A stretch of 64,000 nucleotides of DNA, taken from Pedobacter ureilyticus. GTDB lineage: Bacteria; Bacteroidota; Bacteroidia; Sphingobacteriales; Sphingobacteriaceae. The notes beneath the pieces were generated by a model. That model was not told the DNA's origin, did no database searches, and saw only the letters and a list, made by a program, of their open reading frames with translations. Both the position numbers and the translations under genes were made by a program. The stretch spans positions 1 to 64,000 of the forward strand of contig NZ_SSHJ01000007.1 in NCBI RefSeq assembly GCF_005925345.1, in the 5' to 3' direction. Positions 1-64,000 of this stretch are shown piece by piece. Position 1 is the first letter of the stretch. Every line of letters begins with the position of its first letter.

Positions 1-30
1 GGCATTATTGCCGCCAACAAAATAATGTAA
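1..30 (+). CDS. possible 3' end of an upstream plus-strand gene
   Basis: Frame 1 is open from the window edge and gives nine residues (GIIAANKIM) before a TAA stop. A rho-independent type hairpin follows 19 bases later, as expected after the end of a real gene. Nine codons are too few to identify a family, and an open frame of this length could be chance. It would be the gene bordering the mobile-element remnant on the left. Confidence 0.25.
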   Translation, partial: GIIAANKIM

Positions 31-48
31 AGTAGAAATGAAGTTAAA

Positions 49-78
49 CCGCTGAATTTTAGAAGTTCAGCGGCTTTT
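49..78 (+). terminator. rho-independent terminator
   Basis: An 8-bp perfect stem (CCGCTGAA at 49-56 pairing with TTCAGCGG at 66-73) is followed by CTTTT. It lies just after the TAA at 28-30. A further inverted pair, ATGTAAAGT at 25-33 and ACTTTACAT at 87-95, brackets the hairpin; whether that is part of the terminator or marks an element end is not known. Confidence 0.6.
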
Positions 79-101
79 ATAATATGACTTTACATAATCT
101 A

Positions 102-515
102 TTACTTTCCATAACCTTTCCCCAATGCGCCAGCTGTTTCGTATTTAATCCCATCCTTTCCGCCTACAATACTATCAAAGAAAGAGAATGCATCTATATT
201 CTGTACCACTTGGTAATCCCTGCCGACTACGCCCAAAACTTCATCGGTATCATTTCGAACCGTCGCAAAATGGTTCGGTACATCCAAACGCCATTCCATA
301 ACAATATCATTGTCATCTGTTTCGGGCGTGGTATCATCTCCATAGGTAAACAAGTTTCGTTTTTCAACGGTATAATCCAATCCTGCGTATTTTATGGCTT
401 CTGCGCTTGTGGGATAATCCTCTATGATTTTACCCAATCCATGCCATGCTTTTTCCTTCACCGAAAAAAAACTGTGCTTTTCGGTCTTGCTGTTATAATT
501 TAGGTTGTGTGCCAT
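102..515 (-). pseudogene. DUF932-type protein, C-terminally truncated
   Basis: The 137 residues match the N-terminal part of the DUF932 (phage/plasmid-like TIGR03299) family: an opening MAHNLNYN, then KAWHGLG, the family's early AEAIKYAGLDYTVEKR block, and VGRDYQVVQN-DAFSFFDSIVG. Family members usually run to several hundred residues and continue after GALGKG with an R-I-hydrophobic stretch. Here GALGKG is followed by YGK and a stop, so well over half of the protein is missing. These proteins are common in conjugative and plasmid-like elements and their function is unsettled. The start overlaps the upstream small gene by 23 bases, as in a co-transcribed set. The break near 100-110 is the best sign in the window of an element edge or deletion. 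Confidence 0.7.
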
Positions 516-699
516 GATAAATGTTTTTAGGGTTTCTAACTCTCGATAATAGAATTTCAGTTTCCAAAATATTGATGTTAGCGGTATCGCTGAGGCTTAA
601 TTTTGACTGTGTTTCTATTTCATTTACAATATCTGATAATTGGGTATGGTCGGCATGGACTGCCACGCGAACCATAATAAATAGGGTTTCGTATTTCAT
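493..699 (-). CDS. small mobile-element protein, unknown function
   Basis: A 68-residue protein beginning MKYETLFIMV. I chose the ATG at 699 because it overlaps the stop of the preceding small gene in an ATGA arrangement. The longer open frame (start 792) would run through that gene in another frame. Its stop overlaps the start of the DUF932 gene by 23 bases. The composition is a mixed alpha/beta soluble protein, with no signal peptide and no catalytic motif I recognise. The tight overlaps suggest translational coupling in a four-gene minus-strand set. Confidence 0.55.
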   Translation of the reverse strand: MKYETLFIMVRVAVHADHTQLSDIVNEIETQSKLSLSDTANINILETEILLSRVRNPKNIYHGTQPKL

Positions 700-830
700 C
701 GCTTTTGGGTATGCTGTTTTTTGAACTTGTCCAACTGTTGGTAAAATGCTTTCGGGTTTTCCTCTTCGAACTCCAACCCGTAGCCAGTCCAATACAATTG
801 GTCTAAGAATTCTATAAATGCCTCGAACAT
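696..830 (-). CDS. 44-residue mobile-element protein
   Basis: Reading the minus strand from ATG at 830 gives MFEAFIEFLDQLYWTGYGLE followed by FEEENPKAFYQQLDKFKKQHTQKR and TGA at 696. It is acidic in the first half and basic at the C-terminus, with no membrane segment. The stop overlaps the next start (ATGA), which supports a real, coupled gene despite its size. No family is recognised. Confidence 0.5.
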   Translation of the reverse strand: MFEAFIEFLDQLYWTGYGLEFEEENPKAFYQQLDKFKKQHTQKR

Positions 831-854
831 GGTAAATTGATTAAGTGGAAAAAT

Positions 855-882
855 AAACGCCCCACCCAAGGCAGGGCGTTTT
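855..882 (-). terminator. bidirectional hairpin terminator
   Basis: AAACGCCC (855-862) pairs perfectly with GGGCGTTT (874-881) around an 11-base loop, and T/A runs lie on both sides. It sits directly after the stop of the minus-strand gene at 888-1472 and before the start at 830, so it probably separates or attenuates transcription between them. Confidence 0.6.
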
Positions 883-887
883 AGCGA

Positions 888-1472
888 TTACTTTTGAGGA
901 ATAAAGATTTCACCTTCGATTTCTGCCAATTTATCAACGCAAAGCGTATTGACCATTTTAGCCACCGCATTGATGATAAAAGGGTTTTTGGTGGTAAACT
1001 CCCTCCCCTTATCATCTTCAATGGTCAATTCACAACGCTGAAAATGTGTACTATCGGTTTCCTCTGCATCATCCTTTTGCGCCACCTCGAAGGTTTCCAA
1101 TGTCCCGATAGTCTCCAACAATTTGCCCCTTTGGTTGATACGGCGGTTTAAGTCCAATGCCAATTTGATGGTCGCTTCCAAGTTCATTGCAGGTTTTTCT
1201 TCCTTTAACTGTTCCTTGATTTCCATTTTTGTTGGCTCTGTTTTTTGCTCTTGGCTAGCTAATGCAACCGCTTTGTCTTCCTGTTTTGGCTGCTCCTCGG
1301 TTTTACCTGTTACAGGTTTAGCAGTTTCTGCTTCTGCTTTTTTTTCCTTGTCAGGGTCAACCTGATTTGCATTTTCTTTTAAGGGTACTGCCGGACGGAT
1401 TGCCGATTTATCAGTTGATGTACTATTAACTGCTCCGTTGTTTTTTTCGCTTCCAATTACTAAAGTTTTCAT
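888..1472 (-). CDS. mobile-element protein with charged N-terminal tail
   Basis: A 194-residue protein. Residues 1 to about 95 are low-complexity and rich in Lys, Glu, Gln and Ala, probably disordered. Residues 96-194 form a compact domain (NLEATIKLALDLNRRINQRG; ELTIEDDKGREF; NPFIINAVAKMVNTLCVDKL). It has no signal peptide and no enzyme motif I can name. Similar small proteins sit beside DUF932 genes in Bacteroidota conjugative elements (family knowledge, not a search result). A terminator hairpin follows its stop. Function unknown. Confidence 0.6.
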   Translation of the reverse strand: MKTLVIGSEKNNGAVNSTSTDKSAIRPAVPLKENANQVDPDKEKKAEAETAKPVTGKTEEQPKQEDKAVALASQEQKTEPTKMEIKEQLKEEKPAMNLEATIKLALDLNRRINQRGKLLETIGTLETFEVAQKDDAEETDSTHFQRCELTIEDDKGREFTTKNPFIINAVAKMVNTLCVDKLAEIEGEIFIPQK

Positions 1473-2053
1473 GATTTCTATTTTTTAAATTTTTACTGAT
1501 GATGATTTGAATGATTTGCCCAAAAAGGGCGGTTCTACTGTTGCGAAATGCTGTGCCGTTTTCGCTGGTTGGGTCTGTGGGTGGGCTTCTGCCTTTTGTT
1601 GTGCGCATGGGTTCTTTCCTTTTAAAATTCAGTCGGCAGGAGCCTCCTGCCTTTTTGTTAAATGCCATCACCTGACCACAATCCAGTAGGCAGGCAAGAC
1701 TTTGCGAAAAAAAATACTACCCGAGCGCAGCGAGGTGTGGAGATTTTTTTTCAGCAAACCCGAAGGGCTTGGTCTTGACTAGGCTAATGGATTGTTCAGA
1801 AATTTTGGCACAAAAAGGTTGGGGGTAATTTGAATGCACCTATCTGAGCTTGACGCAAGATTTGTTAGCTTTACACTGGTTTGAAATGGCTAGGAACTAC
1901 GCAGGAAGGAAAGAAAAAAAAGAAAATGAAAAACCAATTCAGCAGCTGGAATTAGTGTTTATTTCAATTTTATGTACCTAACATTGCGTTTATTATATTC
2001 ACCATCGGCCAAATCAAAGCAACGGAAAACATAAAAAACTCATATAAATCCTA
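1473..2053. other. 581-bp non-coding region between divergent gene sets
   Basis: No convincing gene is seen; the minus-strand open frame at 1426-1671 is repetitive and overlaps the start of the neighbour, so I do not call it. The region separates the minus-strand element genes from the plus-strand HEPN/PIN pair, so promoters for both should lie here, but I see no clean TAnnTTTG box for either. It contains the large inverted repeat at 1701-1758 annotated separately. Confidence 0.5.
1701..1758. repeat. near-perfect inverted repeat with GC-rich centre
   Basis: TTTGCGAAAAAAAAT at 1701-1715 is matched in inverted orientation by ATTTTTTTTCAGCAAA at 1743-1758, with a single-base difference. The 27-base centre is rich in CCGAG/GCGAGG and is itself partly self-complementary. 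Such structures occur at transfer origins, at the ends of elements and as terminators; nothing here decides between these. Confidence 0.5.
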
Positions 2054-3016
2054 ATGAACAACTATCATAAAGACAGCCAACTTTTTTTCAGAGAAGTAGC
2101 AAAGGGCGTAACTGAAGACCTAGAGAAAGTCCAGATAATCCAGTTGGCGATGAACCTTGCGCTAGGATGTGAACGTCTGCTCAAAGGTATTCTCTTTGAT
2201 ATCAATCCCGCTTATATCCTAAATGAGCCCTCTTTTAAAAATTCCATCCAGGTATTATACAGGGCAAAACTTTTACAAGGATCAAACAAATCCCCTGAAC
2301 TGGCTCAAAACATCAACGGCGATGTTATCACTTTTAAAAATAGCCTGCTGAGGGCACAGCTTGTCTCTGAAACCACAAAGCAACACAAGAATATTCTCTT
2401 TGCAATTTCGGAAGCACGGGATATTATAGCACATTGTGAATTGCACCTTTTAAACATAGAACAGATCAAAGATATCATACAGCGTGATTTTTTTACCATG
2501 ATCAAACAGTTCACCGTTGAGCTTGGTCAAAAGCCATCATTATATTTTGAGAGCCATTCCGAGAGGCTATCAAAACTCTCCATTGCACACCAAAGCAACC
2601 TCGACATCAAAATAAAGATGTTGCTTGAGCTTCATCTGGAAAAATGGCAGCAGGCAAAAAAAATTACTGGTTATGTGAAAAAACGAGAAAAGGTGACCAA
2701 GGTGATGATTGGTGTGCTGAATCGAGGAAAGACCAAATGCCCTGCGTGCGAGCAGGACGCCGTTGTCCAATTTCACCCTATCATCGAGTTGGACGAAATG
2801 ATTTTGGAGAAAATAATCATAGGTTATGAAGTAAAGAAACTGAGCTGTTTTTATTGCAATCTCAAGGTTACCGAACCACCAATGCTAGACCAGTTGGGTA
2901 TAAAATATGATGCAGTTAAAAACGCATGTTTGTACTGTGGCAAGATTAACAATAACCTGTCAGGCATATGTGACAGTTGTAATTTGGTTACAGAGGACGG
3001 ACAGATCGATCTTTAA
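2054..3016 (+). CDS. HEPN-like protein with two zinc ribbons
   Basis: A 320-residue protein, largely helical for the first 220 residues. Residues 122-127 (RDIIAH) fit the R-x4-6-H motif of HEPN ribonuclease and toxin domains, within a SEARDIIAHCEL helix like those of HEPN proteins. The C-terminal part has four cysteine pairs: C229/C232 with C265/C268, then C292/C295 with C306/C309, which looks like two zinc ribbons. There is no signal peptide or membrane segment. The gene is 17 bases upstream of a PIN-domain gene on the same strand, so the two are surely one operon. Inference: a two-nuclease RNA-targeting defence or toxin system, with the zinc ribbons sensing or binding nucleic acid. The HEPN call rests on motif and helical context only. 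Confidence 0.6.
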   Translation: MNNYHKDSQLFFREVAKGVTEDLEKVQIIQLAMNLALGCERLLKGILFDINPAYILNEPSFKNSIQVLYRAKLLQGSNKSPELAQNINGDVITFKNSLLRAQLVSETTKQHKNILFAISEARDIIAHCELHLLNIEQIKDIIQRDFFTMIKQFTVELGQKPSLYFESHSERLSKLSIAHQSNLDIKIKMLLELHLEKWQQAKKITGYVKKREKVTKVMIGVLNRGKTKCPACEQDAVVQFHPIIELDEMILEKIIIGYEVKKLSCFYCNLKVTEPPMLDQLGIKYDAVKNACLYCGKINNNLSGICDSCNLVTEDGQIDL

Positions 3017-3033
3017 TAATAACTAGCGCAATC

Positions 3034-4128
3034 ATGTACATCGACATTTTCTTAGATACGAACATCTACCGTCAGCTTGGACAAAATTTTTATGAGCATA
3101 TAGACTATGAAAGCCTGGAGGATTACTGTTATTCATCTGGCTCTGAAATCGTCGTTGCCGAAACCGTATTGCGGGAGTACTTGGATTATTATGAGCATGA
3201 AGTGCTTAACAAGCAGATCAACGAGATCGAAAAAGCTTTTGATAAGCTAAAACGACTTCAAAAATTCAAAAAGGTTCGTTCCATTACTCTCCTGAAGCCT
3301 GCCGACGCCCAACTGGTCTATATCAAGAAAAAAATTACCGATGCGAAACGAAAAATCGGAGCAAATTCCATGCTTACCGAAGGGTATCTGATCGATTTCC
3401 TAGTTGACAACAAAAGAGAAAATAAAAAAGACAATACTAGAGATTTTCTGATCTGGTTAACGGTGTTATGGCTCGCCGGCAAAAGTCAGGATCGCAGTGT
3501 AGCTTTGATCAGTGATGATAGAATCTTTACTGACAACAAGATAATGAAAGACCTTCAGGCGAAGTTCAAATTAACGAATATTGAGGTATACCCGAGCATA
3601 TCATCGTTTTTGAGCTTATATGGTTTCAAATCACCGAATCTAACAGCAAAACTGATCGAAGAAGCTATTCCAATGAACGTTATCGAGAAAGAGTTGCTTG
3701 AACAAAAAGATGCGTTTCCCAGCCACATTAGCCGGTTTTATTATGATGCCAACCGTGAGTTTAAGCTAGAAGAATTCAAAGTGGACAATATGCATGTCGA
3801 ATCGTTCTATGCGCATAAAAACACAGAATTAGGAGAAGTAGAGATTATTGCCCATGTGATAGTGCACGTCAAAATGGTCTTTGAAACAGAATCCCAACAA
3901 GTGGGGCTTGCTGCTTACCTATTGGCAAGGGCAAAAGAGGATTTCTATCTAGAAACTTTCGATATGTCGGGGCGTCCGGTCTATGACGAAGATGTGCGTT
4001 TTTCTTTCCGCCTCACATTTGACGAAAATATCAATGCAATAACTTCATCAGAATATCTTGATTTCTTTCCGGATGATTACTATATCAAGAGAATTCAGGC
4101 CCACATCAAAAAACACAATCTGGAATAA
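3034..4128 (+). CDS. PIN-domain (DUF4935-like) ribonuclease
   Basis: A 364-residue protein. Residues 1-170 carry the acidic PIN pattern: D8 in IFLDTNIYRQL, E43 in VAETVLREYL, D137 in TRDFLIWLTVLWLAG, and D161/D162 in VALISDDRIF. PIN domains cut RNA using metal ions held by these carboxylates. This spacing and the long insert between E43 and D137 resemble the DUF4935/PIN-like group found in defence contexts rather than short VapC toxins. Residues from about 220 to 364 form a separate mixed alpha/beta domain I do not recognise. It is co-directional with the HEPN-like gene upstream (17-bp gap). There is no small antitoxin-like gene beside either. Confidence 0.7.
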   Translation: MYIDIFLDTNIYRQLGQNFYEHIDYESLEDYCYSSGSEIVVAETVLREYLDYYEHEVLNKQINEIEKAFDKLKRLQKFKKVRSITLLKPADAQLVYIKKKITDAKRKIGANSMLTEGYLIDFLVDNKRENKKDNTRDFLIWLTVLWLAGKSQDRSVALISDDRIFTDNKIMKDLQAKFKLTNIEVYPSISSFLSLYGFKSPNLTAKLIEEAIPMNVIEKELLEQKDAFPSHISRFYYDANREFKLEEFKVDNMHVESFYAHKNTELGEVEIIAHVIVHVKMVFETESQQVGLAAYLLARAKEDFYLETFDMSGRPVYDEDVRFSFRLTFDENINAITSSEYLDFFPDDYYIKRIQAHIKKHNLE

Positions 4129-4187
4129 CTGCACAAAATAGCCCCGCTCGTCTTGACGACGTTATTTAACATAGTAATTCAAAAAAA

Positions 4188-7130
4188 CTATACCATGATT
4201 GGGTTTTCGACAATGGGGAGCTTAGCAAACTTCTGTACCTCGATGCTCGGAAATCCAAAGTCCTCTACTACCCTGCCCTCGATCAAATAACAACCGCTTC
4301 CCCTAAAAGGGTAGCTAGGCGTCGAATTTGGAAAATGCACCGTATCAAAAAAATCGCCCTCTGCATCCAGAAACGTACCGAACCACATTTTTTTATTGTT
4401 CTTGGTATGCACCGTTTTCTCGGTCACATAATGACCCACCATCCGCACAGGCCTGCCAATGAAAGAGGAAAGCTGTCTTGCCATCGCAGCACCTCGATAT
4501 TCGGTCTTTAGCAAATCGAACATCGATAACGACAAGGGAAACCCCAAAAGTTCCAGTTCGTGATAGGCATTTTCCAAATCGGTATTGATCAGTTCGGGCA
4601 TCGCATAATCCTTATGCTGCACCTCAAAAAGCTCCGCATGGTTATTCGGTTTGACCTTTGAGCCAAATAACAGATGTACTTCCCACAGCAGTTCCTTTTT
4701 GCTCTTACCAGTAAACCGCAGCGCACCCACACGGATCAGAATGATACACTGGTCTAAGGTAATTCCCACGCGTTTGACAAACTCTTCCAATGAAGCATAG
4801 ATTCCGTTCATGCGCCTTTCCTCGGTAATGATTTCAATGTATTTACCTTCAAATCCCTGGATTCCGATAAAGCCCAAATAGGCATCATCGCCAAAAATGG
4901 CGACCACCCCAAAACTACAGTTCACGCAGGGCAAATGCACCTTTGCGCCAGCCTTTGAAAGTTCATGCACATACAGCGACCTCGAATAAAAGCCTCCATA
5001 ATTGTTCAACACCGCTACCATAAATTCCTTAGGATAATAGGTCTTCAAATACAAACTTTGATAGCTCTCCACTGCAAAAGAAGCAGAGTGCGCCTTGGAA
5101 AAACTATAACCCGCAAAACTCGATACCTGCCTCCAAACCTCCGCAACAACCTCTTTAGGCCTGCCCAATCCCTCTGCCAATTCAAAGAACCGCTCGACCA
5201 AACGCTCAAATTCCTTTTTGGAGCGATATTTCCCGCTCATTCCACGGCGTAGTATATCAGCATCGGTTCCGTCCATGCCCGCAAAGTGTATGCAGATTTT
5301 GATCACATCTTCCTGATAGACCATTACCCCAAAAGTTTCCTTCAATCGCTCTTCCATTACCGGATGCAGGTAAACGACCTTATCGGGCGCATGGAAACTC
5401 TGGATATAGGTCTTCATCATCCCCGAACTGGCTACCCCAGGACGGATAATCGAACTTGCGGCAACTAGTGTCAGATAGTTATCACAGGTCAGCTTGGTCA
5501 ATAGTTGCCGCATCGCTGGCGATTCAATATAGAAACAGCCAATGGTATTACCGATTTTTAGCCTTGCATTCAAATTCGGGTCTTTCATAAAATCCTTCAC
5601 CTTATGGATATCGATCTTACGGTTCTGGTTGAGTTCCACCAATCTTACCGCTTCCTTGATGTGACCGATGCCACGCTGTGAAAGAATATCGTATTTATCG
5701 TAGCCAATCTTTTCCGCTTCGTACATATCCCACTGCACCGTAGGCATCCCTTTAGGCGGTAAGTCTAATGCAGTATAATAGGTAATCGGTTCTTCGGAAA
5801 TCAGTACCCCTCCCGCATGGATGCTCCTTTGATTGGGCATGTTTTGCATCAGGTTATAAATCGTGGTTATCTTTTTAAACGTGGCATTGTCCCTGTTAAT
5901 TCCGGCCCTGCTTGGATCGGTAAAGCCATCGATCTCTGATTTGGGCAAACCCATCACCTTTCCGATTTCCCTAATAACCGAACGATCCTTAAATGTGGAC
6001 ATCGTACCCAGCAAAGCCGTATGCTCTCTGCCATAGCGTTTGAAGATATAATCCTGCACATCTTCCCGCTCATCCCATGAAAAATCAAGGTCAAAATCGG
6101 GTGGAGAGGTACGCTCGGCATTCAAGAACCGCTCAAAATAAAGATCAAGCTCAATCGGGTCAACGTCGGTAATGCAAAGGCAATAGGCAACCGTAGAATT
6201 GGCACCAGAACCCCTGCCCACATGATAATAGCCCTGATCCTTGGCATATTTAATGATATCCCAAGTGATCAAAAAGTAGGCACAAAAGTCTAGATCAACA
6301 ATCACCTTCAGCTCCTGCTTCACCTTGGACAAAGCCTCTTTGTTCTTGTTCCCGTAACGGTAGACCATCCCCTTCATTGCCAGTTTCTCCAGCAGTGCCT
6401 TATCATCTTTTTTAGAGCCCGTGAACGTTTTACGGTTCAAATTGATCCTGCCCAAAGGATAATCCATTTCACAGGCATTCATTATCGCCCGTGTATTATC
6501 CAGAATAAAACTGTGCTTGGCAAACTTGGCCTCCATTTCACCCGCCTTCAAAAAGCGGTCGGTCGGCCTGCATTTATCCAATGGCTCCACCATGGTCAGT
6601 AAGGTATTCAGGTCAATTCCCCTAAGGTATTCGTGCAAACGGTATTCGATCTTATCTGCCACAAAAACAGGTTGCAGGGCAACTAGCTTAGACTTAATCG
6701 ATGAAATATCCATAGCAAACAGTTCATGCAGCTGCGAAAAATGAATACCCAGATACTCATTTGAACGGAGTTCCCCTAAATGTCCAAAAGGGTAAACCAC
6801 ATTCGCATGAGTAAATGCAGGAGCCACATCGGGCAATTCCAACTGCTCCAGATTATGATAGGTCAGAAAATCGTTCAGTTCTTTCATCCCCTCCCTGTTA
6901 CGGGCAATGCCGATGAATAGCAATTTCTTATCACGGCGAAATTCGATACCAGCAATCGGCTTCAAGCCCTTTTCGCTGCATTCGCGAAAAAACTCCATTA
7001 CCCCCGTAGAGTTATTGATATCGGTTAAAACAAGCTGGGTTACCCCGAAACCAATAGCCTCCGAAACAATTTTTTCAATCGACATCGTACCATAACGCAA
7101 GCTATATTGGGAATGAACATTGATATACAT
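4188..7130 (-). CDS. dnaE2: error-prone DnaE-type DNA polymerase III alpha subunit
   Basis: A 980-residue C-family polymerase, shorter than replicative DnaE (about 1,160). An N-terminal PHP domain is present but its metal ligands look degraded: N4 stands where the first His of H-x-H is expected (INVHSQYS), and TDI replaces the usual TDH at 36-38. The polymerase core is intact: GRGSGANS at 305-312, the PDFDLDF catalytic motif at 344-350 (D345, D347, D349) and a third carboxylate region YDKYDIL around D481. The C-terminus has a helix-hairpin region and an OB-fold-like tail. It starts 3 bases after the dinB stop, so the pair is one operon. The pairing with a Y-family polymerase suggests SOS translesion synthesis. 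The N-terminal substitutions argue against proofreading by PHP. Confidence 0.85.
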   Translation of the reverse strand: MYINVHSQYSLRYGTMSIEKIVSEAIGFGVTQLVLTDINNSTGVMEFFRECSEKGLKPIAGIEFRRDKKLLFIGIARNREGMKELNDFLTYHNLEQLELPDVAPAFTHANVVYPFGHLGELRSNEYLGIHFSQLHELFAMDISSIKSKLVALQPVFVADKIEYRLHEYLRGIDLNTLLTMVEPLDKCRPTDRFLKAGEMEAKFAKHSFILDNTRAIMNACEMDYPLGRINLNRKTFTGSKKDDKALLEKLAMKGMVYRYGNKNKEALSKVKQELKVIVDLDFCAYFLITWDIIKYAKDQGYYHVGRGSGANSTVAYCLCITDVDPIELDLYFERFLNAERTSPPDFDLDFSWDEREDVQDYIFKRYGREHTALLGTMSTFKDRSVIREIGKVMGLPKSEIDGFTDPSRAGINRDNATFKKITTIYNLMQNMPNQRSIHAGGVLISEEPITYYTALDLPPKGMPTVQWDMYEAEKIGYDKYDILSQRGIGHIKEAVRLVELNQNRKIDIHKVKDFMKDPNLNARLKIGNTIGCFYIESPAMRQLLTKLTCDNYLTLVAASSIIRPGVASSGMMKTYIQSFHAPDKVVYLHPVMEERLKETFGVMVYQEDVIKICIHFAGMDGTDADILRRGMSGKYRSKKEFERLVERFFELAEGLGRPKEVVAEVWRQVSSFAGYSFSKAHSASFAVESYQSLYLKTYYPKEFMVAVLNNYGGFYSRSLYVHELSKAGAKVHLPCVNCSFGVVAIFGDDAYLGFIGIQGFEGKYIEIITEERRMNGIYASLEEFVKRVGITLDQCIILIRVGALRFTGKSKKELLWEVHLLFGSKVKPNNHAELFEVQHKDYAMPELINTDLENAYHELELLGFPLSLSMFDLLKTEYRGAAMARQLSSFIGRPVRMVGHYVTEKTVHTKNNKKMWFGTFLDAEGDFFDTVHFPNSTPSYPFRGSGCYLIEGRVVEDFGFPSIEVQKFAKLPIVENPIMV

Positions 7131-7133
7131 GGC

Positions 7134-8291
7134 TTACATATTTAGGTTTAAAGTGGAGGCAAGGGCAATGGAATCATGACCAAAACGTCTTCTAATCTTG
7201 TCCATTGCCTGGCAAAGCGAATAGGCTTCCTTGGAAGAGGAATACATATCCATCTGCTCAAAGCCAGAAACAAGGTGTGAAAACCGCACACCGACCAGCC
7301 GCAAGAGCATCCGTTTGGAATACACCGATTTGAAAAGCTCTTTGGTCTTCAACAGCAACACCTTATCCAGTGAAGTATATGGGATCATCGCCTGTTTGGT
7401 CACCGTCTCAAAATTGGAATAGCGGATGGTCACCGTTACGCAGGCTGTCAGTTTCTGTTTTTCCCGTAGCTCAAACCCCAAATCCATGACCATTGCCGTT
7501 AACATTTGGCTGATGGCTTCCACATCAATGGTATCGGCCTTAAAGGTACTCTGGGTGCCGATGCTCTTCTGCTCAGTATAGGGAATAACAGGAGAATGGT
7601 CGATCCCTTTTGCCTTGTTGAGCAGCACCAATCCATTTTTTCCAAGTACAGAAACCATCATATCTGGATGCACCTGTGAAAGATTAACGATTTTTCGAAT
7701 GCCCATATCAGAAAGCTTGATAAAGGTCTTTTCCCCCAGACCTGGTATTTTTTTGATCGACAGCGGATTTAAGAATGGAACGACGCCAGGCTGCTCGATA
7801 TTCAGTTCCCCGTTGGGCTTGCATTCGTTGGTCGCCATTTTTGAAACTGTCTTGTTCACCGAAAGCCCGAAAGAAATCGGCAGACCAGTTTCCTTAATCA
7901 CCGTTGCCCGCAGCTCGTGCGCATATTTCATCACCCCATGGAAGCGATCCATTCCGGTCATATCGATATAATGCTCATCGATGCTCGCCTTTTCGATCAG
8001 CGGCACACGTTCTTTCAAGATATCGGTAATCTCCAATGAGGCCTTGGAATACTCATCCATATTCCCCCGAACAAAAACTGCATGGGGACATAACAATTTT
8101 GCCATCCGCGAGGGCATGGCAGAATGTACCCCAAACTTCCTTGCCTCATAACTGCACGAAGCAACCACACCACGATCCGAGGTGCCCCCGATAATGACGG
8201 GCTTACCGATCAATGATGGATCTTTTCGGACCTCGACGGACACGAAAAAAGCATCTTGATCCATATGGATGATGTGCTTATCGGCAAACAT
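7134..8291 (-). CDS. dinB: Y-family DNA polymerase IV (DinB-like)
   Basis: A 385-residue protein. It has the Y-family signature HMDQDAFFVSVE (D11) and SIDEHYID (D105, E106), which supply the three catalytic carboxylates. Next come a helix-hairpin-helix (KIPGLGEKTF) and a little-finger domain (KSIGTQSTF onward). The family extends primers past damaged bases with low fidelity. No clear QLxLF clamp-binding tail is visible at the C-terminus, which is unusual; binding could occur through the partner DnaE. It is the first gene of a two-gene operon with dnaE2 (3-bp gap), behind a strong promoter overlapped by a palindromic operator. No LexA/S24 repressor gene lies beside it. Confidence 0.88.
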   Translation of the reverse strand: MFADKHIIHMDQDAFFVSVEVRKDPSLIGKPVIIGGTSDRGVVASCSYEARKFGVHSAMPSRMAKLLCPHAVFVRGNMDEYSKASLEITDILKERVPLIEKASIDEHYIDMTGMDRFHGVMKYAHELRATVIKETGLPISFGLSVNKTVSKMATNECKPNGELNIEQPGVVPFLNPLSIKKIPGLGEKTFIKLSDMGIRKIVNLSQVHPDMMVSVLGKNGLVLLNKAKGIDHSPVIPYTEQKSIGTQSTFKADTIDVEAISQMLTAMVMDLGFELREKQKLTACVTVTIRYSNFETVTKQAMIPYTSLDKVLLLKTKELFKSVYSKRMLLRLVGVRFSHLVSGFEQMDMYSSSKEAYSLCQAMDKIRRRFGHDSIALASTLNLNM

Positions 8292-8315
8292 ATTTTGAAT
8301 AATTAATTGGGACTA

Positions 8316-8371
8316 CAAATTTATACTAATAATATTAGTAAGTTATCAACAATATACTAACATTTTTAGTT
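8316..8371 (-). promoter_or_regulatory. dinB-dnaE2 promoter with two palindromic operators
   Basis: On the minus strand a Bacteroidota-type -7 box TAAATTTG (8316-8323) is preceded, after exactly 23 bases, by TTG (8347-8349). A perfect dyad TACTAATAATATTAGTA (8324-8340) fills the space between the two boxes. A second copy of the same form, TACTAA-N5-TTAGTT (8355-8371), lies 31 bp away, close to three helical turns. This arrangement is what a dimeric repressor would use to block the promoter. An SOS or phage-type repressor is the likely owner, by inference from the polymerase genes it controls. Confidence 0.7.
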
Positions 8372-8430
8372 TTTACATTGTTTACCATTTATCTAATTTT
8401 CGTATCTCATCCAAATCACTATCTTTAAAG

Positions 8431-9387
8431 TTGAAAATTAACATCATGAAAGCGCTCTGGAATATATTCGTTAAAAACCTTTCAAACATCATGAGTTTGA
8501 TCGGAATCCTCCTATCCGTCTATTTCGGCGTTTATTATGTGCCCGTATGGTTAGAAGATGCAGAAAAGCAGAAATTTTACAATGCCCAAGCAAGTCTTGA
8601 GCAATCCATCAAAGAATTAATCTTTAGCGATTCTACTTGTAACTATGCAGAGATACAGTCGCTGGTCAAATCAAAAGAAATCATTCTCAATAAAAATTAT
8701 CCCCTCTCTACTGAGCAGATCATGATCAAAGTAGAGGCCTCTTTTATGGATGATAAGTTTTTACCCCTAGTAAAAAGAAGGCAACTAATCGCCGAGTCCC
8801 AGCTGATCAGGAAGACTATTCCACCAAACATAAATAAAGTAGAGAAAAAAAAGAGTTCACTTCCCCTATTAGGCTGGGTATCAATAATCTTTACAATCAC
8901 ATCAACATTCGCTGCCATTTATGGCTATTACCTTAGATACCTTAAGGAGAAGGAAACTCAGGAAGAAATCAACAATCAGGTCAGCCAAGTTGAGGCAGAA
9001 TTTACTGTCTCCCGCAATGGCTTCGCATTTGAGAGCGAAATCGTCAGGGCCCTACAAAATTATCCCGGCATTGAAATGGTGAGGCAAAATGAACATATGG
9101 ACTGGGGATTTGATATTGAATTCATCTATCAGGGCAGAACTATATATGTTGAGGTTAAATACCTCACCAGCAGCAAAATTGGCCTTGCCTCAATACAAAA
9201 ATTCTTCCATAGACAGAAGGGAAAACAAGGCGAATTTTGGTTCGTACACAACAATGAGTTGACTAAAATGTCACAGCACAAATTCGAGGAACTTAACCAA
9301 ATCTCCGGATCCGCCAGACGTTGTAAACTTATCCAGACAAGTTCGGCAGCAGATTTCACCAAAAAATTAAATACTTTATTGCACTAG
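8431..9387 (+). CDS. membrane-anchored PD-(D/E)XK nuclease
   Basis: A 318-residue protein. Two hydrophobic segments (about 20-38 and 146-168) flank a mostly helical, charged stretch. After a short coiled region comes a C-terminal restriction-endonuclease-like domain: FAFESEIVRAL (E201/E203), WGFDIEF (D228) and IYVEVKY (E241, K243), the D...E-x-K pattern of Mrr/NERD-type nucleases. Cytosolic placement of the nuclease is expected from the second membrane segment. It is a single gene, divergent from dinB, with no methylase partner, so a type IV or abortive-infection role is more likely than classical restriction. An alternative start at M6 (8446) is possible. Confidence 0.7.
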   Translation: MKINIMKALWNIFVKNLSNIMSLIGILLSVYFGVYYVPVWLEDAEKQKFYNAQASLEQSIKELIFSDSTCNYAEIQSLVKSKEIILNKNYPLSTEQIMIKVEASFMDDKFLPLVKRRQLIAESQLIRKTIPPNINKVEKKKSSLPLLGWVSIIFTITSTFAAIYGYYLRYLKEKETQEEINNQVSQVEAEFTVSRNGFAFESEIVRALQNYPGIEMVRQNEHMDWGFDIEFIYQGRTIYVEVKYLTSSKIGLASIQKFFHRQKGKQGEFWFVHNNELTKMSQHKFEELNQISGSARRCKLIQTSSAADFTKKLNTLLH

Positions 9388-9726
9388 AGTAATTCACATC
9401 GAAGTACAATTGCCATAAATAAATACAAACAAATGCACTAACCCTATTATAAATGAATTAATTTATATACACGGGCCTGCCTGTAGATTTAGGCAAAATG
9501 GTCACCGAATTTCATTCCAAACTGACCACCCCAACATCAGCTTCAGCTTTTTGAATGCATCAACCAAATAAAATCAGATGACATTTTCCTACCTATAGAA
9601 GCTTGAAAGAACAAGTGCCTACTAGGTGCTTTGGCTTCACATAAGCTTATCCAGAAAGAAAATCCAATTAGGTATTGAAAAATTATAATGGAAATAGGAA
9701 AAATTTTACTTTGCAGAAAAAATAAC
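9388..9726. other. intergenic region with possible IS end remnant
   Basis: No gene is supported. At 9500-9530, read on the minus strand, GGTGGTCAGTTTGGAATGAA is followed by a second block of similar form (CGGTGACCATTTTGCC, reaching 9493). Repeats of this GGTGGTCA style are typical of IS21-family ends, but no transposase is nearby. Near 9710, TTACTTTG resembles a -7 box for the next gene, which favours its downstream start codon. Confidence 0.3.
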
Positions 9727-10419
9727 ATGACTCCAATGAATACCAAGCCCAAAATGCACGAAGACGACCAATTTTTTTTGAGAAATTATGCAGAACTAAA
9801 ACCTGATTACTTAAAAAACGTTGCTCATCACGCCAATCTTGACGACGTCAAAAATGGCTTAGTGAATCTAGCGGATGCAGACTGTATAACCAATTATTCT
9901 GGAAACATGAGCCGGGTTGTTCACCCCAATCTCAAAAATAAAACTATTGACCAGACCGTCTTAGTTAAAGACTTTGAGCAGCGCCTACATCTCGCCCTTG
10001 AGTGCCTTCCCAGCTTTGGTCAGCAAACGGTATACCGTATGGAAACCCACCACCCAGTTATCAGCGATTACCAAAATTATTTTAAGGGGAAATTCGGTCA
10101 GGTGATGAGTGTATCCTTTAATTTATCTACTTCAAAAGATGACTGGGAAGACGAAAAGGTAGTTTATGTCATTAACACCTTGACTGAAAACAGTAGGGCA
10201 AAAGACATTTCACGGCTCACCAACTTTGCAAAAGAGCAAGAAGTACTGTTTTTAAAAGATACTCATTTTCAAATCAATAGGCAGGAAGAAAAAAATGGCA
10301 AATTGTATATCTATATGCAAGAAACCCTGTCTCCAGCAACTTTTGCATACAACTATGTAGAGATCAGCTATAATTGCAATGCCTCATGTTCCGATGAGGA
10401 GCCTGGGATGTTCGACTGA
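9727..10419 (+). CDS. ADP-ribosyltransferase of the R-STS-ExE class
   Basis: About 230 residues from the ATG at 9727. An in-frame ATG at 9688 would add 13 residues, but a promoter-like TTACTTTG lies between the two and an A-rich leader precedes 9727. Numbering from the longer form, the three hallmarks of exotoxin-type ADP-ribosyltransferases are in order: YR at 116-117, FNLSTS at 144-149, and KEQEVLF with E183-x-E185. The spacing and the following LKDTHFQI strand agree with the fold. The family transfers ADP-ribose from NAD+ to protein, RNA or DNA targets; the target here is unknown. There is no signal peptide, so the enzyme should act inside the cell. It stands alone between a membrane nuclease and a Gabija-like pair and has no obvious antidote gene. 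Confidence 0.72.
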   Translation: MTPMNTKPKMHEDDQFFLRNYAELKPDYLKNVAHHANLDDVKNGLVNLADADCITNYSGNMSRVVHPNLKNKTIDQTVLVKDFEQRLHLALECLPSFGQQTVYRMETHHPVISDYQNYFKGKFGQVMSVSFNLSTSKDDWEDEKVVYVINTLTENSRAKDISRLTNFAKEQEVLFLKDTHFQINRQEEKNGKLYIYMQETLSPATFAYNYVEISYNCNASCSDEEPGMFD

Positions 10420-10444
10420 CAAAATTTTACACTGACTGTCATAC

Positions 10445-11473
10445 TTATCTAGTGATGAGTTTAAATTTTTTATATAATCCACCCTTCACAAAGTATAAAT
10501 TCCCCCTTGCTCTGGAACAGGCTACATATAACTTATTTTTGGTCTGAGGAGATAGCGATTTCAAATCCGATTTCTTAAAGCTCTTCCAAGTCTTATCATT
10601 GATCACCACACAGACATCCTGGTAATGGTCTTCACCCTTGCATTCTCCCCAATTTCTGGAAAAACAATCGTATTTCCACTGTTCCTGAAAAAACAATTTC
10701 ACGACTTTAGGATTCGCAAAAAGCTCATCCACTTTCCCTGGATCATCGACAACCCCAACAAAAAAAGACTGGTCTCCATGGGATTCGATCAAAATTCCGA
10801 TCTTCTCGAATATAAAGCCGCAAACACTAGGGTTGCAGCGGTAACTTTTAACTAAAGTCGTGCAATCGACTTCGAGGCCCATCTTAATAAAGTTAGCTTT
10901 ATACTTCTCATAATCATCATGCAAGGTGCTGTTTACACTTCCGTCTCGACTGGTATCAAATGTATGCTGATAGAAATCTCCTACAAAAAGAAGACTAAGC
11001 TTTGCTGATGAAAGATGCTTCAACAAATTGAAATCATGCCCCGCAAAATCCTGAACCTCATCAATATACAGTTCATCATAATATTTTTCAAGCCTATTGT
11101 TGATTTCTTCGAGCACCTTTTTTTCCACAAGTAACCTTGCCAGCCGGTTGCTGTAAAGTCTTTTATACTTATCGATATACCTGTCATCGCCTGTAGCGAA
11201 TCGGCGTACATTTGGTGTAAAAGTTAGTCCTTTACCCCCAAGCTCTGAGGAAAGGAACGGACGGTAGCAGTGAGAATACAAAAAATCAAAATAGGTCATC
11301 ACCTTGATATTCTTTGGCATATAGCCAAACTTCCGCTGGATGCGAGAGCGCAAATGACCATGGGTATTGTTCGTAAAAGTCAATAGTAGAGCCCGTTTTT
11401 CAAGGCTCAACCGGTCAACGATTAGCGTTGTCTTACCAGACCCTGCAACAGCAAAGATTACCCGTTTATCCAT
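10445..11473 (-). CDS. gajB: short UvrD-type helicase, Gabija GajB-like
   Basis: A 342-residue superfamily 1 helicase. Motifs: Walker A AVAGSGKTT at 8-16, motif Ia-like LTFTNN, DEVQD at 138-142 (motif II), VGDFYQHTF at 164-172 (motif III), SYRCNPSV (motif IV), GECKGEDHYQDV (motif V-like) and YVACSRAR (motif VI). It is shorter than the roughly 490 residues of characterised GajB, with small or missing 1B/2B subdomains. Its start overlaps the stop of the OLD nuclease gene by 16 bases, giving the gajA-gajB order. In Gabija the helicase couples DNA unwinding or NTP state to nuclease activation; the same role is inferred here. Confidence 0.8.
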   Translation of the reverse strand: MDKRVIFAVAGSGKTTLIVDRLSLEKRALLLTFTNNTHGHLRSRIQRKFGYMPKNIKVMTYFDFLYSHCYRPFLSSELGGKGLTFTPNVRRFATGDDRYIDKYKRLYSNRLARLLVEKKVLEEINNRLEKYYDELYIDEVQDFAGHDFNLLKHLSSAKLSLLFVGDFYQHTFDTSRDGSVNSTLHDDYEKYKANFIKMGLEVDCTTLVKSYRCNPSVCGFIFEKIGILIESHGDQSFFVGVVDDPGKVDELFANPKVVKLFFQEQWKYDCFSRNWGECKGEDHYQDVCVVINDKTWKSFKKSDLKSLSPQTKNKLYVACSRARGNLYFVKGGLYKKFKLITR

Positions 11474-13017
11474 TGAATGGCTTCTTTAATATAGGACGGC
11501 GGGTTCACCTTCTCACAAATATTTTCTAATAATTCAAAAGCAACATCCGCTTTGTTCTTTAACATATACTCCTGTACGCTGAGAGTTTGTCTGCCGCCAG
11601 CAAAAAGTGTTTCGCACAATGAGGCATTATCCTGATAAACACAGACCTCGAAGGTATATCTTGAGGCATCGGTATCGGCAAACACTCCTAAAAGTGGATT
11701 GGCATAAGGCGCATAATTATCAACACAGTTTTTTTGATAGTCCCCATCATTGTCCCGTACCACAGCCGTTTTGATACCCAGCATCTTTGCGAGATCCAAG
11801 TAACGTTTAAAACTCTTACCCCCAACCGAAAGGATATGTACGCCGCGAAAATCGGGATCTTCTCCGACGACATTCTTAAAAAATTCCTCGATCAGCATGA
11901 ATTCTGCATCCCCCTCGACTAAGATAACTTTACTGGAAAGTACAAATTCAATAATGTTATTGTCCGGAGCTTTGATGAAAAATTTTGCAGTATCGTCTTT
12001 CAGATCCTTGAGCAGCACAGGTATTACACTATTGCTGTTGAGCAAGATTGACTTTCGCAAATCCAACCGTGTACTGATTAGATTATTATGGGTAGTAATA
12101 AAGAGCTGTTTTCCCTTATTCATCCTGATCTTGCGAATCAGCCGTTTCATATTTAAGTGGCTCAAATGATTTTCCGGCTCCTCTAGCAAAATTGCATCGA
12201 TATTGCTGCTATGTTTATTCAGCGCAAATTCGGTTTTGATGAAACACTGTTTGCCCTTGCCTTTCTGCTCGATATTGATTTCATCTTCGGTCAAAATCAA
12301 GTCCGTTAAAAGATTTGCTTTGGGACTATTTCGTACTCCAAAGGCATAGTTGGCGAGAGTTTGGTTGGTCGAGGAAAGAACATCGTTCTTAAAAACTTCC
12401 TTACTCTTGCGGTATTCATTTTGCTGCTTTTGGCGGTCTTTGCTCGTTACGCTACCGGCATACATGGCCTTTACATATTCGCGGGTCGCATATTCGTTAT
12501 TGACCTGAGCATTGTCGATCAGCACGTGCCTGAGAAAACGTTTATACCCTGTATAACTGTAGTCGGAAAATGATTTGAATTGGATGGTGTAATATTCAAA
12601 AGGAAAATTATTCCCAGGTTGGGCTAATATCTCGCGAATCTCATCTGACAGATCATCGTTAGGTTCACAAATCAGCTTCAATCCATCGCAAATTTTGCTT
12701 TCGGAATTATTCTTACCGTTTAAATCGGGATTATGCTGCTCATCCAAGTAGAGCTCTATCCACAAGACTGGAAGTTCATCATATTTTTTGCCGCGAGCAA
12801 AGAATTCCTCTATTGCCCCAACATTAAACATACCCTCCAAGCCTATCGCCTCCACTTTGCTCTTACTGCCGCTCAAAACAATATCGATGGCAGTCAAAAT
12901 AGAACTTTTACCAGCCTCATTATCCCCGATCAATACATTCAATTCCGGATCGAAATCCACTTTAAAAGCAGGGAACCTTTTAAAATTTTTCAGCTTTATA
13001 CTAGTAATACAGCTCAT
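11458..13017 (-). CDS. gajA: OLD-family ATPase/TOPRIM nuclease, Gabija GajA-like
   Basis: A 519-residue protein. An N-terminal ABC-type ATPase has Walker A GDNEAGKSS at 31-39, Walker B LLEEPENHL at 277-285 and an H-loop TTHN at 308-311. The C-terminal TOPRIM nuclease has VILVEGDAE (E368), then LSVGGKSF and the acidic cluster D422-x-D424-x-D426. This is the OLD architecture, and pairing with an overlapping UvrD-like helicase gene is the mark of class 2 OLD/Gabija defence. GajA nicks DNA when nucleotide pools fall during phage infection (family knowledge). The length is slightly below the usual 580. The two genes form an operon on the minus strand, convergent with the ADP-ribosyltransferase. 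Confidence 0.85.
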   Translation of the reverse strand: MSCITSIKLKNFKRFPAFKVDFDPELNVLIGDNEAGKSSILTAIDIVLSGSKSKVEAIGLEGMFNVGAIEEFFARGKKYDELPVLWIELYLDEQHNPDLNGKNNSESKICDGLKLICEPNDDLSDEIREILAQPGNNFPFEYYTIQFKSFSDYSYTGYKRFLRHVLIDNAQVNNEYATREYVKAMYAGSVTSKDRQKQQNEYRKSKEVFKNDVLSSTNQTLANYAFGVRNSPKANLLTDLILTEDEINIEQKGKGKQCFIKTEFALNKHSSNIDAILLEEPENHLSHLNMKRLIRKIRMNKGKQLFITTHNNLISTRLDLRKSILLNSNSVIPVLLKDLKDDTAKFFIKAPDNNIIEFVLSSKVILVEGDAEFMLIEEFFKNVVGEDPDFRGVHILSVGGKSFKRYLDLAKMLGIKTAVVRDNDGDYQKNCVDNYAPYANPLLGVFADTDASRYTFEVCVYQDNASLCETLFAGGRQTLSVQEYMLKNKADVAFELLENICEKVNPPSYIKEAIQWING

Positions 13018-13166
13018 GCAACTGGTTTTAAGAGTGTTAGCTGGAAAGATATGGATTTTCTACCTAAAAACCCCTCTTTAACATTTCTATTCTACACGCT
13101 AGCGCAAGAAGTATTGTTATAATGTTTTTTCAATAGGTTTAACCGTCGTTGTTCCCCAGTTTTAAC

Positions 13167-13200
13167 ATAAAAAAACCTGACCGTTTCCGATCAGGTTTTT
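13167..13200. terminator. bidirectional terminator
   Basis: ACCTGA (13175-13180) pairs with TCAGGT (13191-13196), flanked by a seven-base A run on one side and a T run on the other. It lies 20 bases after the stop of the histone-like gene on the minus strand and can end its transcript, separating the tra-linked genes from the Gabija pair. Confidence 0.6.
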
Positions 13201-13216
13201 CCCAAATTACTACCGC

Positions 13217-13393
13217 TTACTTTGCGTTTTTCTTTTCTGTGATCTCCTTACGGATATCTGAGGCCAGAACTTTTAAATCCTGCATGGCTTTACGTACCCT
13301 TGTACCAGCTGCGCCATTATTGGAGTTATAGAATTTTCCAGCATCCGTTTCAATATCAGAGATCAACTGTTTTACCTTTTGAAATTTTTCCAT
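13217..13393 (-). CDS. histone H1-like small basic protein
   Basis: The minus-strand frame from ATG at 13393 encodes 58 residues: MEKFQKVKQLISDIETDAGK, then a loop with NNGAAGTRVRKAMQDLKVL and a Lys-rich end (RKEITEKKNAK). This matches the short histone H1/Hc1-like proteins widespread in Bacteroidota, which bind DNA non-specifically. The downstream terminator and clean stop support a real gene. It lies between the Gabija pair and the tra operon, an uncommon place for what is usually a chromosomal gene. Confidence 0.7.
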   Translation of the reverse strand: MEKFQKVKQLISDIETDAGKFYNSNNGAAGTRVRKAMQDLKVLASDIRKEITEKKNAK

Positions 13394-13460
13394 GTTTTTA
13401 ATATGCTTTTATGTTTATAAATTAATTAGTTCCCGCTAAAGCGAATATATCATTTTCCGG

Positions 13461-14450
13461 CTAAACTCCCATTCCCTGACCTTGGGCAACTTCCTTGTCC
13501 TTGCCCTGTTCCATTTTCTTCGCAAAGACATTACTCATCTCCAGCCCAGTCTCCTTTTGGAACTGTTCCCTTTTTTCAGGCTTGCCGTTTTCCGCATAGA
13601 AGTTGAGCTTACCATAACGAACGGCCGTCTCCAGATACATTTTGGTTTCCTGCCCCTCCTTTTCAACCGTCACCATCGGACGGTTACCGTTCATCAGTGA
13701 AACTTCCAACGCCTCCGCCTTTTTCGGATCGACCATTTCCTTGATCTTGTAATCATCCAAAAGCGATTTCACATCATAGCCGTAGGCATCGGTAAACTGA
13801 CGGAAAGTTAAATTATTCTGACGGTCTCTTTCTTTTTCAGTATCCAGCTGCATCCACGCCTTGTATGGCGTACCTTCCCTGCTGAGCAAATCATCACGGT
13901 AGACCGACCTGCCCTGAACCAAGTTGGCTGCCTGTTCTTTTGAAAAGCCCTTACCATGATCCAGCCAAAAGGTCTGTGGCAATGGCGGCGAGTAGAATTC
14001 GCGTTTGAAATCCCTTGAAACATAATTGATCTTGCCCTCTTCCATATTGGCAAGCATCGACTTATTGGCTGCATCCTTACCCACGGCAAGCTCGCTGTTG
14101 CCCTTCTGCTGCTTAAAGAAATCGATGGCCTCAGCCACGTTTTCCAGTTTCTTGACAATATTCTTTCCCTCTTCGGTCTTGGTAATGACCATATACTTCT
14201 GGCCTTCCTCCAACGGCTTCAACTGGTTGTGCACCGCTTCCAAACGGTTCAGGTAATAATAGTCCGACTGACCTGACTGCTTGAAGTGCAGGGTGATGTC
14301 GACCTGTCCCCTGTTTGCTTTTACCTCATCGTAAAGTTTAAAGGCCGGGTCATCGTTCTTCATGTGCTCTTCCATCTTGGCGATATGTGCTTCTGCGAAG
14401 CCGAGCTTTTTCATCTCATCTTTGAGATCTTCCAAATTGTTCAAATTCAT
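13461..14450 (-). CDS. DUF3945/DUF4099-like mobile-element protein
   Basis: A 329-residue soluble protein. The central part has YYYLNRLEAVH, then PPLPQTFWLDHGKGFSKEQAANLVQG and RSVYRDDLLSREGTPYKAW with an LD pair, the pattern of DUF3945/DUF4099 proteins carried by Bacteroidota conjugative elements. The tail is charged and rich in Gln and Gly. No catalytic residues are known. It lies 47 bases downstream of traM in the position where traN would be expected, and is probably the last gene of the tra transcript before the histone-like gene. Confidence 0.55.
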   Translation of the reverse strand: MNLNNLEDLKDEMKKLGFAEAHIAKMEEHMKNDDPAFKLYDEVKANRGQVDITLHFKQSGQSDYYYLNRLEAVHNQLKPLEEGQKYMVITKTEEGKNIVKKLENVAEAIDFFKQQKGNSELAVGKDAANKSMLANMEEGKINYVSRDFKREFYSPPLPQTFWLDHGKGFSKEQAANLVQGRSVYRDDLLSREGTPYKAWMQLDTEKERDRQNNLTFRQFTDAYGYDVKSLLDDYKIKEMVDPKKAEALEVSLMNGNRPMVTVEKEGQETKMYLETAVRYGKLNFYAENGKPEKREQFQKETGLEMSNVFAKKMEQGKDKEVAQGQGMGV

Positions 14451-14497
14451 GCCTATGTATTTTTAGTTAACAATCTTTTTATTAATCAACCCATGGG

Positions 14498-15559
14498 TTA
14501 GCGTATTCGCTGGCTATTGTTCCTCAACAGCACTGGAGAACCTCCCTTTAGCTTTACCTTTATCTTTTTCACCTTTCTACTGATCAACTGCCTTGCCGCA
14601 TCGATGCCCGCACCTGCTACCTGAGTAGCGACCGATTGGTCAAAACCAAAACCAACACTACGCACCGCATTATCCGTTCCATTGTTCAGCGCACCAGTTA
14701 ATGCAGCCTCTGGCGCATCCATACCGACCATACCATCCAAACTGTAGACCGAAAGGTCAACGGGAATGATGGAAGTACCTAACCTGATATTGGTAATATC
14801 CACCAGGAGCCTTTGGTTAGCAATCCTGCACGCACCAAATATGATGTGTCCCTTGGGGATCAGCATCGTTCCAATACGCAGACTGTCCTGCAACCTGATT
14901 TTTACCGTTGCACCCTGCACCGCCTTTTGGTTCTCGACCAGAACGGCTGGAGTTGCACGAAAAAGGCTATCGGGAGAAAGCGAACGGGCAAAGCGCTGCC
15001 TTTCTGAAATCCGCTCTGGATGCTGTATATCCAAGATGTTCTGCATCATTCCATTGAGCTGGGCCATTTCGGGGTCTTCAGTCTTATTCTCCTGCATCGT
15101 TTTCATCAATGCCTCTAATCGATCTACGTCAGATTTAATCGACGATGATTGCGGTTTAACAGTGTGAGCAGGTTTGCTATAACCTGTCTCTGGTCGATTG
15201 ATTTCCCTGTTCAAGGCTTCCAGCTTGGCATCAATCTGATTGGTCTGCTCATGCCCACTCGCATTTACAGATTTTCCCTCAACATCAAAGCCGAACTGAT
15301 CAGCAATACCTGCAATGCCATTCCCCTCTTTCTTTTGCCCACGTTCGGCCTGGAGGTAATAATCCGCCTTGGTCTTTGGCGTATCGGTAGTAAAGGAAGC
15401 GTCAGGCAATCGCGTGTTTAAGCCTGTACCTTTGGAACTGGCATCACCACTACCCTGCCCGCCGCCCATGGCATAAAAGGCAAGTGCCAGAAAAGGCACC
15501 ACCAGTAAGGGAAGGAACAACAGCACCTTCCGTTTGTCTTTTTTAAGTTTTCTATCCAT
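14498..15559 (-). CDS. traM: conjugative transposon protein TraM
   Basis: A 353-residue protein. A cytoplasmic basic start (MDRKLKKDKRK) is followed by one membrane segment (about 12-31), a long low-complexity periplasmic linker and a C-terminal domain (RATPAVLVENQKAVQGATVK; IPKGHIIFGACRI; DVTNIRLG). This is the TraM/VirB10-like layout of CTnDOT-type mating-pair formation systems, where the protein links inner and outer membrane parts of the channel. The gene is 12 bases after traL. No TraN partner gene follows it, which is unusual because the two normally sit together. Confidence 0.85.
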   Translation of the reverse strand: MDRKLKKDKRKVLLFLPLLVVPFLALAFYAMGGGQGSGDASSKGTGLNTRLPDASFTTDTPKTKADYYLQAERGQKKEGNGIAGIADQFGFDVEGKSVNASGHEQTNQIDAKLEALNREINRPETGYSKPAHTVKPQSSSIKSDVDRLEALMKTMQENKTEDPEMAQLNGMMQNILDIQHPERISERQRFARSLSPDSLFRATPAVLVENQKAVQGATVKIRLQDSLRIGTMLIPKGHIIFGACRIANQRLLVDITNIRLGTSIIPVDLSVYSLDGMVGMDAPEAALTGALNNGTDNAVRSVGFGFDQSVATQVAGAGIDAARQLISRKVKKIKVKLKGGSPVLLRNNSQRIR

Positions 15560-15571
15560 ATCAATTGATTT

Positions 15572-15796
15572 TTAAATGTTTGAATTGAATGCACTAATCA
15601 GTACATAAATGAGGTAGCTCCCGAACAGCAGGCAGAAGAAAACCAGTCCATAAATCAATGACTTTCTGGAAACGCCAGCAGTTTTTCCATTCAGCCAGTC
15701 CGCTACTTTTCGCTGCCTGCAATTGAGATACACCGAAATATGATCGGTCAATGTCCCCTGTGTTTTCCGCTCCTTGTTTTTTCTGAAAAATTTCAT
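15572..15796 (-). CDS. traL: TraL-like small membrane protein
   Basis: A 74-residue protein with a basic N-terminus (MKFFRKNKERKTQ), a conserved-looking middle (ISVYLNCRQRKVADWLNGK) and one membrane segment near residues 48-66. Size, topology and place between traK and traM fit TraL (DUF3989) of Bacteroidota conjugative transposons. Its role in the channel is not well defined. Gaps to the neighbours are 4 and 12 bases. Confidence 0.7.
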   Translation of the reverse strand: MKFFRKNKERKTQGTLTDHISVYLNCRQRKVADWLNGKTAGVSRKSLIYGLVFFCLLFGSYLIYVLISAFNSNI

Positions 15797-15800
15797 CGCT

Positions 15801-16424
15801 TTAAGGTTTTAGAGGCACATCCTGATTGACTAGTATTTCCCAGTTCTGGATCAGAAAGCCGTGCGGGTTACGATCTGTCTGGGATTTGATATCCCTGATC
15901 CTACCCTGGGTCACCAGTTTTCTGGTCACCGTACTTGTCGAGCGGATCAGCTTTTGGGTCGCATAGCAGATAAACGTGTATGGATATTGATTGATATCAA
16001 GCCTTGTACTGTCTACCTCGATTTCCTGAGAGATATTTGCAGAAATGATATTGTTATAATAACCAGATTCCTGCAAATTATCGGACTGCTTTTTTGCGGA
16101 CTCATCAGCAAGATAAAGTGCCTTTGACACCCCTCTTTTGATCGCCCTATCATCGGGACTTAACGTAAAAAAGAATTGATGAAAGGTCTTGACGTGATCC
16201 CTCAGCTCCACTTCCAGATTGGTCTTTTTATCCGAGGCAACAGCCTCCAACACCTTTCCATTGTACAGGATATGGATGCGGTTCTGTGCCCGATCTACCA
16301 TATCATAACTCTTGTAGATGCAAAAGCAAATACAACCAACATTGGCTAAGATCAGAAAGATACTGAACCGCTTGATATGCCTAAAGGCGGTATCTATATT
16401 TTTGAATTGTGTGAACATAAGCAT
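15801..16424 (-). CDS. traK: conjugative transposon protein TraK
   Basis: A 207-residue protein, with an N-terminal membrane segment at about 20-40 after MLMFTQFKNIDTAFRHIKRF and a periplasmic domain containing VELRDHVKTFHQFFFTLSPD. This block is typical of TraK (VirB8-like position) in CTnDOT-type elements. It is an inner-membrane component of the mating channel. It sits 6 bases after traJ in the tra operon. Confidence 0.85.
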   Translation of the reverse strand: MLMFTQFKNIDTAFRHIKRFSIFLILANVGCICFCIYKSYDMVDRAQNRIHILYNGKVLEAVASDKKTNLEVELRDHVKTFHQFFFTLSPDDRAIKRGVSKALYLADESAKKQSDNLQESGYYNNIISANISQEIEVDSTRLDINQYPYTFICYATQKLIRSTSTVTRKLVTQGRIRDIKSQTDRNPHGFLIQNWEILVNQDVPLKP

Positions 16425-16429
16425 TGTGT

Positions 16430-17656
16430 TTAATTTTTCTTTCCCTTCAGCTTATCCTTGAAATAGTCGTTCCCAGCGGCTTCGGCCATCCCGCCCATCT
16501 GGCGGCTACCGTCACCGAAGGTATCGGCCACCATGCCCGCACCATATTTAGTCGCAGCAACTGCTCCACTTGCACCAGCGGACATCCCTGCCGCTACGCC
16601 CGCACCGGTACTCCTGCCCATGCCCACGGTCATCGAATTGACCTTGGAAAGGATGGAATTTCCGCCTCCTGCGTGTACCACATAATTGGCCACCGTTGGA
16701 ACACAGCAGTAGCCCACAATACCAATCAGCATAAAGATCATGTAAGCGGTATCCTGGCTGGAAAACATGGTATCGCCATTCTGTGCCACTTCCAGAATAT
16801 CCAGTTTGATCATGTTCTGCTGGATTTTTCCGAGAATGGCACCGAAGATATTGGCGATGGGCAGCCACAAAAAGATGTTAATGTACCTAGCCACCCAGAC
16901 CGATAACGTGTGTTGCAATCCATCAAAGACAGCAAACCCTAATACCAATGGGCCAAGTATCGCAAGGACAATCAAAAAGAACGTCCGCAAGGTATTGATA
17001 CAGAGTGCCGCCGCCTGATAGATGAGCTCTAGCAGCTCTGACATAAACTGCTTAAAACTATGGCGCATCTTAAAATCCTGCCTGTCCGCCCAGAACTTGA
17101 TGTCATTGCCAACCGCTTCCAGCCAATTCTCATCATCCCCATTGGGGTCCTTCGGATGGGTATACTTATACCAGGCTTCCCGATTTCCGGAACCGTCATC
17201 GCCTACGTACATCTTCCATTTGGTCGATTTCTTCAGTTCGGCTTCCTTTCGCTTCAGCAGTTCTTTGATCACCAGATTACTTTCTTTTACCATTGCACCA
17301 GTAGCGGAAACGGTGGGCTGGAGCACCCCGTTGAACACCGAGAGCAGAGCGGGGAAAAGGACGATGGCTAGGCCAAGTGCAAGGGGGCGCAATAACGGAT
17401 AAAAGTCGATGGGTTCGGCCGATGCAATCTGGCGCCATACACGGCTGGCGATATACCAGAGGGCACCAAATCCAGCAATGCCCCGAGCCACGGCGATGAG
17501 CCCCGAGCAAAGGGGTATCATTTCATCGTACACTTTTTCCAGCACCGAATGAAGTCCACCAATCTGCCCAGCCAATCCCTGCGCGCTTGATGCAAACGGG
17601 AACCCAACTATTCCAAGCAGCATCAAAAGGGTTATCTTAAATTTAATTGTTATCAT
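16430..17656 (-). CDS. traJ: conjugative transposon protein TraJ
   Basis: A 408-residue polytopic inner-membrane protein with a cleavable-type signal peptide (ends near SSAQG) and at least five later hydrophobic segments, including LALGLAIVLFPALLSVF and FFLIVLAILGPLVLGFAVF. The layout and the Gly/Ala-rich tail (GRSTGAGVAAGMSAGASGA) match TraJ, the VirB6-like channel subunit. It follows the third TraI-like gene by 9 bases. Confidence 0.85.
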   Translation of the reverse strand: MITIKFKITLLMLLGIVGFPFASSAQGLAGQIGGLHSVLEKVYDEMIPLCSGLIAVARGIAGFGALWYIASRVWRQIASAEPIDFYPLLRPLALGLAIVLFPALLSVFNGVLQPTVSATGAMVKESNLVIKELLKRKEAELKKSTKWKMYVGDDGSGNREAWYKYTHPKDPNGDDENWLEAVGNDIKFWADRQDFKMRHSFKQFMSELLELIYQAAALCINTLRTFFLIVLAILGPLVLGFAVFDGLQHTLSVWVARYINIFLWLPIANIFGAILGKIQQNMIKLDILEVAQNGDTMFSSQDTAYMIFMLIGIVGYCCVPTVANYVVHAGGGNSILSKVNSMTVGMGRSTGAGVAAGMSAGASGAVAATKYGAGMVADTFGDGSRQMGGMAEAAGNDYFKDKLKGKKN

Positions 17657-17665
17657 AAAAAAGGT

Positions 17666-18307
17666 TTATTGGTAAAGGCCTCCGACCTGCTTGAGCTCCG
17701 ACTTTTGTTTTTCCCTTGCCAGCGACAGCGAAGTTGCCTTATTGTTAAAATCACGCAGAAAAACCAGTTTGTCTTCCACATTCAAAAAGATGCGGTCTAT
17801 GGCGGCTAACCGTTCGGAATCGCTCATGCGCAGCTTAGAGGAGGTAATCACCATCAATAATTCGTCAAGGTTGTCCACGCTCTGGTCAAATAGCTGCTTG
17901 TACACCCTTCCCAGATAACGGGTCTCTTCAACACTAAAAACATCCGCCGTACTAAACCTTTTAAAGGCGGACTTGTACTCGGAAACGATCGACTTCTGAT
18001 AGCTGATGATATCTGCCACCCGCCTATATTTTTTCACCTCGGGACTGACCAGCATCAGCCCGTCCAGAAATACCTCATGCAAAGAAAAATTGCCTTGGGA
18101 AATATCCTTGATCGCATTATAGCCGCCCGAAATGACTTGATAGCCCTTTTTCATATCCGAAAGGATGTTTTTCATCTGGCTCAGTTTTTCCACGTTGAGC
18201 AATAACTGTTGCGCTTCCTGGGATTGCGCCATAGTCACAACATTCAATAAAGCGAGCAAGAAGATCGTAAGCAGCACCTTTTTGAGTTTAATCCTGAATT
18301 CCATCAC
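17666..18307 (-). CDS. TraI-like exported protein, third paralogue
   Basis: A 213-residue protein with a signal peptide (MMEFRIKLKKVLLTIFLLAL to TMAQ) and a helical body. The segments MKKGYQVISGGYNAIKDISQ and GNFSLHEVFLDGL, then VSPEV, closely parallel the preceding paralogue (KKGYEIASSGLETIRDFS; GEFGLHEAFISGL; VSPAV). The LLMVITSSKLRMSDSERLAAIDRI block is shared by all three tandem copies. These are probably VirB5-like periplasmic parts of the mating channel. Its start overlaps the previous stop by 20 bases. Confidence 0.7.
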   Translation of the reverse strand: MMEFRIKLKKVLLTIFLLALLNVVTMAQSQEAQQLLLNVEKLSQMKNILSDMKKGYQVISGGYNAIKDISQGNFSLHEVFLDGLMLVSPEVKKYRRVADIISYQKSIVSEYKSAFKRFSTADVFSVEETRYLGRVYKQLFDQSVDNLDELLMVITSSKLRMSDSERLAAIDRIFLNVEDKLVFLRDFNNKATSLSLAREKQKSELKQVGGLYQ

Positions 18308-18938
18308 TCCTCCTTAATTTTTCAATGGTCTGTTTTTCCAGTTCCCTTTGGCGGATCAGCGTAGTCACTTCACTGGCAAAATGCTGCACAAAAGCAGACT
18401 TACTGCTCATCGAAACATAAATTTTGTCCAGCCGTTCCAACCTTTCATCATCAGGCATTTCTACCTTTCCAGAGGTAATGACCAGCAGCAGTTCCTCTAG
18501 ATCTTTCATACATTCCTCCCACAGGTTGTCCCTGACTTCCTGCACATACATTTGGTTGGACAAAGAAAGATTTGGGTTGGACTTTAAAGCCCAAAAGCCT
18601 TTTCCGATCCTGATCTGCATCTCGATGATCTGTGCCACCTTTACATTGTTCTTCACTGCGGGGCTCACCTTTTTCAGCCCACTGATAAAGGCTTCGTGCA
18701 AGCCGAATTCGCCATTTGAAAAATCCCGAATGGTTTCCAGTCCAGAACTTGCAATCTCATAGCCTTTTTTCAGGTAACTGGTATAGACCTCTAAAGCTGC
18801 AATCTGTTCCAACAGGTATCTCTTCTGGGTCTTCTTTTGGTTGAAAAACTCTCCAAAAGTCTGTGCGTAGCTGGTTGCGCCACAAAAAAACAATACCATA
18901 CATACCACCAATACCAGCTTTAATCTATTCAATTCCAT
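18288..18938 (-). CDS. TraI-like exported protein, second paralogue
   Basis: A 216-residue protein with a signal peptide ending at TSYAQ, followed by a long helical domain. It shares the KKGYEIASSGLETI and LLLVITSGKVEMPDDERLERLDKI blocks with its neighbours on both sides. The start overlaps the previous gene's stop by 14 bases and its stop overlaps the next start by 20, so translation is probably coupled. A periplasmic role in pilus or channel assembly is inferred from position and the exported helical fold. Confidence 0.7.
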   Translation of the reverse strand: MELNRLKLVLVVCMVLFFCGATSYAQTFGEFFNQKKTQKRYLLEQIAALEVYTSYLKKGYEIASSGLETIRDFSNGEFGLHEAFISGLKKVSPAVKNNVKVAQIIEMQIRIGKGFWALKSNPNLSLSNQMYVQEVRDNLWEECMKDLEELLLVITSGKVEMPDDERLERLDKIYVSMSSKSAFVQHFASEVTTLIRQRELEKQTIEKLRRSDGIQD

Positions 18939-19629
18939 AAATCTCCTTCAGTTTAGCGGTTTCATCCAGTGAAGCCGAGCGCTGGATACTCAGGCCAATG
19001 TTTGAAAGGTTGAACTTTTTAAGTGTAGAATAATTCGCATCCATTTCATCGGCTGCCCTAGAGATCAGTTCCAGCCTTGCCGCATCGCTCATCTGGGTCT
19101 TAAAGGAATTGATCACCAGGAATATCTGGTCGAGGTTCTTGATACTCTCATCGAGTATGCCAGAATACACTTTACCAATGTAATCCAGTTCTTCCGGTTT
19201 AAAGTGCTTGTCCTTTTGGAAAAGCCCCCATGCCCATTTGTACTCGTTTACGATATCGACCTGTTTTTCCGTCAGATCCTTGATGCGCTTGTAATAGGCA
19301 ATAGCCGATTTGATGCGCCACAATTCTTCGTAATATTTGCTGTACTGCTCTTTCTGTTTTTCCGTCCAGTCGGCAATCTCGGTAAGTTTCAGTTTAGAGA
19401 GCTGGTTTTCCAGCACCTTCTGCGCATTCTGCAGCCAGATCGTTTCGTTCTGCAAACGCTGGACTTTCAGGTCCACCGCCTTGATGACTTTTTTTACTCC
19501 CGCCTTGATCACCTCCAGTACCGCTATCTGTGCGTTTGCCCCTTTAGGCAGTCCCACAAACAGGGTCATGGTGCTCAGCGGCAGGATGACCATATACTTC
19601 TTCATATATTTTATCAGTTTCATGTTCAT
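18925..19629 (-). CDS. traI: conjugal transfer protein TraI
   Basis: A 234-residue protein with a signal peptide (residues 1 to about 33, ending GANAQ). The mature part is helical with the charged segment LQNETIWLQNAQKVLENQLS and a conserved block IFLVINSFKTQMSDAARLELI. This matches TraI (DUF4141-like) of CTnDOT-type systems. An alternative start at M3 (19623) is possible. It follows a lipoprotein gene by 8 bases and begins a run of three related genes. Confidence 0.75.
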   Translation of the reverse strand: MNMKLIKYMKKYMVILPLSTMTLFVGLPKGANAQIAVLEVIKAGVKKVIKAVDLKVQRLQNETIWLQNAQKVLENQLSKLKLTEIADWTEKQKEQYSKYYEELWRIKSAIAYYKRIKDLTEKQVDIVNEYKWAWGLFQKDKHFKPEELDYIGKVYSGILDESIKNLDQIFLVINSFKTQMSDAARLELISRAADEMDANYSTLKKFNLSNIGLSIQRSASLDETAKLKEIYGIE

Positions 19630-19637
19630 AATTTCTG

Positions 19638-20018
19638 TTAATTAGGTTTTTTGTATTCCCTGCTTCCGACAATCATTTTGTCCCCATAAAAGGTGATAGT
19701 TTTGCCCCTACGGGTCTCGGTCATAACTTCGGTCTTGGGATCATAAATGGCCTTCCATTCTTCGGTCTCGTATTCCCGTTTGCCCTTTTTGCCTTCTCTG
19801 ATGAGGTTAAAGCCCGTTCTGCGGTGGATCAGAAACCTGTTTTTCTGCTCATGCTCGACAACCAGCGTATCATCGGCAACGCTATACTCACCTCCCGCAT
19901 GGTTCACATAGGTTCCGGTCATATCAGAAGTCCCAATTCCATTCTTACAGGCAAAAAGGAAAGAGGAAGCAAAGAGCATTAAGAGCGAAAGAAAATTGAA
20001 TTGATTTTTTGTTTTCAT
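19638..20018 (-). CDS. tra-operon lipoprotein, unknown function
   Basis: A 126-residue protein with a lipoprotein signal peptide (MKTKNQFNFLSLLMLFASSF, then LFAC with the lipobox Cys near residue 24). The mature part is beta-rich: GTYVNHAGGEYSVADDTLVV, then FLIHRRTGFNLI and ITFYGDKMIVGSREYKK. Such small lipoproteins with one repeated sheet are frequent in tra operons and may block entry of a second element or support the outer-membrane complex; this is inference. It is 12 bases after traG. Confidence 0.65.
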   Translation of the reverse strand: MKTKNQFNFLSLLMLFASSFLFACKNGIGTSDMTGTYVNHAGGEYSVADDTLVVEHEQKNRFLIHRRTGFNLIREGKKGKREYETEEWKAIYDPKTEVMTETRRGKTITFYGDKMIVGSREYKKPN

Positions 20019-20030
20019 GACGTTTAAATT

Positions 20031-22502
20031 TTAAGGTTTAAGGTTTTTATTTTGAAGATCTGCCACCAGCATGGTGATGCCCTTTTCGATGCTGCCATAC
20101 TTTTTCGCATATTCCTGCACCATCATTTTCTCGCTTTCCTCAGTGGTATAGCTATAGTATTCGGCAGGCGATACCTCGGTACGGTAGACCTTGCTCAGCT
20201 GGCCGCCAAGGGAAATGAATACTTCCCTGTACCTACGCTTAGGATCATTCGCCTTGTTCATCGAAAGTACCTGCGCCTTTTCCTTATCAGTAAGTCCCAA
20301 AAGTTCCTGTATCGCATCGAACTTGTTCTGGTACTTGCTCTGATCAAGCAAGATTTTGCAATCAGAGTTATTGATGATCGCCTGCTTGACAATGGGCGAA
20401 GAAATAATATCCTCTACTTCCTGGGTAACCACAATGGCCTCGCCAAAAAACTTCCTAACGGTTTTGAACAGGTACCGAATGTATTCCGCCATTCCATCCT
20501 TTGCAATCGCCTTCCAAGCCTCTTCAAGCAAAATAACTTTCCTAATCCCCTTCAGCTTTCGCATCTTGGAAATGAACATTTCCATTAAAATCAGCGTCAC
20601 TACGGGAAACAAAATAGCGTGATCCTTCACCGCATCCAGCTCGAACACAATGAACCTTTCATGCAACAGATCAAGGTTTTCGGTTGCGTTGAGCAGGTAA
20701 TCGAACTCCCCGCCCTTGTAGTAGGGATTGAGTACGTACAGGAAGTTGCCCACATCAAAATCCTTTTCCTTCACCTTGCCATCCTCCAGCACCTGCATGT
20801 ACTCGGACATCAGAAATTCATAAAAGGAATTGAAACAAGGGAATATATCTGGATTGCGGCCAAGGTGGACATAATATAAAGTCAGCGCATTGGATAGCGC
20901 CACATATTCAGACCTTCGAAAATTCTCATCATCCTTTTTCCATAGCGCCAGAAGCAATGTTTTGATGCTCTCCTTTTTCTCGGTATCCAGTACATCGCCT
21001 TCAGTCAAATAGAATGGATTAAATTTGATCGGATCATTTTCTGAATAGGTGAAATAGTATCCTCCAACCAGATCGCATAGTCCCTTATAGCTGTGTCCCA
21101 CATCCACTAGTACCACATGGGCACCCTGTTCATAATAGCTACGGATCATGTGGTTCGTAAAAAAGGACTTGCCCGAACCACTCGGTCCAAGGATGAACTT
21201 GTTGCGGTTGGTGGTCAGCCCCATTTTCATAGGCTCGTCCGATATATCCACATGTACTGGCCTTCCTGAAAGACGGTCGCCCATCCGAATACCAAAGGGT
21301 GAAAGAGATGATCTATAATTGCTTTCCAGATTGAAAAAGCAGGTCGCCTGCTCCACGAACGTATCAAAGGTATCGTTCATCGGAAAATCCGCTTCATTGC
21401 CAGGCATCCCCGCAAACCATACCTGCGCCTGTCCATCGGTCTCCCTTTTGGCCACCGCATCCATTTGCGCCATCGCAGAACCGACAAGGTTCTTGATGTC
21501 CCTAGCCTTTGCTGCATCCTCCGACCAGGCCATCACGTTAAAGTGCGCCTTTATCGGAAGGCGCTGCGATGCAATTGCCTCGTTCAGAAAATCATTACAG
21601 GCATCCCTTGAAATGGCATTCTCCCTAGAATATCCTGACAATGATTGCAGACGAAGCTTCTTCGCTTCCAGCCGCTTGATCGTCTTCTGGGCATCCTCGA
21701 TAAACACAAACTGGTTTAAGATGTGGTTACAGTTCAAAAGACTGCCCAATGGACTTGAAAAACCGATGGAGAACTTGGTCCGATCTGTAGAATACTTATC
21801 ATAGTTGATCCGGCTTCCACACAATGCAGGCATGTCCTCGGCATCTGAAAGCGTATACAGTTCCACCTGTTTGGACCCGATCCTGATCCCATCCTTCACC
21901 TGGATATCGGAGATCATTGGCATTTCATTTTCACCAAGTAAAAACATATACCTCTCGATGACACCAGCTTTGTTCGCTGTTCCCGCAAGCTCATCATCGG
22001 ACAATCTGTGCAGTCCGACAAATCCGCTGTCTACCAGTATCCGTTCGAACTGCCCCGCACTATCCAAAAAATCACTGTACAGCAGTGGACTGATCGTCTG
22101 TTCGGGTACAATGGACTTACGCAAAACATTGCTGTAGGCCGATGAGGAAAGTTTCCTGCCCGAAGGCTTTTTGGTCAGAAAGATATAGCAACTATGGTCA
22201 AGACATTCCCGTTCGTTAAAAAAACGCTCACTGCTGCGAGACAGAAAAGCATCTCCCGACCTTTCAAAATCGGCTTTGTAAGTACTTTCCACAAACCAGT
22301 CCTGTTTATGCAGGATGCTAAACCCAGGCAATACCTTGATTGCCTTGACCCAAGCTTGGTGATAGGCCTCATAATCCCTGTCCGACAAGGTAAAGATTTC
22401 TGGAAGGGTCACTTTGTAGGCAATCGTGATATCTCCCTGCATCGACAAAATACAGTTATGCTCCACCTTGTAAATAGGCAACATATTCTTAGCTTCTACC
22501 AT
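20031..22502 (-). CDS. traG: TraG, VirB4-type conjugation ATPase
   Basis: An 823-residue protein. The N-terminal half is the VirB4/CagE region. Walker A is GPSGSGKS at 439-446, and a Walker B with LLEEAWKAIA follows near residue 660. Members of this family power assembly of, and transport through, the type IV mating channel at the inner membrane. The length is normal for TraG of Bacteroidota elements, with no frameshift. Its start overlaps the traF stop by 14 bases. Confidence 0.9.
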   Translation of the reverse strand: MVEAKNMLPIYKVEHNCILSMQGDITIAYKVTLPEIFTLSDRDYEAYHQAWVKAIKVLPGFSILHKQDWFVESTYKADFERSGDAFLSRSSERFFNERECLDHSCYIFLTKKPSGRKLSSSAYSNVLRKSIVPEQTISPLLYSDFLDSAGQFERILVDSGFVGLHRLSDDELAGTANKAGVIERYMFLLGENEMPMISDIQVKDGIRIGSKQVELYTLSDAEDMPALCGSRINYDKYSTDRTKFSIGFSSPLGSLLNCNHILNQFVFIEDAQKTIKRLEAKKLRLQSLSGYSRENAISRDACNDFLNEAIASQRLPIKAHFNVMAWSEDAAKARDIKNLVGSAMAQMDAVAKRETDGQAQVWFAGMPGNEADFPMNDTFDTFVEQATCFFNLESNYRSSLSPFGIRMGDRLSGRPVHVDISDEPMKMGLTTNRNKFILGPSGSGKSFFTNHMIRSYYEQGAHVVLVDVGHSYKGLCDLVGGYYFTYSENDPIKFNPFYLTEGDVLDTEKKESIKTLLLALWKKDDENFRRSEYVALSNALTLYYVHLGRNPDIFPCFNSFYEFLMSEYMQVLEDGKVKEKDFDVGNFLYVLNPYYKGGEFDYLLNATENLDLLHERFIVFELDAVKDHAILFPVVTLILMEMFISKMRKLKGIRKVILLEEAWKAIAKDGMAEYIRYLFKTVRKFFGEAIVVTQEVEDIISSPIVKQAIINNSDCKILLDQSKYQNKFDAIQELLGLTDKEKAQVLSMNKANDPKRRYREVFISLGGQLSKVYRTEVSPAEYYSYTTEESEKMMVQEYAKKYGSIEKGITMLVADLQNKNLKP

Positions 22503-22824
22503 GATGTTGATGTTTTAGTTGCGTAAATAACCGCCTTGAACGAAATTTCAAGGCCTTGGGCAGACCACGTCGAGCCAAGAACTTCATCAGCCCATGCTCC
22601 CCGAACCTGTGGCTCAGCCTAAAGGTTACCACAAACAGCCCTGTACCCAGTAAAAGAATGAGGGGCAATAGGATAAAAAGGCTGACCCTAGAAATATACA
22701 GCACCGCAAAGGCAATCAAAAGCAGCACCAGTCCCACTGCCAGATAGGCGATATACTGTGCCTTGAGGCCCTTAAAAACAATCGGCTTGGAGACCCCTTT
22801 ATTGATCTGATAAATGCTGGCCAT
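22489..22824 (-). CDS. traF: TraF (DUF4133) membrane protein
   Basis: A 111-residue protein. It starts MASIYQINKGVSKPIVFKGL with a conserved GLKAQYIAYLAVG turn, has two membrane segments (about 25-70) and ends in a basic tail. This is the VirB3-like TraF family (DUF4133) that always accompanies TraG. It starts 2 bases after the traE stop and overlaps traG by 14 bases. Confidence 0.88.
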   Translation of the reverse strand: MASIYQINKGVSKPIVFKGLKAQYIAYLAVGLVLLLIAFAVLYISRVSLFILLPLILLLGTGLFVVTFRLSHRFGEHGLMKFLARRGLPKALKFRSRRLFTQLKHQHHGRS

Positions 22825-22826
22825 GG

Positions 22827-23147
22827 CTATATCCCGAAAAATGATTTAAGAACGGTAGCTACTACGACCAGGAAAATACAGCTACCGAACCAAGCAGCTG
22901 CTACCTTGTTAGTATCAGGCTCCCCCGCATTCCACTTGTTAAAGACCTTGACAGCGCCGATGATGCCAACTACTGCACCGATGGCATACATCAAGTCACA
23001 TCCCGTATCGAAATAGCTCTTGACCTTGTTAGTTGCCTCGGCGATCCCCGCATTCCCATCCTGGCTTTTGGCAACCAGACCAAACAGCATTAAAAAAGTA
23101 AAGAAGGACAGCAGGACAGCTATTTTAAATTTGAATTGAGTTTTCAT
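22827..23147 (-). CDS. traE: TraE (DUF4134) membrane protein
   Basis: A 106-residue protein with a signal peptide ending near AKSQ, then two membrane segments with the family block LMYAIGAVVGIIGAVKVFNKW and a GEPDTNKVAAAWFGSCIFL turn. These are typical of TraE/DUF4134, the VirB2-like pilin candidate of CTnDOT-type systems. It lies at the head of the conserved traE-traF-traG trio. Confidence 0.88.
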   Translation of the reverse strand: MKTQFKFKIAVLLSFFTFLMLFGLVAKSQDGNAGIAEATNKVKSYFDTGCDLMYAIGAVVGIIGAVKVFNKWNAGEPDTNKVAAAWFGSCIFLVVVATVLKSFFGI

Positions 23148-23190
23148 ATGATGTTTTATCGAATAAAAAAATGGTTAATGAGCGTAAATT

Positions 23191-23736
23191 TTAGTCCCAG
23201 AGGTTTTCCAGTTCCTCGGCAGAAAGATGGAATGGCGCATGTTCGGCAATGAACTCGTTGATGCGCCCGATGTTGGGACTAGAAGCGATCTTTGGAAAAC
23301 TTTCCCTGACCGAGGCCATCATTTCCAGAAAATCCCTTTTGCCCAGATCATTCCTAGAGAGTTCTGCAAACAGCGACCTGATTTCAGCAAGTACATCCGG
23401 CACCAGTCCGACCTGCTCTTCCCTCGCATCTTCACCACCAGCAAAACCAAATCCGCCACTATCCACCATCATCATCCCTTCAGGAAGTTTGGATTTGCCC
23501 ATCAGTTCCATCTCTTCTTCATCCGCCCCACGAACTGAAAGCTCCTCCACGCCCTTCTCCCAGCGATGGGGCAAAGCTTCCGTTCGCTTAAACTGGTTTA
23601 CATTCCCTAGCTGCCCCCTTCCCAAAACCTTAAAAAGTTCCCTGCGGTAAAACAGCAGTACAATGGCCACATACCAGATGACCGTCAGCACCAAAGTGGC
23701 AACCAGAAAGGTCTGCCAAGTAATTTGTTGTATCAT
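23191..23736 (-). CDS. tra-region membrane protein, unknown function
   Basis: A 181-residue protein with one N-terminal membrane segment (about residues 8-28), then a long cytoplasmic or periplasmic part with an acidic, Gly-rich middle (MMMVDSGGFGFAGGEDAREE) and a helical end (FIAEHAPFHLSAEELENLWD). I do not recognise the family. It lies where traC/traD-type accessory genes sit upstream of traE in related elements and is 43 bases before it. Confidence 0.6.
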   Translation of the reverse strand: MIQQITWQTFLVATLVLTVIWYVAIVLLFYRRELFKVLGRGQLGNVNQFKRTEALPHRWEKGVEELSVRGADEEEMELMGKSKLPEGMMMVDSGGFGFAGGEDAREEQVGLVPDVLAEIRSLFAELSRNDLGKRDFLEMMASVRESFPKIASSPNIGRINEFIAEHAPFHLSAEELENLWD

Positions 23737-23885
23737 AAAATTTTCCTTTTACCCCGCCACACCATTGCAGCGGGATGACGGGACAAAATTTCAAATAAGC
23801 TGGATTTCGGGCTGAGGCAGTGTGGTATATACCAATGAAAAATTCTCATTTTAATCCAATAACTTTCAAAAAAGACAGGAAAAGC

Positions 23886-24758
23886 TTATTTCCGCTGATT
23901 TTTATCGGGATGATATTCGTCTTCTTTGTCCAGTTTCTGGATGACCATCTCGATCATCTCGTCCAGGTAACGTGTCCGGCTAATGGTAGTGCGACGCCTG
24001 ATCTCGCTCAAGCGCTTGGAGGGAATACCAATACTGACCTGCAATTTTTCTTCCAGCCAACGGAAAATGGCACCGATACTTGCTGTACCCTTATTGACCT
24101 GTCCTGTGCGATGGATACCAAATGCCAGTTCGGCCAGATTGATACTGTCACCGGTCCAACGTAGTTCTTCCGCTTGCGAGATATTTCCAATATCAGCATG
24201 TGGATTTGCCAAAAGGTATCTTGCCTTTTCCACCAGCCAGTCCCTTAACTTTTCGAAGGCCATGAACTTGGCGAAAAGGTAGTCCCCTTCCGTGCCAAAC
24301 GCGGGGTTCAGTTCTGGCACTTCTGGCAACAATAGGCTCCCCTTGTCCGCACCCCTTAAAAAATAGAGGCTATCGAGTTCAGTAGAATCCAAGCGATAGT
24401 ATTCATAAAAGAAATGGTGCTGCTCAAAAAAACGGTCAACGTAGGCCATTTCCCGATCCAACCATTCCTTTTGTTCGATTACGCCAATTTGGGGCCTGCC
24501 ACATTCCATCGTGTACAGCTCCAAAAAATAGATTTTCCAGTGATAGCCTTTCGGTTTGAGGTGCTTGAAAAAATAGATTTCATCATCTTGGGACGAAAAA
24601 CCTTTCTCCTGAACCTGCTGCCGAAGCTTCTTCAGCGTTCTTTCTACCAATATGGTTGCCTTCCTCAACCGTTCGACACCTTCATATCTGGTATCCAGCA
24701 GTTCTTCCATTTCCTGTTCCAGCTCCCCGAGCCAACGTTTTGCCAATTGTTCAATCAT
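23886..24758 (-). CDS. rteC: RteC-family regulator of element excision
   Basis: About 290 residues from ATG at 24758. An in-frame ATG at 24851 would add 31 residues that do not look like the family. Recognisable RteC features are FFKHLKPKGYHWKIYFLELYTMECGRP (early half), FFEQHHFFYEYYRLDSTELDSLYFLRG (middle) and a C-terminal helix-turn-helix-like segment near GIPSKRLSEIRRR. In CTnDOT, RteC activates the excision genes. Here it stands alone upstream of the tra genes, without rteA/rteB or any excision gene in view. Confidence 0.82.
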   Translation of the reverse strand: MIEQLAKRWLGELEQEMEELLDTRYEGVERLRKATILVERTLKKLRQQVQEKGFSSQDDEIYFFKHLKPKGYHWKIYFLELYTMECGRPQIGVIEQKEWLDREMAYVDRFFEQHHFFYEYYRLDSTELDSLYFLRGADKGSLLLPEVPELNPAFGTEGDYLFAKFMAFEKLRDWLVEKARYLLANPHADIGNISQAEELRWTGDSINLAELAFGIHRTGQVNKGTASIGAIFRWLEEKLQVSIGIPSKRLSEIRRRTTISRTRYLDEMIEMVIQKLDKEDEYHPDKNQRK

Positions 24759-25189
24759 GTCAATAAAATTTAGGTACAGCGTTCGGTGCCCGTTTACTGG
24801 CCAATATTTATCCTCACCCGAAACGCGAATCGTAAATTTCAATCCATACACAAAAACTAAATTCAGCTACGACCATCGTAGCGACAATACAAAGTTCCCA
24901 TGAAAGTTGCCCGAAAACTGTGGTATAGCTCACAATCTGAAAATCAATTTCAGCAGCCCAACGCATGCGTATTAAGGAAAAAAGAGGAAAAAAATTGTCA
25001 GGTAGCTCACAATTTGAAATTTCTAGCTCACCACCGAAAAGACAACCCAACAAAAAACTCAAAAGAAAAAACCGAAGAAAAATGGGACAAATGTCGCAAA
25101 ATGCAGCATTGCTAAACCAAAACTGGTCGACATCCGTTACCAAACTATCATTTTGTGATGCTAAATTTTAAACCTTTAATAATCAGCAC
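24759..25189. other. intergenic region between divergent rteC and crp genes
   Basis: About 430 bp without a convincing gene. It contains the repeated TAGCTCACAATNTGAAA motif annotated separately. Both divergent promoters should lie here, and the right edge of the conjugative remnant may too. Confidence 0.45.
24926..25032. repeat. direct repeats TAGCTCACAATNTGAAA
   Basis: TAGCTCACAATCTGAAA (24926-24942) and TAGCTCACAATTTGAAA (25003-25019) differ at one base. A shorter third copy TAGCTCACC (25024-25032) begins 21 bp, two helical turns, after the second. They lie between divergent rteC and crp-like genes, so they may be operator half sites or iterons. Confidence 0.45.
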
Positions 25190-25795
25190 ATGGAAAATCA
25201 GGAAAACCTAAACATTGATCTTTTAGAAGTCTTGGGCAGTATCGCCCCCTTATCGGCAGCTTATCATGACCGATTGCGTTCACAATTAGTAACCCAGCAC
25301 TATCCTGCCCGCCACCTTTTACTAAAGCCCGGTGAAATTTGTCGCCAAATCCACTTTATCAGCAGCGGACTGGTCAGGATCTACAACGTTGACACCATGG
25401 GAAAAGAAAAAACGATCATCTTCATGGGACCGGGCGAACTGGCCGTAGACGTGTCCAGTTTCTATGAACAAACACCCGCTACAGAATACTTGGAAACCCT
25501 CCAGCCCACCACCATCCAATCACTTAGTTGGCACCAGCTCAATTCCTTCTATGCAGATTTCAGGGAAGGCAACTACATCGGCAGGATCATTACCCAAAAA
25601 TACCTGGTGCTGGCAGTAGATAGAAACACCGAGCTGATGAACTCTAGTATAGCTGATCGATATATTTCATTGCTATCGAGGTATCCCATCATCGAGCAGC
25701 AGGTCAGTCAAAATCTCATTGCCTCCTATTTGGGCGTTAGCAGGGAAACCTTATCCAAAATGAAGGCCGGCCAGCTGAAGATCCGAAACACCTAA
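25190..25795 (+). CDS. Crp/Fnr-family transcription regulator
   Basis: A 201-residue protein. The cyclic-nucleotide-binding fold covers residues 20-140: LLKPGEICRQIHFISSGLVRIY, a KEKTIIFMGPGEL turn and SFYEQTPATEYLETLQPT. It ends in a compact helix-turn-helix (QNLIASYLGVSRETLSKMK). The canonical cAMP-binding Arg/Ser set is not obvious, as in most Bacteroidota members of this group, so the effector is unknown. Convergent with the LytTR-like gene and divergent from rteC. Confidence 0.85.
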   Translation: MENQENLNIDLLEVLGSIAPLSAAYHDRLRSQLVTQHYPARHLLLKPGEICRQIHFISSGLVRIYNVDTMGKEKTIIFMGPGELAVDVSSFYEQTPATEYLETLQPTTIQSLSWHQLNSFYADFREGNYIGRIITQKYLVLAVDRNTELMNSSIADRYISLLSRYPIIEQQVSQNLIASYLGVSRETLSKMKAGQLKIRNT

Positions 25796-25822
25796 CACAG
25801 CAACTAAACATCCCGAAAGACG

Positions 25823-26656
25823 TCATTTCTTCTTCCTGAAATATTTGTCCATCCATTTTTTGAAACGAGGGGAAGTCCTTCTTGAAGTTTCCAATACAAA
25901 AGGGGCTTCCATCTTCAAGTGTATGATGACCTGCCGTTTTCCAGTCGGAAGATCAAAGTCAGCAATTGCTTTTCCGAAAACTAGCCAATGTCGCTGTCCC
26001 CTGAAGCAGATTTTTTTACCATATTTTTTCTGCGCTGAATCTAATGTTTCCAGCCAGGGCATTCTTTTTCCTTCAAGTGATAATGACCAATTACCTTCCG
26101 CATCACGATAGATCAATCCCGGAAGTTCATCCCCTTTCACCTTTTCGAACTTTTTTATAGGCTTGGGAATTGGTGGCAAATAACGCACCTTATAACGTAC
26201 TATTGGTGCTCGTATAGCATAAAATAACATATAAGCCATGTTTACAATCAGTATAAACATCACAACAGGCCCGAAGATCTTACGGAAAAACGCAGTCTCC
26301 ATTATCCAATGACCCTTATACCAAAAAAGACAGGTCGCCAATAGGAGTTCTACCCCAATTACCGCCAGTACGCCATACAATAACTGGCATAGGAGCCAGG
26401 ACACGATTTCACCCTTATCACGGTACCGCTTGTTCATTTGAAAGCTAATCCCATAGATGCAGAGCATGAGGATCATTGCAATGATCGCACTATAGCTTAT
26501 GGAAAAATAATAGTCGCGGCTTTTGAGCCAGGCAGTCTGGAATTTCCTTCCATGGGTGACAATAAAATGGCCTGCAAAAGGAGATAAAAAAAGAATGATG
26601 GCGAAGTTCCATCGGAATAAAGCGGTACGCGTATGCGCAAAAAATCTTTTCAGCAT
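25823..26656 (-). CDS. membrane protein with LytTR-like C-terminal domain
   Basis: A 277-residue protein with four membrane segments in residues 1-160 (FAIILFLSPFAGHF; IIAMILMLCIYGI; LLYGVLAVIGVELLLATCLF; VVMFILIVNMAYMLFYA). The C-terminal 100 residues follow the LytTR pattern loosely: GLIYRDAEGNWSLSLEG, then LETLDSAQKKYGKKICFRGQ, RHWLVFGKAI and ETSRRTSPRFKKWMDKYF. This is a membrane-tethered DNA-binding regulator design seen in Bacteroidota. The LytTR assignment is from pattern only. Confidence 0.55.
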   Translation of the reverse strand: MLKRFFAHTRTALFRWNFAIILFLSPFAGHFIVTHGRKFQTAWLKSRDYYFSISYSAIIAMILMLCIYGISFQMNKRYRDKGEIVSWLLCQLLYGVLAVIGVELLLATCLFWYKGHWIMETAFFRKIFGPVVMFILIVNMAYMLFYAIRAPIVRYKVRYLPPIPKPIKKFEKVKGDELPGLIYRDAEGNWSLSLEGKRMPWLETLDSAQKKYGKKICFRGQRHWLVFGKAIADFDLPTGKRQVIIHLKMEAPFVLETSRRTSPRFKKWMDKYFRKKK

Positions 26657-26842
26657 AGGGCAAAAACGTTAGGGCCAAACAGCTAAGAATTATTCCAAGG
26701 TAGCAAAAAAAAAGCAAATGTACCACTCATAAAAATTGACTGTACCGTTCATAAAATCCCTAGCCAAATCCCTTTCAATCTCGAAAAATGGCCCCTATAT
26801 TGCCCAAAACAAATCTTATCCATCCACTAAAACAATAAAAAC

Positions 26843-27250
26843 ATGGAAAAGCAACCTTTTGATGAAACCGGTCTTCAGTCACTATTACTAGCCCTTTACG
26901 CGCTCCCTGACCAACAGCTAACCGAAGAATCCCTTGCATTAAAACATCACCCGAAGATGTGGATCAATGGACATTTTGAACTCGATCAAAACCAGCTGGA
27001 TTTCTTGGACCAAATGCCCGCGGCTACAACTAACTTCCTAGCTGACCAAGGAAGTTTTGCCATCGCCAATCGTTTAGCGGTAACGCTTACCAAAACTTAT
27101 CTACCAAAAACGGAAACCACAACGGGCGGCGATGATCAAGATAAATTCTTCGAGACCAAAAGCAATCTCGCTAGTGGCACCAATAATCTGGGACAGCACC
27201 AAGCCAGTGGTACACTAAGCATTGAAGTCACGTACAGTGAACAAGCCTAA
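26843..27250 (+). CDS. hypothetical protein in regulator cluster
   Basis: A 135-residue soluble protein with no signal peptide or membrane segment. It is rich in Leu, Gln and Asp, with a Thr/Gly/Asp-rich stretch (TETTTGGDDQDKFF) near residue 90. I do not recognise the family. It is the first gene of a plus-strand run followed 30 bases later by a degenerate Crp-like gene. Confidence 0.5.
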   Translation: MEKQPFDETGLQSLLLALYALPDQQLTEESLALKHHPKMWINGHFELDQNQLDFLDQMPAATTNFLADQGSFAIANRLAVTLTKTYLPKTETTTGGDDQDKFFETKSNLASGTNNLGQHQASGTLSIEVTYSEQA

Positions 27251-27280
27251 AAAACAATGAAGTGAAATAAAAGCAACAAG

Positions 27281-27868
27281 ATGGAGCGAACATCCCTCAC
27301 ATTATACCTCGAACGAATGTCAAATGCCGGCAGTAAGACTATAGAATCCTTCACCCGTGCTTTTAGACTTCATTCACTTAAGAAAAATGAGGAACTCAAA
27401 TGTTATATCGAAGGGCAAAACTCCATCTGTTTCAATCTTGACGGGCTATTGTATGAATGGCAAAAAGAGGAATCCACGCTAAAGGGAGGGACGACTCCGC
27501 TAAAATTTTATCAACCGGGACAACTGTTTACACTTTCTCCCAAAAACCATCCCCAAACCACCATCCTTGCCATACAACAGAGCCATGTACTCATCTCAGA
27601 TTTAAACAAAATCAAAGCAATCCTAACCCGAGACCCAGCAGTACTAGACCTCATCAATGACATCTATCAGCAATGTCAACGGCAAAATCATCAACGGATA
27701 GCAAACTTGACCGCTTCACCTGCAAAAGTTCGTTATGAAATGGCTAGCCAACAGCTAGGGGCATTGCTATACCATATCCCCAAAAATCTACTAGCCAACT
27801 ATCTTAACATCAGTAGAAAACAGCTTCAACGCATCATCTACCAACAACTCCTGATCGATAAAAAATAG
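27281..27868 (+). CDS. divergent Crp/Fnr-like regulator
   Basis: A 195-residue protein. The N-terminal half has the size and strand pattern of a cyclic-nucleotide-binding domain (IEGQNSICFNLDGLLYEWQK; FYQPGQLFTLSP). The C-terminal end has a helix-turn-helix (KNLLANYLNISRKQLQRII) at the same place as in the 25,190 gene. Family motifs in the binding pocket are largely lost, so it probably senses something else or acts without ligand. It is 21 bases ahead of another divergent copy. Confidence 0.6.
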   Translation: MERTSLTLYLERMSNAGSKTIESFTRAFRLHSLKKNEELKCYIEGQNSICFNLDGLLYEWQKEESTLKGGTTPLKFYQPGQLFTLSPKNHPQTTILAIQQSHVLISDLNKIKAILTRDPAVLDLINDIYQQCQRQNHQRIANLTASPAKVRYEMASQQLGALLYHIPKNLLANYLNISRKQLQRIIYQQLLIDKK

Positions 27869-27889
27869 CTCGTTGAAAATACCAAAACG

Positions 27890-28477
27890 ATGGAACCACA
27901 ACAAACACATCTTCAATCCTTAACTTATTTATTGGGCATTTGGACCCCACTTTCCAGTAATTTCAAGGAGGATCTAAAACGTTATCTTCAGCTCCAACAT
28001 GTCAAGCCAAAACAACAGCTCATTAGCATCGGAATCCACCTCAATAACGCATGGTACAGTATGGACTGTTGGGCTTGCGCCATTCATATCCTACCCAATG
28101 GACGGGAAGAAGTGACGGCTATCTACGCTCCCAATGAAATTTTTACCGACATCGGCAGCTTCCTTCAGGGACAGCTCTGTCAACATCAACTGGACATCAT
28201 CCATGGTAGCATGCTATTAAAAATCGACCGCACTCATTTTAACCAGCTTCGAAGTCACCATGAAACCGCTACTCTTTTGGAACACTTCCTGGTTCTCCAA
28301 CAGGAAAAAAACCAATGGCGTACCGACCTACTTGTACTACCAGACCAACAGAAGTTCGACCAATTTGCCAAGTACTACCCCATCCATCAACTGCCTGGCA
28401 AAATCTGCGCCTCCTATCTCCGCATGACTCCTTCACGGTACAGTGCCGCAAAAACCCAATTTAACCGCCAACCATAA
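27890..28477 (+). CDS. divergent Crp/Fnr-like regulator
   Basis: A 195-residue protein with the same layout as the gene before it: LQLQHVKPKQQLISIG, an IYAPNEIFTDIGSFLQG turn equivalent to the GPGEL..SFY segment of Crp-like proteins, and a C-terminal HTH (GKICASYLRMTPSRYSAAK). Three such genes within 3.3 kb suggest local duplication. Targets are unknown. Confidence 0.6.
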   Translation: MEPQQTHLQSLTYLLGIWTPLSSNFKEDLKRYLQLQHVKPKQQLISIGIHLNNAWYSMDCWACAIHILPNGREEVTAIYAPNEIFTDIGSFLQGQLCQHQLDIIHGSMLLKIDRTHFNQLRSHHETATLLEHFLVLQQEKNQWRTDLLVLPDQQKFDQFAKYYPIHQLPGKICASYLRMTPSRYSAAKTQFNRQP

Positions 28478-28682
28478 TAAATTCATAGTCCTATCATTTC
28501 TATCCGTAGGGATAATTTATTCAGAAAAAAGGTAATGAAATTAGCTACAGTAATCCAAACCATAAATCAATAACTAAAAAGGAGGGTCGTGACAAAGATC
28601 AATAAACTTAAATATGGGACATGCTCCCATCGTGGCGGATACCACTTACAGCATAAACCGAAGTAACCAGATTAGTAAAACC

Positions 28683-29162
28683 ATGAACAACATCAGCATT
28701 TCGAACAAACAACCATTTCTCCAAAGGGACCTGACCAAGCAGCTCCTGATCTGGGGCATCAAAAGTCTTTGTATATTTCTCCTATTATATACCGCAAACG
28801 AAAAAATAGCAGACCACAAGAGATTCTACAAGGGCCTAACAAAAATCCAATTTTTAACGGACTATGCCCTTACCATCAGTTGGCTGGTACCGATCACAGA
28901 AATTGCCGTTGCCTTAGCGATCATCCTCCCATGGACCCAGAAACTAGGACTATACCTTTTCACCATCATGATGGGTATATTCACGTTCTACATCGCGTCG
29001 ATGTTACTCTGGGCAGAAAAGAAGCCCTGCCATTGCGGGGGAGCTATAGAAATGCTTACATGGGAACAGCATCTGGTATTTAATATCAGTTTCATACTAA
29101 TGGCCATCTTCGGTATCTACCTACACAAAAACGAAAATCAAAATTTAAACTTTAAAAATTAA
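28683..29162 (+). CDS. MauE/DoxX-like membrane protein
   Basis: 159 residues from ATG at 28683; an in-frame ATG at 28614 adds 23 residues without membrane character. Four membrane segments are visible, with the family-like start LCIFLLLYTANEKIADHKRF, the segment WLVPITEIAVALAIILPW and a Cys-His-Cys turn (KKPCHCGG) before the last segments. MauE-type proteins support disulfide or quinone-linked redox maturation in the membrane. It is 4 bases ahead of a small exported protein gene. Confidence 0.65.
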   Translation: MNNISISNKQPFLQRDLTKQLLIWGIKSLCIFLLLYTANEKIADHKRFYKGLTKIQFLTDYALTISWLVPITEIAVALAIILPWTQKLGLYLFTIMMGIFTFYIASMLLWAEKKPCHCGGAIEMLTWEQHLVFNISFILMAIFGIYLHKNENQNLNFKN

Positions 29163-29166
29163 AAGA

Positions 29167-29475
29167 ATGAAAAATTTAAAAAATTTCGCATTCGGACTGC
29201 TAGTTGCAGTCTTTGCGTTGGGATTTAGTGCATTTACATCAGGTCAAAATACCCGTGTACCTCAATGGGTTTACGTGCAAACTGACGCAAACGAATACAC
29301 CAAAATTCCTTTCAGCTCCTACGACCCTTTGAACTGCGAAGACATTTCAGCTAGTGAATGTTCGTTTACGCAGCCTGAGAATGATACTCAAGACCACGGC
29401 GAAGTGATCACACGTACAGATGCGATCAATTTAGACATGGTTCCATCTGAATTGGAAGGTTTGTACAATCCTTAA
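29167..29475 (+). CDS. small exported protein
   Basis: A 102-residue protein with a signal peptide (MKNLKNFAFGLLVAVFALGF, cleavage near FTSGQ). The mature part is acidic with two Cys (LNCEDISASECSF) that could form a disulfide. It resembles the short exported DUF6520-type proteins common beside MauE-like genes in Bacteroidota; the family call is tentative. A strong terminator follows. Confidence 0.6.
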   Translation: MKNLKNFAFGLLVAVFALGFSAFTSGQNTRVPQWVYVQTDANEYTKIPFSSYDPLNCEDISASECSFTQPENDTQDHGEVITRTDAINLDMVPSELEGLYNP

Positions 29476-29483
29476 TGTAACGA

Positions 29484-29518
29484 TTTTAAGGTGGTCGTAT
29501 TAGGCGACCACCTTAAAA
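29484..29518. terminator. strong bidirectional terminator
   Basis: A perfect 14-bp stem, TTTTAAGGTGGTCG (29484-29497) with CGACCACCTTAAAA (29505-29518), has a 7-base loop. It sits between the convergent genes ending at 29475 and 29530 and has T runs in both directions. Confidence 0.85.
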
Positions 29519-29529
29519 ACATAGAACAT

Positions 29530-31002
29530 CTACCTTATGGCAGCTTCCAATTGGGATAGGAATGCTTCAGTATTACTACTCTGCTGGCCTAACTTTGCTG
29601 GCAGCGTTGGAATGGGTGGATTGGCATCAAACATCTTTCCTTTTCTAACAATAAACAGTTTTGGATATACTTTGATCTTATAGTATTCAATCAATGGATG
29701 TGCAGAACTTGAAGTCCCTTCACGCCCTGCATACAATTTTATAGACTCTTTATGGGTATAGTGCCCACTGCTGACACTTCTTAGCCACGAGCTTTTTTTT
29801 GCATCGATGGCTATGGAAATAAATTCAACCCTAGGGTCATTGTGATATTTTTCTACCACTGGCGACATTGCCTCGTTCAAAAGCTTACATCCCGTGCATC
29901 CTGTAAACCAAAAATCTATCACCAGTACCTTGTCATCGAAGTCCGAGAGCTTGACCATTTTACCTTTATCGTTTTCAAGATGGAATGGATAGAACGGAAT
30001 ATCTTTACGAGAAGTTCCATGTATTTCCCCAATCATCTTAAGATACCGACTATCCGTTATGAACGGAATATCCTCATTTAAAAACCGATATGCTAGGCGA
30101 TTTTTGATGAAGTAGATAGTCAATAACTTTTCCCTGATCATTCCACTATAATTCTTTAAGATACTATCGTGTATAAAATCTGACCTCTCCACTGAACGAT
30201 CCATTTTCCAATCATTCACCACGTTGCTTTCAACCGCTATCTTTTCATAGAGAAAATCACAATAAAGCGGAGATCCCAGTATCCATGTGTTTGGCATTTG
30301 ATTTAACATTCCAATATCAAGGTTCAGAAACCTAGCACTTTTCACAAAGTTCTCATATCCCGCCCTACTGTGTTTTGCCACAATTGTACCTTCTCTTAAC
30401 CAGAGGTAGTCTTTCATACCATAACAGTTCGCAGTTAACATGCCGGTAATTTCCTGTCCCATTTTTGGGGCATATTTCTGTACTATCGCTAAACGTACTT
30501 TTAAAAGTGAGTCTGCCTGCTCCCTGCCCTTCCTACTTGAAATTAGCTTTTTACTATAGATCTCACTTTGGCATTGCAGCTTAGCGGATCCCCTGCCTTG
30601 AAAGTTAAAATATCTCGACGACAACTGACAAGTAATCCGATCACCTGCATCCAGAATATAGACATTATCGATAAAAGACCAACTACTTTTCTTTTCTTCT
30701 ACTGGTTCAAGTAAAAGATACATATAAAACCGCTTGGCCGGCGCTGTTATGATCTGTCTAAAGTGCCCAGTCAGTTGATCAATCCTTGGCATATACTTTT
30801 TGCCCGGAAAAGATGTACCGCTTGTAGGAAACTCAGATATCAGTATAGATACTTGAAGCTGCTTTCCCTTTGGAAGCTTGGTCATATCATCGGTAATCCT
30901 CCCTTCGATCACAACATCTTCTGTCCTGATATCTTCTGCCCTAAGCATGCCTAAATTCATTAAAGATAAGCACAACATCAATATAATTACTCTATAAATC
31001 AT
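29530..31002 (-). CDS. TlpA-like thioredoxin-fold protein
   Basis: A 490-residue protein with a signal peptide (ends near LRAED), a long N-terminal domain resembling those in Bacteroidota TlpA/AhpC-TSA proteins, and a C-terminal thioredoxin domain with VLVIDFWFTGCTGCKLLNEA, giving a CxxC active site. It should act in the periplasm as a thiol-disulfide oxidoreductase. It is the last gene of a susC-susD-tlpA set (27-bp gap to susD), a common arrangement whose substrate is not known. Confidence 0.82.
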   Translation of the reverse strand: MIYRVIILMLCLSLMNLGMLRAEDIRTEDVVIEGRITDDMTKLPKGKQLQVSILISEFPTSGTSFPGKKYMPRIDQLTGHFRQIITAPAKRFYMYLLLEPVEEKKSSWSFIDNVYILDAGDRITCQLSSRYFNFQGRGSAKLQCQSEIYSKKLISSRKGREQADSLLKVRLAIVQKYAPKMGQEITGMLTANCYGMKDYLWLREGTIVAKHSRAGYENFVKSARFLNLDIGMLNQMPNTWILGSPLYCDFLYEKIAVESNVVNDWKMDRSVERSDFIHDSILKNYSGMIREKLLTIYFIKNRLAYRFLNEDIPFITDSRYLKMIGEIHGTSRKDIPFYPFHLENDKGKMVKLSDFDDKVLVIDFWFTGCTGCKLLNEAMSPVVEKYHNDPRVEFISIAIDAKKSSWLRSVSSGHYTHKESIKLYAGREGTSSSAHPLIEYYKIKVYPKLFIVRKGKMFDANPPIPTLPAKLGQQSSNTEAFLSQLEAAIR

Positions 31003-31029
31003 TCGTATTTAATTAAATTATCCTAAAAA

Positions 31030-32424
31030 CTAGCGTTCGTTTTGTTTGATGCCACTGAACATAATCTCTTCATTTGGAATAGGAAATAAAAACAAAGGGC
31101 TGTTGGGAGCGAGAATATATTCCTGTCCCGAAAGTTCCCTCTTTAGGGTGATATTAGCTCCATCCCTGTTTAAGCGCTTAATGTCCTCCCAACGCAGACC
31201 ACGCCAAACGAGCTCCTTCCTCCGTTCCAACAGTACCTTTGCCAAGGCTTCAGTACCCGAGCTAGCCGTCAGACTTTGATAGGGGACAGCGGGAACAGTC
31301 GCATTAGGGCTCCAACGTTTGACAAGTAGCCGATTTAGCCAATTCATGCTATCGACGAACTGGTTTCTCCTGGCCAGACATTCGGCCTTGATCAGGTAAA
31401 CTTCATCAGTGGCCAGCCCCATGAATGGTTGGCTTCCCACCCCCTGATAACCCCGCTTGGGAACAAAGGAACCATCGCTCTGTCTTGCAAAATAAATCAG
31501 CGGCCTAAGATCATTTGGGGCATACAGTCTAAGAAGTTCTGTACTGATCTGGATATATCTACTCGAGGCCGAGTAGGCAGCTTTAGTAGAAGCATATCTG
31601 GAATAGATCAGCTCATTGTTAGTGGTAGAAAAAGGGGTCACGGTCGTCCTATCGAGCGTATTATAGTCGATCAATCGGTCATACAACATCAGCATGCTGT
31701 CCGCATGTAGTTCGGCACTACCATACTCGCCCTTCAAGAGGTAAACCCTCGAAAGCAAAGCATGCGCAGCAATCTTAGAAGGTCTGTTACGGTTTGCTAC
31801 TGGCAGCGAAGTTGGTAAAAGCCCTGCAGCCGAATGGAGATCGGACAGCAGCTGACGGTAGTTCTCGGCCACCGTAGCCCTTGATATTACTTCATCGATA
31901 GAAGGGTCCAAACGTAAAGGAACTCCCAAATCAATTTCGGCAGTTCCAGCGGAAAATATGCGACTATAGCTGTTTACCAAGTCAAAATAAGCAAAACTAC
32001 GTGCGAATAAAGCCCAACCTTTAACAAGATTATACTGGCTCTTATTACGTTCCGTAACCAATATGGGCCCCAAACCTTTTAACACACAATTGGCATAGAA
32101 TATCGTCGCATATGGCATGCTCCAGTCTTCAGAAGTCTCTCCCTCATACAAGTCTTTCGACCATATAAAAGAATTCCTTTCAGTTGCCGTTCTGGTCGAA
32201 AGCCAAATATCCCTGGAGGCATATATATAGTCTTCTCCCGCCAGTACGCCTAATCCGGTAGTACCATTCATTAGAGGTTGGTTTTCCAGAAGGCTCTGAA
32301 ATTCCTCCAATGTCGTCGGCTGTACGATATTCGTACTTGGTTTCTTCTCCAAAAAATCCTTATGACAGGCCAAGCCTGTTACTGAAACTAAGATTAGCCA
32401 GCTTAAATTCCTAAATATTTTCAT
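31030..32424 (-). CDS. susD: SusD/RagB-type outer-membrane lipoprotein
   Basis: A 464-residue protein with a lipoprotein signal peptide (TGLACHKDFLEKKP). The N-terminal NIVQPTTLEEFQSLLENQPL and C-terminal ERRKELVWRGLRWEDIKRLNRDG blocks are family hallmarks. SusD-type proteins lie on the cell surface, bind the ligand and act as a lid on SusC. It starts 10 bases after the susC stop. Confidence 0.92.
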   Translation of the reverse strand: MKIFRNLSWLILVSVTGLACHKDFLEKKPSTNIVQPTTLEEFQSLLENQPLMNGTTGLGVLAGEDYIYASRDIWLSTRTATERNSFIWSKDLYEGETSEDWSMPYATIFYANCVLKGLGPILVTERNKSQYNLVKGWALFARSFAYFDLVNSYSRIFSAGTAEIDLGVPLRLDPSIDEVISRATVAENYRQLLSDLHSAAGLLPTSLPVANRNRPSKIAAHALLSRVYLLKGEYGSAELHADSMLMLYDRLIDYNTLDRTTVTPFSTTNNELIYSRYASTKAAYSASSRYIQISTELLRLYAPNDLRPLIYFARQSDGSFVPKRGYQGVGSQPFMGLATDEVYLIKAECLARRNQFVDSMNWLNRLLVKRWSPNATVPAVPYQSLTASSGTEALAKVLLERRKELVWRGLRWEDIKRLNRDGANITLKRELSGQEYILAPNSPLFLFPIPNEEIMFSGIKQNER

Positions 32425-32434
32425 CGTCTGTTCA

Positions 32435-35400
32435 TTAAAAATTAGCCCTTACCCCTATAGCCAAGCTTCTTGGTGATGGAAACCCGGCACGTACATCGGG
32501 ATCAATCCCCTGCTTGTTCGCCCTCCAGATCAGACCAAGGTGATTAGCGTAAGCATAGATGTTCATATTATCCCATATAGCCTTACGACCCTTTTTATCT
32601 GGAAAAGTGTAATTGATCTGTATGTCCTGTAGGCGTATATGATCTCCTCTTTCCACAAGTACGGCGGCATAACTATAAAAGTCAGACCTGTTGGGAACAT
32701 TTGGATATACCATCGCAGGAACATATGTAATCAACTCATCGCCTGGGTTCTTCCAGCGTTGGGCATAGTCCCGCTGCAAAAATGTCCCAGAAAATAACGA
32801 GGCATAGTTTACCGATGAGCGTCTGAAAAAGTAGTTGAATTTATAGATGATATTAAAAGATAATTCCAACCTGCCATAGCCCAACGTATTTCTAAAACTG
32901 CCAAAAACAGTTGGTGTTGCCGAACCAAAAAACTGTAACTGGCTACGGTCATTTGAATTCAAGATCGCTGCATAATCGGTACTGGTCTGACCATTGAGAT
33001 AGCCAAGTGGGTTTCCTGTGGCATTCAGTCCCGCCCATTTAAAGCCAAAAACAGCATTGATGGGATAATTGGGCAGCGGCGACAAACTGGCCGTATAGCC
33101 TGTCACAATGTTGGCATTACTTCCCGTGCTCATCTTATAATCTGTGATTCTATCCTCCGCAAAATTGAAGATTAGATGGTTCGTCCATCTGAATCCTCTT
33201 TCCAAAATCCTTGTATTGAGCTGTAAGTCCACACCGTTGGTACGTGTATTTGCTACATTACCAGTATATAGTGAGACACCGACTTGCGGTGCGATGGGAC
33301 TGCTGGCGATTAAGTCGACGCCATTTTTAACGTAATACTCTACGCTTCCGGTAAACCTGTTATCGAGTATGGCGAAATATAGCCCTGTGTTTAAATTTTT
33401 CACCCTTTCCCATCTCAGATTATCATTCGGAGGATTGACCACGGCAAGATATTGGACACCATAACTGTTAAATAAAGATGGTGATGCCGTAAGATAGGCT
33501 GAAATGGAGTTGTTCACATTACCATTATAACCATAGGTGGCCTTTAACTGCAAAGAATTCATCCAGTCCAACTCGTAGAAACCTTCCTTATGGATATTCC
33601 AGGCCAATCCGGTAGACCACAAGGGCACGCCCTTCTGATTTGCCTTCACCCCAAAAAGATTGGATTCATCCTTCCGAAAGCTTGCCGATAATACATACTT
33701 TCCTTGGTACGTATAGGATGCATTACCATAGAGGGACACATACCTATTGATAATGGAACTTTGGTTGGTCGGAGCAGATATACGGGATGCAGACACAGGA
33801 TTGTAGAAGTAAGGGTATAGATTGATCTGATCTACAATGGCACTTGTCCCGGTCTCAGATTGGTATCCATAAACCATATAACTGTTCTGATTGTTACCAT
33901 CATTCCGGATTTCATACCCAGCAATACCAACCAGTTCATGATCCCTAGCCAATATCTTATTGTATTCCAATTGGGCTCGTCCGTAATGGGACTGCCTAGA
34001 TATGAATGTTGGATTGTAGATTGAGCCTAAAGGGATCGGTCTTGAAACCAGTCCCGTTGATGCGTTTATACTGCTGAAGCTATTGATCAGGTTCCTCGTG
34101 TAGAAAGAACTTTCGTCATTGATACTTTCCGTTTTGGAGCTTGCATTATAGTATTGGTAGGATACCCCAAACGAAAGATCATTTGAGACTTTGTAGTTTA
34201 CCCCGATATTAAGACGATAATCTACCAATCTTATCGTATTGGTAGAACCCTCATTCCTAAGTTCTTCCAAAGGCCTATACCCCCAATCCAATAGTCTCCC
34301 ACCCCCAGCAGTTTCGCTATATGAACTGCGCAGGCCTCCGCGTCTTAAGGTTGGAAGCGGATTGCCGTTATCGTCGGCAATCCGTTCATAGGGCAGGAAA
34401 GGCACATATCCACTAGCAAACATGTTATTGTTAGTAGACTTAGAAAACATCAGGTCTGTATTGATCCTTAATTTACCTCTTAAAAGACTATAGTTATTGT
34501 TTGCTTTTAAGGTAATCCTATCTTGCGAGCGGGATACCAAAGTGGGCAAATCCTTATCGTATCCAACTGAGAAATAATAGGATTGTGAGTTTCCGCCGCC
34601 AGCCACATCTGCGGCATAATGCTGAACACTACTATTCCTAAAAAAATATTTCTCCCTCTGTACCCTGTTATCGATTCCCCTTAAAAAATCTATCTGGGCA
34701 TTGCCCGTTGCCGTATAGCCTGGATCTACCTTGATCTTTTGGAGAATTTCAACTACTGGCGAGATTACCACAAAACCATTATTAATAGTTGCAGTATAGG
34801 CTCCCTTTTCAAAGAGGAATTTCTCCAGGTCAATAAATTCACTGGAAGATAATTGAGGCTCATAATACAGGTCCGGTTTTTCTCCAATGTTTACGTTGCC
34901 GTTGAAAGTGACTTTCGGATCAGCATTCCATCTGCCCTTTTTTGTAGTGATCACCACCACACCATTTCCGGCACGGACACCCCATATCGAGGCCGCGGCA
35001 GCATCCTTCAGTAAGGTCACACTTTCTATGACGTCAGGATTGATCGTATTGAGATCTCCTTCAAATGGAAAATTATCAATCACGATTAAAGGTGTCGTAT
35101 TGGAAAAAATGGTACTTCTTCCTCTCACACTGATACCTGTCGAGTTTCCTACCGTACTATCAAATAATAAACCATTAGATACCCCATTCAATCGGCTCAA
35201 TAAATCTGAAGACACAGATCGAGCAATCGTCTTTTCATCAATAAATGAGAAAGAACCCGTTGCCCTTTCTTTAGGTAAACTTTGATAACCAGTATTTACG
35301 ACCTGAACCTCGTTCAAAGTGCTTTCGGTTGAATTCAGATCAATAGCGAGTAATTCGGATGATGGCGCAGTAAAATTTAATTCACGAACACCATAGCCAA

Positions 35401-35983
35401 GATATTGAACCAACAAATCATATTTACCTGCGGGCAATACCAACTCAAACTCCCCCTTATCATTTGTAACAACAGACATAGCAGTAGATTTCACTTTAAC
35501 TAACACCCCTGCAAGTGGCTCTTTGGTCTGCGCATCAACGACCTTACCTTTTACCTTTTCCTGCAAAGATTTCTTAACTGGAATAGTAGCAGGTAAAGTA
35601 GCCGCTCTTCTTTTAACGACAACCGTTTTATCAAATACCTGATAAGTGAGCGGCTGCCCTTTTAGGCAAGCTTCCATTACTGCAATTAGGTCAGCATTTT
35701 TCACTTCTATGGAAATCTTGGGTAACTCTGCGAGATCTTTTTTTTCATACCAAAAGCCATAGCCAGTCTGTTTTTTGATTTCATTGAATGCTGTTTCTAA
35801 AGGAACAGATTTTAGGTTAAGGGTAACCTGCACCGCATGAGCAACAGCCGAACTGGAAAGAATGACGAAGAGTAGTATGATAGTAAGTATTGTTGGAGGC
35901 CTAAAGAAACGGCCTAGCTGTCTGAAAATAGACAACGACTGCTTATCCCCAGAAAGGAAACAGCAGTTATCAAAAAAAATCAT
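32435..35983 (-). CDS. susC: SusC/RagA-type TonB-dependent transporter with STN domain
   Basis: A 1,182-residue protein. An N-terminal signal is followed by an STN domain (VTLNLKSVPLETAFNEIKKQ onward), a carboxypeptidase-D-like repeat (VKGKVVDAQTKEPLAGVLVK) and a plug (SRLNGVSNGLLFDSTVGNST; GRSTIFSNTTPLIVID). A 22-strand barrel then runs to the C-terminal aromatic strand (AIGVRANF). The STN domain is the part that talks to FecR, so this transporter should also signal its own expression through the adjacent fecR and sigma genes. Paired with susD (10-bp gap). Confidence 0.93.
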   Translation of the reverse strand: MIFFDNCCFLSGDKQSLSIFRQLGRFFRPPTILTIILLFVILSSSAVAHAVQVTLNLKSVPLETAFNEIKKQTGYGFWYEKKDLAELPKISIEVKNADLIAVMEACLKGQPLTYQVFDKTVVVKRRAATLPATIPVKKSLQEKVKGKVVDAQTKEPLAGVLVKVKSTAMSVVTNDKGEFELVLPAGKYDLLVQYLGYGVRELNFTAPSSELLAIDLNSTESTLNEVQVVNTGYQSLPKERATGSFSFIDEKTIARSVSSDLLSRLNGVSNGLLFDSTVGNSTGISVRGRSTIFSNTTPLIVIDNFPFEGDLNTINPDVIESVTLLKDAAAASIWGVRAGNGVVVITTKKGRWNADPKVTFNGNVNIGEKPDLYYEPQLSSSEFIDLEKFLFEKGAYTATINNGFVVISPVVEILQKIKVDPGYTATGNAQIDFLRGIDNRVQREKYFFRNSSVQHYAADVAGGGNSQSYYFSVGYDKDLPTLVSRSQDRITLKANNNYSLLRGKLRINTDLMFSKSTNNNMFASGYVPFLPYERIADDNGNPLPTLRRGGLRSSYSETAGGGRLLDWGYRPLEELRNEGSTNTIRLVDYRLNIGVNYKVSNDLSFGVSYQYYNASSKTESINDESSFYTRNLINSFSSINASTGLVSRPIPLGSIYNPTFISRQSHYGRAQLEYNKILARDHELVGIAGYEIRNDGNNQNSYMVYGYQSETGTSAIVDQINLYPYFYNPVSASRISAPTNQSSIINRYVSLYGNASYTYQGKYVLSASFRKDESNLFGVKANQKGVPLWSTGLAWNIHKEGFYELDWMNSLQLKATYGYNGNVNNSISAYLTASPSLFNSYGVQYLAVVNPPNDNLRWERVKNLNTGLYFAILDNRFTGSVEYYVKNGVDLIASSPIAPQVGVSLYTGNVANTRTNGVDLQLNTRILERGFRWTNHLIFNFAEDRITDYKMSTGSNANIVTGYTASLSPLPNYPINAVFGFKWAGLNATGNPLGYLNGQTSTDYAAILNSNDRSQLQFFGSATPTVFGSFRNTLGYGRLELSFNIIYKFNYFFRRSSVNYASLFSGTFLQRDYAQRWKNPGDELITYVPAMVYPNVPNRSDFYSYAAVLVERGDHIRLQDIQINYTFPDKKGRKAIWDNMNIYAYANHLGLIWRANKQGIDPDVRAGFPSPRSLAIGVRANF

Positions 35984-36024
35984 AAGTTTGTAGTTTAGGG
36001 TTTAGATTAAAATTCTTGCGTGAA

Positions 36025-36090
36025 TTGGGTGTCCTAGACACCAATCCCCCTAAAACCGCCGGAAGTGCTTCGAACACCTCCGGCTTTTTT
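36025..36090 (-). terminator. two hairpins between fecR and susC
   Basis: An interrupted stem lies at 36058-36084 (GCCGGA with TCCGGC, one internal mismatch) followed on the plus strand by six T. A second stem lies at 36025-36044 (TTGG/CCAA and TGTC/GACA around CTA). They lie downstream of fecR and upstream of susC, so on the minus strand they may reduce read-through between the regulator and transporter genes. Confidence 0.5.
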
Positions 36091-36157
36091 ATTTATGGGG
36101 AATTAATTAACTAGTACTAAATTTTAAAATTTACTTCATTGGCAGGTACATCTATAT

Positions 36158-37261
36158 TTAAGGTTCAACAATTAGTTTTTTCGTCGGAGAGCCGTCAGTT
36201 TCTATCCGAAATTTAATATCGGAATAGGATAAAATCTTTAATAGCACAGATAAATTAGAGTGACGGGAAACACTGCCATTAAACACACGATCAGGAACTT
36301 CTCCCCTATATTCGACATCCAGATCATACCAGCGAGCAACTTCCTTCAATATGCTTTTAAGTGAAGCATCCCTGAATTCAAGCATTCCGTTTTTCCATGC
36401 CATCGTCACTTCCACATCCGCAGGTTTAATTTGGCTCACACCACTGCCCGTAACCAAAGTTTGCAAAGGCTTCAATACTTTTACATCACTTGTCTTAATC
36501 GATGAAACACTTACGCTACCCTCAAGCAAAGTCGTAGCCGCCATGCCATTATCCCCATATGCATTCACATTGAAATGCGTACCCAAAACCTTGATCAATT
36601 GTGTTGGAGTTGACACCAAGAAGGCCTTAATTTTATCTTTAGCTACTTCAAAATATGCCTCTCCAGTTACAGTAACACGACGTTCTTTCGCCCCAACAAA
36701 GGAAGACGGATAGCTAATGGACGAAGCCGCATTTAACCAAACCTTGGTTCCATCCTGTAACACTACTTTAAATTGTCCGCCCTTGGGGGTCGAAAGCGTC
36801 TGCGACATTTGTGGTATTAAATCGTTTTCAACTTGTGAGCCATCCAAATATTTCACTACTCCATCAGAAACAACTAGTCCACCCTTATCTGCATTCAGAG
36901 AAACCATTTTGCCTCCTACCGTCAAGATCGCTCGGTTTCCAATTGGAGCGATATCCTGAATTTCTTTAGTTTGAGCAAATAGATTTAGATTTTCTTCCAG
37001 TCTCCAATGGGCAATGGCTAAAATTGAAATAATTAATGCAGCAGCTGCACTTGACCAGATAAAGACTTTAAGTTTTCTAGCCCTATGAATTGGAAGCTTT
37101 GCATATACCTCTGCGGCAATCTCATCTATCCTTTCCTGCGAAAGTTCTATTTCATGCTCATTATACGCCAAAAGTGAATTTTCTACCAGAACTTTTTCTG
37201 CTTCGGTACATTTACCTGCATAATACTTTTGTATGAGCTGATTTGCTTCATCTATATTCAT
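36158..37261 (-). CDS. fecR: FecR-type anti-sigma factor
   Basis: A 367-residue protein. The N-terminal cytoplasmic helical domain binds the sigma factor. One membrane segment follows (VFIWSSAAAALIISILAIAH), then a periplasmic FecR domain (LSTPKGGQFKVVLQDGTKVW; LNAASSISYPSSF; GEAYFEVAKD) and a C-terminal DUF4974-like domain. It relays the state of the SusC STN domain to the sigma factor encoded just upstream. Confidence 0.92.
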   Translation of the reverse strand: MNIDEANQLIQKYYAGKCTEAEKVLVENSLLAYNEHEIELSQERIDEIAAEVYAKLPIHRARKLKVFIWSSAAAALIISILAIAHWRLEENLNLFAQTKEIQDIAPIGNRAILTVGGKMVSLNADKGGLVVSDGVVKYLDGSQVENDLIPQMSQTLSTPKGGQFKVVLQDGTKVWLNAASSISYPSSFVGAKERRVTVTGEAYFEVAKDKIKAFLVSTPTQLIKVLGTHFNVNAYGDNGMAATTLLEGSVSVSSIKTSDVKVLKPLQTLVTGSGVSQIKPADVEVTMAWKNGMLEFRDASLKSILKEVARWYDLDVEYRGEVPDRVFNGSVSRHSNLSVLLKILSYSDIKFRIETDGSPTKKLIVEP

Positions 37262-37331
37262 CTTATCTGATGTTTTATATAGTATATAAAAGCAACGCTT
37301 TAGAAACAGGAAGATTTATTTTAAAAAAATT

Positions 37332-37910
37332 TTAAGCTATGAAAACTAGAATGGCTCTACCAACTTTAGCCCTTATAATTTTAAGGGCGTTGGTAATTTG
37401 TTTGGAAACATTACCTTCAGATGTGCCTAACGTTTGAGCAATTTCCTTATGGGAAAGATGGTTTTTCCTAGAAAGAACAAAAATCTGCTGCATCTTTTTG
37501 GGCAGTGCCATAATTTGTTGCTCTATATAATCCTTCAGCTGCTTTTCTCGAATTAGATTATCCGATTGGTCAGTGGCCAGCTCCGAAGCGTGCGACGATA
37601 TAAATTCAGCAAACTTATTTTCAACCTTTTGGTGTGCAAAGTGATTTAAAATTTTATGACGAATTGAAACATATAGAAACGACGCAAAGATAGTGTCCTC
37701 TAAAATATCTCTTCGTTTATGCCACAAGTCGGCGAAAAGCTCCTGCACAAAATCCTTCGCCAGTTCCTCATCCCGCAACTTCTTATAGGCAAACACAAAC
37801 ATCAACTGGAAATACCGATCATAGATTTCGGTATACGCCGCAGCATCCCCTTCCCTTAAAAAGGCAATCAATTCATTATCCGAAAGGTTCTGATAAACAG
37901 GCATGCTCAT
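37332..37910 (-). CDS. ECF sigma factor
   Basis: 192 residues from ATG at 37910 (MSMPVYQNLSDNELIAFLRE). The open frame extends back to 38048, but those 46 residues lie in the structured leader and do not look like protein. Region 2 spans EIYDRYFQLMFVFAYKKLRD and ELFADLWHKR; region 4 is KEIAQTLGTSEGNVSKQITN. This is the Bacteroidota expansion-family ECF sigma factor. With fecR and the STN-bearing susC it forms a surface-signalling set. Confidence 0.9.
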   Translation of the reverse strand: MSMPVYQNLSDNELIAFLREGDAAAYTEIYDRYFQLMFVFAYKKLRDEELAKDFVQELFADLWHKRRDILEDTIFASFLYVSIRHKILNHFAHQKVENKFAEFISSHASELATDQSDNLIREKQLKDYIEQQIMALPKKMQQIFVLSRKNHLSHKEIAQTLGTSEGNVSKQITNALKIIRAKVGRAILVFIA

Positions 37911-37967
37911 TATCTGATTATAATGAGCCTCAAAAAACGAAGGGAAACAGCAATTGTAAAACAATAT

Positions 37968-38170
37968 GGCCGGTGCCGCAAAGTTTAATGACCAAGGGCT
38001 CTGACAAAGCCCACCTTCTCCGAAGAGAAGGCTCCACCATGTAAACATAAGCGAGCACCGGCCCTATTTATATAGGGTACGGCGGCTCTAACTTACACTC
38101 ACATGGATAAATTGTCAGATTTATGGTGCGAGGCTCGTAAGCACTGTACTTTGTATTCCTAGAAGTACAG
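37968..38170 (-). ncRNA. highly structured leader RNA of the ECF sigma gene
   Basis: Read as minus-strand RNA, helices are: CTGTACTT/AAGTACAG (38163-38170 with 38144-38151); a long hairpin at 38037-38106 whose 5' and 3' arms start CCATGT/ACATGG, continue through a 9-bp part with four G-U pairs, and end in CCCTAT-ATAA-ATAGGG; CCTTCTC-TTCG-GAGAAGG (38014-38031); and GGGCT/AGCCC (37996-38012). GGCCGGTGC (38055-38063) can pair instead with GCACCGGCC (37968-37976), which excludes the long hairpin. The G-U pairs would be A-C mismatches on the plus strand, so the minus strand is the functional sense. It matches no RNA family I know. Two alternative folds upstream of a sigma gene suggest a switch or attenuator. 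Confidence 0.5.
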
Positions 38171-38204
38171 CAAATTTATTTAAATTCTACTAATTATCAC
38201 TCAA
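38171..38204 (-). promoter_or_regulatory. promoter of the ECF sigma gene
   Basis: On the minus strand TTG (38202-38204), 23 bases, then TAAATTTG (38171-38178): the same boxes and spacing as the dinB promoter. The expected start of transcription is near 38165, which coincides with the first helix of the structured leader and gives an untranslated leader of about 255 bases. Confidence 0.6.
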
Positions 38205-38353
38205 TTATTAGGCGCTATTATCAATTACCTGTATCACAACGTCTTATCAAATATACTAATTTCGGATACACTATCATAATTTAATAGTAAATACTTCACT
38301 AAAACCATAGTTAAACTACAGCTATCTACAAGCATGATTTATCAAATTTGTTG

Positions 38354-38725
38354 ATGGCAATAATTATTGGCGAAATAATTCACGAATTAGTTAAGAAAAG
38401 CGGTTTGAAGGCGAAATTCGTAGCTGAATACATCAATGTTAGTGAATCTACTCTATTCGGAATTTATAAAAGGGAATCAGTTGATATAGATAAACTGATT
38501 CTATTTTCTAAACTCTTTAACAAAAATCTGTTTTTACATTACCTCAATGAAGAACCATTAAAAAGTATGTTCTCTAAAGAAAGTTTAGAATATCAGAATA
38601 AAATTATTGATTTAGAATCCGAGTTGGAGGTTAAGACAGCCAAATTAAATGACCTATCAGAAATTATTGAAGCACAAAAAAAGGTAATTGCATTACATGA
38701 GGAGAAAGTGAAACCCAGGAAATAA
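38354..38725 (+). CDS. XRE-type HTH protein with C-terminal coiled coil
   Basis: 123 residues from ATG at 38354 (an upstream TTG start is also open). An N-terminal helix-turn-helix (KAKFVAEYINVSESTLFGIY) is followed by a heptad-like Leu/Ile/Glu region from about residue 75 to the end (LEYQNKIIDLESELEVKTAK). The pattern is a dimeric DNA-binding protein. It is on the opposite strand to the loci on both sides; its target is unknown. Confidence 0.65.
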   Translation: MAIIIGEIIHELVKKSGLKAKFVAEYINVSESTLFGIYKRESVDIDKLILFSKLFNKNLFLHYLNEEPLKSMFSKESLEYQNKIIDLESELEVKTAKLNDLSEIIEAQKKVIALHEEKVKPRK

Positions 38726-39073
38726 AGCAAAATCCTACCTCCCCATAAAGCTGATCCCAAAACCTAAAAAGCTTAGTAAGAGGATAACAATCATTGTTTC
38801 TTTCCAAGTATAAATCTCATGATTATATTTTTACATATCGTTCATCATTTAATTTATTTTTTTTTTAGCGGGGTACTTGAATTAAAAAATAAGTGCGTCA
38901 AATCTATTTAGAATATTAAATTCTAGATAAAACTGCTAATTTGCAGCCCCTCTAAAGCCGAAACCCAAAGAATTCAAGATACTCTTTTCTTCGGTTATTC
39001 CGCTTAAATCAGCCTGTTTGAGATTTAACATAAAAACCTCTTTCGAGATTGTTATCCAAACTAATTATACCTC
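38726..39073. other. intergenic region with two possible micro-ORFs
   Basis: No annotated-size gene. On the minus strand ATG at 39031 opens a 31-residue frame (MLNLKQADLSGITEEKSILN, then SLGFGFRGAAN, stop at 38936) downstream of the permease gene. Further on, a hydrophobic frame (MIVILLLSFLGFGISFMGR) lies in 38740-38800. Both are too short to judge. Confidence 0.3.
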
Positions 39074-40309
39074 CTAGTTTTTAACCTTGTAAAATCTAGC
39101 TCCGAAAAATAAGATAACGACATAACAGATTATTGGCAGATAATAAGCGTTTGCAACTCCAGCGCTATCTGCAACTTTCCCCATTAGAAAAGGAAAAAAA
39201 GCACCTCCGGCTACACCCATAGAAATAAATGAAGATGCCTGCTGTGTGCGTGTACCCAAGTTTTTGATTCCCAAGCTAAAAATTGTCGGGAACATGATGC
39301 TGAAGAAAAAATTGATCATTAGCAACGCAATAAATGACGGCCAGCCAAAGCCTTGCGCCACAATTATACACATCACGATGTTTCCTAAAGCAAACGCAGC
39401 AAGCAATTTATTAGGAGCAATAATGCGCATCAAAAATGTACCTGCAAACCTTCCTATAAGCATCATACCCATAAAAACGGTCATATAACTGGTAGCAGTT
39501 ACATCGCTAAAGCCCATTTTTTCATGCCCGTAATTAATAAAGAATGCCCAGGTACCTGCCTGTGCGGCAACATTAAAAAACTGTGAAATAACTGCCCAAA
39601 CAAAATGCTTATGATCGATGAGTTTTTTAGCGGGAGCAGTATCAACATTTACTGCTTCTTCATCGGCAATAGCATGAGGATCAGTAGTTGCAGGTACTTT
39701 TACCATTGCAAAAGAAATAGCAATTAACGCAATAACAACTCCGATAGCGATGTATAACGTCGTTACTGGACCAAGATCTTTATTACCAGCAATGTGATTG
39801 CGAAACAAAAAGTATGAGCCAATTTGCGGACCAAGCATTGCTCCTACAGCGTTAAAAGACTGGGCAAAATTGATACGCTGATCACTGGTACGCTGATCGC
39901 CAAGCGAAGCAATAAACGGATGAGCAACAGTTTCAAGTGTGGATAATCCGCAGCCAACAATAAACAAAGCGACTCCGAAAAAACCGAATGAAGCTGTGCT
40001 TGCCGCAGGAACAAATAAGAATGAACCAAGCGCAAATAAGGAAAGTCCCAGCAAAACTCCATTTTTATAGCCAAAACGCTTCATAAACAATCCTGCAGGG
40101 ATTCCCATTACAAAATAGGCTCCAAAAATAGCAAATTGTACAAAGGCTGATTGAGATCTGGTAAGACTTAAAACATTCTGAAAATGTTTATTGAGTACAT
40201 CTGCCATAGTAATGGCGATACCCCAGCACATAAATAAAGAAGTTACAAAGATTAAGGTGACCAGAAATTTTTGATCGGTAAATTTTGCTTTTTGAGACAT
40301 GGGCAACAA
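39074..40309 (-). CDS. fucP: FucP-type sugar:H+ symporter (MFS)
   Basis: A 411-residue protein with twelve membrane segments and the FHS-family features FMCWGIAITMADVLNKHFQN, MGIPAGLFMKRFGYKNGVL and a conserved TLETVAHPF near residue 130. FucP-type permeases bring L-fucose or other monosaccharides across the inner membrane with protons. Placement at the end of a glycan-degradation operon (26 bases after the lyase-like gene) suggests it imports a released monosaccharide; which one is not readable. Confidence 0.88.
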   Translation of the reverse strand: MLPMSQKAKFTDQKFLVTLIFVTSLFMCWGIAITMADVLNKHFQNVLSLTRSQSAFVQFAIFGAYFVMGIPAGLFMKRFGYKNGVLLGLSLFALGSFLFVPAASTASFGFFGVALFIVGCGLSTLETVAHPFIASLGDQRTSDQRINFAQSFNAVGAMLGPQIGSYFLFRNHIAGNKDLGPVTTLYIAIGVVIALIAISFAMVKVPATTDPHAIADEEAVNVDTAPAKKLIDHKHFVWAVISQFFNVAAQAGTWAFFINYGHEKMGFSDVTATSYMTVFMGMMLIGRFAGTFLMRIIAPNKLLAAFALGNIVMCIIVAQGFGWPSFIALLMINFFFSIMFPTIFSLGIKNLGTRTQQASSFISMGVAGGAFFPFLMGKVADSAGVANAYYLPIICYVVILFFGARFYKVKN

Positions 40310-40335
40310 TTAGGATTTGATATTAAAATTATTAA

Positions 40336-42690
40336 TTAGAATGGAGTTCTCGAGACTTCCCACATATCCCCTACGCCTAAACGAATATATAGAGGTTCAG
40401 GATATGTTATAGAAATATTTGTTACAGGTGTAGAGGTATCTACTATAATACTATTGGCAATATTTGCTGCTCTTACTGAATTATCATGAGGTACTAAAAC
40501 CGTAACGAACTTAACTGTTTGACCAGGCACAAGGCTTTGCTTTGCATAGGTAGAGAATCGATCCATACCGCCTACATTATATAACGAAGAAGAATAAGTC
40601 CGACTTGATACTGAATTATAGTACACTAAAAGCGATTTTTTAATTACTCCTCCTGTTAGCGGATCAAAAAAAGATCTGGCAGGATCACCGGGCGAATCAA
40701 ACCAGTTAGCACCTGAAGATCCTTTAGAATACATATGCCAAAGCTGAGCGGCGTACATATTCACTGCATTTAAATCTGGCGTTAATTCATCTTGTAATAT
40801 TAAAATTCCTTCTTTTGTAAGTAGCTGCTTTCTTACAAGTTGGCTATTTACTTTACTACCTGTAAATCTGTAGTTTGATAAAGTCACACGACCATAACAG
40901 TCTTTTCCAAGCGTATCAATAAGCACTCCGGCTACAGTAGCTTCTTTATCAATATTTCCTGCGCTAAAGTCGGTATTTTCCATACGGACGATAAACCACA
41001 GATCTGTAGATTCATGAATCACACATGGAGCTTGAGCATTGTTATTTTGTGGTACGACCTTCTGTTTCCAATCAAACTTTAAAATAGGATAGTCACTTGC
41101 ATTAAAATTAACAATGTTTGTGCCTGTAAATTTAAACCCATAAAAAAAACTCGTTTCTGCGGTTTTCACGTTGATATTTACCGCGTAATCTCCTTGTGTT
41201 CGATCTGTTGTTAAAGAATAAGGATTGCCTGTACGAGTCCATTTGGCGAGCGATTCACACATCTCTAAAGGAATTGTTTGAGTACCATCAGCAGACTCTA
41301 AACGAAAATTATCTACAATAACCTGTATATCTTTACCTGTATTTGCGGTGGAAAGTCTAAGAGTTAAATCAACTATGCGCCTGGCATCGGGGTTAGCAAT
41401 TGAATCATAAGCAAGCATTTTTTTTGTTTCAATAACTTGTTCATACCATACATCAGTTTTAGCAATGCCGGAATTAGTTGTTGTGTTATCTATTGCCAGA
41501 GGAATTGGTGCAGCATCGGGAGAAACATATACAATATTTCCAAGCCGGGCGTCATACTGATGCCTTGTCATGTTATGAAATAAGGGAACATTTGCAGTTT
41601 CATAATGCTGAATTGCGCCAATTCGATTTGGATGTGAATGAGATCCTCTACCATACAATTCCACATTGATTGATGGAGAACCTGGAATTCTTGAATTGGC
41701 AAGAATCATTTTATCGGGTATATTTGTAGTACCACGCACTGTTCTTCGAGTAATTACAGAATTTGTTTGTGCAGATGTTGGAAGCATAGCGGTTACCTGC
41801 GATGTGATCGACTCCAGTTCGTTAAATTCTTCAGGTTCATTCTTGCTGCCGTTAGCAAACAATCTCCATGCGGCTTCAATTAGTGTAGGATCATTAAACA
41901 TTACCGCAAAATATTCGAAGTTAAACAACCAAGGACTCCATTGTTCGAAGAAATAATCGTCTCCAACCTCTGGTAAAGATCCTGAAGGATTAACAATATC
42001 TCGATAGCGAATAACCCATTTTTTAACGTCTGCATTATTTAACAGGCTTTCCCGATTCGTTATTTTGGCCATCCTGATAATATCACGCATTCCAATAGAA
42101 CAATAATGAATTGCATTTTCATCTACATCTTTATTTGGATACCATTGGTTCCATACATTATCAATATAAGTTGAAATATCAGCCGCCTGAGGATGCGCCG
42201 GAAAGAGCTTAATTCCATACGCCAAACCTGAAGCTCTGGCGTATACTTGATTATTATCTCCCATAGCATGGGTATTAAACATGGTGATATAATTTAGCAT
42301 TAACGGCTCCCAGGCCGGAAGTACATTATTAGTGAGTTTTAACCCCTCATAAGCTGTACAAACCTGATAAAGGTTAAAAAAAATATTATACTTGGTCATG
42401 TTAGCGCTATTAGCAGCCCAGTCATTAAATATGTAAGTCATGTTATTCTTACATTGGGTTAAATAGGTAGCATCATTTGTAGCTACATATAAAGCATAAG
42501 CTCTTACAGAACCGTTTACAATATCGTCAGGCCTGGCCGCAGGATAATTAGTTATAGGCTTATATAAGTTTATTGAATATTGCAGATAGTTAGGCTGAAC
42601 AGGCAATACTTGGCAAATAGCTTCATTTTTGCAGGTGACCAAAAGCATAAAAGCTAAAAAATACCACGTTTTTTTTATTTCTAAACACAT
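40336..42690 (-). CDS. heparinase II/III-like polysaccharide lyase
   Basis: A 784-residue protein with a probable lipoprotein signal (LLVTCKNEAIC). The N-terminal half is helical with repeated aromatic segments (NNMTYIFNDWAANSANMTK; FNLYQVCTAYEGLK; YCSIGMRDIIRMAK), as in an alpha/alpha toroid. Then comes a beta-rich half with INVELYGRGSHSHPNRIGAI, a His-rich motif like that at the start of the heparinase II/III sheet domain. A carbohydrate-binding-like insert (IQVIVDNFRLESADGT) is present. The fold family is likely; the exact PL family (for example PL37 or PL39-like) is not certain. Confidence 0.6.
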   Translation of the reverse strand: MCLEIKKTWYFLAFMLLVTCKNEAICQVLPVQPNYLQYSINLYKPITNYPAARPDDIVNGSVRAYALYVATNDATYLTQCKNNMTYIFNDWAANSANMTKYNIFFNLYQVCTAYEGLKLTNNVLPAWEPLMLNYITMFNTHAMGDNNQVYARASGLAYGIKLFPAHPQAADISTYIDNVWNQWYPNKDVDENAIHYCSIGMRDIIRMAKITNRESLLNNADVKKWVIRYRDIVNPSGSLPEVGDDYFFEQWSPWLFNFEYFAVMFNDPTLIEAAWRLFANGSKNEPEEFNELESITSQVTAMLPTSAQTNSVITRRTVRGTTNIPDKMILANSRIPGSPSINVELYGRGSHSHPNRIGAIQHYETANVPLFHNMTRHQYDARLGNIVYVSPDAAPIPLAIDNTTTNSGIAKTDVWYEQVIETKKMLAYDSIANPDARRIVDLTLRLSTANTGKDIQVIVDNFRLESADGTQTIPLEMCESLAKWTRTGNPYSLTTDRTQGDYAVNINVKTAETSFFYGFKFTGTNIVNFNASDYPILKFDWKQKVVPQNNNAQAPCVIHESTDLWFIVRMENTDFSAGNIDKEATVAGVLIDTLGKDCYGRVTLSNYRFTGSKVNSQLVRKQLLTKEGILILQDELTPDLNAVNMYAAQLWHMYSKGSSGANWFDSPGDPARSFFDPLTGGVIKKSLLVYYNSVSSRTYSSSLYNVGGMDRFSTYAKQSLVPGQTVKFVTVLVPHDNSVRAANIANSIIVDTSTPVTNISITYPEPLYIRLGVGDMWEVSRTPF

Positions 42691-42729
42691 AAAATATTCT
42701 CTAATGTTATGGTCATGATTGGTTTATAT

Positions 42730-44517
42730 CTATTTTTTAATGAACTTACTTCTAAAAACAGGATCGCCAGCCGGACTAATAGCCTCGATCATGAACGTGC
42801 CGGGAGAGAGATTGGAAATATTTAAGGGTTCGTTATTATAAGTAAGCTGTTTAACAACTATACCAGAAATGGATACTATCCGGATTGTAATCTTACCGAC
42901 AATACTTCCTAAATTGAGATTTAAACTGTTTTCTGCAGGATTAGGATAAACAAACGAGCTATTTTCTGTTAGTTTATAATCCAATACTAATGGATTAAAT
43001 GTCGTGCTGTTCCCATCAAAATCTACTTGTTTCAATCTGTAATAGTTTAAACCTGATGCTGGAGCTTTATCAATAAATGTATAGCTTAAACTAAAGAAAG
43101 AACTGCCAGCTCCATTTACTGTTCCTATCGAAGTAAATAACTTACCATCAATAGATCGCTCAAGTTCAAAATATTTATTATTCGTTTCTGAAGCAGTTTT
43201 CCAATTTAATAATGCGCCATTGCTTGTTTTTTCAACATCAAAATTTGTTAAGCTGATTGGTAAAACAGCCATGGTTGTAACACTCTTAACTGCAGACCAA
43301 CCACTATCGCCCCCGGTCGTTCCCGGGATATTGATTAATACGCGATAATAGTACGATGTGTTTGAAGATAGACCTGTTATAATCCTACTAAACACCGTGT
43401 TAGCAATATTCGCGATCAAGACATTTCCAGAAGAAAAATCTGCGGTAGTAGAGTACTGTAAAGTGTAGGTGTACGTCGAGGAAGAAACTCCACCTGACGG
43501 TGCAGCCCAACTTGCTGTGAAGCCATTGTTTTTAATCACAGTAGCAGCGTTTGATATTGGCGGAGCTTGAACAAAACTGCTGTTTTGATAGCTTAATATC
43601 TTATTTGCATCTGCGTTAGTAACTGGGGATATATAGCAAATAACTTCTGAGCTGACGCCTTCAAAGCTGCGGGAATACGTATTATTACCTATTCGAAACA
43701 ATGTTAAAGGACTTGCATCCAATGATGTCCCCAATAGTCCAGTAACAGGCAATCCAACTTTAGATGAATTCGATATCTGCCCAGTACCACCAGCATCTGG
43801 CGTGATTTTAAACCTCGCGGTTATAAAACTTCCTGCAATAACTGAAAGCCTGCTGCTACCATAACCAACTGTAGATTGCATGCCGAGCTGAGTAGTATTA
43901 TAATAATGCAGTTGTAATTTACCAGGCGTTGCTCCCGTCGGTCCGCTGGTTCCGAAAATATGATTACCAATTGTAGTATTACCATCTTGCCTCAACGCGA
44001 CAAATACGTTTATGTCTGCGGCATTTAATAAACTAAATGGCAAGTTGAACCCATTACCTCCTATTGCGCCATTTAGCATCCTCACAGTTGGCCTTCCATT
44101 GGATAATGCTTCAACCACACCGGCGTTAACAATACGAGGTTGATAAGCAACTATAGTTTGTGTTGCATTATTACCATTGCCGCTTTGATCGTACCAAATC
44201 ATTACATAAGCAGAATTATCAGTTACCCAAGTACCTAACAGTGTTTCTGTTGCAGGGCCTCCTCCTGCAACAGAAACAGGAGACATCAAAGAAATTATTC
44301 CCGCCCCATCAAAAAACACATCTACTAATTGGCCGTCGTTGCATCGTCTTATCTGCATTGCAGGACCGGTATATGCTAAACTTAACAGCCTTGTTGAATA
44401 TGCGGCAGTTGGTTGCGATGAGAGACTATCTAATGTATTCTGCGCATGTACGTTGAATGAATAAAAACACATCAAGCAAAGCAGATATTTTTTGGAAACA
44501 CTTTTTAATATGTTCAT
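42730..44517 (-). CDS. GH54-like module + Fn3 + T9SS sorting domain protein
   Basis: A 595-residue protein with a signal peptide (ends NVHAQ). The module at about 30-320 opens with AAYSTRLLSLAYTGPAMQIR and has VMIWYDQSGNGNNATQ, close to the AYxGPLYQVRRxSDG and IYDQSGRGNHL signatures of the GH54 arabinofuranosidase B catalytic domain. Then come an Fn3 domain (GFTASWAAPSGGVSSSTYTY), a second linker domain and a T9SS type A tail (VYPNPAENSLNL ... RSKFIKK). Whether it is an active enzyme or a glycan-binding module is open. One of four related copies in this locus. Confidence 0.7.
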   Translation of the reverse strand: MNILKSVSKKYLLCLMCFYSFNVHAQNTLDSLSSQPTAAYSTRLLSLAYTGPAMQIRRCNDGQLVDVFFDGAGIISLMSPVSVAGGGPATETLLGTWVTDNSAYVMIWYDQSGNGNNATQTIVAYQPRIVNAGVVEALSNGRPTVRMLNGAIGGNGFNLPFSLLNAADINVFVALRQDGNTTIGNHIFGTSGPTGATPGKLQLHYYNTTQLGMQSTVGYGSSRLSVIAGSFITARFKITPDAGGTGQISNSSKVGLPVTGLLGTSLDASPLTLFRIGNNTYSRSFEGVSSEVICYISPVTNADANKILSYQNSSFVQAPPISNAATVIKNNGFTASWAAPSGGVSSSTYTYTLQYSTTADFSSGNVLIANIANTVFSRIITGLSSNTSYYYRVLINIPGTTGGDSGWSAVKSVTTMAVLPISLTNFDVEKTSNGALLNWKTASETNNKYFELERSIDGKLFTSIGTVNGAGSSFFSLSYTFIDKAPASGLNYYRLKQVDFDGNSTTFNPLVLDYKLTENSSFVYPNPAENSLNLNLGSIVGKITIRIVSISGIVVKQLTYNNEPLNISNLSPGTFMIEAISPAGDPVFRSKFIKK

Positions 44518-44541
44518 AAAACAGGTGTATGCGACTAAAAA

Positions 44542-47500
44542 TTATTGCTTGATGAATTTGCTTAGAACTAATCGCTTTTGGGTAGAAGTGTCAGTAACCT
44601 CAACCAAATAAGCACCAGATTGCAAATCGTTTACATTTACCTCAACCTTACTACTCCTAAGATTAAATCTTTTTGAAATTTTACCAGAAAGGTCGATTAT
44701 TTTAATAGAGAATTCCTTTTCGGAAGTAGTCGCCATATCTATATGCAAAATATCTGCAACCGGATTAGGGTATATGTTTACATCCCCTATAGAAAGACTA
44801 TAATTCAAAGAAACAAAATTCGAAAAATCTGAATCGCCATTGATGTCTACCTGTCTTAAACGGTAATAATTCAATCCGGCTGCTGGATTGCGATCTACAA
44901 AATTATAAGCCAGCAGTTTAGACGAATTACCTGCTCCGTTGACCTTACTTATCGAAGCAAAGTTCTTACCGTTTACAGAATGTTCAATTTCGAAATAATC
45001 GTTTTCACTTTCTGAAACGGTCTTCCAGTTCAATAGTGCACCAGAACTTGTTTTCTTAACATTAAAATCCACCAAACTAATAGGCATGATTATTAATGTT
45101 TTTAAGGTACGAACAACAGACCAGCCACTTTCTCCGCCTCCAGGTCCTGAAACACTAATCAATACACGATACCAATAATCGGTATTAGGACTTAATCCGG
45201 TAATAGTTCTACTTGTTTGGCTGCTTAAGATATTCGCAATGGTAGTGGTTCCAGAAGAAAAATCAGACGTTGAAGAATACTGTAGGGTATAAGTATATGA
45301 TGAAGGTGCGCTACCAGATGGTAACGTCCAATTTGCGGTAAATGCATTCGTAGTCACAGCTGTAGCAGCTCCTGATATTGGCGCCTTCTGCACAAAACTA
45401 TTATTCTGGTTATTCATAATAATAGTTGCATCAGCATCGCTTAAAGAAGAACCGTAGTAAATAAATTCTGGGCTTACACCTTCAAAATTTCGAACAGTGG
45501 CAGAATTACCATACCTGAATAGGGTTAGTGCCGTTGCGTCTAGAGATGTAGTCAGGAGGCTTGTTACGGTTGCACCTGTTTTTGAAGAAGTTAAAATCTG
45601 ACCGGTTCCTGAAGCAGCATCAGTTACTTTAAATCGTACACTTAAGAAATTTCCTGATGTAATAGGCAATCTGCTAGAGCCATAAGTGGCAGAAGATTGC
45701 ATTCCTAATTGTGTAGCGTTATAGTAATGTATTTGAAGCTTACCAGCTGTAGCACCGGTTGGACCTGATGTTCCGAATAAATGATTCCCGTTTGCTGTAT
45801 TACCATCTTGTCTTAAGGCGAAAAAAGCATTGATATTATTCAAGTTTAACAGGTTAAATGTAAAATTAAACCCGTTGCCTCCCGTTGCGCCATTCAGCAT
45901 TTTTAGGGCAGGCATACCATTGGGCAGTGATTCGATTACTCCCGAATTAATAATTCGTGGCTGATAAGCTGTAGTTGTTTGAGTAGCGTTATTATTATTG
46001 CTTTGATCGTACCAAATTGTGACGTAAGCAGAATTACTACCAACCCAAGTACCTAACGAATTACTTGATTTGGGACCACCTCCGGCTCCTGAAACTTTGG
46101 AACTCAAAGAAACTATGCCTGTTCCATCAAAATATACATCAACCAATTGATTATCATTACTTCTTCTTACCCGCATTGCCGCTCCTAGATAACCGGATCT
46201 AAGATGTCTTACAGAATAAGATGCGGTCGGGGAAGATGCCAAACTATCCAATATCCCTTTAGGTAACAACGCTAATGTATCAACAACAGCTGAGTCTATG
46301 ATTGTAGGCACTTGGCCAGGTTTGAATGTTATGAATTTAGCGGTAACAGAGTCTTGTGGAAGGAGAATTGTGAATGTACCATTACTCTCGCTTGTTTTAA
46401 TTGCACTTATCAGCGTGTTTACTAAAGAGGTGTTACGAACAGGAATGACTAATGAAAGTACATTAACTGAATCATTAGCACTTATTGATTTACTGACAGA
46501 AAACGCCTTGCAAATGGCGTTTCTCGGAAGGTTAGGATCAGTTAGTATACTTGCTTGTGTGGCACTTCCCACTTGTGGGAAATAATAAAGTGTGTTGTGA
46601 CCGTTTGGATTAGCAGTCTTATCCACTAAAGTAGGTAAGTGCTGCCCTTGCAAAACCCATCTCTTTGCAGTGTCTTGTGCTTGGATAGAAGGCCAAACTT
46701 GATAAATCACCCCGGCATTATGTCCTCCTGCATACGCAGAAGATGCTTTCATTCTATCAAGAACCACTAAAATCCCGTTATGCAACAGCATAACTTCACG
46801 TTTTGCTGAAACTCCGTTATATTGAAATTTACTATATTCTACACTTCCATAGGCAGTATTTTCATTTATATTAAATGCGGAATCTCTCTGCAGTACATAA
46901 TCAAATGAAGGATTAAATCCCATTTTCGTATTATAATCAGCAGAAGGAGCAGCTTCACCGAAGGTTGCGTTTACTAGCGGATAGGTGTAGTTATTAGGAC
47001 AAAGAAATGGACGATTGATTTGGTTTCCGTTTCCCGGACGATCCAGATATGTACATAAATGTGTCCCATCAAAAATTAGGTTATCTGCACCTATGCGCTG
47101 ATCAACCGAAGCTTTACTTTGAGTGTAGCTCATATCCATCATAAAATACGGTGAACGTGGATGCCGCCCCGTCGAAAGGATCATTTTATCCTGAACCAAT
47201 TTCGTGTTGGTGTCACCTCTTCCTAATAATAACCCGTTATATTGCGTTTTCGAGGTTAGACGGTCTGTTACAAAACTTAGAGGAGTATTTACTCCTGGAA
47301 CAACATTACGAACCGAGGAATAATTTATACCCACAGGATAAACCTTGGTACGTTTGCTTGCCTGCCACGATGCAACGCCCCCACTTAAACGTAAGTCTTC
47401 ATATTTTCTGGCAACATATAACAAGAAAGGGTCATTAAATAATTTATAGCCCATTTTCAATGTCCAAGAGAGTTCATCGCTAGCATCATTAGTCAGTTGC

Positions 47501-48483
47501 CTGTTACTGTTTAACGGTCCTCCCATACTTTTAGACCATTTAGCTGTTTCTCCATTACTCATAACGGTTTTTGCCATACGGGTAAGCATCCTCAGAAAAT
47601 CATTTCTTATTTTTAGATCATTTAACCTGTTATGCAACAATGCCATTCGTAAAGCAGTCCAAATACCTGTCGAGGCATCATAATGCGGTGAATTGTCGCC
47701 ATCATAGGAAGCTTGGGTTAAGCCCAACCAAAATGACTCAAAGGTTTGCTTAGTTTTAGGGTACTTAGTTGGTTCAGACTGATATAAATACAATATATTA
47801 GAACCAATATCACACATAAAAATCTCTTTATTATATCCTGTAGTTTGGTAAAAACCATCAAACTGACCTTTATTTTCAACGTATCTTGTAATAAATGATT
47901 CTGTTGAGTCTTTAACAGCTCCATTATAGGCCCCTAAGAGCTTCAAACTAATAGCAGAACTTAAAAAGCTATTTGCTGGATGAACTGTATTTAAATCAAA
48001 TGGATACCCTGTACCACCAGCATTAATATCATTTTGAGATTCTACTTTAAATGTTGATAAACACAAAGCATGAGCATAAGCAAGCTTACTGATTAATATG
48101 GAATCAAGCTCACGATGATTATAATCAATAGCGAATTTAGTAAGCTCGAATAAATCAACCACATGATAATAACTTGTACTTCCAACCTTGTCCGCAGCCA
48201 GATTAATAGGTGATAAATAATTATTCACCCAGGTAGAGACAGTTCCGTTGGTAACAGCAGTATTATATCCTATAAAAAAGGCACTATCGGCATCTATTAA
48301 ACGTGTTTCTCGAGCATAAACTTGCGACAATGTTTCTTCGTGTGGAACAAAATCCATCGGAAATATAGCCGAACTTGCCCCTTGCGCTTGGGCAGTCAAC
48401 TGAGAAAAACTCATGCTAATTACAATTATCACAGCGCTGATCATAATTAGCAGACTATGAAATTTACAAGTAAACGTTTTCAT
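44542..48483 (-). CDS. lyase-like protein fused to GH54-like module, Fn3 and T9SS tail
   Basis: A 1,313-residue protein. Signal peptide to about residue 35 (LTAQAQG). Residues 40 to about 720 form a toroid plus beta-sandwich lyase-like region: YHVVDLFELTKFAIDYNHRE, SPHYDASTGIWTALRMALLH, SAKREVMLLHNGILVVLDRM and NAGVIYQVWPS. A linker (LALLPKGILDSLASSPTA) leads into the same GH54-like module as the neighbours (VTIWYDQSNNNNATQ), an Fn3 domain and a T9SS tail (IYPNPVADILHID ... LSKFIKQ). The fusion places a lyase-like domain and the module on one surface-exported chain. The GH54-like part is highly similar to the 595- and 598-residue proteins. Confidence 0.68.
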   Translation of the reverse strand: MKTFTCKFHSLLIMISAVIIVISMSFSQLTAQAQGASSAIFPMDFVPHEETLSQVYARETRLIDADSAFFIGYNTAVTNGTVSTWVNNYLSPINLAADKVGSTSYYHVVDLFELTKFAIDYNHRELDSILISKLAYAHALCLSTFKVESQNDINAGGTGYPFDLNTVHPANSFLSSAISLKLLGAYNGAVKDSTESFITRYVENKGQFDGFYQTTGYNKEIFMCDIGSNILYLYQSEPTKYPKTKQTFESFWLGLTQASYDGDNSPHYDASTGIWTALRMALLHNRLNDLKIRNDFLRMLTRMAKTVMSNGETAKWSKSMGGPLNSNRQLTNDASDELSWTLKMGYKLFNDPFLLYVARKYEDLRLSGGVASWQASKRTKVYPVGINYSSVRNVVPGVNTPLSFVTDRLTSKTQYNGLLLGRGDTNTKLVQDKMILSTGRHPRSPYFMMDMSYTQSKASVDQRIGADNLIFDGTHLCTYLDRPGNGNQINRPFLCPNNYTYPLVNATFGEAAPSADYNTKMGFNPSFDYVLQRDSAFNINENTAYGSVEYSKFQYNGVSAKREVMLLHNGILVVLDRMKASSAYAGGHNAGVIYQVWPSIQAQDTAKRWVLQGQHLPTLVDKTANPNGHNTLYYFPQVGSATQASILTDPNLPRNAICKAFSVSKSISANDSVNVLSLVIPVRNTSLVNTLISAIKTSESNGTFTILLPQDSVTAKFITFKPGQVPTIIDSAVVDTLALLPKGILDSLASSPTASYSVRHLRSGYLGAAMRVRRSNDNQLVDVYFDGTGIVSLSSKVSGAGGGPKSSNSLGTWVGSNSAYVTIWYDQSNNNNATQTTTAYQPRIINSGVIESLPNGMPALKMLNGATGGNGFNFTFNLLNLNNINAFFALRQDGNTANGNHLFGTSGPTGATAGKLQIHYYNATQLGMQSSATYGSSRLPITSGNFLSVRFKVTDAASGTGQILTSSKTGATVTSLLTTSLDATALTLFRYGNSATVRNFEGVSPEFIYYGSSLSDADATIIMNNQNNSFVQKAPISGAATAVTTNAFTANWTLPSGSAPSSYTYTLQYSSTSDFSSGTTTIANILSSQTSRTITGLSPNTDYWYRVLISVSGPGGGESGWSVVRTLKTLIIMPISLVDFNVKKTSSGALLNWKTVSESENDYFEIEHSVNGKNFASISKVNGAGNSSKLLAYNFVDRNPAAGLNYYRLRQVDINGDSDFSNFVSLNYSLSIGDVNIYPNPVADILHIDMATTSEKEFSIKIIDLSGKISKRFNLRSSKVEVNVNDLQSGAYLVEVTDTSTQKRLVLSKFIKQ

Positions 48484-48575
48484 AATAGGTTTATAATAAG
48501 TTAGTATTATGTTGGTATCACCAAGAAAAAAGCAACAGAGATACTATTAAAATATTTCGTTACGGTTCTTTTACA

Positions 48576-48605
48576 TTTCATCTGAGACTCTCATCTCAGA
48601 TGAAA
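48576..48605 (-). terminator. perfect 12-bp hairpin after the 598-residue gene
   Basis: TTTCATCTGAGA (48576-48587) and TCTCAGATGAAA (48594-48605) pair perfectly around a 6-base loop, ten bases beyond the stop of the gene at 48616. There is a T run on the plus side only. It may be a partial terminator or RNA-stability element between two genes of the operon. Confidence 0.55.
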
Positions 48606-48615
48606 TTTTTAATCA

Positions 48616-50412
48616 TTATAATTTAACGAACTTACTACGGGTAATGCTTTTATTGGTGGAACTGTTCAGAATATCAATAACATAAATTCCTGGAATGAGT
48701 TCAGCTACATTAAATTCTGGCAGTTTATTACTTGAACGAATGGCTTTTATAAACTTTCCTGACAAATCTGAGATCTTTATTAAATAATCAGATGAAGTGT
48801 TAGTTTTTAAATCAATATGAATAATATCTGTTACCGGATTTGGGTATATACTGATTTTCACAGCCGAAAAATTATAATCCAAATGAACCAGATCAGATAA
48901 GGTGAAGTCATCATTTTTGTCTACCTGTTTCAAACGGTAGTAGTTCGTACCCACAGAGGGATATTTATCGATGAATGAATAATTTCTAATAGTTGAAGAG
49001 TTACCTGCTCCACTTATTGAACCAATGAGTACAAAAGATTTGCCATCTAACGAACGTTCTAAATCGAAATGATCATTATTGTTTTCCGAAGCTGTTGACC
49101 ATTTTAATTCGGCACCTTGGTCCGCCTTTTTAACTGTAAAACTTTTCAAACTAATTGGAAGAGGAGTAGCACTTGTTGTCAGCGTTTGGGTAGCTGACCA
49201 GCCGCCGTCACCTCCGCCAGTTCCTGTATTTACAAGAACTCTATACCAATATTGTGTCTCAGCACTTAGTCCAGAAATACTTCTGCTGGTAGATGACAAA
49301 TTAGTAGTAAGCACATTCCCTGATGTAAAGTCTGAGGTGGTGGAATATTGAAATGTATAGGTTGAGTTTTCTTGAAGCCCTCCGGTTGGTGCAGTCCAGT
49401 TTGCGGTAAAACCAGTACTTGATATGTTTGTTGCCGCAGATGATACCGGAGCAACTGAAACATATTGACTATTAAGATTATCAAGAATTGTTGCAGCATC
49501 AGCTTCGCTTACTGAAGAGGCAAAGTAAATTAGCTCGGGACTTACTCCTTCAAAATTTCTTGCATAACTAGCATTACCAATACGATATATAGATGGCACT
49601 GTTGCGTCTAATGCCGTTGTTAAGGATGACAAAACCGGTAAACTTGATTTAGATGACGAGAATGCTTGTACCGTTCCATTATCAGCAGCGGTCAATTTAA
49701 ATCTTGCACTCACAAAGCTACCACTGGTTATGGCCAGTCTATTTGTACTGTAGCTGGTAGCAGATTGAACACCCAAAGTTACTGCAGAATTGTAATGAAT
49801 TTGAAGTTTTCCTGCTGAACCGCTAGTTGGGCCAGTTGTGCCAAAAAGATGATTTCCATTAGTAGTATTTCCGTCTTGCCTTGTTGCAATAAACAAATTC
49901 ATAGAATTAACATTCGCTAAAGTAATTGGCAAATTAAATCCATTTCCTCCAAGCGCACCGCTTAACATTCTTAAGGTAGGCATTCCATTAGGTAGAGATT
50001 CAACAACGCCCGCATTTATTATTCGAGGTTGAAAAGTTGTTGTTGTTTGCGTTGCGTGATTAGCATTTCCGCTTTGATCATACCATGTTGTAATGAAAGC
50101 AGAAGCACTACCAACCCATGTGCTTAATAAAGTTTCTGTTGCTACACCGCCTCCAGCAACAGAAACAGTAGAATTTAAAGTTATGACACCATCTGCATTA
50201 AAATATACGTCTACCTGTTGATTATCATTATCGCGTCTTATACGAACAGCTGGACCTGTATATGAAGATTTAATCTGTCTTACAGAATATGCCAGGGTTG
50301 GTTGGGTAGATAAATTATCTAAAAGCTTTTGTGCTTTTAGGCTGGTAGGATTTAAAGCAATTACTAGCAAGAATACTAGTATCTTGACCAATGACAGTAC
50401 TTGTTTTTTCAT
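48616..50412 (-). CDS. GH54-like module + Fn3 + T9SS sorting domain protein
   Basis: A 598-residue protein with a signal peptide (NPTSLKAQ) and the GH54-like module (LAYSVRQIKSSYTGPAVRIR; ITTWYDQSGNANHATQ). An Fn3 domain follows (GFTANWTAPTGGLQENSTYT) and then a T9SS tail (IYPNPVTDIIHIDL ... ITRSKFVKL). The layout equals the 595-residue protein, suggesting duplication. It is probably displayed on or released from the surface through type IX secretion. Confidence 0.7.
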   Translation of the reverse strand: MKKQVLSLVKILVFLLVIALNPTSLKAQKLLDNLSTQPTLAYSVRQIKSSYTGPAVRIRRDNDNQQVDVYFNADGVITLNSTVSVAGGGVATETLLSTWVGSASAFITTWYDQSGNANHATQTTTTFQPRIINAGVVESLPNGMPTLRMLSGALGGNGFNLPITLANVNSMNLFIATRQDGNTTNGNHLFGTTGPTSGSAGKLQIHYNSAVTLGVQSATSYSTNRLAITSGSFVSARFKLTAADNGTVQAFSSSKSSLPVLSSLTTALDATVPSIYRIGNASYARNFEGVSPELIYFASSVSEADAATILDNLNSQYVSVAPVSSAATNISSTGFTANWTAPTGGLQENSTYTFQYSTTSDFTSGNVLTTNLSSTSRSISGLSAETQYWYRVLVNTGTGGGDGGWSATQTLTTSATPLPISLKSFTVKKADQGAELKWSTASENNNDHFDLERSLDGKSFVLIGSISGAGNSSTIRNYSFIDKYPSVGTNYYRLKQVDKNDDFTLSDLVHLDYNFSAVKISIYPNPVTDIIHIDLKTNTSSDYLIKISDLSGKFIKAIRSSNKLPEFNVAELIPGIYVIDILNSSTNKSITRSKFVKL

Positions 50413-50458
50413 TTTCGTTTAATATTTACTGTTATAATACTAGTTTTGTTAGTTGGAC

Positions 50459-51400
50459 TTATTTTGACCCAAAAAACGAATTCTGACCAGAAATTAATTT
50501 CGCTGCATCCACATCGTTTAATGCGTTAGTATAAATTATAAATTCAGGACTTAAACCTTCAAAATTCCGATTGTAAACAGCGTTTCCAAATCGATACAGT
50601 GTAGGATTAGAGCTATCAAAAGGTATGGTCAAGAGTCCGCTGACAGTCGCACTAGTTTTTTTGCCAGCGGTAATTTGCACTGTACCATCAGCTTCTGAGG
50701 TGATTTTAAAGCGCACCGAATATAGTTCTGAAGGGCTTACAGGTAATTTCAACATACTCGAAGACTGAACAGCAAAAATGTTAGGTGAAAAATACATGAT
50801 CTGAAGCTTACCTGGTGTCTTACCTGTAGGTCCGTTTGTACCGAAAATATGATTTCCGATAGTTAGGTTACCATCTTGTTTTAATACAGTAATAATACTT
50901 AGATCAGAAACACCAGATAAATTAAATGGTAAATTAAAACCATTACCACCAGTAGCACCACCCAACATTTTTAATGACGGAGTTCCATTTGCTAAAGACT
51001 CAATAGCACCTTCGTTTATTACCCGTGGTTGAAATGCTATATTTTTTTGAGTAGCATGATTATCATTACCGCTCTGATCATACCATGTCGTAACGAAAGC
51101 AGAGTTTTTTCCTACCCAATTTTCAAGAATTAATTTTGTAGCAACTCCTCCACCCTCAACAGAAACAGGAGATTTTAAAGACAATTTTCCTGAAGCATCA
51201 AAATAAACATCAACCAGCTGATTATCTGAACTTCTCCTAACTTGCATAACCGGTCCACTGTAATCTTTTTTTAAGATTCTTGTTGAATATGCCGCTTTAG
51301 GTTTTTGAGAAATGTCATCTATTAAATTTTGAGCATTTGCTTCTCTAGCACTAAAATATATAAGTACACATAGATAAAAAAGTAGTTTTATTTTGTTCAT
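50459..51400 (-). CDS. stand-alone GH54-like module, no T9SS tail
   Basis: A 313-residue protein with a signal peptide (AREANAQ) and only the GH54-like module (AAYSTRILKKDYSGPVMQVR; VTTWYDQSGNDNHATQ), ending at FFGSK just where the Fn3 region begins in the paralogues. Without a sorting tail it should stay in the periplasm. It is either a shortened copy or a purposely minimal one. First gene of the downstream transcription unit, behind a clear promoter. Confidence 0.68.
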   Translation of the reverse strand: MNKIKLLFYLCVLIYFSAREANAQNLIDDISQKPKAAYSTRILKKDYSGPVMQVRRSSDNQLVDVYFDASGKLSLKSPVSVEGGGVATKLILENWVGKNSAFVTTWYDQSGNDNHATQKNIAFQPRVINEGAIESLANGTPSLKMLGGATGGNGFNLPFNLSGVSDLSIITVLKQDGNLTIGNHIFGTNGPTGKTPGKLQIMYFSPNIFAVQSSSMLKLPVSPSELYSVRFKITSEADGTVQITAGKKTSATVSGLLTIPFDSSNPTLYRFGNAVYNRNFEGLSPEFIIYTNALNDVDAAKLISGQNSFFGSK

Positions 51401-51418
51401 GATTTTAAATTAGTTATT

Positions 51419-51466
51419 CAAATATAAAAAATTAATAAACCGGTTTAGCATAATAATTCAATTATT
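51419..51466 (-). promoter_or_regulatory. promoter with LacI-like palindrome
   Basis: On the minus strand a consensus -7 box TATATTTG (51419-51426) lies 19 bases before the ATG at 51400. Upstream of it are the perfect palindrome TAAACCGGTTTA (51436-51447), close to the half-site style of LacI/GalR regulators, and a second dyad AATAATT-C-AATTATT (51452-51466). The -33 TTG at the usual distance is not evident. It would separately control the module/lyase/permease half of the locus. Confidence 0.5.
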
Positions 51467-51514
51467 GAAAATATTGCATTGAAACCCTTAAATTATAGCA
51501 AACATTTTGATATA

Positions 51515-51573
51515 GATTTGATTTTTTTCAAAAAACAACCTCTTTATGTTCTCTTTTTGAAAAAAATCAAATC
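51515..51573. repeat. 20-bp perfect inverted repeat
   Basis: GATTTGATTTTTTTCAAAAA (51515-51534) is repeated in perfect inverted form at 51554-51573, with a 19-base spacer. It lies just after the stop of the acetylesterase gene and before the next promoter, so it could end transcription. The long perfect arms also fit a small mobile repeat remnant. Confidence 0.6.
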
Positions 51574-51602
51574 CTAAGACATTGAGTAACTTAGAGTTGA
51601 AA

Positions 51603-53135
51603 TTATTCGACATCAGTTCTAAAAGGAGAAGCAAGTAACCCTTCTTTATTATAAAGGTTTATTATTGGAGTAGTGTTCCATCCCATACGTACAGCAACGG
51701 GAATTTTAACATTATCATTATAGACCACCACATTATTATCTTTTATGACTGCGTTGGCAGGATAGAACTTTTTATCAGGTCCTGCGATAAAGAAATCTTT
51801 AAGGTCTTTCCCATTCGTTGTTAAACCCTTACCAACATGCTTAAAAGATAAAACAATTTTATTTCTTTCAACTTTATGTGATTCGTAAATTGGGCCCTGA
51901 AATTCAATTTTTTCGTTGTATGCTAGCCCTCTGGCTGCAACAGCAAGACGTTCTCCAACAGGTTGCTTATTACGCGGATGAATATCAGTTGTATCTGTAT
52001 GACAATCTGTGGTAACCACCAAAGCGGTATTAGGAACTACTTTGGTTGTAAGCAGTTGAGCCTCCCTTAACTCGGGCTTAAGATTTCTATGTGCAGGCAA
52101 CTGTACAATAATAAATGGCAAATTTTGATTAGACCAGGTTGTACGCCAGTTCTTTATTAACGTTGGAAGTAGCTGACGGTACTGCATTCCTCTACTTGCA
52201 TTTTGTTCACCCTGATACCAGGCAACTCCTTTGATTGCAAACGGTGCCAACGGTGCAATCATCGCATTATATAAACCTGTTGGACCTCCGCTAGATGCAG
52301 GATGGCGTGGAGGCATCGGTTTACGTGGAAGCTCCTTGCCCTCGCTTTTTGCCAATTCTGAGTCACTTCTCCATTTTTCTAATAACTTAGGTTCATCTAA
52401 CTGAAACTTTTCTAAGCGAGATGGGAATTGGTTTAGATTACGTTCGTAATCTTTAAGGGTTTTCTCTAATTCAGGTGATTGCATTAAATAGTCCTTCGCG
52501 ATCCATTGTTCTATCATTGTACCACCGTAGGAAGAATTGATGATTCCAATAGGAACATTTAATTTCTTATACAGGTCTTTGGCAAAAAAATATCCTACTG
52601 CAGAAAACTTCTTCACAGATTGTGAGTTGCAGATATCCCATCCGCCATTGATATCAATAGCTGTTTCTGGAATAGATGTGTAATTGGATAGAGGGATAGA
52701 AAATTGTCGTATTTCTGGATAATTCGCCGCTTCAATTAGAACATCTGCTAATTTTTGAGAGTTTCCTTCAGGGACTATACGCTCAACCTGATAGACCATA
52801 TTTGACTGTCCACTACATAACCATACTTCACCAACCATTATATTAGATAATATAATCGTATTCTTTCCCTTTATTATCATTTCATAAGGTCCACCAGCTT
52901 TTAAAGGTTTTAGTTTCGCATTCCATTTACCATCCTTAGTTGTAGTAACACTTATTTTTTGACCAGCAAATTCTATAGTTATTTTTTCATCAATATCAGC
53001 GACACCCCAAACAGGAACTGCAACTCCTTGCTGAATAACTGCATTGTTAGAAAACAGACCATTAGGCTTCACATTAGCTCGCACCAATGATTGAAAAAGA
53101 AATAAAGTAATAATAATTAAAATTTTTCGCTTCAT
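51603..53135 (-). CDS. sialate O-acetylesterase-like SGNH hydrolase
   Basis: A 510-residue exported esterase. It has VGEVWLCSGQSNMVYQVE with the catalytic-type GQSNM block, GIINSSYGGTMIEQWI and VAWYQGEQNA, all typical of the SASA/SGNH family, plus a beta-rich N-terminal domain. The family removes acetyl groups from sugars. In this operon it probably deacetylates the target glycan so that the lyases and glycosidases can reach it. 16 bases after the GH3 gene. Confidence 0.85.
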   Translation of the reverse strand: MKRKILIIITLFLFQSLVRANVKPNGLFSNNAVIQQGVAVPVWGVADIDEKITIEFAGQKISVTTTKDGKWNAKLKPLKAGGPYEMIIKGKNTIILSNIMVGEVWLCSGQSNMVYQVERIVPEGNSQKLADVLIEAANYPEIRQFSIPLSNYTSIPETAIDINGGWDICNSQSVKKFSAVGYFFAKDLYKKLNVPIGIINSSYGGTMIEQWIAKDYLMQSPELEKTLKDYERNLNQFPSRLEKFQLDEPKLLEKWRSDSELAKSEGKELPRKPMPPRHPASSGGPTGLYNAMIAPLAPFAIKGVAWYQGEQNASRGMQYRQLLPTLIKNWRTTWSNQNLPFIIVQLPAHRNLKPELREAQLLTTKVVPNTALVVTTDCHTDTTDIHPRNKQPVGERLAVAARGLAYNEKIEFQGPIYESHKVERNKIVLSFKHVGKGLTTNGKDLKDFFIAGPDKKFYPANAVIKDNNVVVYNDNVKIPVAVRMGWNTTPIINLYNKEGLLASPFRTDVE

Positions 53136-53151
53136 TTTATTAGATTTTAGA

Positions 53152-55590
53152 TTAGTTAGTACTAGAATTTAACTCATTTAACATATAATTTGGGTATAGA
53201 TAGTTATTTACCTTTTCTACCATGATATCATTATTTAAATTAAAAGATGATCGTAAGTCTATAGATTTAGAAGATGAACCTACTAAAACTTCATAGATAC
53301 CCTTATCTGCAATCCATGCAGATTTTCCACTCCAAAACGAGGATAGTAGTTTAGGAGAGATATCTATTATTATAAGTTGGCTTTCATTTGGTTTCAATAA
53401 AACTGTTTTTTCAAATCCTTTTAATTCGTAAGTAGGTTTGTCTAATTGAGATTTTGGAGCCGAAATGTAAAGTTGTACTATTTCCTTTCCGGAAAATTTT
53501 CCAATATTTTTAACAGTAAAGCTCAGCCTTATTTTATCTTTGAATATTGTGTCACTTAATTTAAGATTCGAGTATTCAAATTGTGTATAAGACATTCCGA
53601 ATCCAAATTCATATGCAGTAGGGATATTAAAAGTGTTGTAGTAACGATAGCCTACATAGACTCCTTCATTATAAAGCGCATTAACAGGATTCTCAATAGG
53701 GATACCAGGAAACATTTTAGGGTCGGAGGATGGAACGTCAGCATATTTGATTGGAAATGAAACCGCCAATTTACCAGAAGGCGTTTCCTTTCCGTTCAAA
53801 ATATTTAAAACTGCATTACCCCCCTCCTGTCCGGTTTGCCAGGCAAGAACGATGGCATCCACAGAATTTCGCCAACTATCCATTTCTATAACTCCACTGA
53901 TATTAAGGACAACTACCACCTTTTTTCCGGCCTTATGATAAATATCAGACACTTTATTTATAAGTTCTTTTTCGTTTCTGGTTAAATTAAAATCATTATC
54001 AACTTTTCTATCAAATCCTTCACCTGAACTGCGCCCAATCGTGATTACAGCAACTTCAGTATTTTTCTCTTGGTCTTTTATAATTTCAGAAGAGATACTC
54101 ATCTCATCATGAAAATCGACAGATTGCTTGATTTTTTTATCTGTTGAATTATTTCTTACCGAATCAATAAATTGCATGTACTTCATTTCAAGCACTTTTG
54201 ATAATTTATATCCGCCTGTTTTAAAAGCTTCGAGAATAGATACAGCATGTTTATAATTTACCTCACCGCTACCTGTGCCCCCAGTTATAAATGAATAAGA
54301 TGTTTTTCCAAAAAGGGCCACATTTTTCACTTTTTTAAGTGGGAGAGTACTGTTTTTATTTTTCAGCAATACAATACTTTCCAATGCAGATTGGTAAGCT
54401 ATTTTCGAGTGTTCTGATAGATTCGGTTTATTTGAATTCTCATACCTTTTAAATCGAGGTGTTGTTAGAATAAAATTTAAAATTCGTTCTACATTCATAT
54501 CTATTGAGCTCAAATCTAATCTACGATCTTTAATCGCCTTTATCAACTCTTCGTACTGATAACGTCCAGGCATAAAAAGATCATTTCCTGCCATTACTTG
54601 AGCCGCGACATCAATCCCAGCCCGCCAATCTGTAACCACAAAACTATTGTAACCCCATTCATCTCTTAGAATATTTGTTAATAATTCTTTAGACTCTGAA
54701 GTATAAAAACCGTTGAGACGATTGTAAGATGACATTATTGATTTTGGTCGGGCCTCTTTAGTAACAATTTCAAACCCTCTTAAGTAAATTTCGCGTAAGG
54801 CTCTTTGCGATATAACAGCATTGATTGTTGGTTTATCCAGAAGACGATGCCATCCTGTCCCTACTTCAAGAGGGTCAAAACTATGCCTATTAGTTTCCTG
54901 ATTATTTGCAGCGAAATGTTTGACGCAAGCACCAACTCCATCAAGCTGAATACCCTTAACTAAAGCAGATGCGAGTTTTCCAGATAACAATGGATCTTCG
55001 GAATAATATTCAAAATTTCTTCCGCATAGCGGATTTCTCTGTATATTCATTGCTGGCGCAAGAATAACGTCTACTCCATATTCCAAGGACTCCTTCCCCA
55101 TAGCTTTTCCAACTTTTTCTACGAGATCAACATTCCAAGACGAAGCAATAGCAGTTTCTGTTGGAAAAGCAGTACAATAATAATATGAGGATTTAATCTT
55201 TTTTCTGGTTTTATCTAGTTCGCTGGTTCGCTTTTGTTCTGATGCCTGCATCTCCATTTCAGCCTTAGCTCCTACAATTTGATTTGGACTTATATGTAAA
55301 CCTGCCGGTCCATCTGCAAAAATCACTGAAGGGATTCCTAACCTTGGGATGGCATATGTCCTTCCACCGATACCAGCAACAAAAAGAGACCAATTATCTT
55401 TTGGTGGCCTTTCCCAGTTATCTTTACCCAGTCCCATAAGAATGAGAACCTTTTCCTCTACAGTCATAGCGTTTATCACCTCCTTTACACTATTCTTTCC
55501 TAACTGAGGAAAAGAATCATTAGTTTGTGCTTTTGACTGGACTATAATAGATAAGAATCCAACTATACAGAATTTGATTTTTTTTAACAT
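53152..55590 (-). CDS. GH3 family beta-glycosidase
   Basis: An 812-residue protein with a signal peptide. A GH3 N-terminal barrel has VIFADGPAGLHISPNQ and the nucleophile segment NSFVVTDWRAGID; a second alpha/beta domain (ESIVLLKNKNSTLPL; VVVVLNISGVIEM) and a C-terminal Fn3-like domain (RLSFTVKNIGKFSGKEIVQL) follow. GH3 enzymes release beta-linked sugars from chain ends. Co-transcribed with GH105 (9-bp gap) and the esterase (16-bp gap). Confidence 0.9.
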   Translation of the reverse strand: MLKKIKFCIVGFLSIIVQSKAQTNDSFPQLGKNSVKEVINAMTVEEKVLILMGLGKDNWERPPKDNWSLFVAGIGGRTYAIPRLGIPSVIFADGPAGLHISPNQIVGAKAEMEMQASEQKRTSELDKTRKKIKSSYYYCTAFPTETAIASSWNVDLVEKVGKAMGKESLEYGVDVILAPAMNIQRNPLCGRNFEYYSEDPLLSGKLASALVKGIQLDGVGACVKHFAANNQETNRHSFDPLEVGTGWHRLLDKPTINAVISQRALREIYLRGFEIVTKEARPKSIMSSYNRLNGFYTSESKELLTNILRDEWGYNSFVVTDWRAGIDVAAQVMAGNDLFMPGRYQYEELIKAIKDRRLDLSSIDMNVERILNFILTTPRFKRYENSNKPNLSEHSKIAYQSALESIVLLKNKNSTLPLKKVKNVALFGKTSYSFITGGTGSGEVNYKHAVSILEAFKTGGYKLSKVLEMKYMQFIDSVRNNSTDKKIKQSVDFHDEMSISSEIIKDQEKNTEVAVITIGRSSGEGFDRKVDNDFNLTRNEKELINKVSDIYHKAGKKVVVVLNISGVIEMDSWRNSVDAIVLAWQTGQEGGNAVLNILNGKETPSGKLAVSFPIKYADVPSSDPKMFPGIPIENPVNALYNEGVYVGYRYYNTFNIPTAYEFGFGMSYTQFEYSNLKLSDTIFKDKIRLSFTVKNIGKFSGKEIVQLYISAPKSQLDKPTYELKGFEKTVLLKPNESQLIIIDISPKLLSSFWSGKSAWIADKGIYEVLVGSSSKSIDLRSSFNLNNDIMVEKVNNYLYPNYMLNELNSSTN

Positions 55591-55599
55591 AGAATAATT

Positions 55600-56796
55600 T
55601 TATAAATTTTTAGTAGTTAGTGCATATGCACACCAAAGCATAGGAGCTTGACCATGGAGATCGCCAGTCAACTGCAAACGTTTACGATAATGCTCTTTCG
55701 TTGCACCGATATTCGTACCTTCACAAACACTTCTTATATCCCCGTTCTTTTCTAAAAATCCAGTTAATGCTATCCAACCTTTGCGAGCAACTTTACCATA
55801 TTCTTTATTATCTAACCAACCCTTTTTCACACCTACAATCATCGCATAGGTGAACATTGCACTTCCAGATGTTTCTTCCCACATTGTAGGATCATCTACC
55901 AATTGTTTCCACATCCCATTTTCGTCCTGATAGCCTTTTAATGTTGCCATCATTTTCTTGTACGCTTTCATAATTACAGGTCTGTCAACATTGTTTTCAG
56001 GAAGAATACGTAGTAACTCGGTCATGCCTACAGCCATCCAACCATTTCCTCGAGCCCATACAAATGGAGCTTCTGGTGAATGGTAAAACAAGCCATTTGG
56101 ACGTTGTATTGAGTCCAAATAAACCAGCATTTCATTAGCTGAACGATCTATATATTTCATATTTTTCGTTACACGATATGCTTGAGCTTGAATAGCGGTG
56201 ATCATGAACATATCATCTAGCCAAATACGCGTTTGCCAAGAATATCCTTTATTCGCCCATTCTTTTTCAACTAAAGAGATATTCTCATTGGGTAATTCCC
56301 ATTGAGTGTTTGCGTACATCATCCCCATATCTAAATAACGTTCATCCTTCGTTGCCATATACAGCTCCAACGGTAAGGTACCAAAGACGTTATTATCTAC
56401 ATGATTTGGTTTTGGTTGAAGATGAGATTCGGTTGAGAACAGTGGTTGAAAGCGGTCTTCAAAACGTTTAAATAATTTTTTATTTTTAGTGGCCTTGGCA
56501 AACCAAAAGCCACCGAGCCATGTACAAACGTCCGGATATGTAACTTGTGTGCGTGGTTCCTTAATACGAAGCGGACTACCGTATTGGGAATGAGGTTGCT
56601 CTAAAAAACGATCGGCCACAAGATTACCAATTACTAAAGGATCAGACTTCTTTGGAAAATTGTCTAAATCATAAGCATTATACTTTTCTTCAAATGAAGT
56701 ATTTATATATCGTTTTTTATCAGAGTTATTTATAAATGGATTAAAAATGTAAATAACAAAACAAAGTGTAAGCGGCAATAACAATATTGGTTTCAT
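55600..56796 (-). CDS. GH105-type unsaturated glucuronyl/galacturonyl hydrolase
   Basis: A 398-residue alpha/alpha toroid protein with WQTRIWLDDMFMITAIQAQ (catalytic Asp pair), PFVWARGNGWMAVGMTELL and WEETSGSAMFTYAM, the GH105/YteR pattern; GH88 is the close alternative. The family removes the unsaturated uronic acid left by polysaccharide lyases. This links the locus to lyase-generated uronides. Signal anchor at the N-terminus. Confidence 0.85.
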   Translation of the reverse strand: MKPILLLPLTLCFVIYIFNPFINNSDKKRYINTSFEEKYNAYDLDNFPKKSDPLVIGNLVADRFLEQPHSQYGSPLRIKEPRTQVTYPDVCTWLGGFWFAKATKNKKLFKRFEDRFQPLFSTESHLQPKPNHVDNNVFGTLPLELYMATKDERYLDMGMMYANTQWELPNENISLVEKEWANKGYSWQTRIWLDDMFMITAIQAQAYRVTKNMKYIDRSANEMLVYLDSIQRPNGLFYHSPEAPFVWARGNGWMAVGMTELLRILPENNVDRPVIMKAYKKMMATLKGYQDENGMWKQLVDDPTMWEETSGSAMFTYAMIVGVKKGWLDNKEYGKVARKGWIALTGFLEKNGDIRSVCEGTNIGATKEHYRKRLQLTGDLHGQAPMLWCAYALTTKNL

Positions 56797-56848
56797 TGGT
56801 CTAATTTTAGGTTAAGTTTTTAGGTTAAAAATCTTTATTTGTTTTACT

Positions 56849-59800
56849 CTATTCCGGATAAAATTTTTCAGGAATATCTACAGATTTCACATAAGGAGGA
56901 AGCCAAAAAGCTGATTGTCTTTTGAACCTTAAATCTGTTTTAGGATACCAATTGAGCCATGATGAGGGATCAGAGTTTCGTATTGGAGATAGCTCTCCTT
57001 CTCCTTTTCCGGTAACAGATGATACAGCATATTCATAAACAATAAGAGCCTTTCTATCGTTATGCAAATTATCAAGTTTGCCAGGGAGCAAATATGGCTT
57101 TTGAACACCTAAAATACTTTTGTCTTCGAAACTATTAGAGATTCCTTCGTAAATTTTCAAGAAGTTCTTAGATCCAATTTCCCTTCTATATAGGCGGTAA
57201 CTCGTAATACCTAGAACTTTACCCCAAGAAATAGACACTCTATTTTCAGCTATTTTGAGACTTAGTCCCTCAGGATAATGTGGAAGTTCTTTAATAAAAT
57301 AAACTGGATATTCCTGAGAAGGAACACTAGACTTACCTTTTGCAATACTTAGTACACGAACATGGATTTTCTCCTGCTTATACTCATTAAGCACAAAAGT
57401 ACTTTGCGTAATTTTATTGCCTTTTTTCCAAGTCATCCCCCCATCCTCAGAAATCTCTGCCTGTCCGTTTATTACCCCATCTGAAAATTCAAGATATACT
57501 TTTACTCCTTTTTTCAAATACTCCGTGCGTACTATTTTAGGAGATTCTGGAACCGGATTGTCATCTGTAAATTCCCATCTATACTCCCCAGCTGGCAGAG
57601 ATATTTCTACTTTTTTACCTAGTTTATTCTGGTGAGCTGACTTTCCATCTATATAAAAGTTCCTATTCCCAACAGTTCCAGAGATAATTAATTTAGTATC
57701 TACCTTAGCCTTAAATTTACCTGAAATTTGTCCAGATTTTTTTAAAATCGCCGATAATCCTGTATTGTCCTTATCTAATTGGAAAGTAAATTCTCCTGTC
57801 CCAATTAAATTCCCGGAAAACATGGACAAATGTATTTCACCGTCATTAAAACGACGAATTACACCAGATCTTCCAGTAAATTTCGCTTCGTCAGCATTAA
57901 ATTCAATTAAATCGCCATCGCGAAAAACCAAATCTTTAGAAGTTTTAGTTCTTACAGGCACCACTCCTTTTATAAATTTCTCTTTTTTTAACGGAGTAGC
58001 TTCTACAATGAACGGATTATTTAATAAAGGAGCCTGATTTTCCCGAAAACCGTCAATAAATACCTCATCAGCTTTATGACTAACTAGAACGAGCGATGAT
58101 CCGTTAGCATCTCTATGAAATGATTTGGCCATACGTGTCTCTGACTTTCCCCAATGATCTTCTCTGGCTTTTCCATTGAGAAATACAATTTTAGGGAAAT
58201 TATGGTCTTTAGCCACTGCCCATGAAAAACGGTGAGCAGGACGCCATTTTGTTCCTACCTCATCGAAAACTAAAAAATAATCTGTGCCTACCAACATGAT
58301 ACTCCTTGACAAATATTCCGGCCATGAATAAGATTCCTTTCCTTTATTATCTGATCTAAGTTCAGCAAGTTGTGCAACCTCTAAATCGTAAAGTGGCTTT
58401 TCTAGAACATTTGCCCCAATAGAACGATAATCACCGTTCTTCATTACACCAAAATTGGATACACCATCCACATCATTTTGTATATGATCACCATTAGCTT
58501 CATTTTCATGACCTGTAAATATCTTCCCACGCGCATAAAAATAGATACTACCCGAGCCACCTTCTGCTTGATTTCCCCATCTGTAGTTAGGTCCAGCATC
58601 AACCTGATCTAGATGTATAGAAAGTTCTTCAGGAGTATCTACACCAGACCTCAATACAAATCCATGTCCTGTATATTTAACACTTTTTAAGTGAGGGTTA
58701 GTGCCATTATTATTTAAATTGAATCTCTCAGAAAATGTCCTTGCCCAGTCGGTATGTGTTTTATTTGACTCGAATTCCTCTCCAGGTTTGCCTGTCCAAA
58801 AAAGATTTTCAGCTAAGATTGGATCATAGTTCTTCATCCATACTGCAGTTTCCCATAGAGAAATAGGTGGTGGTAATGTTGTCCCGTAACCGTGTGCCCC
58901 ATGAGCCGGATATTGTCTATTGAAACCTAAATCCTCTATTAATTTGTCTCCCTGCTTCCATTTATCAGGAAGTACTTTTCTTTTCGCCCAATCTTCCTCT
59001 TTAGTTTTTAAACGACTTTCTGGATTTGGGTTATAAATAGGAGCAGTTAGCATGTCAGACATCCATCGGCCTCTCTTTGCGAGATATGGATTTGCCCATC
59101 GATTTTTCCCATCTGTATAAACTCCTGCCATATTTGCGAACGATATCGGTCTAAAATATGCCCAGTTGTAACAAGCAAGACTCTCCGCCCATCTTCCACC
59201 TTTGGATTCTAATGCTTTAACATCTGGTCTGGTATAGAAAAGACCATTCAGTTCGATTGTTTTCTCATATTGGTCTAACCATTCCTTTGCCATTAGGTGT
59301 TCAGGAAACAAATATGCAGATTGAGAAGGGACGCAGAAACCGTCCGCTGACATATTCGGAGTACCAGCCATTGCAGTTCTTATTGCGTTAATATCTTCTT
59401 GAGTATTTACATAGGCAGCCACTAGAAATAGTGCTTCCACTGTTTTTCTTTGCGTTTCGGAAAGTTGCTTAAAATTATTAAGATATCCTTCAACGGCCCA
59501 GGCGTAGACATATCGATGGTCTATACTAACAACTCCGGGATAGACATTTGTCCCTAAAGGGTAATAAACAAACGAGGATTTTAATAAATTTTTGTAATAA
59601 TTTTTAGGATCAATTTTAGCTACAACGCCAAAAGGATTATTTGGACGTTTTGCATTTTCGGGATATGATAATATCCAGTTTTTTACTTTATCAAGATGCA
59701 ATGTTGAATATTGCTGATGAAGTAATTGTAAATACCTATACTGAATTTTTTCGGGAGACAATGGTTCCCCCTTCGATGAAATAGTACCTAATACATCATC

Positions 59801-60991
59801 AAATTCTTTAACCTTCTTTTCTCCTTCACTGGCCAGGAAAATGCTTATGGCAGTAGACCGAGTGCCGGTTACTAAAGGATATTTCCAACTAAGTACACCT
59901 TGATCATAGCTAAAGGTTACCGAAAGCTTAGTTGTATTTTGCCAAATGCCATATTCATTATCCTGCCATTTACTATGGTCGTAAACCATTAATCCCAGTT
60001 CATCACCTCCTAATCTGTCGTCCCAAAAGCTAATGAATGGAACTGCTTCCCGAACACCATTTCCACTATATGGAGATAATCTATAAATCATCTCTTTAGA
60101 GACATTTTCTATCCAATCAGAACCTACCCAGTGTGGGTCTTCTTTAGTACTACCTACGTAAATTGGTTTATCAATTGCCGGCCAAATTTTATCTATATCT
60201 CCACCTCTGTCCCATTGACATGCCCATCTTTTTTTGGGATCAAACTTTTCCCACTTCATGGAAAGTGATATATTGTCTACTTCGTCTAATCCTTCCATAC
60301 TTTCTTCCATTTCAACAAATGGATAGCCTGAAATTACCTTAAGATTAGCCGTATAGAAACCATTTTTTTCAAACCAATACTTTACCTGATAAGTAATAAA
60401 CAGTGGTCCCCGCTCCAATATGGCACTTTCAATTTTACTGATCTTTTTAGACAAACTAAGTAAGCGATTTTCTCCAATCCACCCATTACCTCTATCAATA
60501 CTAATAATAGGTGCAGGAACTTCGTTTAGATTTTTAGCAGATGAGCTTGGAACCCGAATACGAATATTACCATTACTTATTTCGGTTATATCTATGTTCT
60601 TTTTAAGACTTATTGCCTGCTCTGAAACAAGCAAGTGACTATCCTTACTTTCGCTAAGTTCAAAAGAATAGCTTCCTCCGGAAGGCAAAGTTGCCAAAAA
60701 GTTAACATTAGCAGTAGTCTTTTGATTCTTATCCTTTGTTAACTCCGATAATTGAATAGGTACAATTTGTTTACTTTGTTTATTTGTTAAGATCAGCTTT
60801 TCAAGATTCACATCCCCTGCAAATGTTATTCGGTACTTTATCAGAGTAACAGGCCAATCATATGTAGCAACTTTTATTAAATCTTCTCTCTCAAATAAAA
60901 GCTTATCTCCATGATTAAAAACTGTTTGAGAAAAAACAGAGGATGTAAAGGTGATGAATAATAAAGTTGAAAAAATACCTAACCGTTTCAT
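56849..60991 (-). CDS. giant exported heparinase II/III-like multidomain protein
   Basis: A 1,380-residue protein with a signal peptide (ends VFSQT). Order of regions: an N-terminal beta domain with ISSAFxx-type sheets; a middle toroid (about 380-720) with MAGTPNMSADGFCVPSQ and RWAESLACYNWAYFR; and a beta-sandwich with TGHGFVLRSGVDTPEELSIH and SIYFYARGKIFTGHENEANG, resembling the heparinase II/III GxHxH region. The C-terminal part has two Fn3-like domains (GVKVYLEFSDGVINGQAEIS; RVSISWGKVLGITSYRLYRR). No T9SS tail is seen. An exo- or endo-acting lyase is the likely role; the family number is not certain. Confidence 0.6.
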   Translation of the reverse strand: MKRLGIFSTLLFITFTSSVFSQTVFNHGDKLLFEREDLIKVATYDWPVTLIKYRITFAGDVNLEKLILTNKQSKQIVPIQLSELTKDKNQKTTANVNFLATLPSGGSYSFELSESKDSHLLVSEQAISLKKNIDITEISNGNIRIRVPSSSAKNLNEVPAPIISIDRGNGWIGENRLLSLSKKISKIESAILERGPLFITYQVKYWFEKNGFYTANLKVISGYPFVEMEESMEGLDEVDNISLSMKWEKFDPKKRWACQWDRGGDIDKIWPAIDKPIYVGSTKEDPHWVGSDWIENVSKEMIYRLSPYSGNGVREAVPFISFWDDRLGGDELGLMVYDHSKWQDNEYGIWQNTTKLSVTFSYDQGVLSWKYPLVTGTRSTAISIFLASEGEKKVKEFDDVLGTISSKGEPLSPEKIQYRYLQLLHQQYSTLHLDKVKNWILSYPENAKRPNNPFGVVAKIDPKNYYKNLLKSSFVYYPLGTNVYPGVVSIDHRYVYAWAVEGYLNNFKQLSETQRKTVEALFLVAAYVNTQEDINAIRTAMAGTPNMSADGFCVPSQSAYLFPEHLMAKEWLDQYEKTIELNGLFYTRPDVKALESKGGRWAESLACYNWAYFRPISFANMAGVYTDGKNRWANPYLAKRGRWMSDMLTAPIYNPNPESRLKTKEEDWAKRKVLPDKWKQGDKLIEDLGFNRQYPAHGAHGYGTTLPPPISLWETAVWMKNYDPILAENLFWTGKPGEEFESNKTHTDWARTFSERFNLNNNGTNPHLKSVKYTGHGFVLRSGVDTPEELSIHLDQVDAGPNYRWGNQAEGGSGSIYFYARGKIFTGHENEANGDHIQNDVDGVSNFGVMKNGDYRSIGANVLEKPLYDLEVAQLAELRSDNKGKESYSWPEYLSRSIMLVGTDYFLVFDEVGTKWRPAHRFSWAVAKDHNFPKIVFLNGKAREDHWGKSETRMAKSFHRDANGSSLVLVSHKADEVFIDGFRENQAPLLNNPFIVEATPLKKEKFIKGVVPVRTKTSKDLVFRDGDLIEFNADEAKFTGRSGVIRRFNDGEIHLSMFSGNLIGTGEFTFQLDKDNTGLSAILKKSGQISGKFKAKVDTKLIISGTVGNRNFYIDGKSAHQNKLGKKVEISLPAGEYRWEFTDDNPVPESPKIVRTEYLKKGVKVYLEFSDGVINGQAEISEDGGMTWKKGNKITQSTFVLNEYKQEKIHVRVLSIAKGKSSVPSQEYPVYFIKELPHYPEGLSLKIAENRVSISWGKVLGITSYRLYRREIGSKNFLKIYEGISNSFEDKSILGVQKPYLLPGKLDNLHNDRKALIVYEYAVSSVTGKGEGELSPIRNSDPSSWLNWYPKTDLRFKRQSAFWLPPYVKSVDIPEKFYPE

Positions 60992-61200
60992 TTTTGGAAA
61001 CCTATTTTAAATGTCATTTATTCTATTATATACTTAACTGTAACCAACCGGTGCTCAAACTCGCATTAGCTGGTTTATTATCATTTTTTTTATCTTCAGT
61101 CTCCTCATCATGTTCTTAAATTTGATTCTAGGTGATTCACACAAAGTCCTTTCTTTTACCATTCCATCATCATTGAAATATTTATTTAAATATTATCACA

Positions 61201-64000
<2,800 letters not shown>

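Follow-up and report, generated by a model that had tools for sequence, protein, structure and literature searches.

Two neighbouring, separable predicted RNase genes of the HEPN-zinc-ribbon and PIN_12 families within the variable cargo of a Bacteroidota conjugative element

The window analyzed here, a stretch of 64,000 nucleotides from Pedobacter ureilyticus (assembly GCF_005925345.1, contig NZ_SSHJ01000007.1), carries two adjacent genes for predicted RNases, a HEPN protein with a C-terminal zinc ribbon (gene 1) and a PIN_12 protein (gene 2). Both genes lie on the same strand with a spacing of 17 bp, and the open reading frame (ORF) calls agree in this with the original prediction made from the sequence (Table 1). 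This arrangement raises the question whether the genes form a fixed two-component system or whether they are modules that can be exchanged independently and that meet as cargo of a mobile element. The original prediction knew of no described system with exactly this pair, and the portions of the literature on HEPN, PIN_12 or DUF4145 and defence that were covered likewise gave no description of a HEPN/PIN_12 operon.

Table 1. Features of the gene pair and of its surroundings; positions are counted from the first nucleotide of the window.
Feature	Position	Strand	Basis
Left edge of variable cargo	1569..1805	.	Backbone common with G272, 81.7% identity to L023
Gene 1 (320 aa), predicted HEPN RNase, zinc ribbon at the C-terminus	2054..3016	+	ORF, alignment of relatives
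Ex3K HEPN signature, E40-K44	2171..2185	+	E40 60/61, K44 61/61; signature per PMC3710099
Rx4H HEPN motif, R122-D123-I-I-A-H127	2417..2434	+	R122, D123, H127 each 61/61
Conserved four-Cys zinc ribbon, C229, C232, C265, C268	2738..2857	+	Alignment
Second CxxC...CxxC cluster, C292, C295, C306, C309	2927..2980	+	Pattern in 40/61
Gene 2 (364 aa), predicted RNase of the PIN_12 family	3034..4128	+	ORF, Pfam, alignment
PIN domain, acidic set D8, E48, D137, D162	3034..3522	+	PF16289 and alignment
Conserved gene-2 C-terminal part (Y259, D310, R314, P315)	3646..4068, limits approximate	+	Alignment
Gabija genes: GajB 10445-11473, GajA 11458-13017	10445..13017	-	GajA E=1e-108, GajB E=2.2e-50
Right edge of variable cargo	13244..13400	.	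Backbone common with G272, 82.3% identity to L023
Equal longest contigs of gene-1/gene-2 relatives			P0004/P0063 13646; P0042/P0072 3552; P0019/P0106 2621 bases

HEPN proteins are described to share an Rx4-6H motif in which the arginine is typically followed by N, D or H, and many but not all HEPN families have in addition a conserved upstream Ex3[KR] (PMC3710099). A profile match is not strictly defining for HEPN proteins, and divergent HEPN families are known that go without it. In the alignment of gene 1 with all 60 relatives from the database search (61 rows), both signatures are present: the Rx4H motif carries D after the arginine and is invariant at R122 and H127, the two residues on which the original prediction had built, and an Ex3K precedes it. 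The original prediction had also placed two four-Cys zinc ribbons in gene 1, of which the first is conserved (C229 and C232 in 61/61 rows, C265 and C268 in 59/61 with two gaps), whereas the pattern of the second is absent or incomplete in 21/61 rows and this cluster is therefore not a defining part of gene 1. Gene 1 can be identified as a HEPN protein at the level of motifs rather than by a demonstrated fold, because no HEPN profile matches it and the alignment of its N-terminal part to related profiles is weak. Neither Pfam nor NCBIfam nor PADLOC holds a HEPN model that matches gene 1; PF13643 gave no match and is absent among the Pfam families listed for the relatives. No HEPN model is found among the 25 of 74 Pfam families listed for the 60 relatives or in a further family set, all 12 members of which were inspected, and a single HEPN_Apea match in 59 relatives lay below the cut-off and was set aside. 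Profile comparison of gene 1 with solved structures gave no significant match. Crude Chou-Fasman averages for gene 1 indicate mixed helix and strand; this lends no support to a helical bundle, although the method is too crude to rule such a fold out.

A search with a gene-1 profile built from the query and 22 of the 60 relatives connected gene 1 to a wider family. Among 279 genomes of the genus Flavobacterium, four gave a match: two strong ones (G781 and G782) are the genomes of loci L002 and L003, which were known before, a third (G1014) spans 25 positions of the profile, contains a stop and was left uncounted, and the fourth (G958) was weak in the genome search (E=4.7e-6) and reached E=1.6e-9 as an ORF in locus L042. 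A search with this L042 protein retrieved 579 proteins, 120 of which were listed. None of these 120 has a precomputed Pfam domain, two of them are named ‘DUF4145 domain-containing’ by the source, and no Pfam HEPN model matches the L042 protein or occurs among the 25 families listed for its relatives. The alignment of the query with 32 of the 120 listed members (33 rows) shows E38, R42, R110, N111, H115, C218, and C221 in 33/33 rows and C257 and C260 in 32/33 rows with one gap. At full length, where no unrelated control was run, hhalign aligned the gene-1 profile to the wider-family profile with a probability of 95.5% and E=1.5e-8, bringing R122/H127 onto R110/H115 (RDx3H on RNx3H) with the ribbon cysteines in register. 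Taken by itself, the N-terminal part gave a weak alignment to the wider family (probability 15%, and 11.5% in reverse) that spans 31 columns around the Ex3K and does not include the Rx4H, and its comparison with a four-domain DUF4145 profile remained at 0.4%, with unrelated PIN controls at 0.2-0.4%. From these sequence comparisons gene 1 is assigned to a divergent branch of a larger, predicted HEPN-zinc-ribbon family. By source names and record titles, relatives of gene 1 outside the Bacteroidota occur in Acinetobacter modestus, Methylomonas and a Desulfuromonadaceae metagenome-assembled genome (MAG).

Gene 2 is a predicted member of the PIN RNases, which are metal-dependent enzymes. It matches the Pfam family PF16289 (PIN_12) over residues 5-163 (E=2.4e-12; 48 bits with a cut-off of 32), so that of the two enzyme identities proposed originally, the PIN assignment is carried by a family model above its cut-off and the HEPN assignment by the two published signatures at the motif level. 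The alignment comprises 69 rows, i.e., the query and 68 of 69 hits, the remaining one (P0129, E=1.6e-5) having been dropped. The acidic set needed revision: D137 and D162 are present in 69/69 rows and D8 in 62/69 (six gaps, one M) as predicted, but E43 is glutamate in just 32/69 rows and D161 is aspartate in 8/69, and both were rejected as catalytic residues. Since E43 is weakly kept and E48 is found in 68/69 rows with one gap, E48 takes the second position of the acidic set. The set is complete in 62/69 rows, and six rows are gapped at one site. The additional C-terminal part recognized in the original prediction is a conserved feature of the family (Y259 in 69/69 rows, D310 in 68/69 with one gap); its likeness to 6p0f, a GTPase subunit of a restriction endonuclease (E=0.028), was judged to be due to chance.

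The setting of the two genes was derived from a comparison with the related element of the genome G272 (L023). The backbone of this element matches the window up to position 1805 and again from 13244, and no blastn match exists between, so the intervening 11.4 kb constitute variable cargo; the corresponding segment of G272 measures 5.1 kb and contains a relative of gene 2 (L023:7443-8492). Genes resembling tra genes start at 13461 behind the cargo (assigned by eye, the first one without family match). Besides the pair, the cargo holds Gabija genes, a DNA polymerase III alpha-type protein with a Y-family polymerase, an Mrr-type restriction endonuclease (22.2 bits, cut-off 21), and an ADP-ribosyltransferase-like protein (24.5 bits, cut-off 23.4). 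The two genes thus belong to the accessory cargo of a predicted Bacteroidota conjugative element, within its variable segment, and the setting is defence-like. The GC content is uninformative (0.40 and 0.39 for the pair, 0.46 for the tra genes, 0.38 for 25000-64000). Rfam at the gathering threshold gave nothing in 1-14000; a scan of 1700-4300 gave 14 promoter-like sites with 7.0 expected (sd 2.5), to which no meaning is attached here, and no terminator-like site on the plus strand between the two genes. No PADLOC defence model matches gene 1 or gene 2, and the scattered weak matches among their relatives reach E 0.0006 for gene 1 and 0.0014 for gene 2 at best. Neither protein matched phages or plasmids; among viral contigs gene 2 had no match and gene 1 had one (L013), in whose 9 kb gene 2 does not occur.

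To which extent the two genes belong together can be judged from their distribution. Gene 1 is rare, with matches in 5/400 genomes of the order, among which that in G158 is spurious (its protein matches Cys_rich_CPCC with E=5.9e-14), and in 1/395 genomes in a spread-out search of the class, this one being the window itself. Gene 2 was found in 4/400 genomes of the order, where the match in G308 is weak, and in 3/299 genomes of the family of G781, one of them with internal stops (G1094). In these sampled searches, in which at most 5 to 8 candidates were scored per genome, both genes occurred in one genome only in the window. With all candidates scored, gene 2 was found in none of ten entries for gene-1 genomes; these reduce to nine different genomes, since G026 counts as one with L001, a Mucilaginibacter MAG with an identical gene-1 protein, and to eight after dropping G158, so the count is 0/8 true gene-1 genomes besides the window. 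MAGs, which may lack part of the genome, account for four of the eight, and this search had no positive control inside, although the same profile had found the window in the order search. Gene 1 in turn was found in 0/6 gene-2 genomes, again with all candidates scored and with the window as positive control; the six include the distant relative in G308 and the broken one in G1094. Apart from the window, no retrieved locus has a gene-2 relative beside gene 1, and a pattern-limited scan of named genomes, which covered 77 stretches and 6 loci, is no census. Where gene 1 stands without gene 2, other neighbours appear. In L002 a gap of 29 bp separates gene 1 from the end of a preceding 8xMP membrane protein gene (PF24838, E=1.7e-23), L006 shows by eye a similar arrangement at the same chromosomal place, and in L004 type I restriction genes, assigned by eye from their ORFs, come immediately downstream of gene 1. 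Gene 2 follows a KAP-type NTPase gene in L022 (PF07693, E=1.2e-6), which by eye seems split by a transposase gene.

Whether the pairing recurs was followed through contig sizes and trees. Comparison of the longest contigs of the 60 gene-1 and 68 gene-2 relatives gave four exact size matches, of which one (P0043/P0083) was discarded, the contig being too short for both genes, and three are roomy enough, with 0.10 expected under a crude jitter null (Table 1); P0004 and P0063 agree also in source list and contig count. These coincidences suggest that the pairing occurs repeatedly, a reading from sizes and not from adjacency on the contigs, and conservation of the pair elsewhere, as asked of the original prediction, is thereby at best weakly borne out. 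For the trees, rows below 270 amino acids were dropped (2 of 61 and 1 of 69), which left 59 gene-1 and 68 gene-2 rows. The distances from the window to the nearest relatives run parallel in both trees, with 0.043/0.047 changes per site for P0001/P0061, 0.23/0.17 for P0002/P0062, and 0.93/0.78 for P0004/P0063. The solo relative P0003 (64% identity, L001) falls, with support 99/91, into a seven-row clade that also includes the window and P0004; its position inside this clade is less sure (97/42). A label for paired rows, defined by the inferred pairs and counting P0001 and P0061 on identity alone, needs 3 changes on the gene-1 tree, where the comparison involves only four solo rows, and 4 changes on that of gene 2; 329/500 and 43/500 shuffles, respectively, were as low, and the pair label is therefore not clustered beyond chance.

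Several explanations can be given for these observations. The two genes could constitute an obligate two-component defence system, in which the HEPN-ribbon protein would detect infection and activate the PIN RNase, or the reverse. The common orientation and the 17 bp spacing would fit such a system, as would the parallel divergence of the nearest relatives, for which co-location of P0001/P0061 and P0002/P0062 is assumed and not seen, and the 13646-base longest contig, contig count and source list common to P0004 and P0063. However, gene 2 is absent from all eight gene-1 genomes, gene 1 from all six gene-2 genomes, and the solo P0003 belongs to the very clade of the window and P0004, which renders an obligate system unlikely. 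The original prediction of a fixed system with the ribbon protein as sensor and trigger of the PIN enzyme is not supported by the same two counts. The opposite view, that two unrelated single-gene cargo items without any functional link came to lie side by side by chance in a defence-rich segment, draws on exactly this strong separability, on the modular variable segment with its unlike neighbours, on the lack of clustering of the pair label in both trees, and on the other settings of gene 1 beside type I restriction genes and 8xMP. Against it stand three longest-contig coincidences where the crude null expects about 0.10, and the parallel divergence, and we regard it as quite unlikely.

A toxin-antitoxin pair, in which one protein would neutralize the other and the zinc ribbon would serve as the toxin-binding part, is also conceivable. 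VapBC-type toxin-antitoxin operons combine a PIN RNase with a second gene, and the tight two-gene arrangement here resembles them, but gene 2 has 364 amino acids and an extra domain, and its 320-residue partner brings a predicted catalytic motif of its own. The ribbon region shows a faint likeness to the N-terminus of the MqsA antitoxin (profile matches to MqsA chains, E=0.08-0.43), which is not significant and can serve as a lead only. Both proteins contain complete predicted catalytic sets, which an antitoxin need not have, and each gene is found without the other, so that this explanation appears the most doubtful of those considered.

We assign a probability of about 0.5 to the reading that the two genes are separable predicted RNase modules, probably of the abortive infection type, which are recurrently but not obligately paired as cargo of the element. 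HEPN RNases are described as metal-independent (PMC3710099) and typically dimeric (PMC11087260), and gene 1 would accordingly encode a metal-independent endoribonuclease that is normally dimeric and held inactive, with the C-terminal zinc ribbon most likely as the recognition part, binding nucleic acid or protein. Gene 2 would encode a metal-dependent endoribonuclease that has a further domain for regulation or binding. Both proteins may be triggered by infection or by an incoming element, upon which the RNases would cut host and invader RNA and growth would stop; judged from the families, the pair most likely acts through triggered cleavage of RNA, by which the infected cell would be arrested. 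The genes were probably placed side by side more than once, and a single predicted transcript could then provide two layers of RNA cleavage with no need for an obligate sensor-effector complex. As the genes are separable, each would work alone or with other partners. An extension of this thought, which we put forward as speculative and improbable, is that the HEPN-zinc-ribbon family, which extends far beyond this clade and apparently has no Pfam model, swaps its effector partners (PIN_12 here, 8xMP in Flavobacterium) and represents a shared recognition module that activates chemically unrelated RNases or a membrane partner against infection.

The components of the pair have counterparts among described proteins. 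The combination of HEPN with a zinc ribbon is already described, and DUF4145-like and other HEPN-zinc-ribbon proteins share with gene 1 the Rx4H with its polar residue, the Ex3K and the ribbon (PMC3710099); the ribbon is C-terminal in gene 1, whereas the DUF4145 proteins of L032, L033, and L034 have N-terminal Cys pairs (by eye). The BREX-associated defence protein BxaP resembles gene 1 in its predicted DUF4145-like N-terminus of the HEPN superfamily and differs, compared by description only, in a HEAT-like C-terminus in place of the zinc ribbon (PMC10799925). Tha, a HEPN RNase of 301 amino acids from a Staphylococcus aureus prophage, possesses an R-x4-H (RNSIMH) as gene 1 does, and the histidine of this motif is needed for defence against phage (PMC11087260). 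By description, its HEPN part is C-terminal instead of N-terminal, and the word ‘zinc’ is absent from the main text of the report, while gene 1 has a ribbon (PMC11087260). On the PIN side, DS-3 and DS-5 are PIN RNases shown to be defensive against phage; DS-5 has a two-gene layout as seen here and needs both genes, but its partner is described as a DUF5830 protein with an AcrIF4-like domain and not as HEPN (PMC13092281). The same enzyme pairing is realized in the eukaryotic RNA-degrading protein Swt1, which unites PIN and HEPN in a single polypeptide with a HEPN part inferred to be inactive, in contrast to the two genes and the intact HEPN motif found here (PMC3710099). Dnd-related neighbourhoods are described to contain RNases of both the HEPN and the PIN type among their nucleases (PMC10853773).

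If the two genes are defensive, the immunity carried by mobile elements would gain a HEPN-zinc-ribbon family that is free of Pfam domains in its 120 listed members (579 hits for one branch), together with a PIN_12 family. Further defence genes could be sought in related elements at the place of the segment 1806-13243, and with the pair itself it can be tested in a simple way whether RNases whose active sites are unrelated act as a double layer.

Beyond genes 1 and 2, the conjugative element in the window carries further cargo, including a DNA polymerase III alpha-type/Y-family polymerase pair that is mutasome-like. The related element in genome G272 contains a gene-2 relative in its equivalent variable cargo segment, and in G301 such a relative follows a KAP-type NTPase gene, which seems to be interrupted by a transposase gene. 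The relative in G1094 is broken by in-frame stops and is apparently a copy in decay.

Cargo of the element (window positions) and relatives of genes 1 and 2 in fetched loci (L)
Feature	Position	Strand	Remark
DNA polymerase III alpha-type protein and adjoining Y-family polymerase	4188-8291	-	element cargo
Mrr-type restriction endonuclease	8431-9387	+	N-terminal part membrane-like (by eye)
ADP-ribosyltransferase-like protein	9688-10419	+	barely exceeds Pfam cut-off
Gabija pair GajA/GajB	10445-13017	-	same cargo segment
Gene-2 relative, G272	L023:7443-8492
KAP-type NTPase gene, gene-2 relative, G301	L022:4165-8149
Gene-2 relative, G1094	L040:6507-7625
Membrane-protein gene, gene-1 relative, Flavobacterium	L002:7357-8960		membrane protein 8xMP (Pfam)
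Membrane-protein gene, gene-1 relative, Flavobacterium	L006:7358-8960		slight ORF overlap
HEPN-zinc-ribbon gene	L042:7005-7964		DUF4365 gene after it
Gene-1 relative with neighbours, G283	L020:2939-10040

The distant gene-1 match in L042 and its relatives constitute a larger HEPN-zinc-ribbon family (579 matches), in which the RNx3H motif is present in all 33 aligned members and no Pfam domain was found among the 120 matches listed. The gene-1 relatives in two Flavobacterium genomes are immediately preceded by a membrane-protein gene, and both arrangements occupy a matching chromosomal site. In G283, the gene-1 relative is flanked by an AAA ATPase and subtilase pair and by an AbiTii-domain gene, a neighbourhood that is defence-like.
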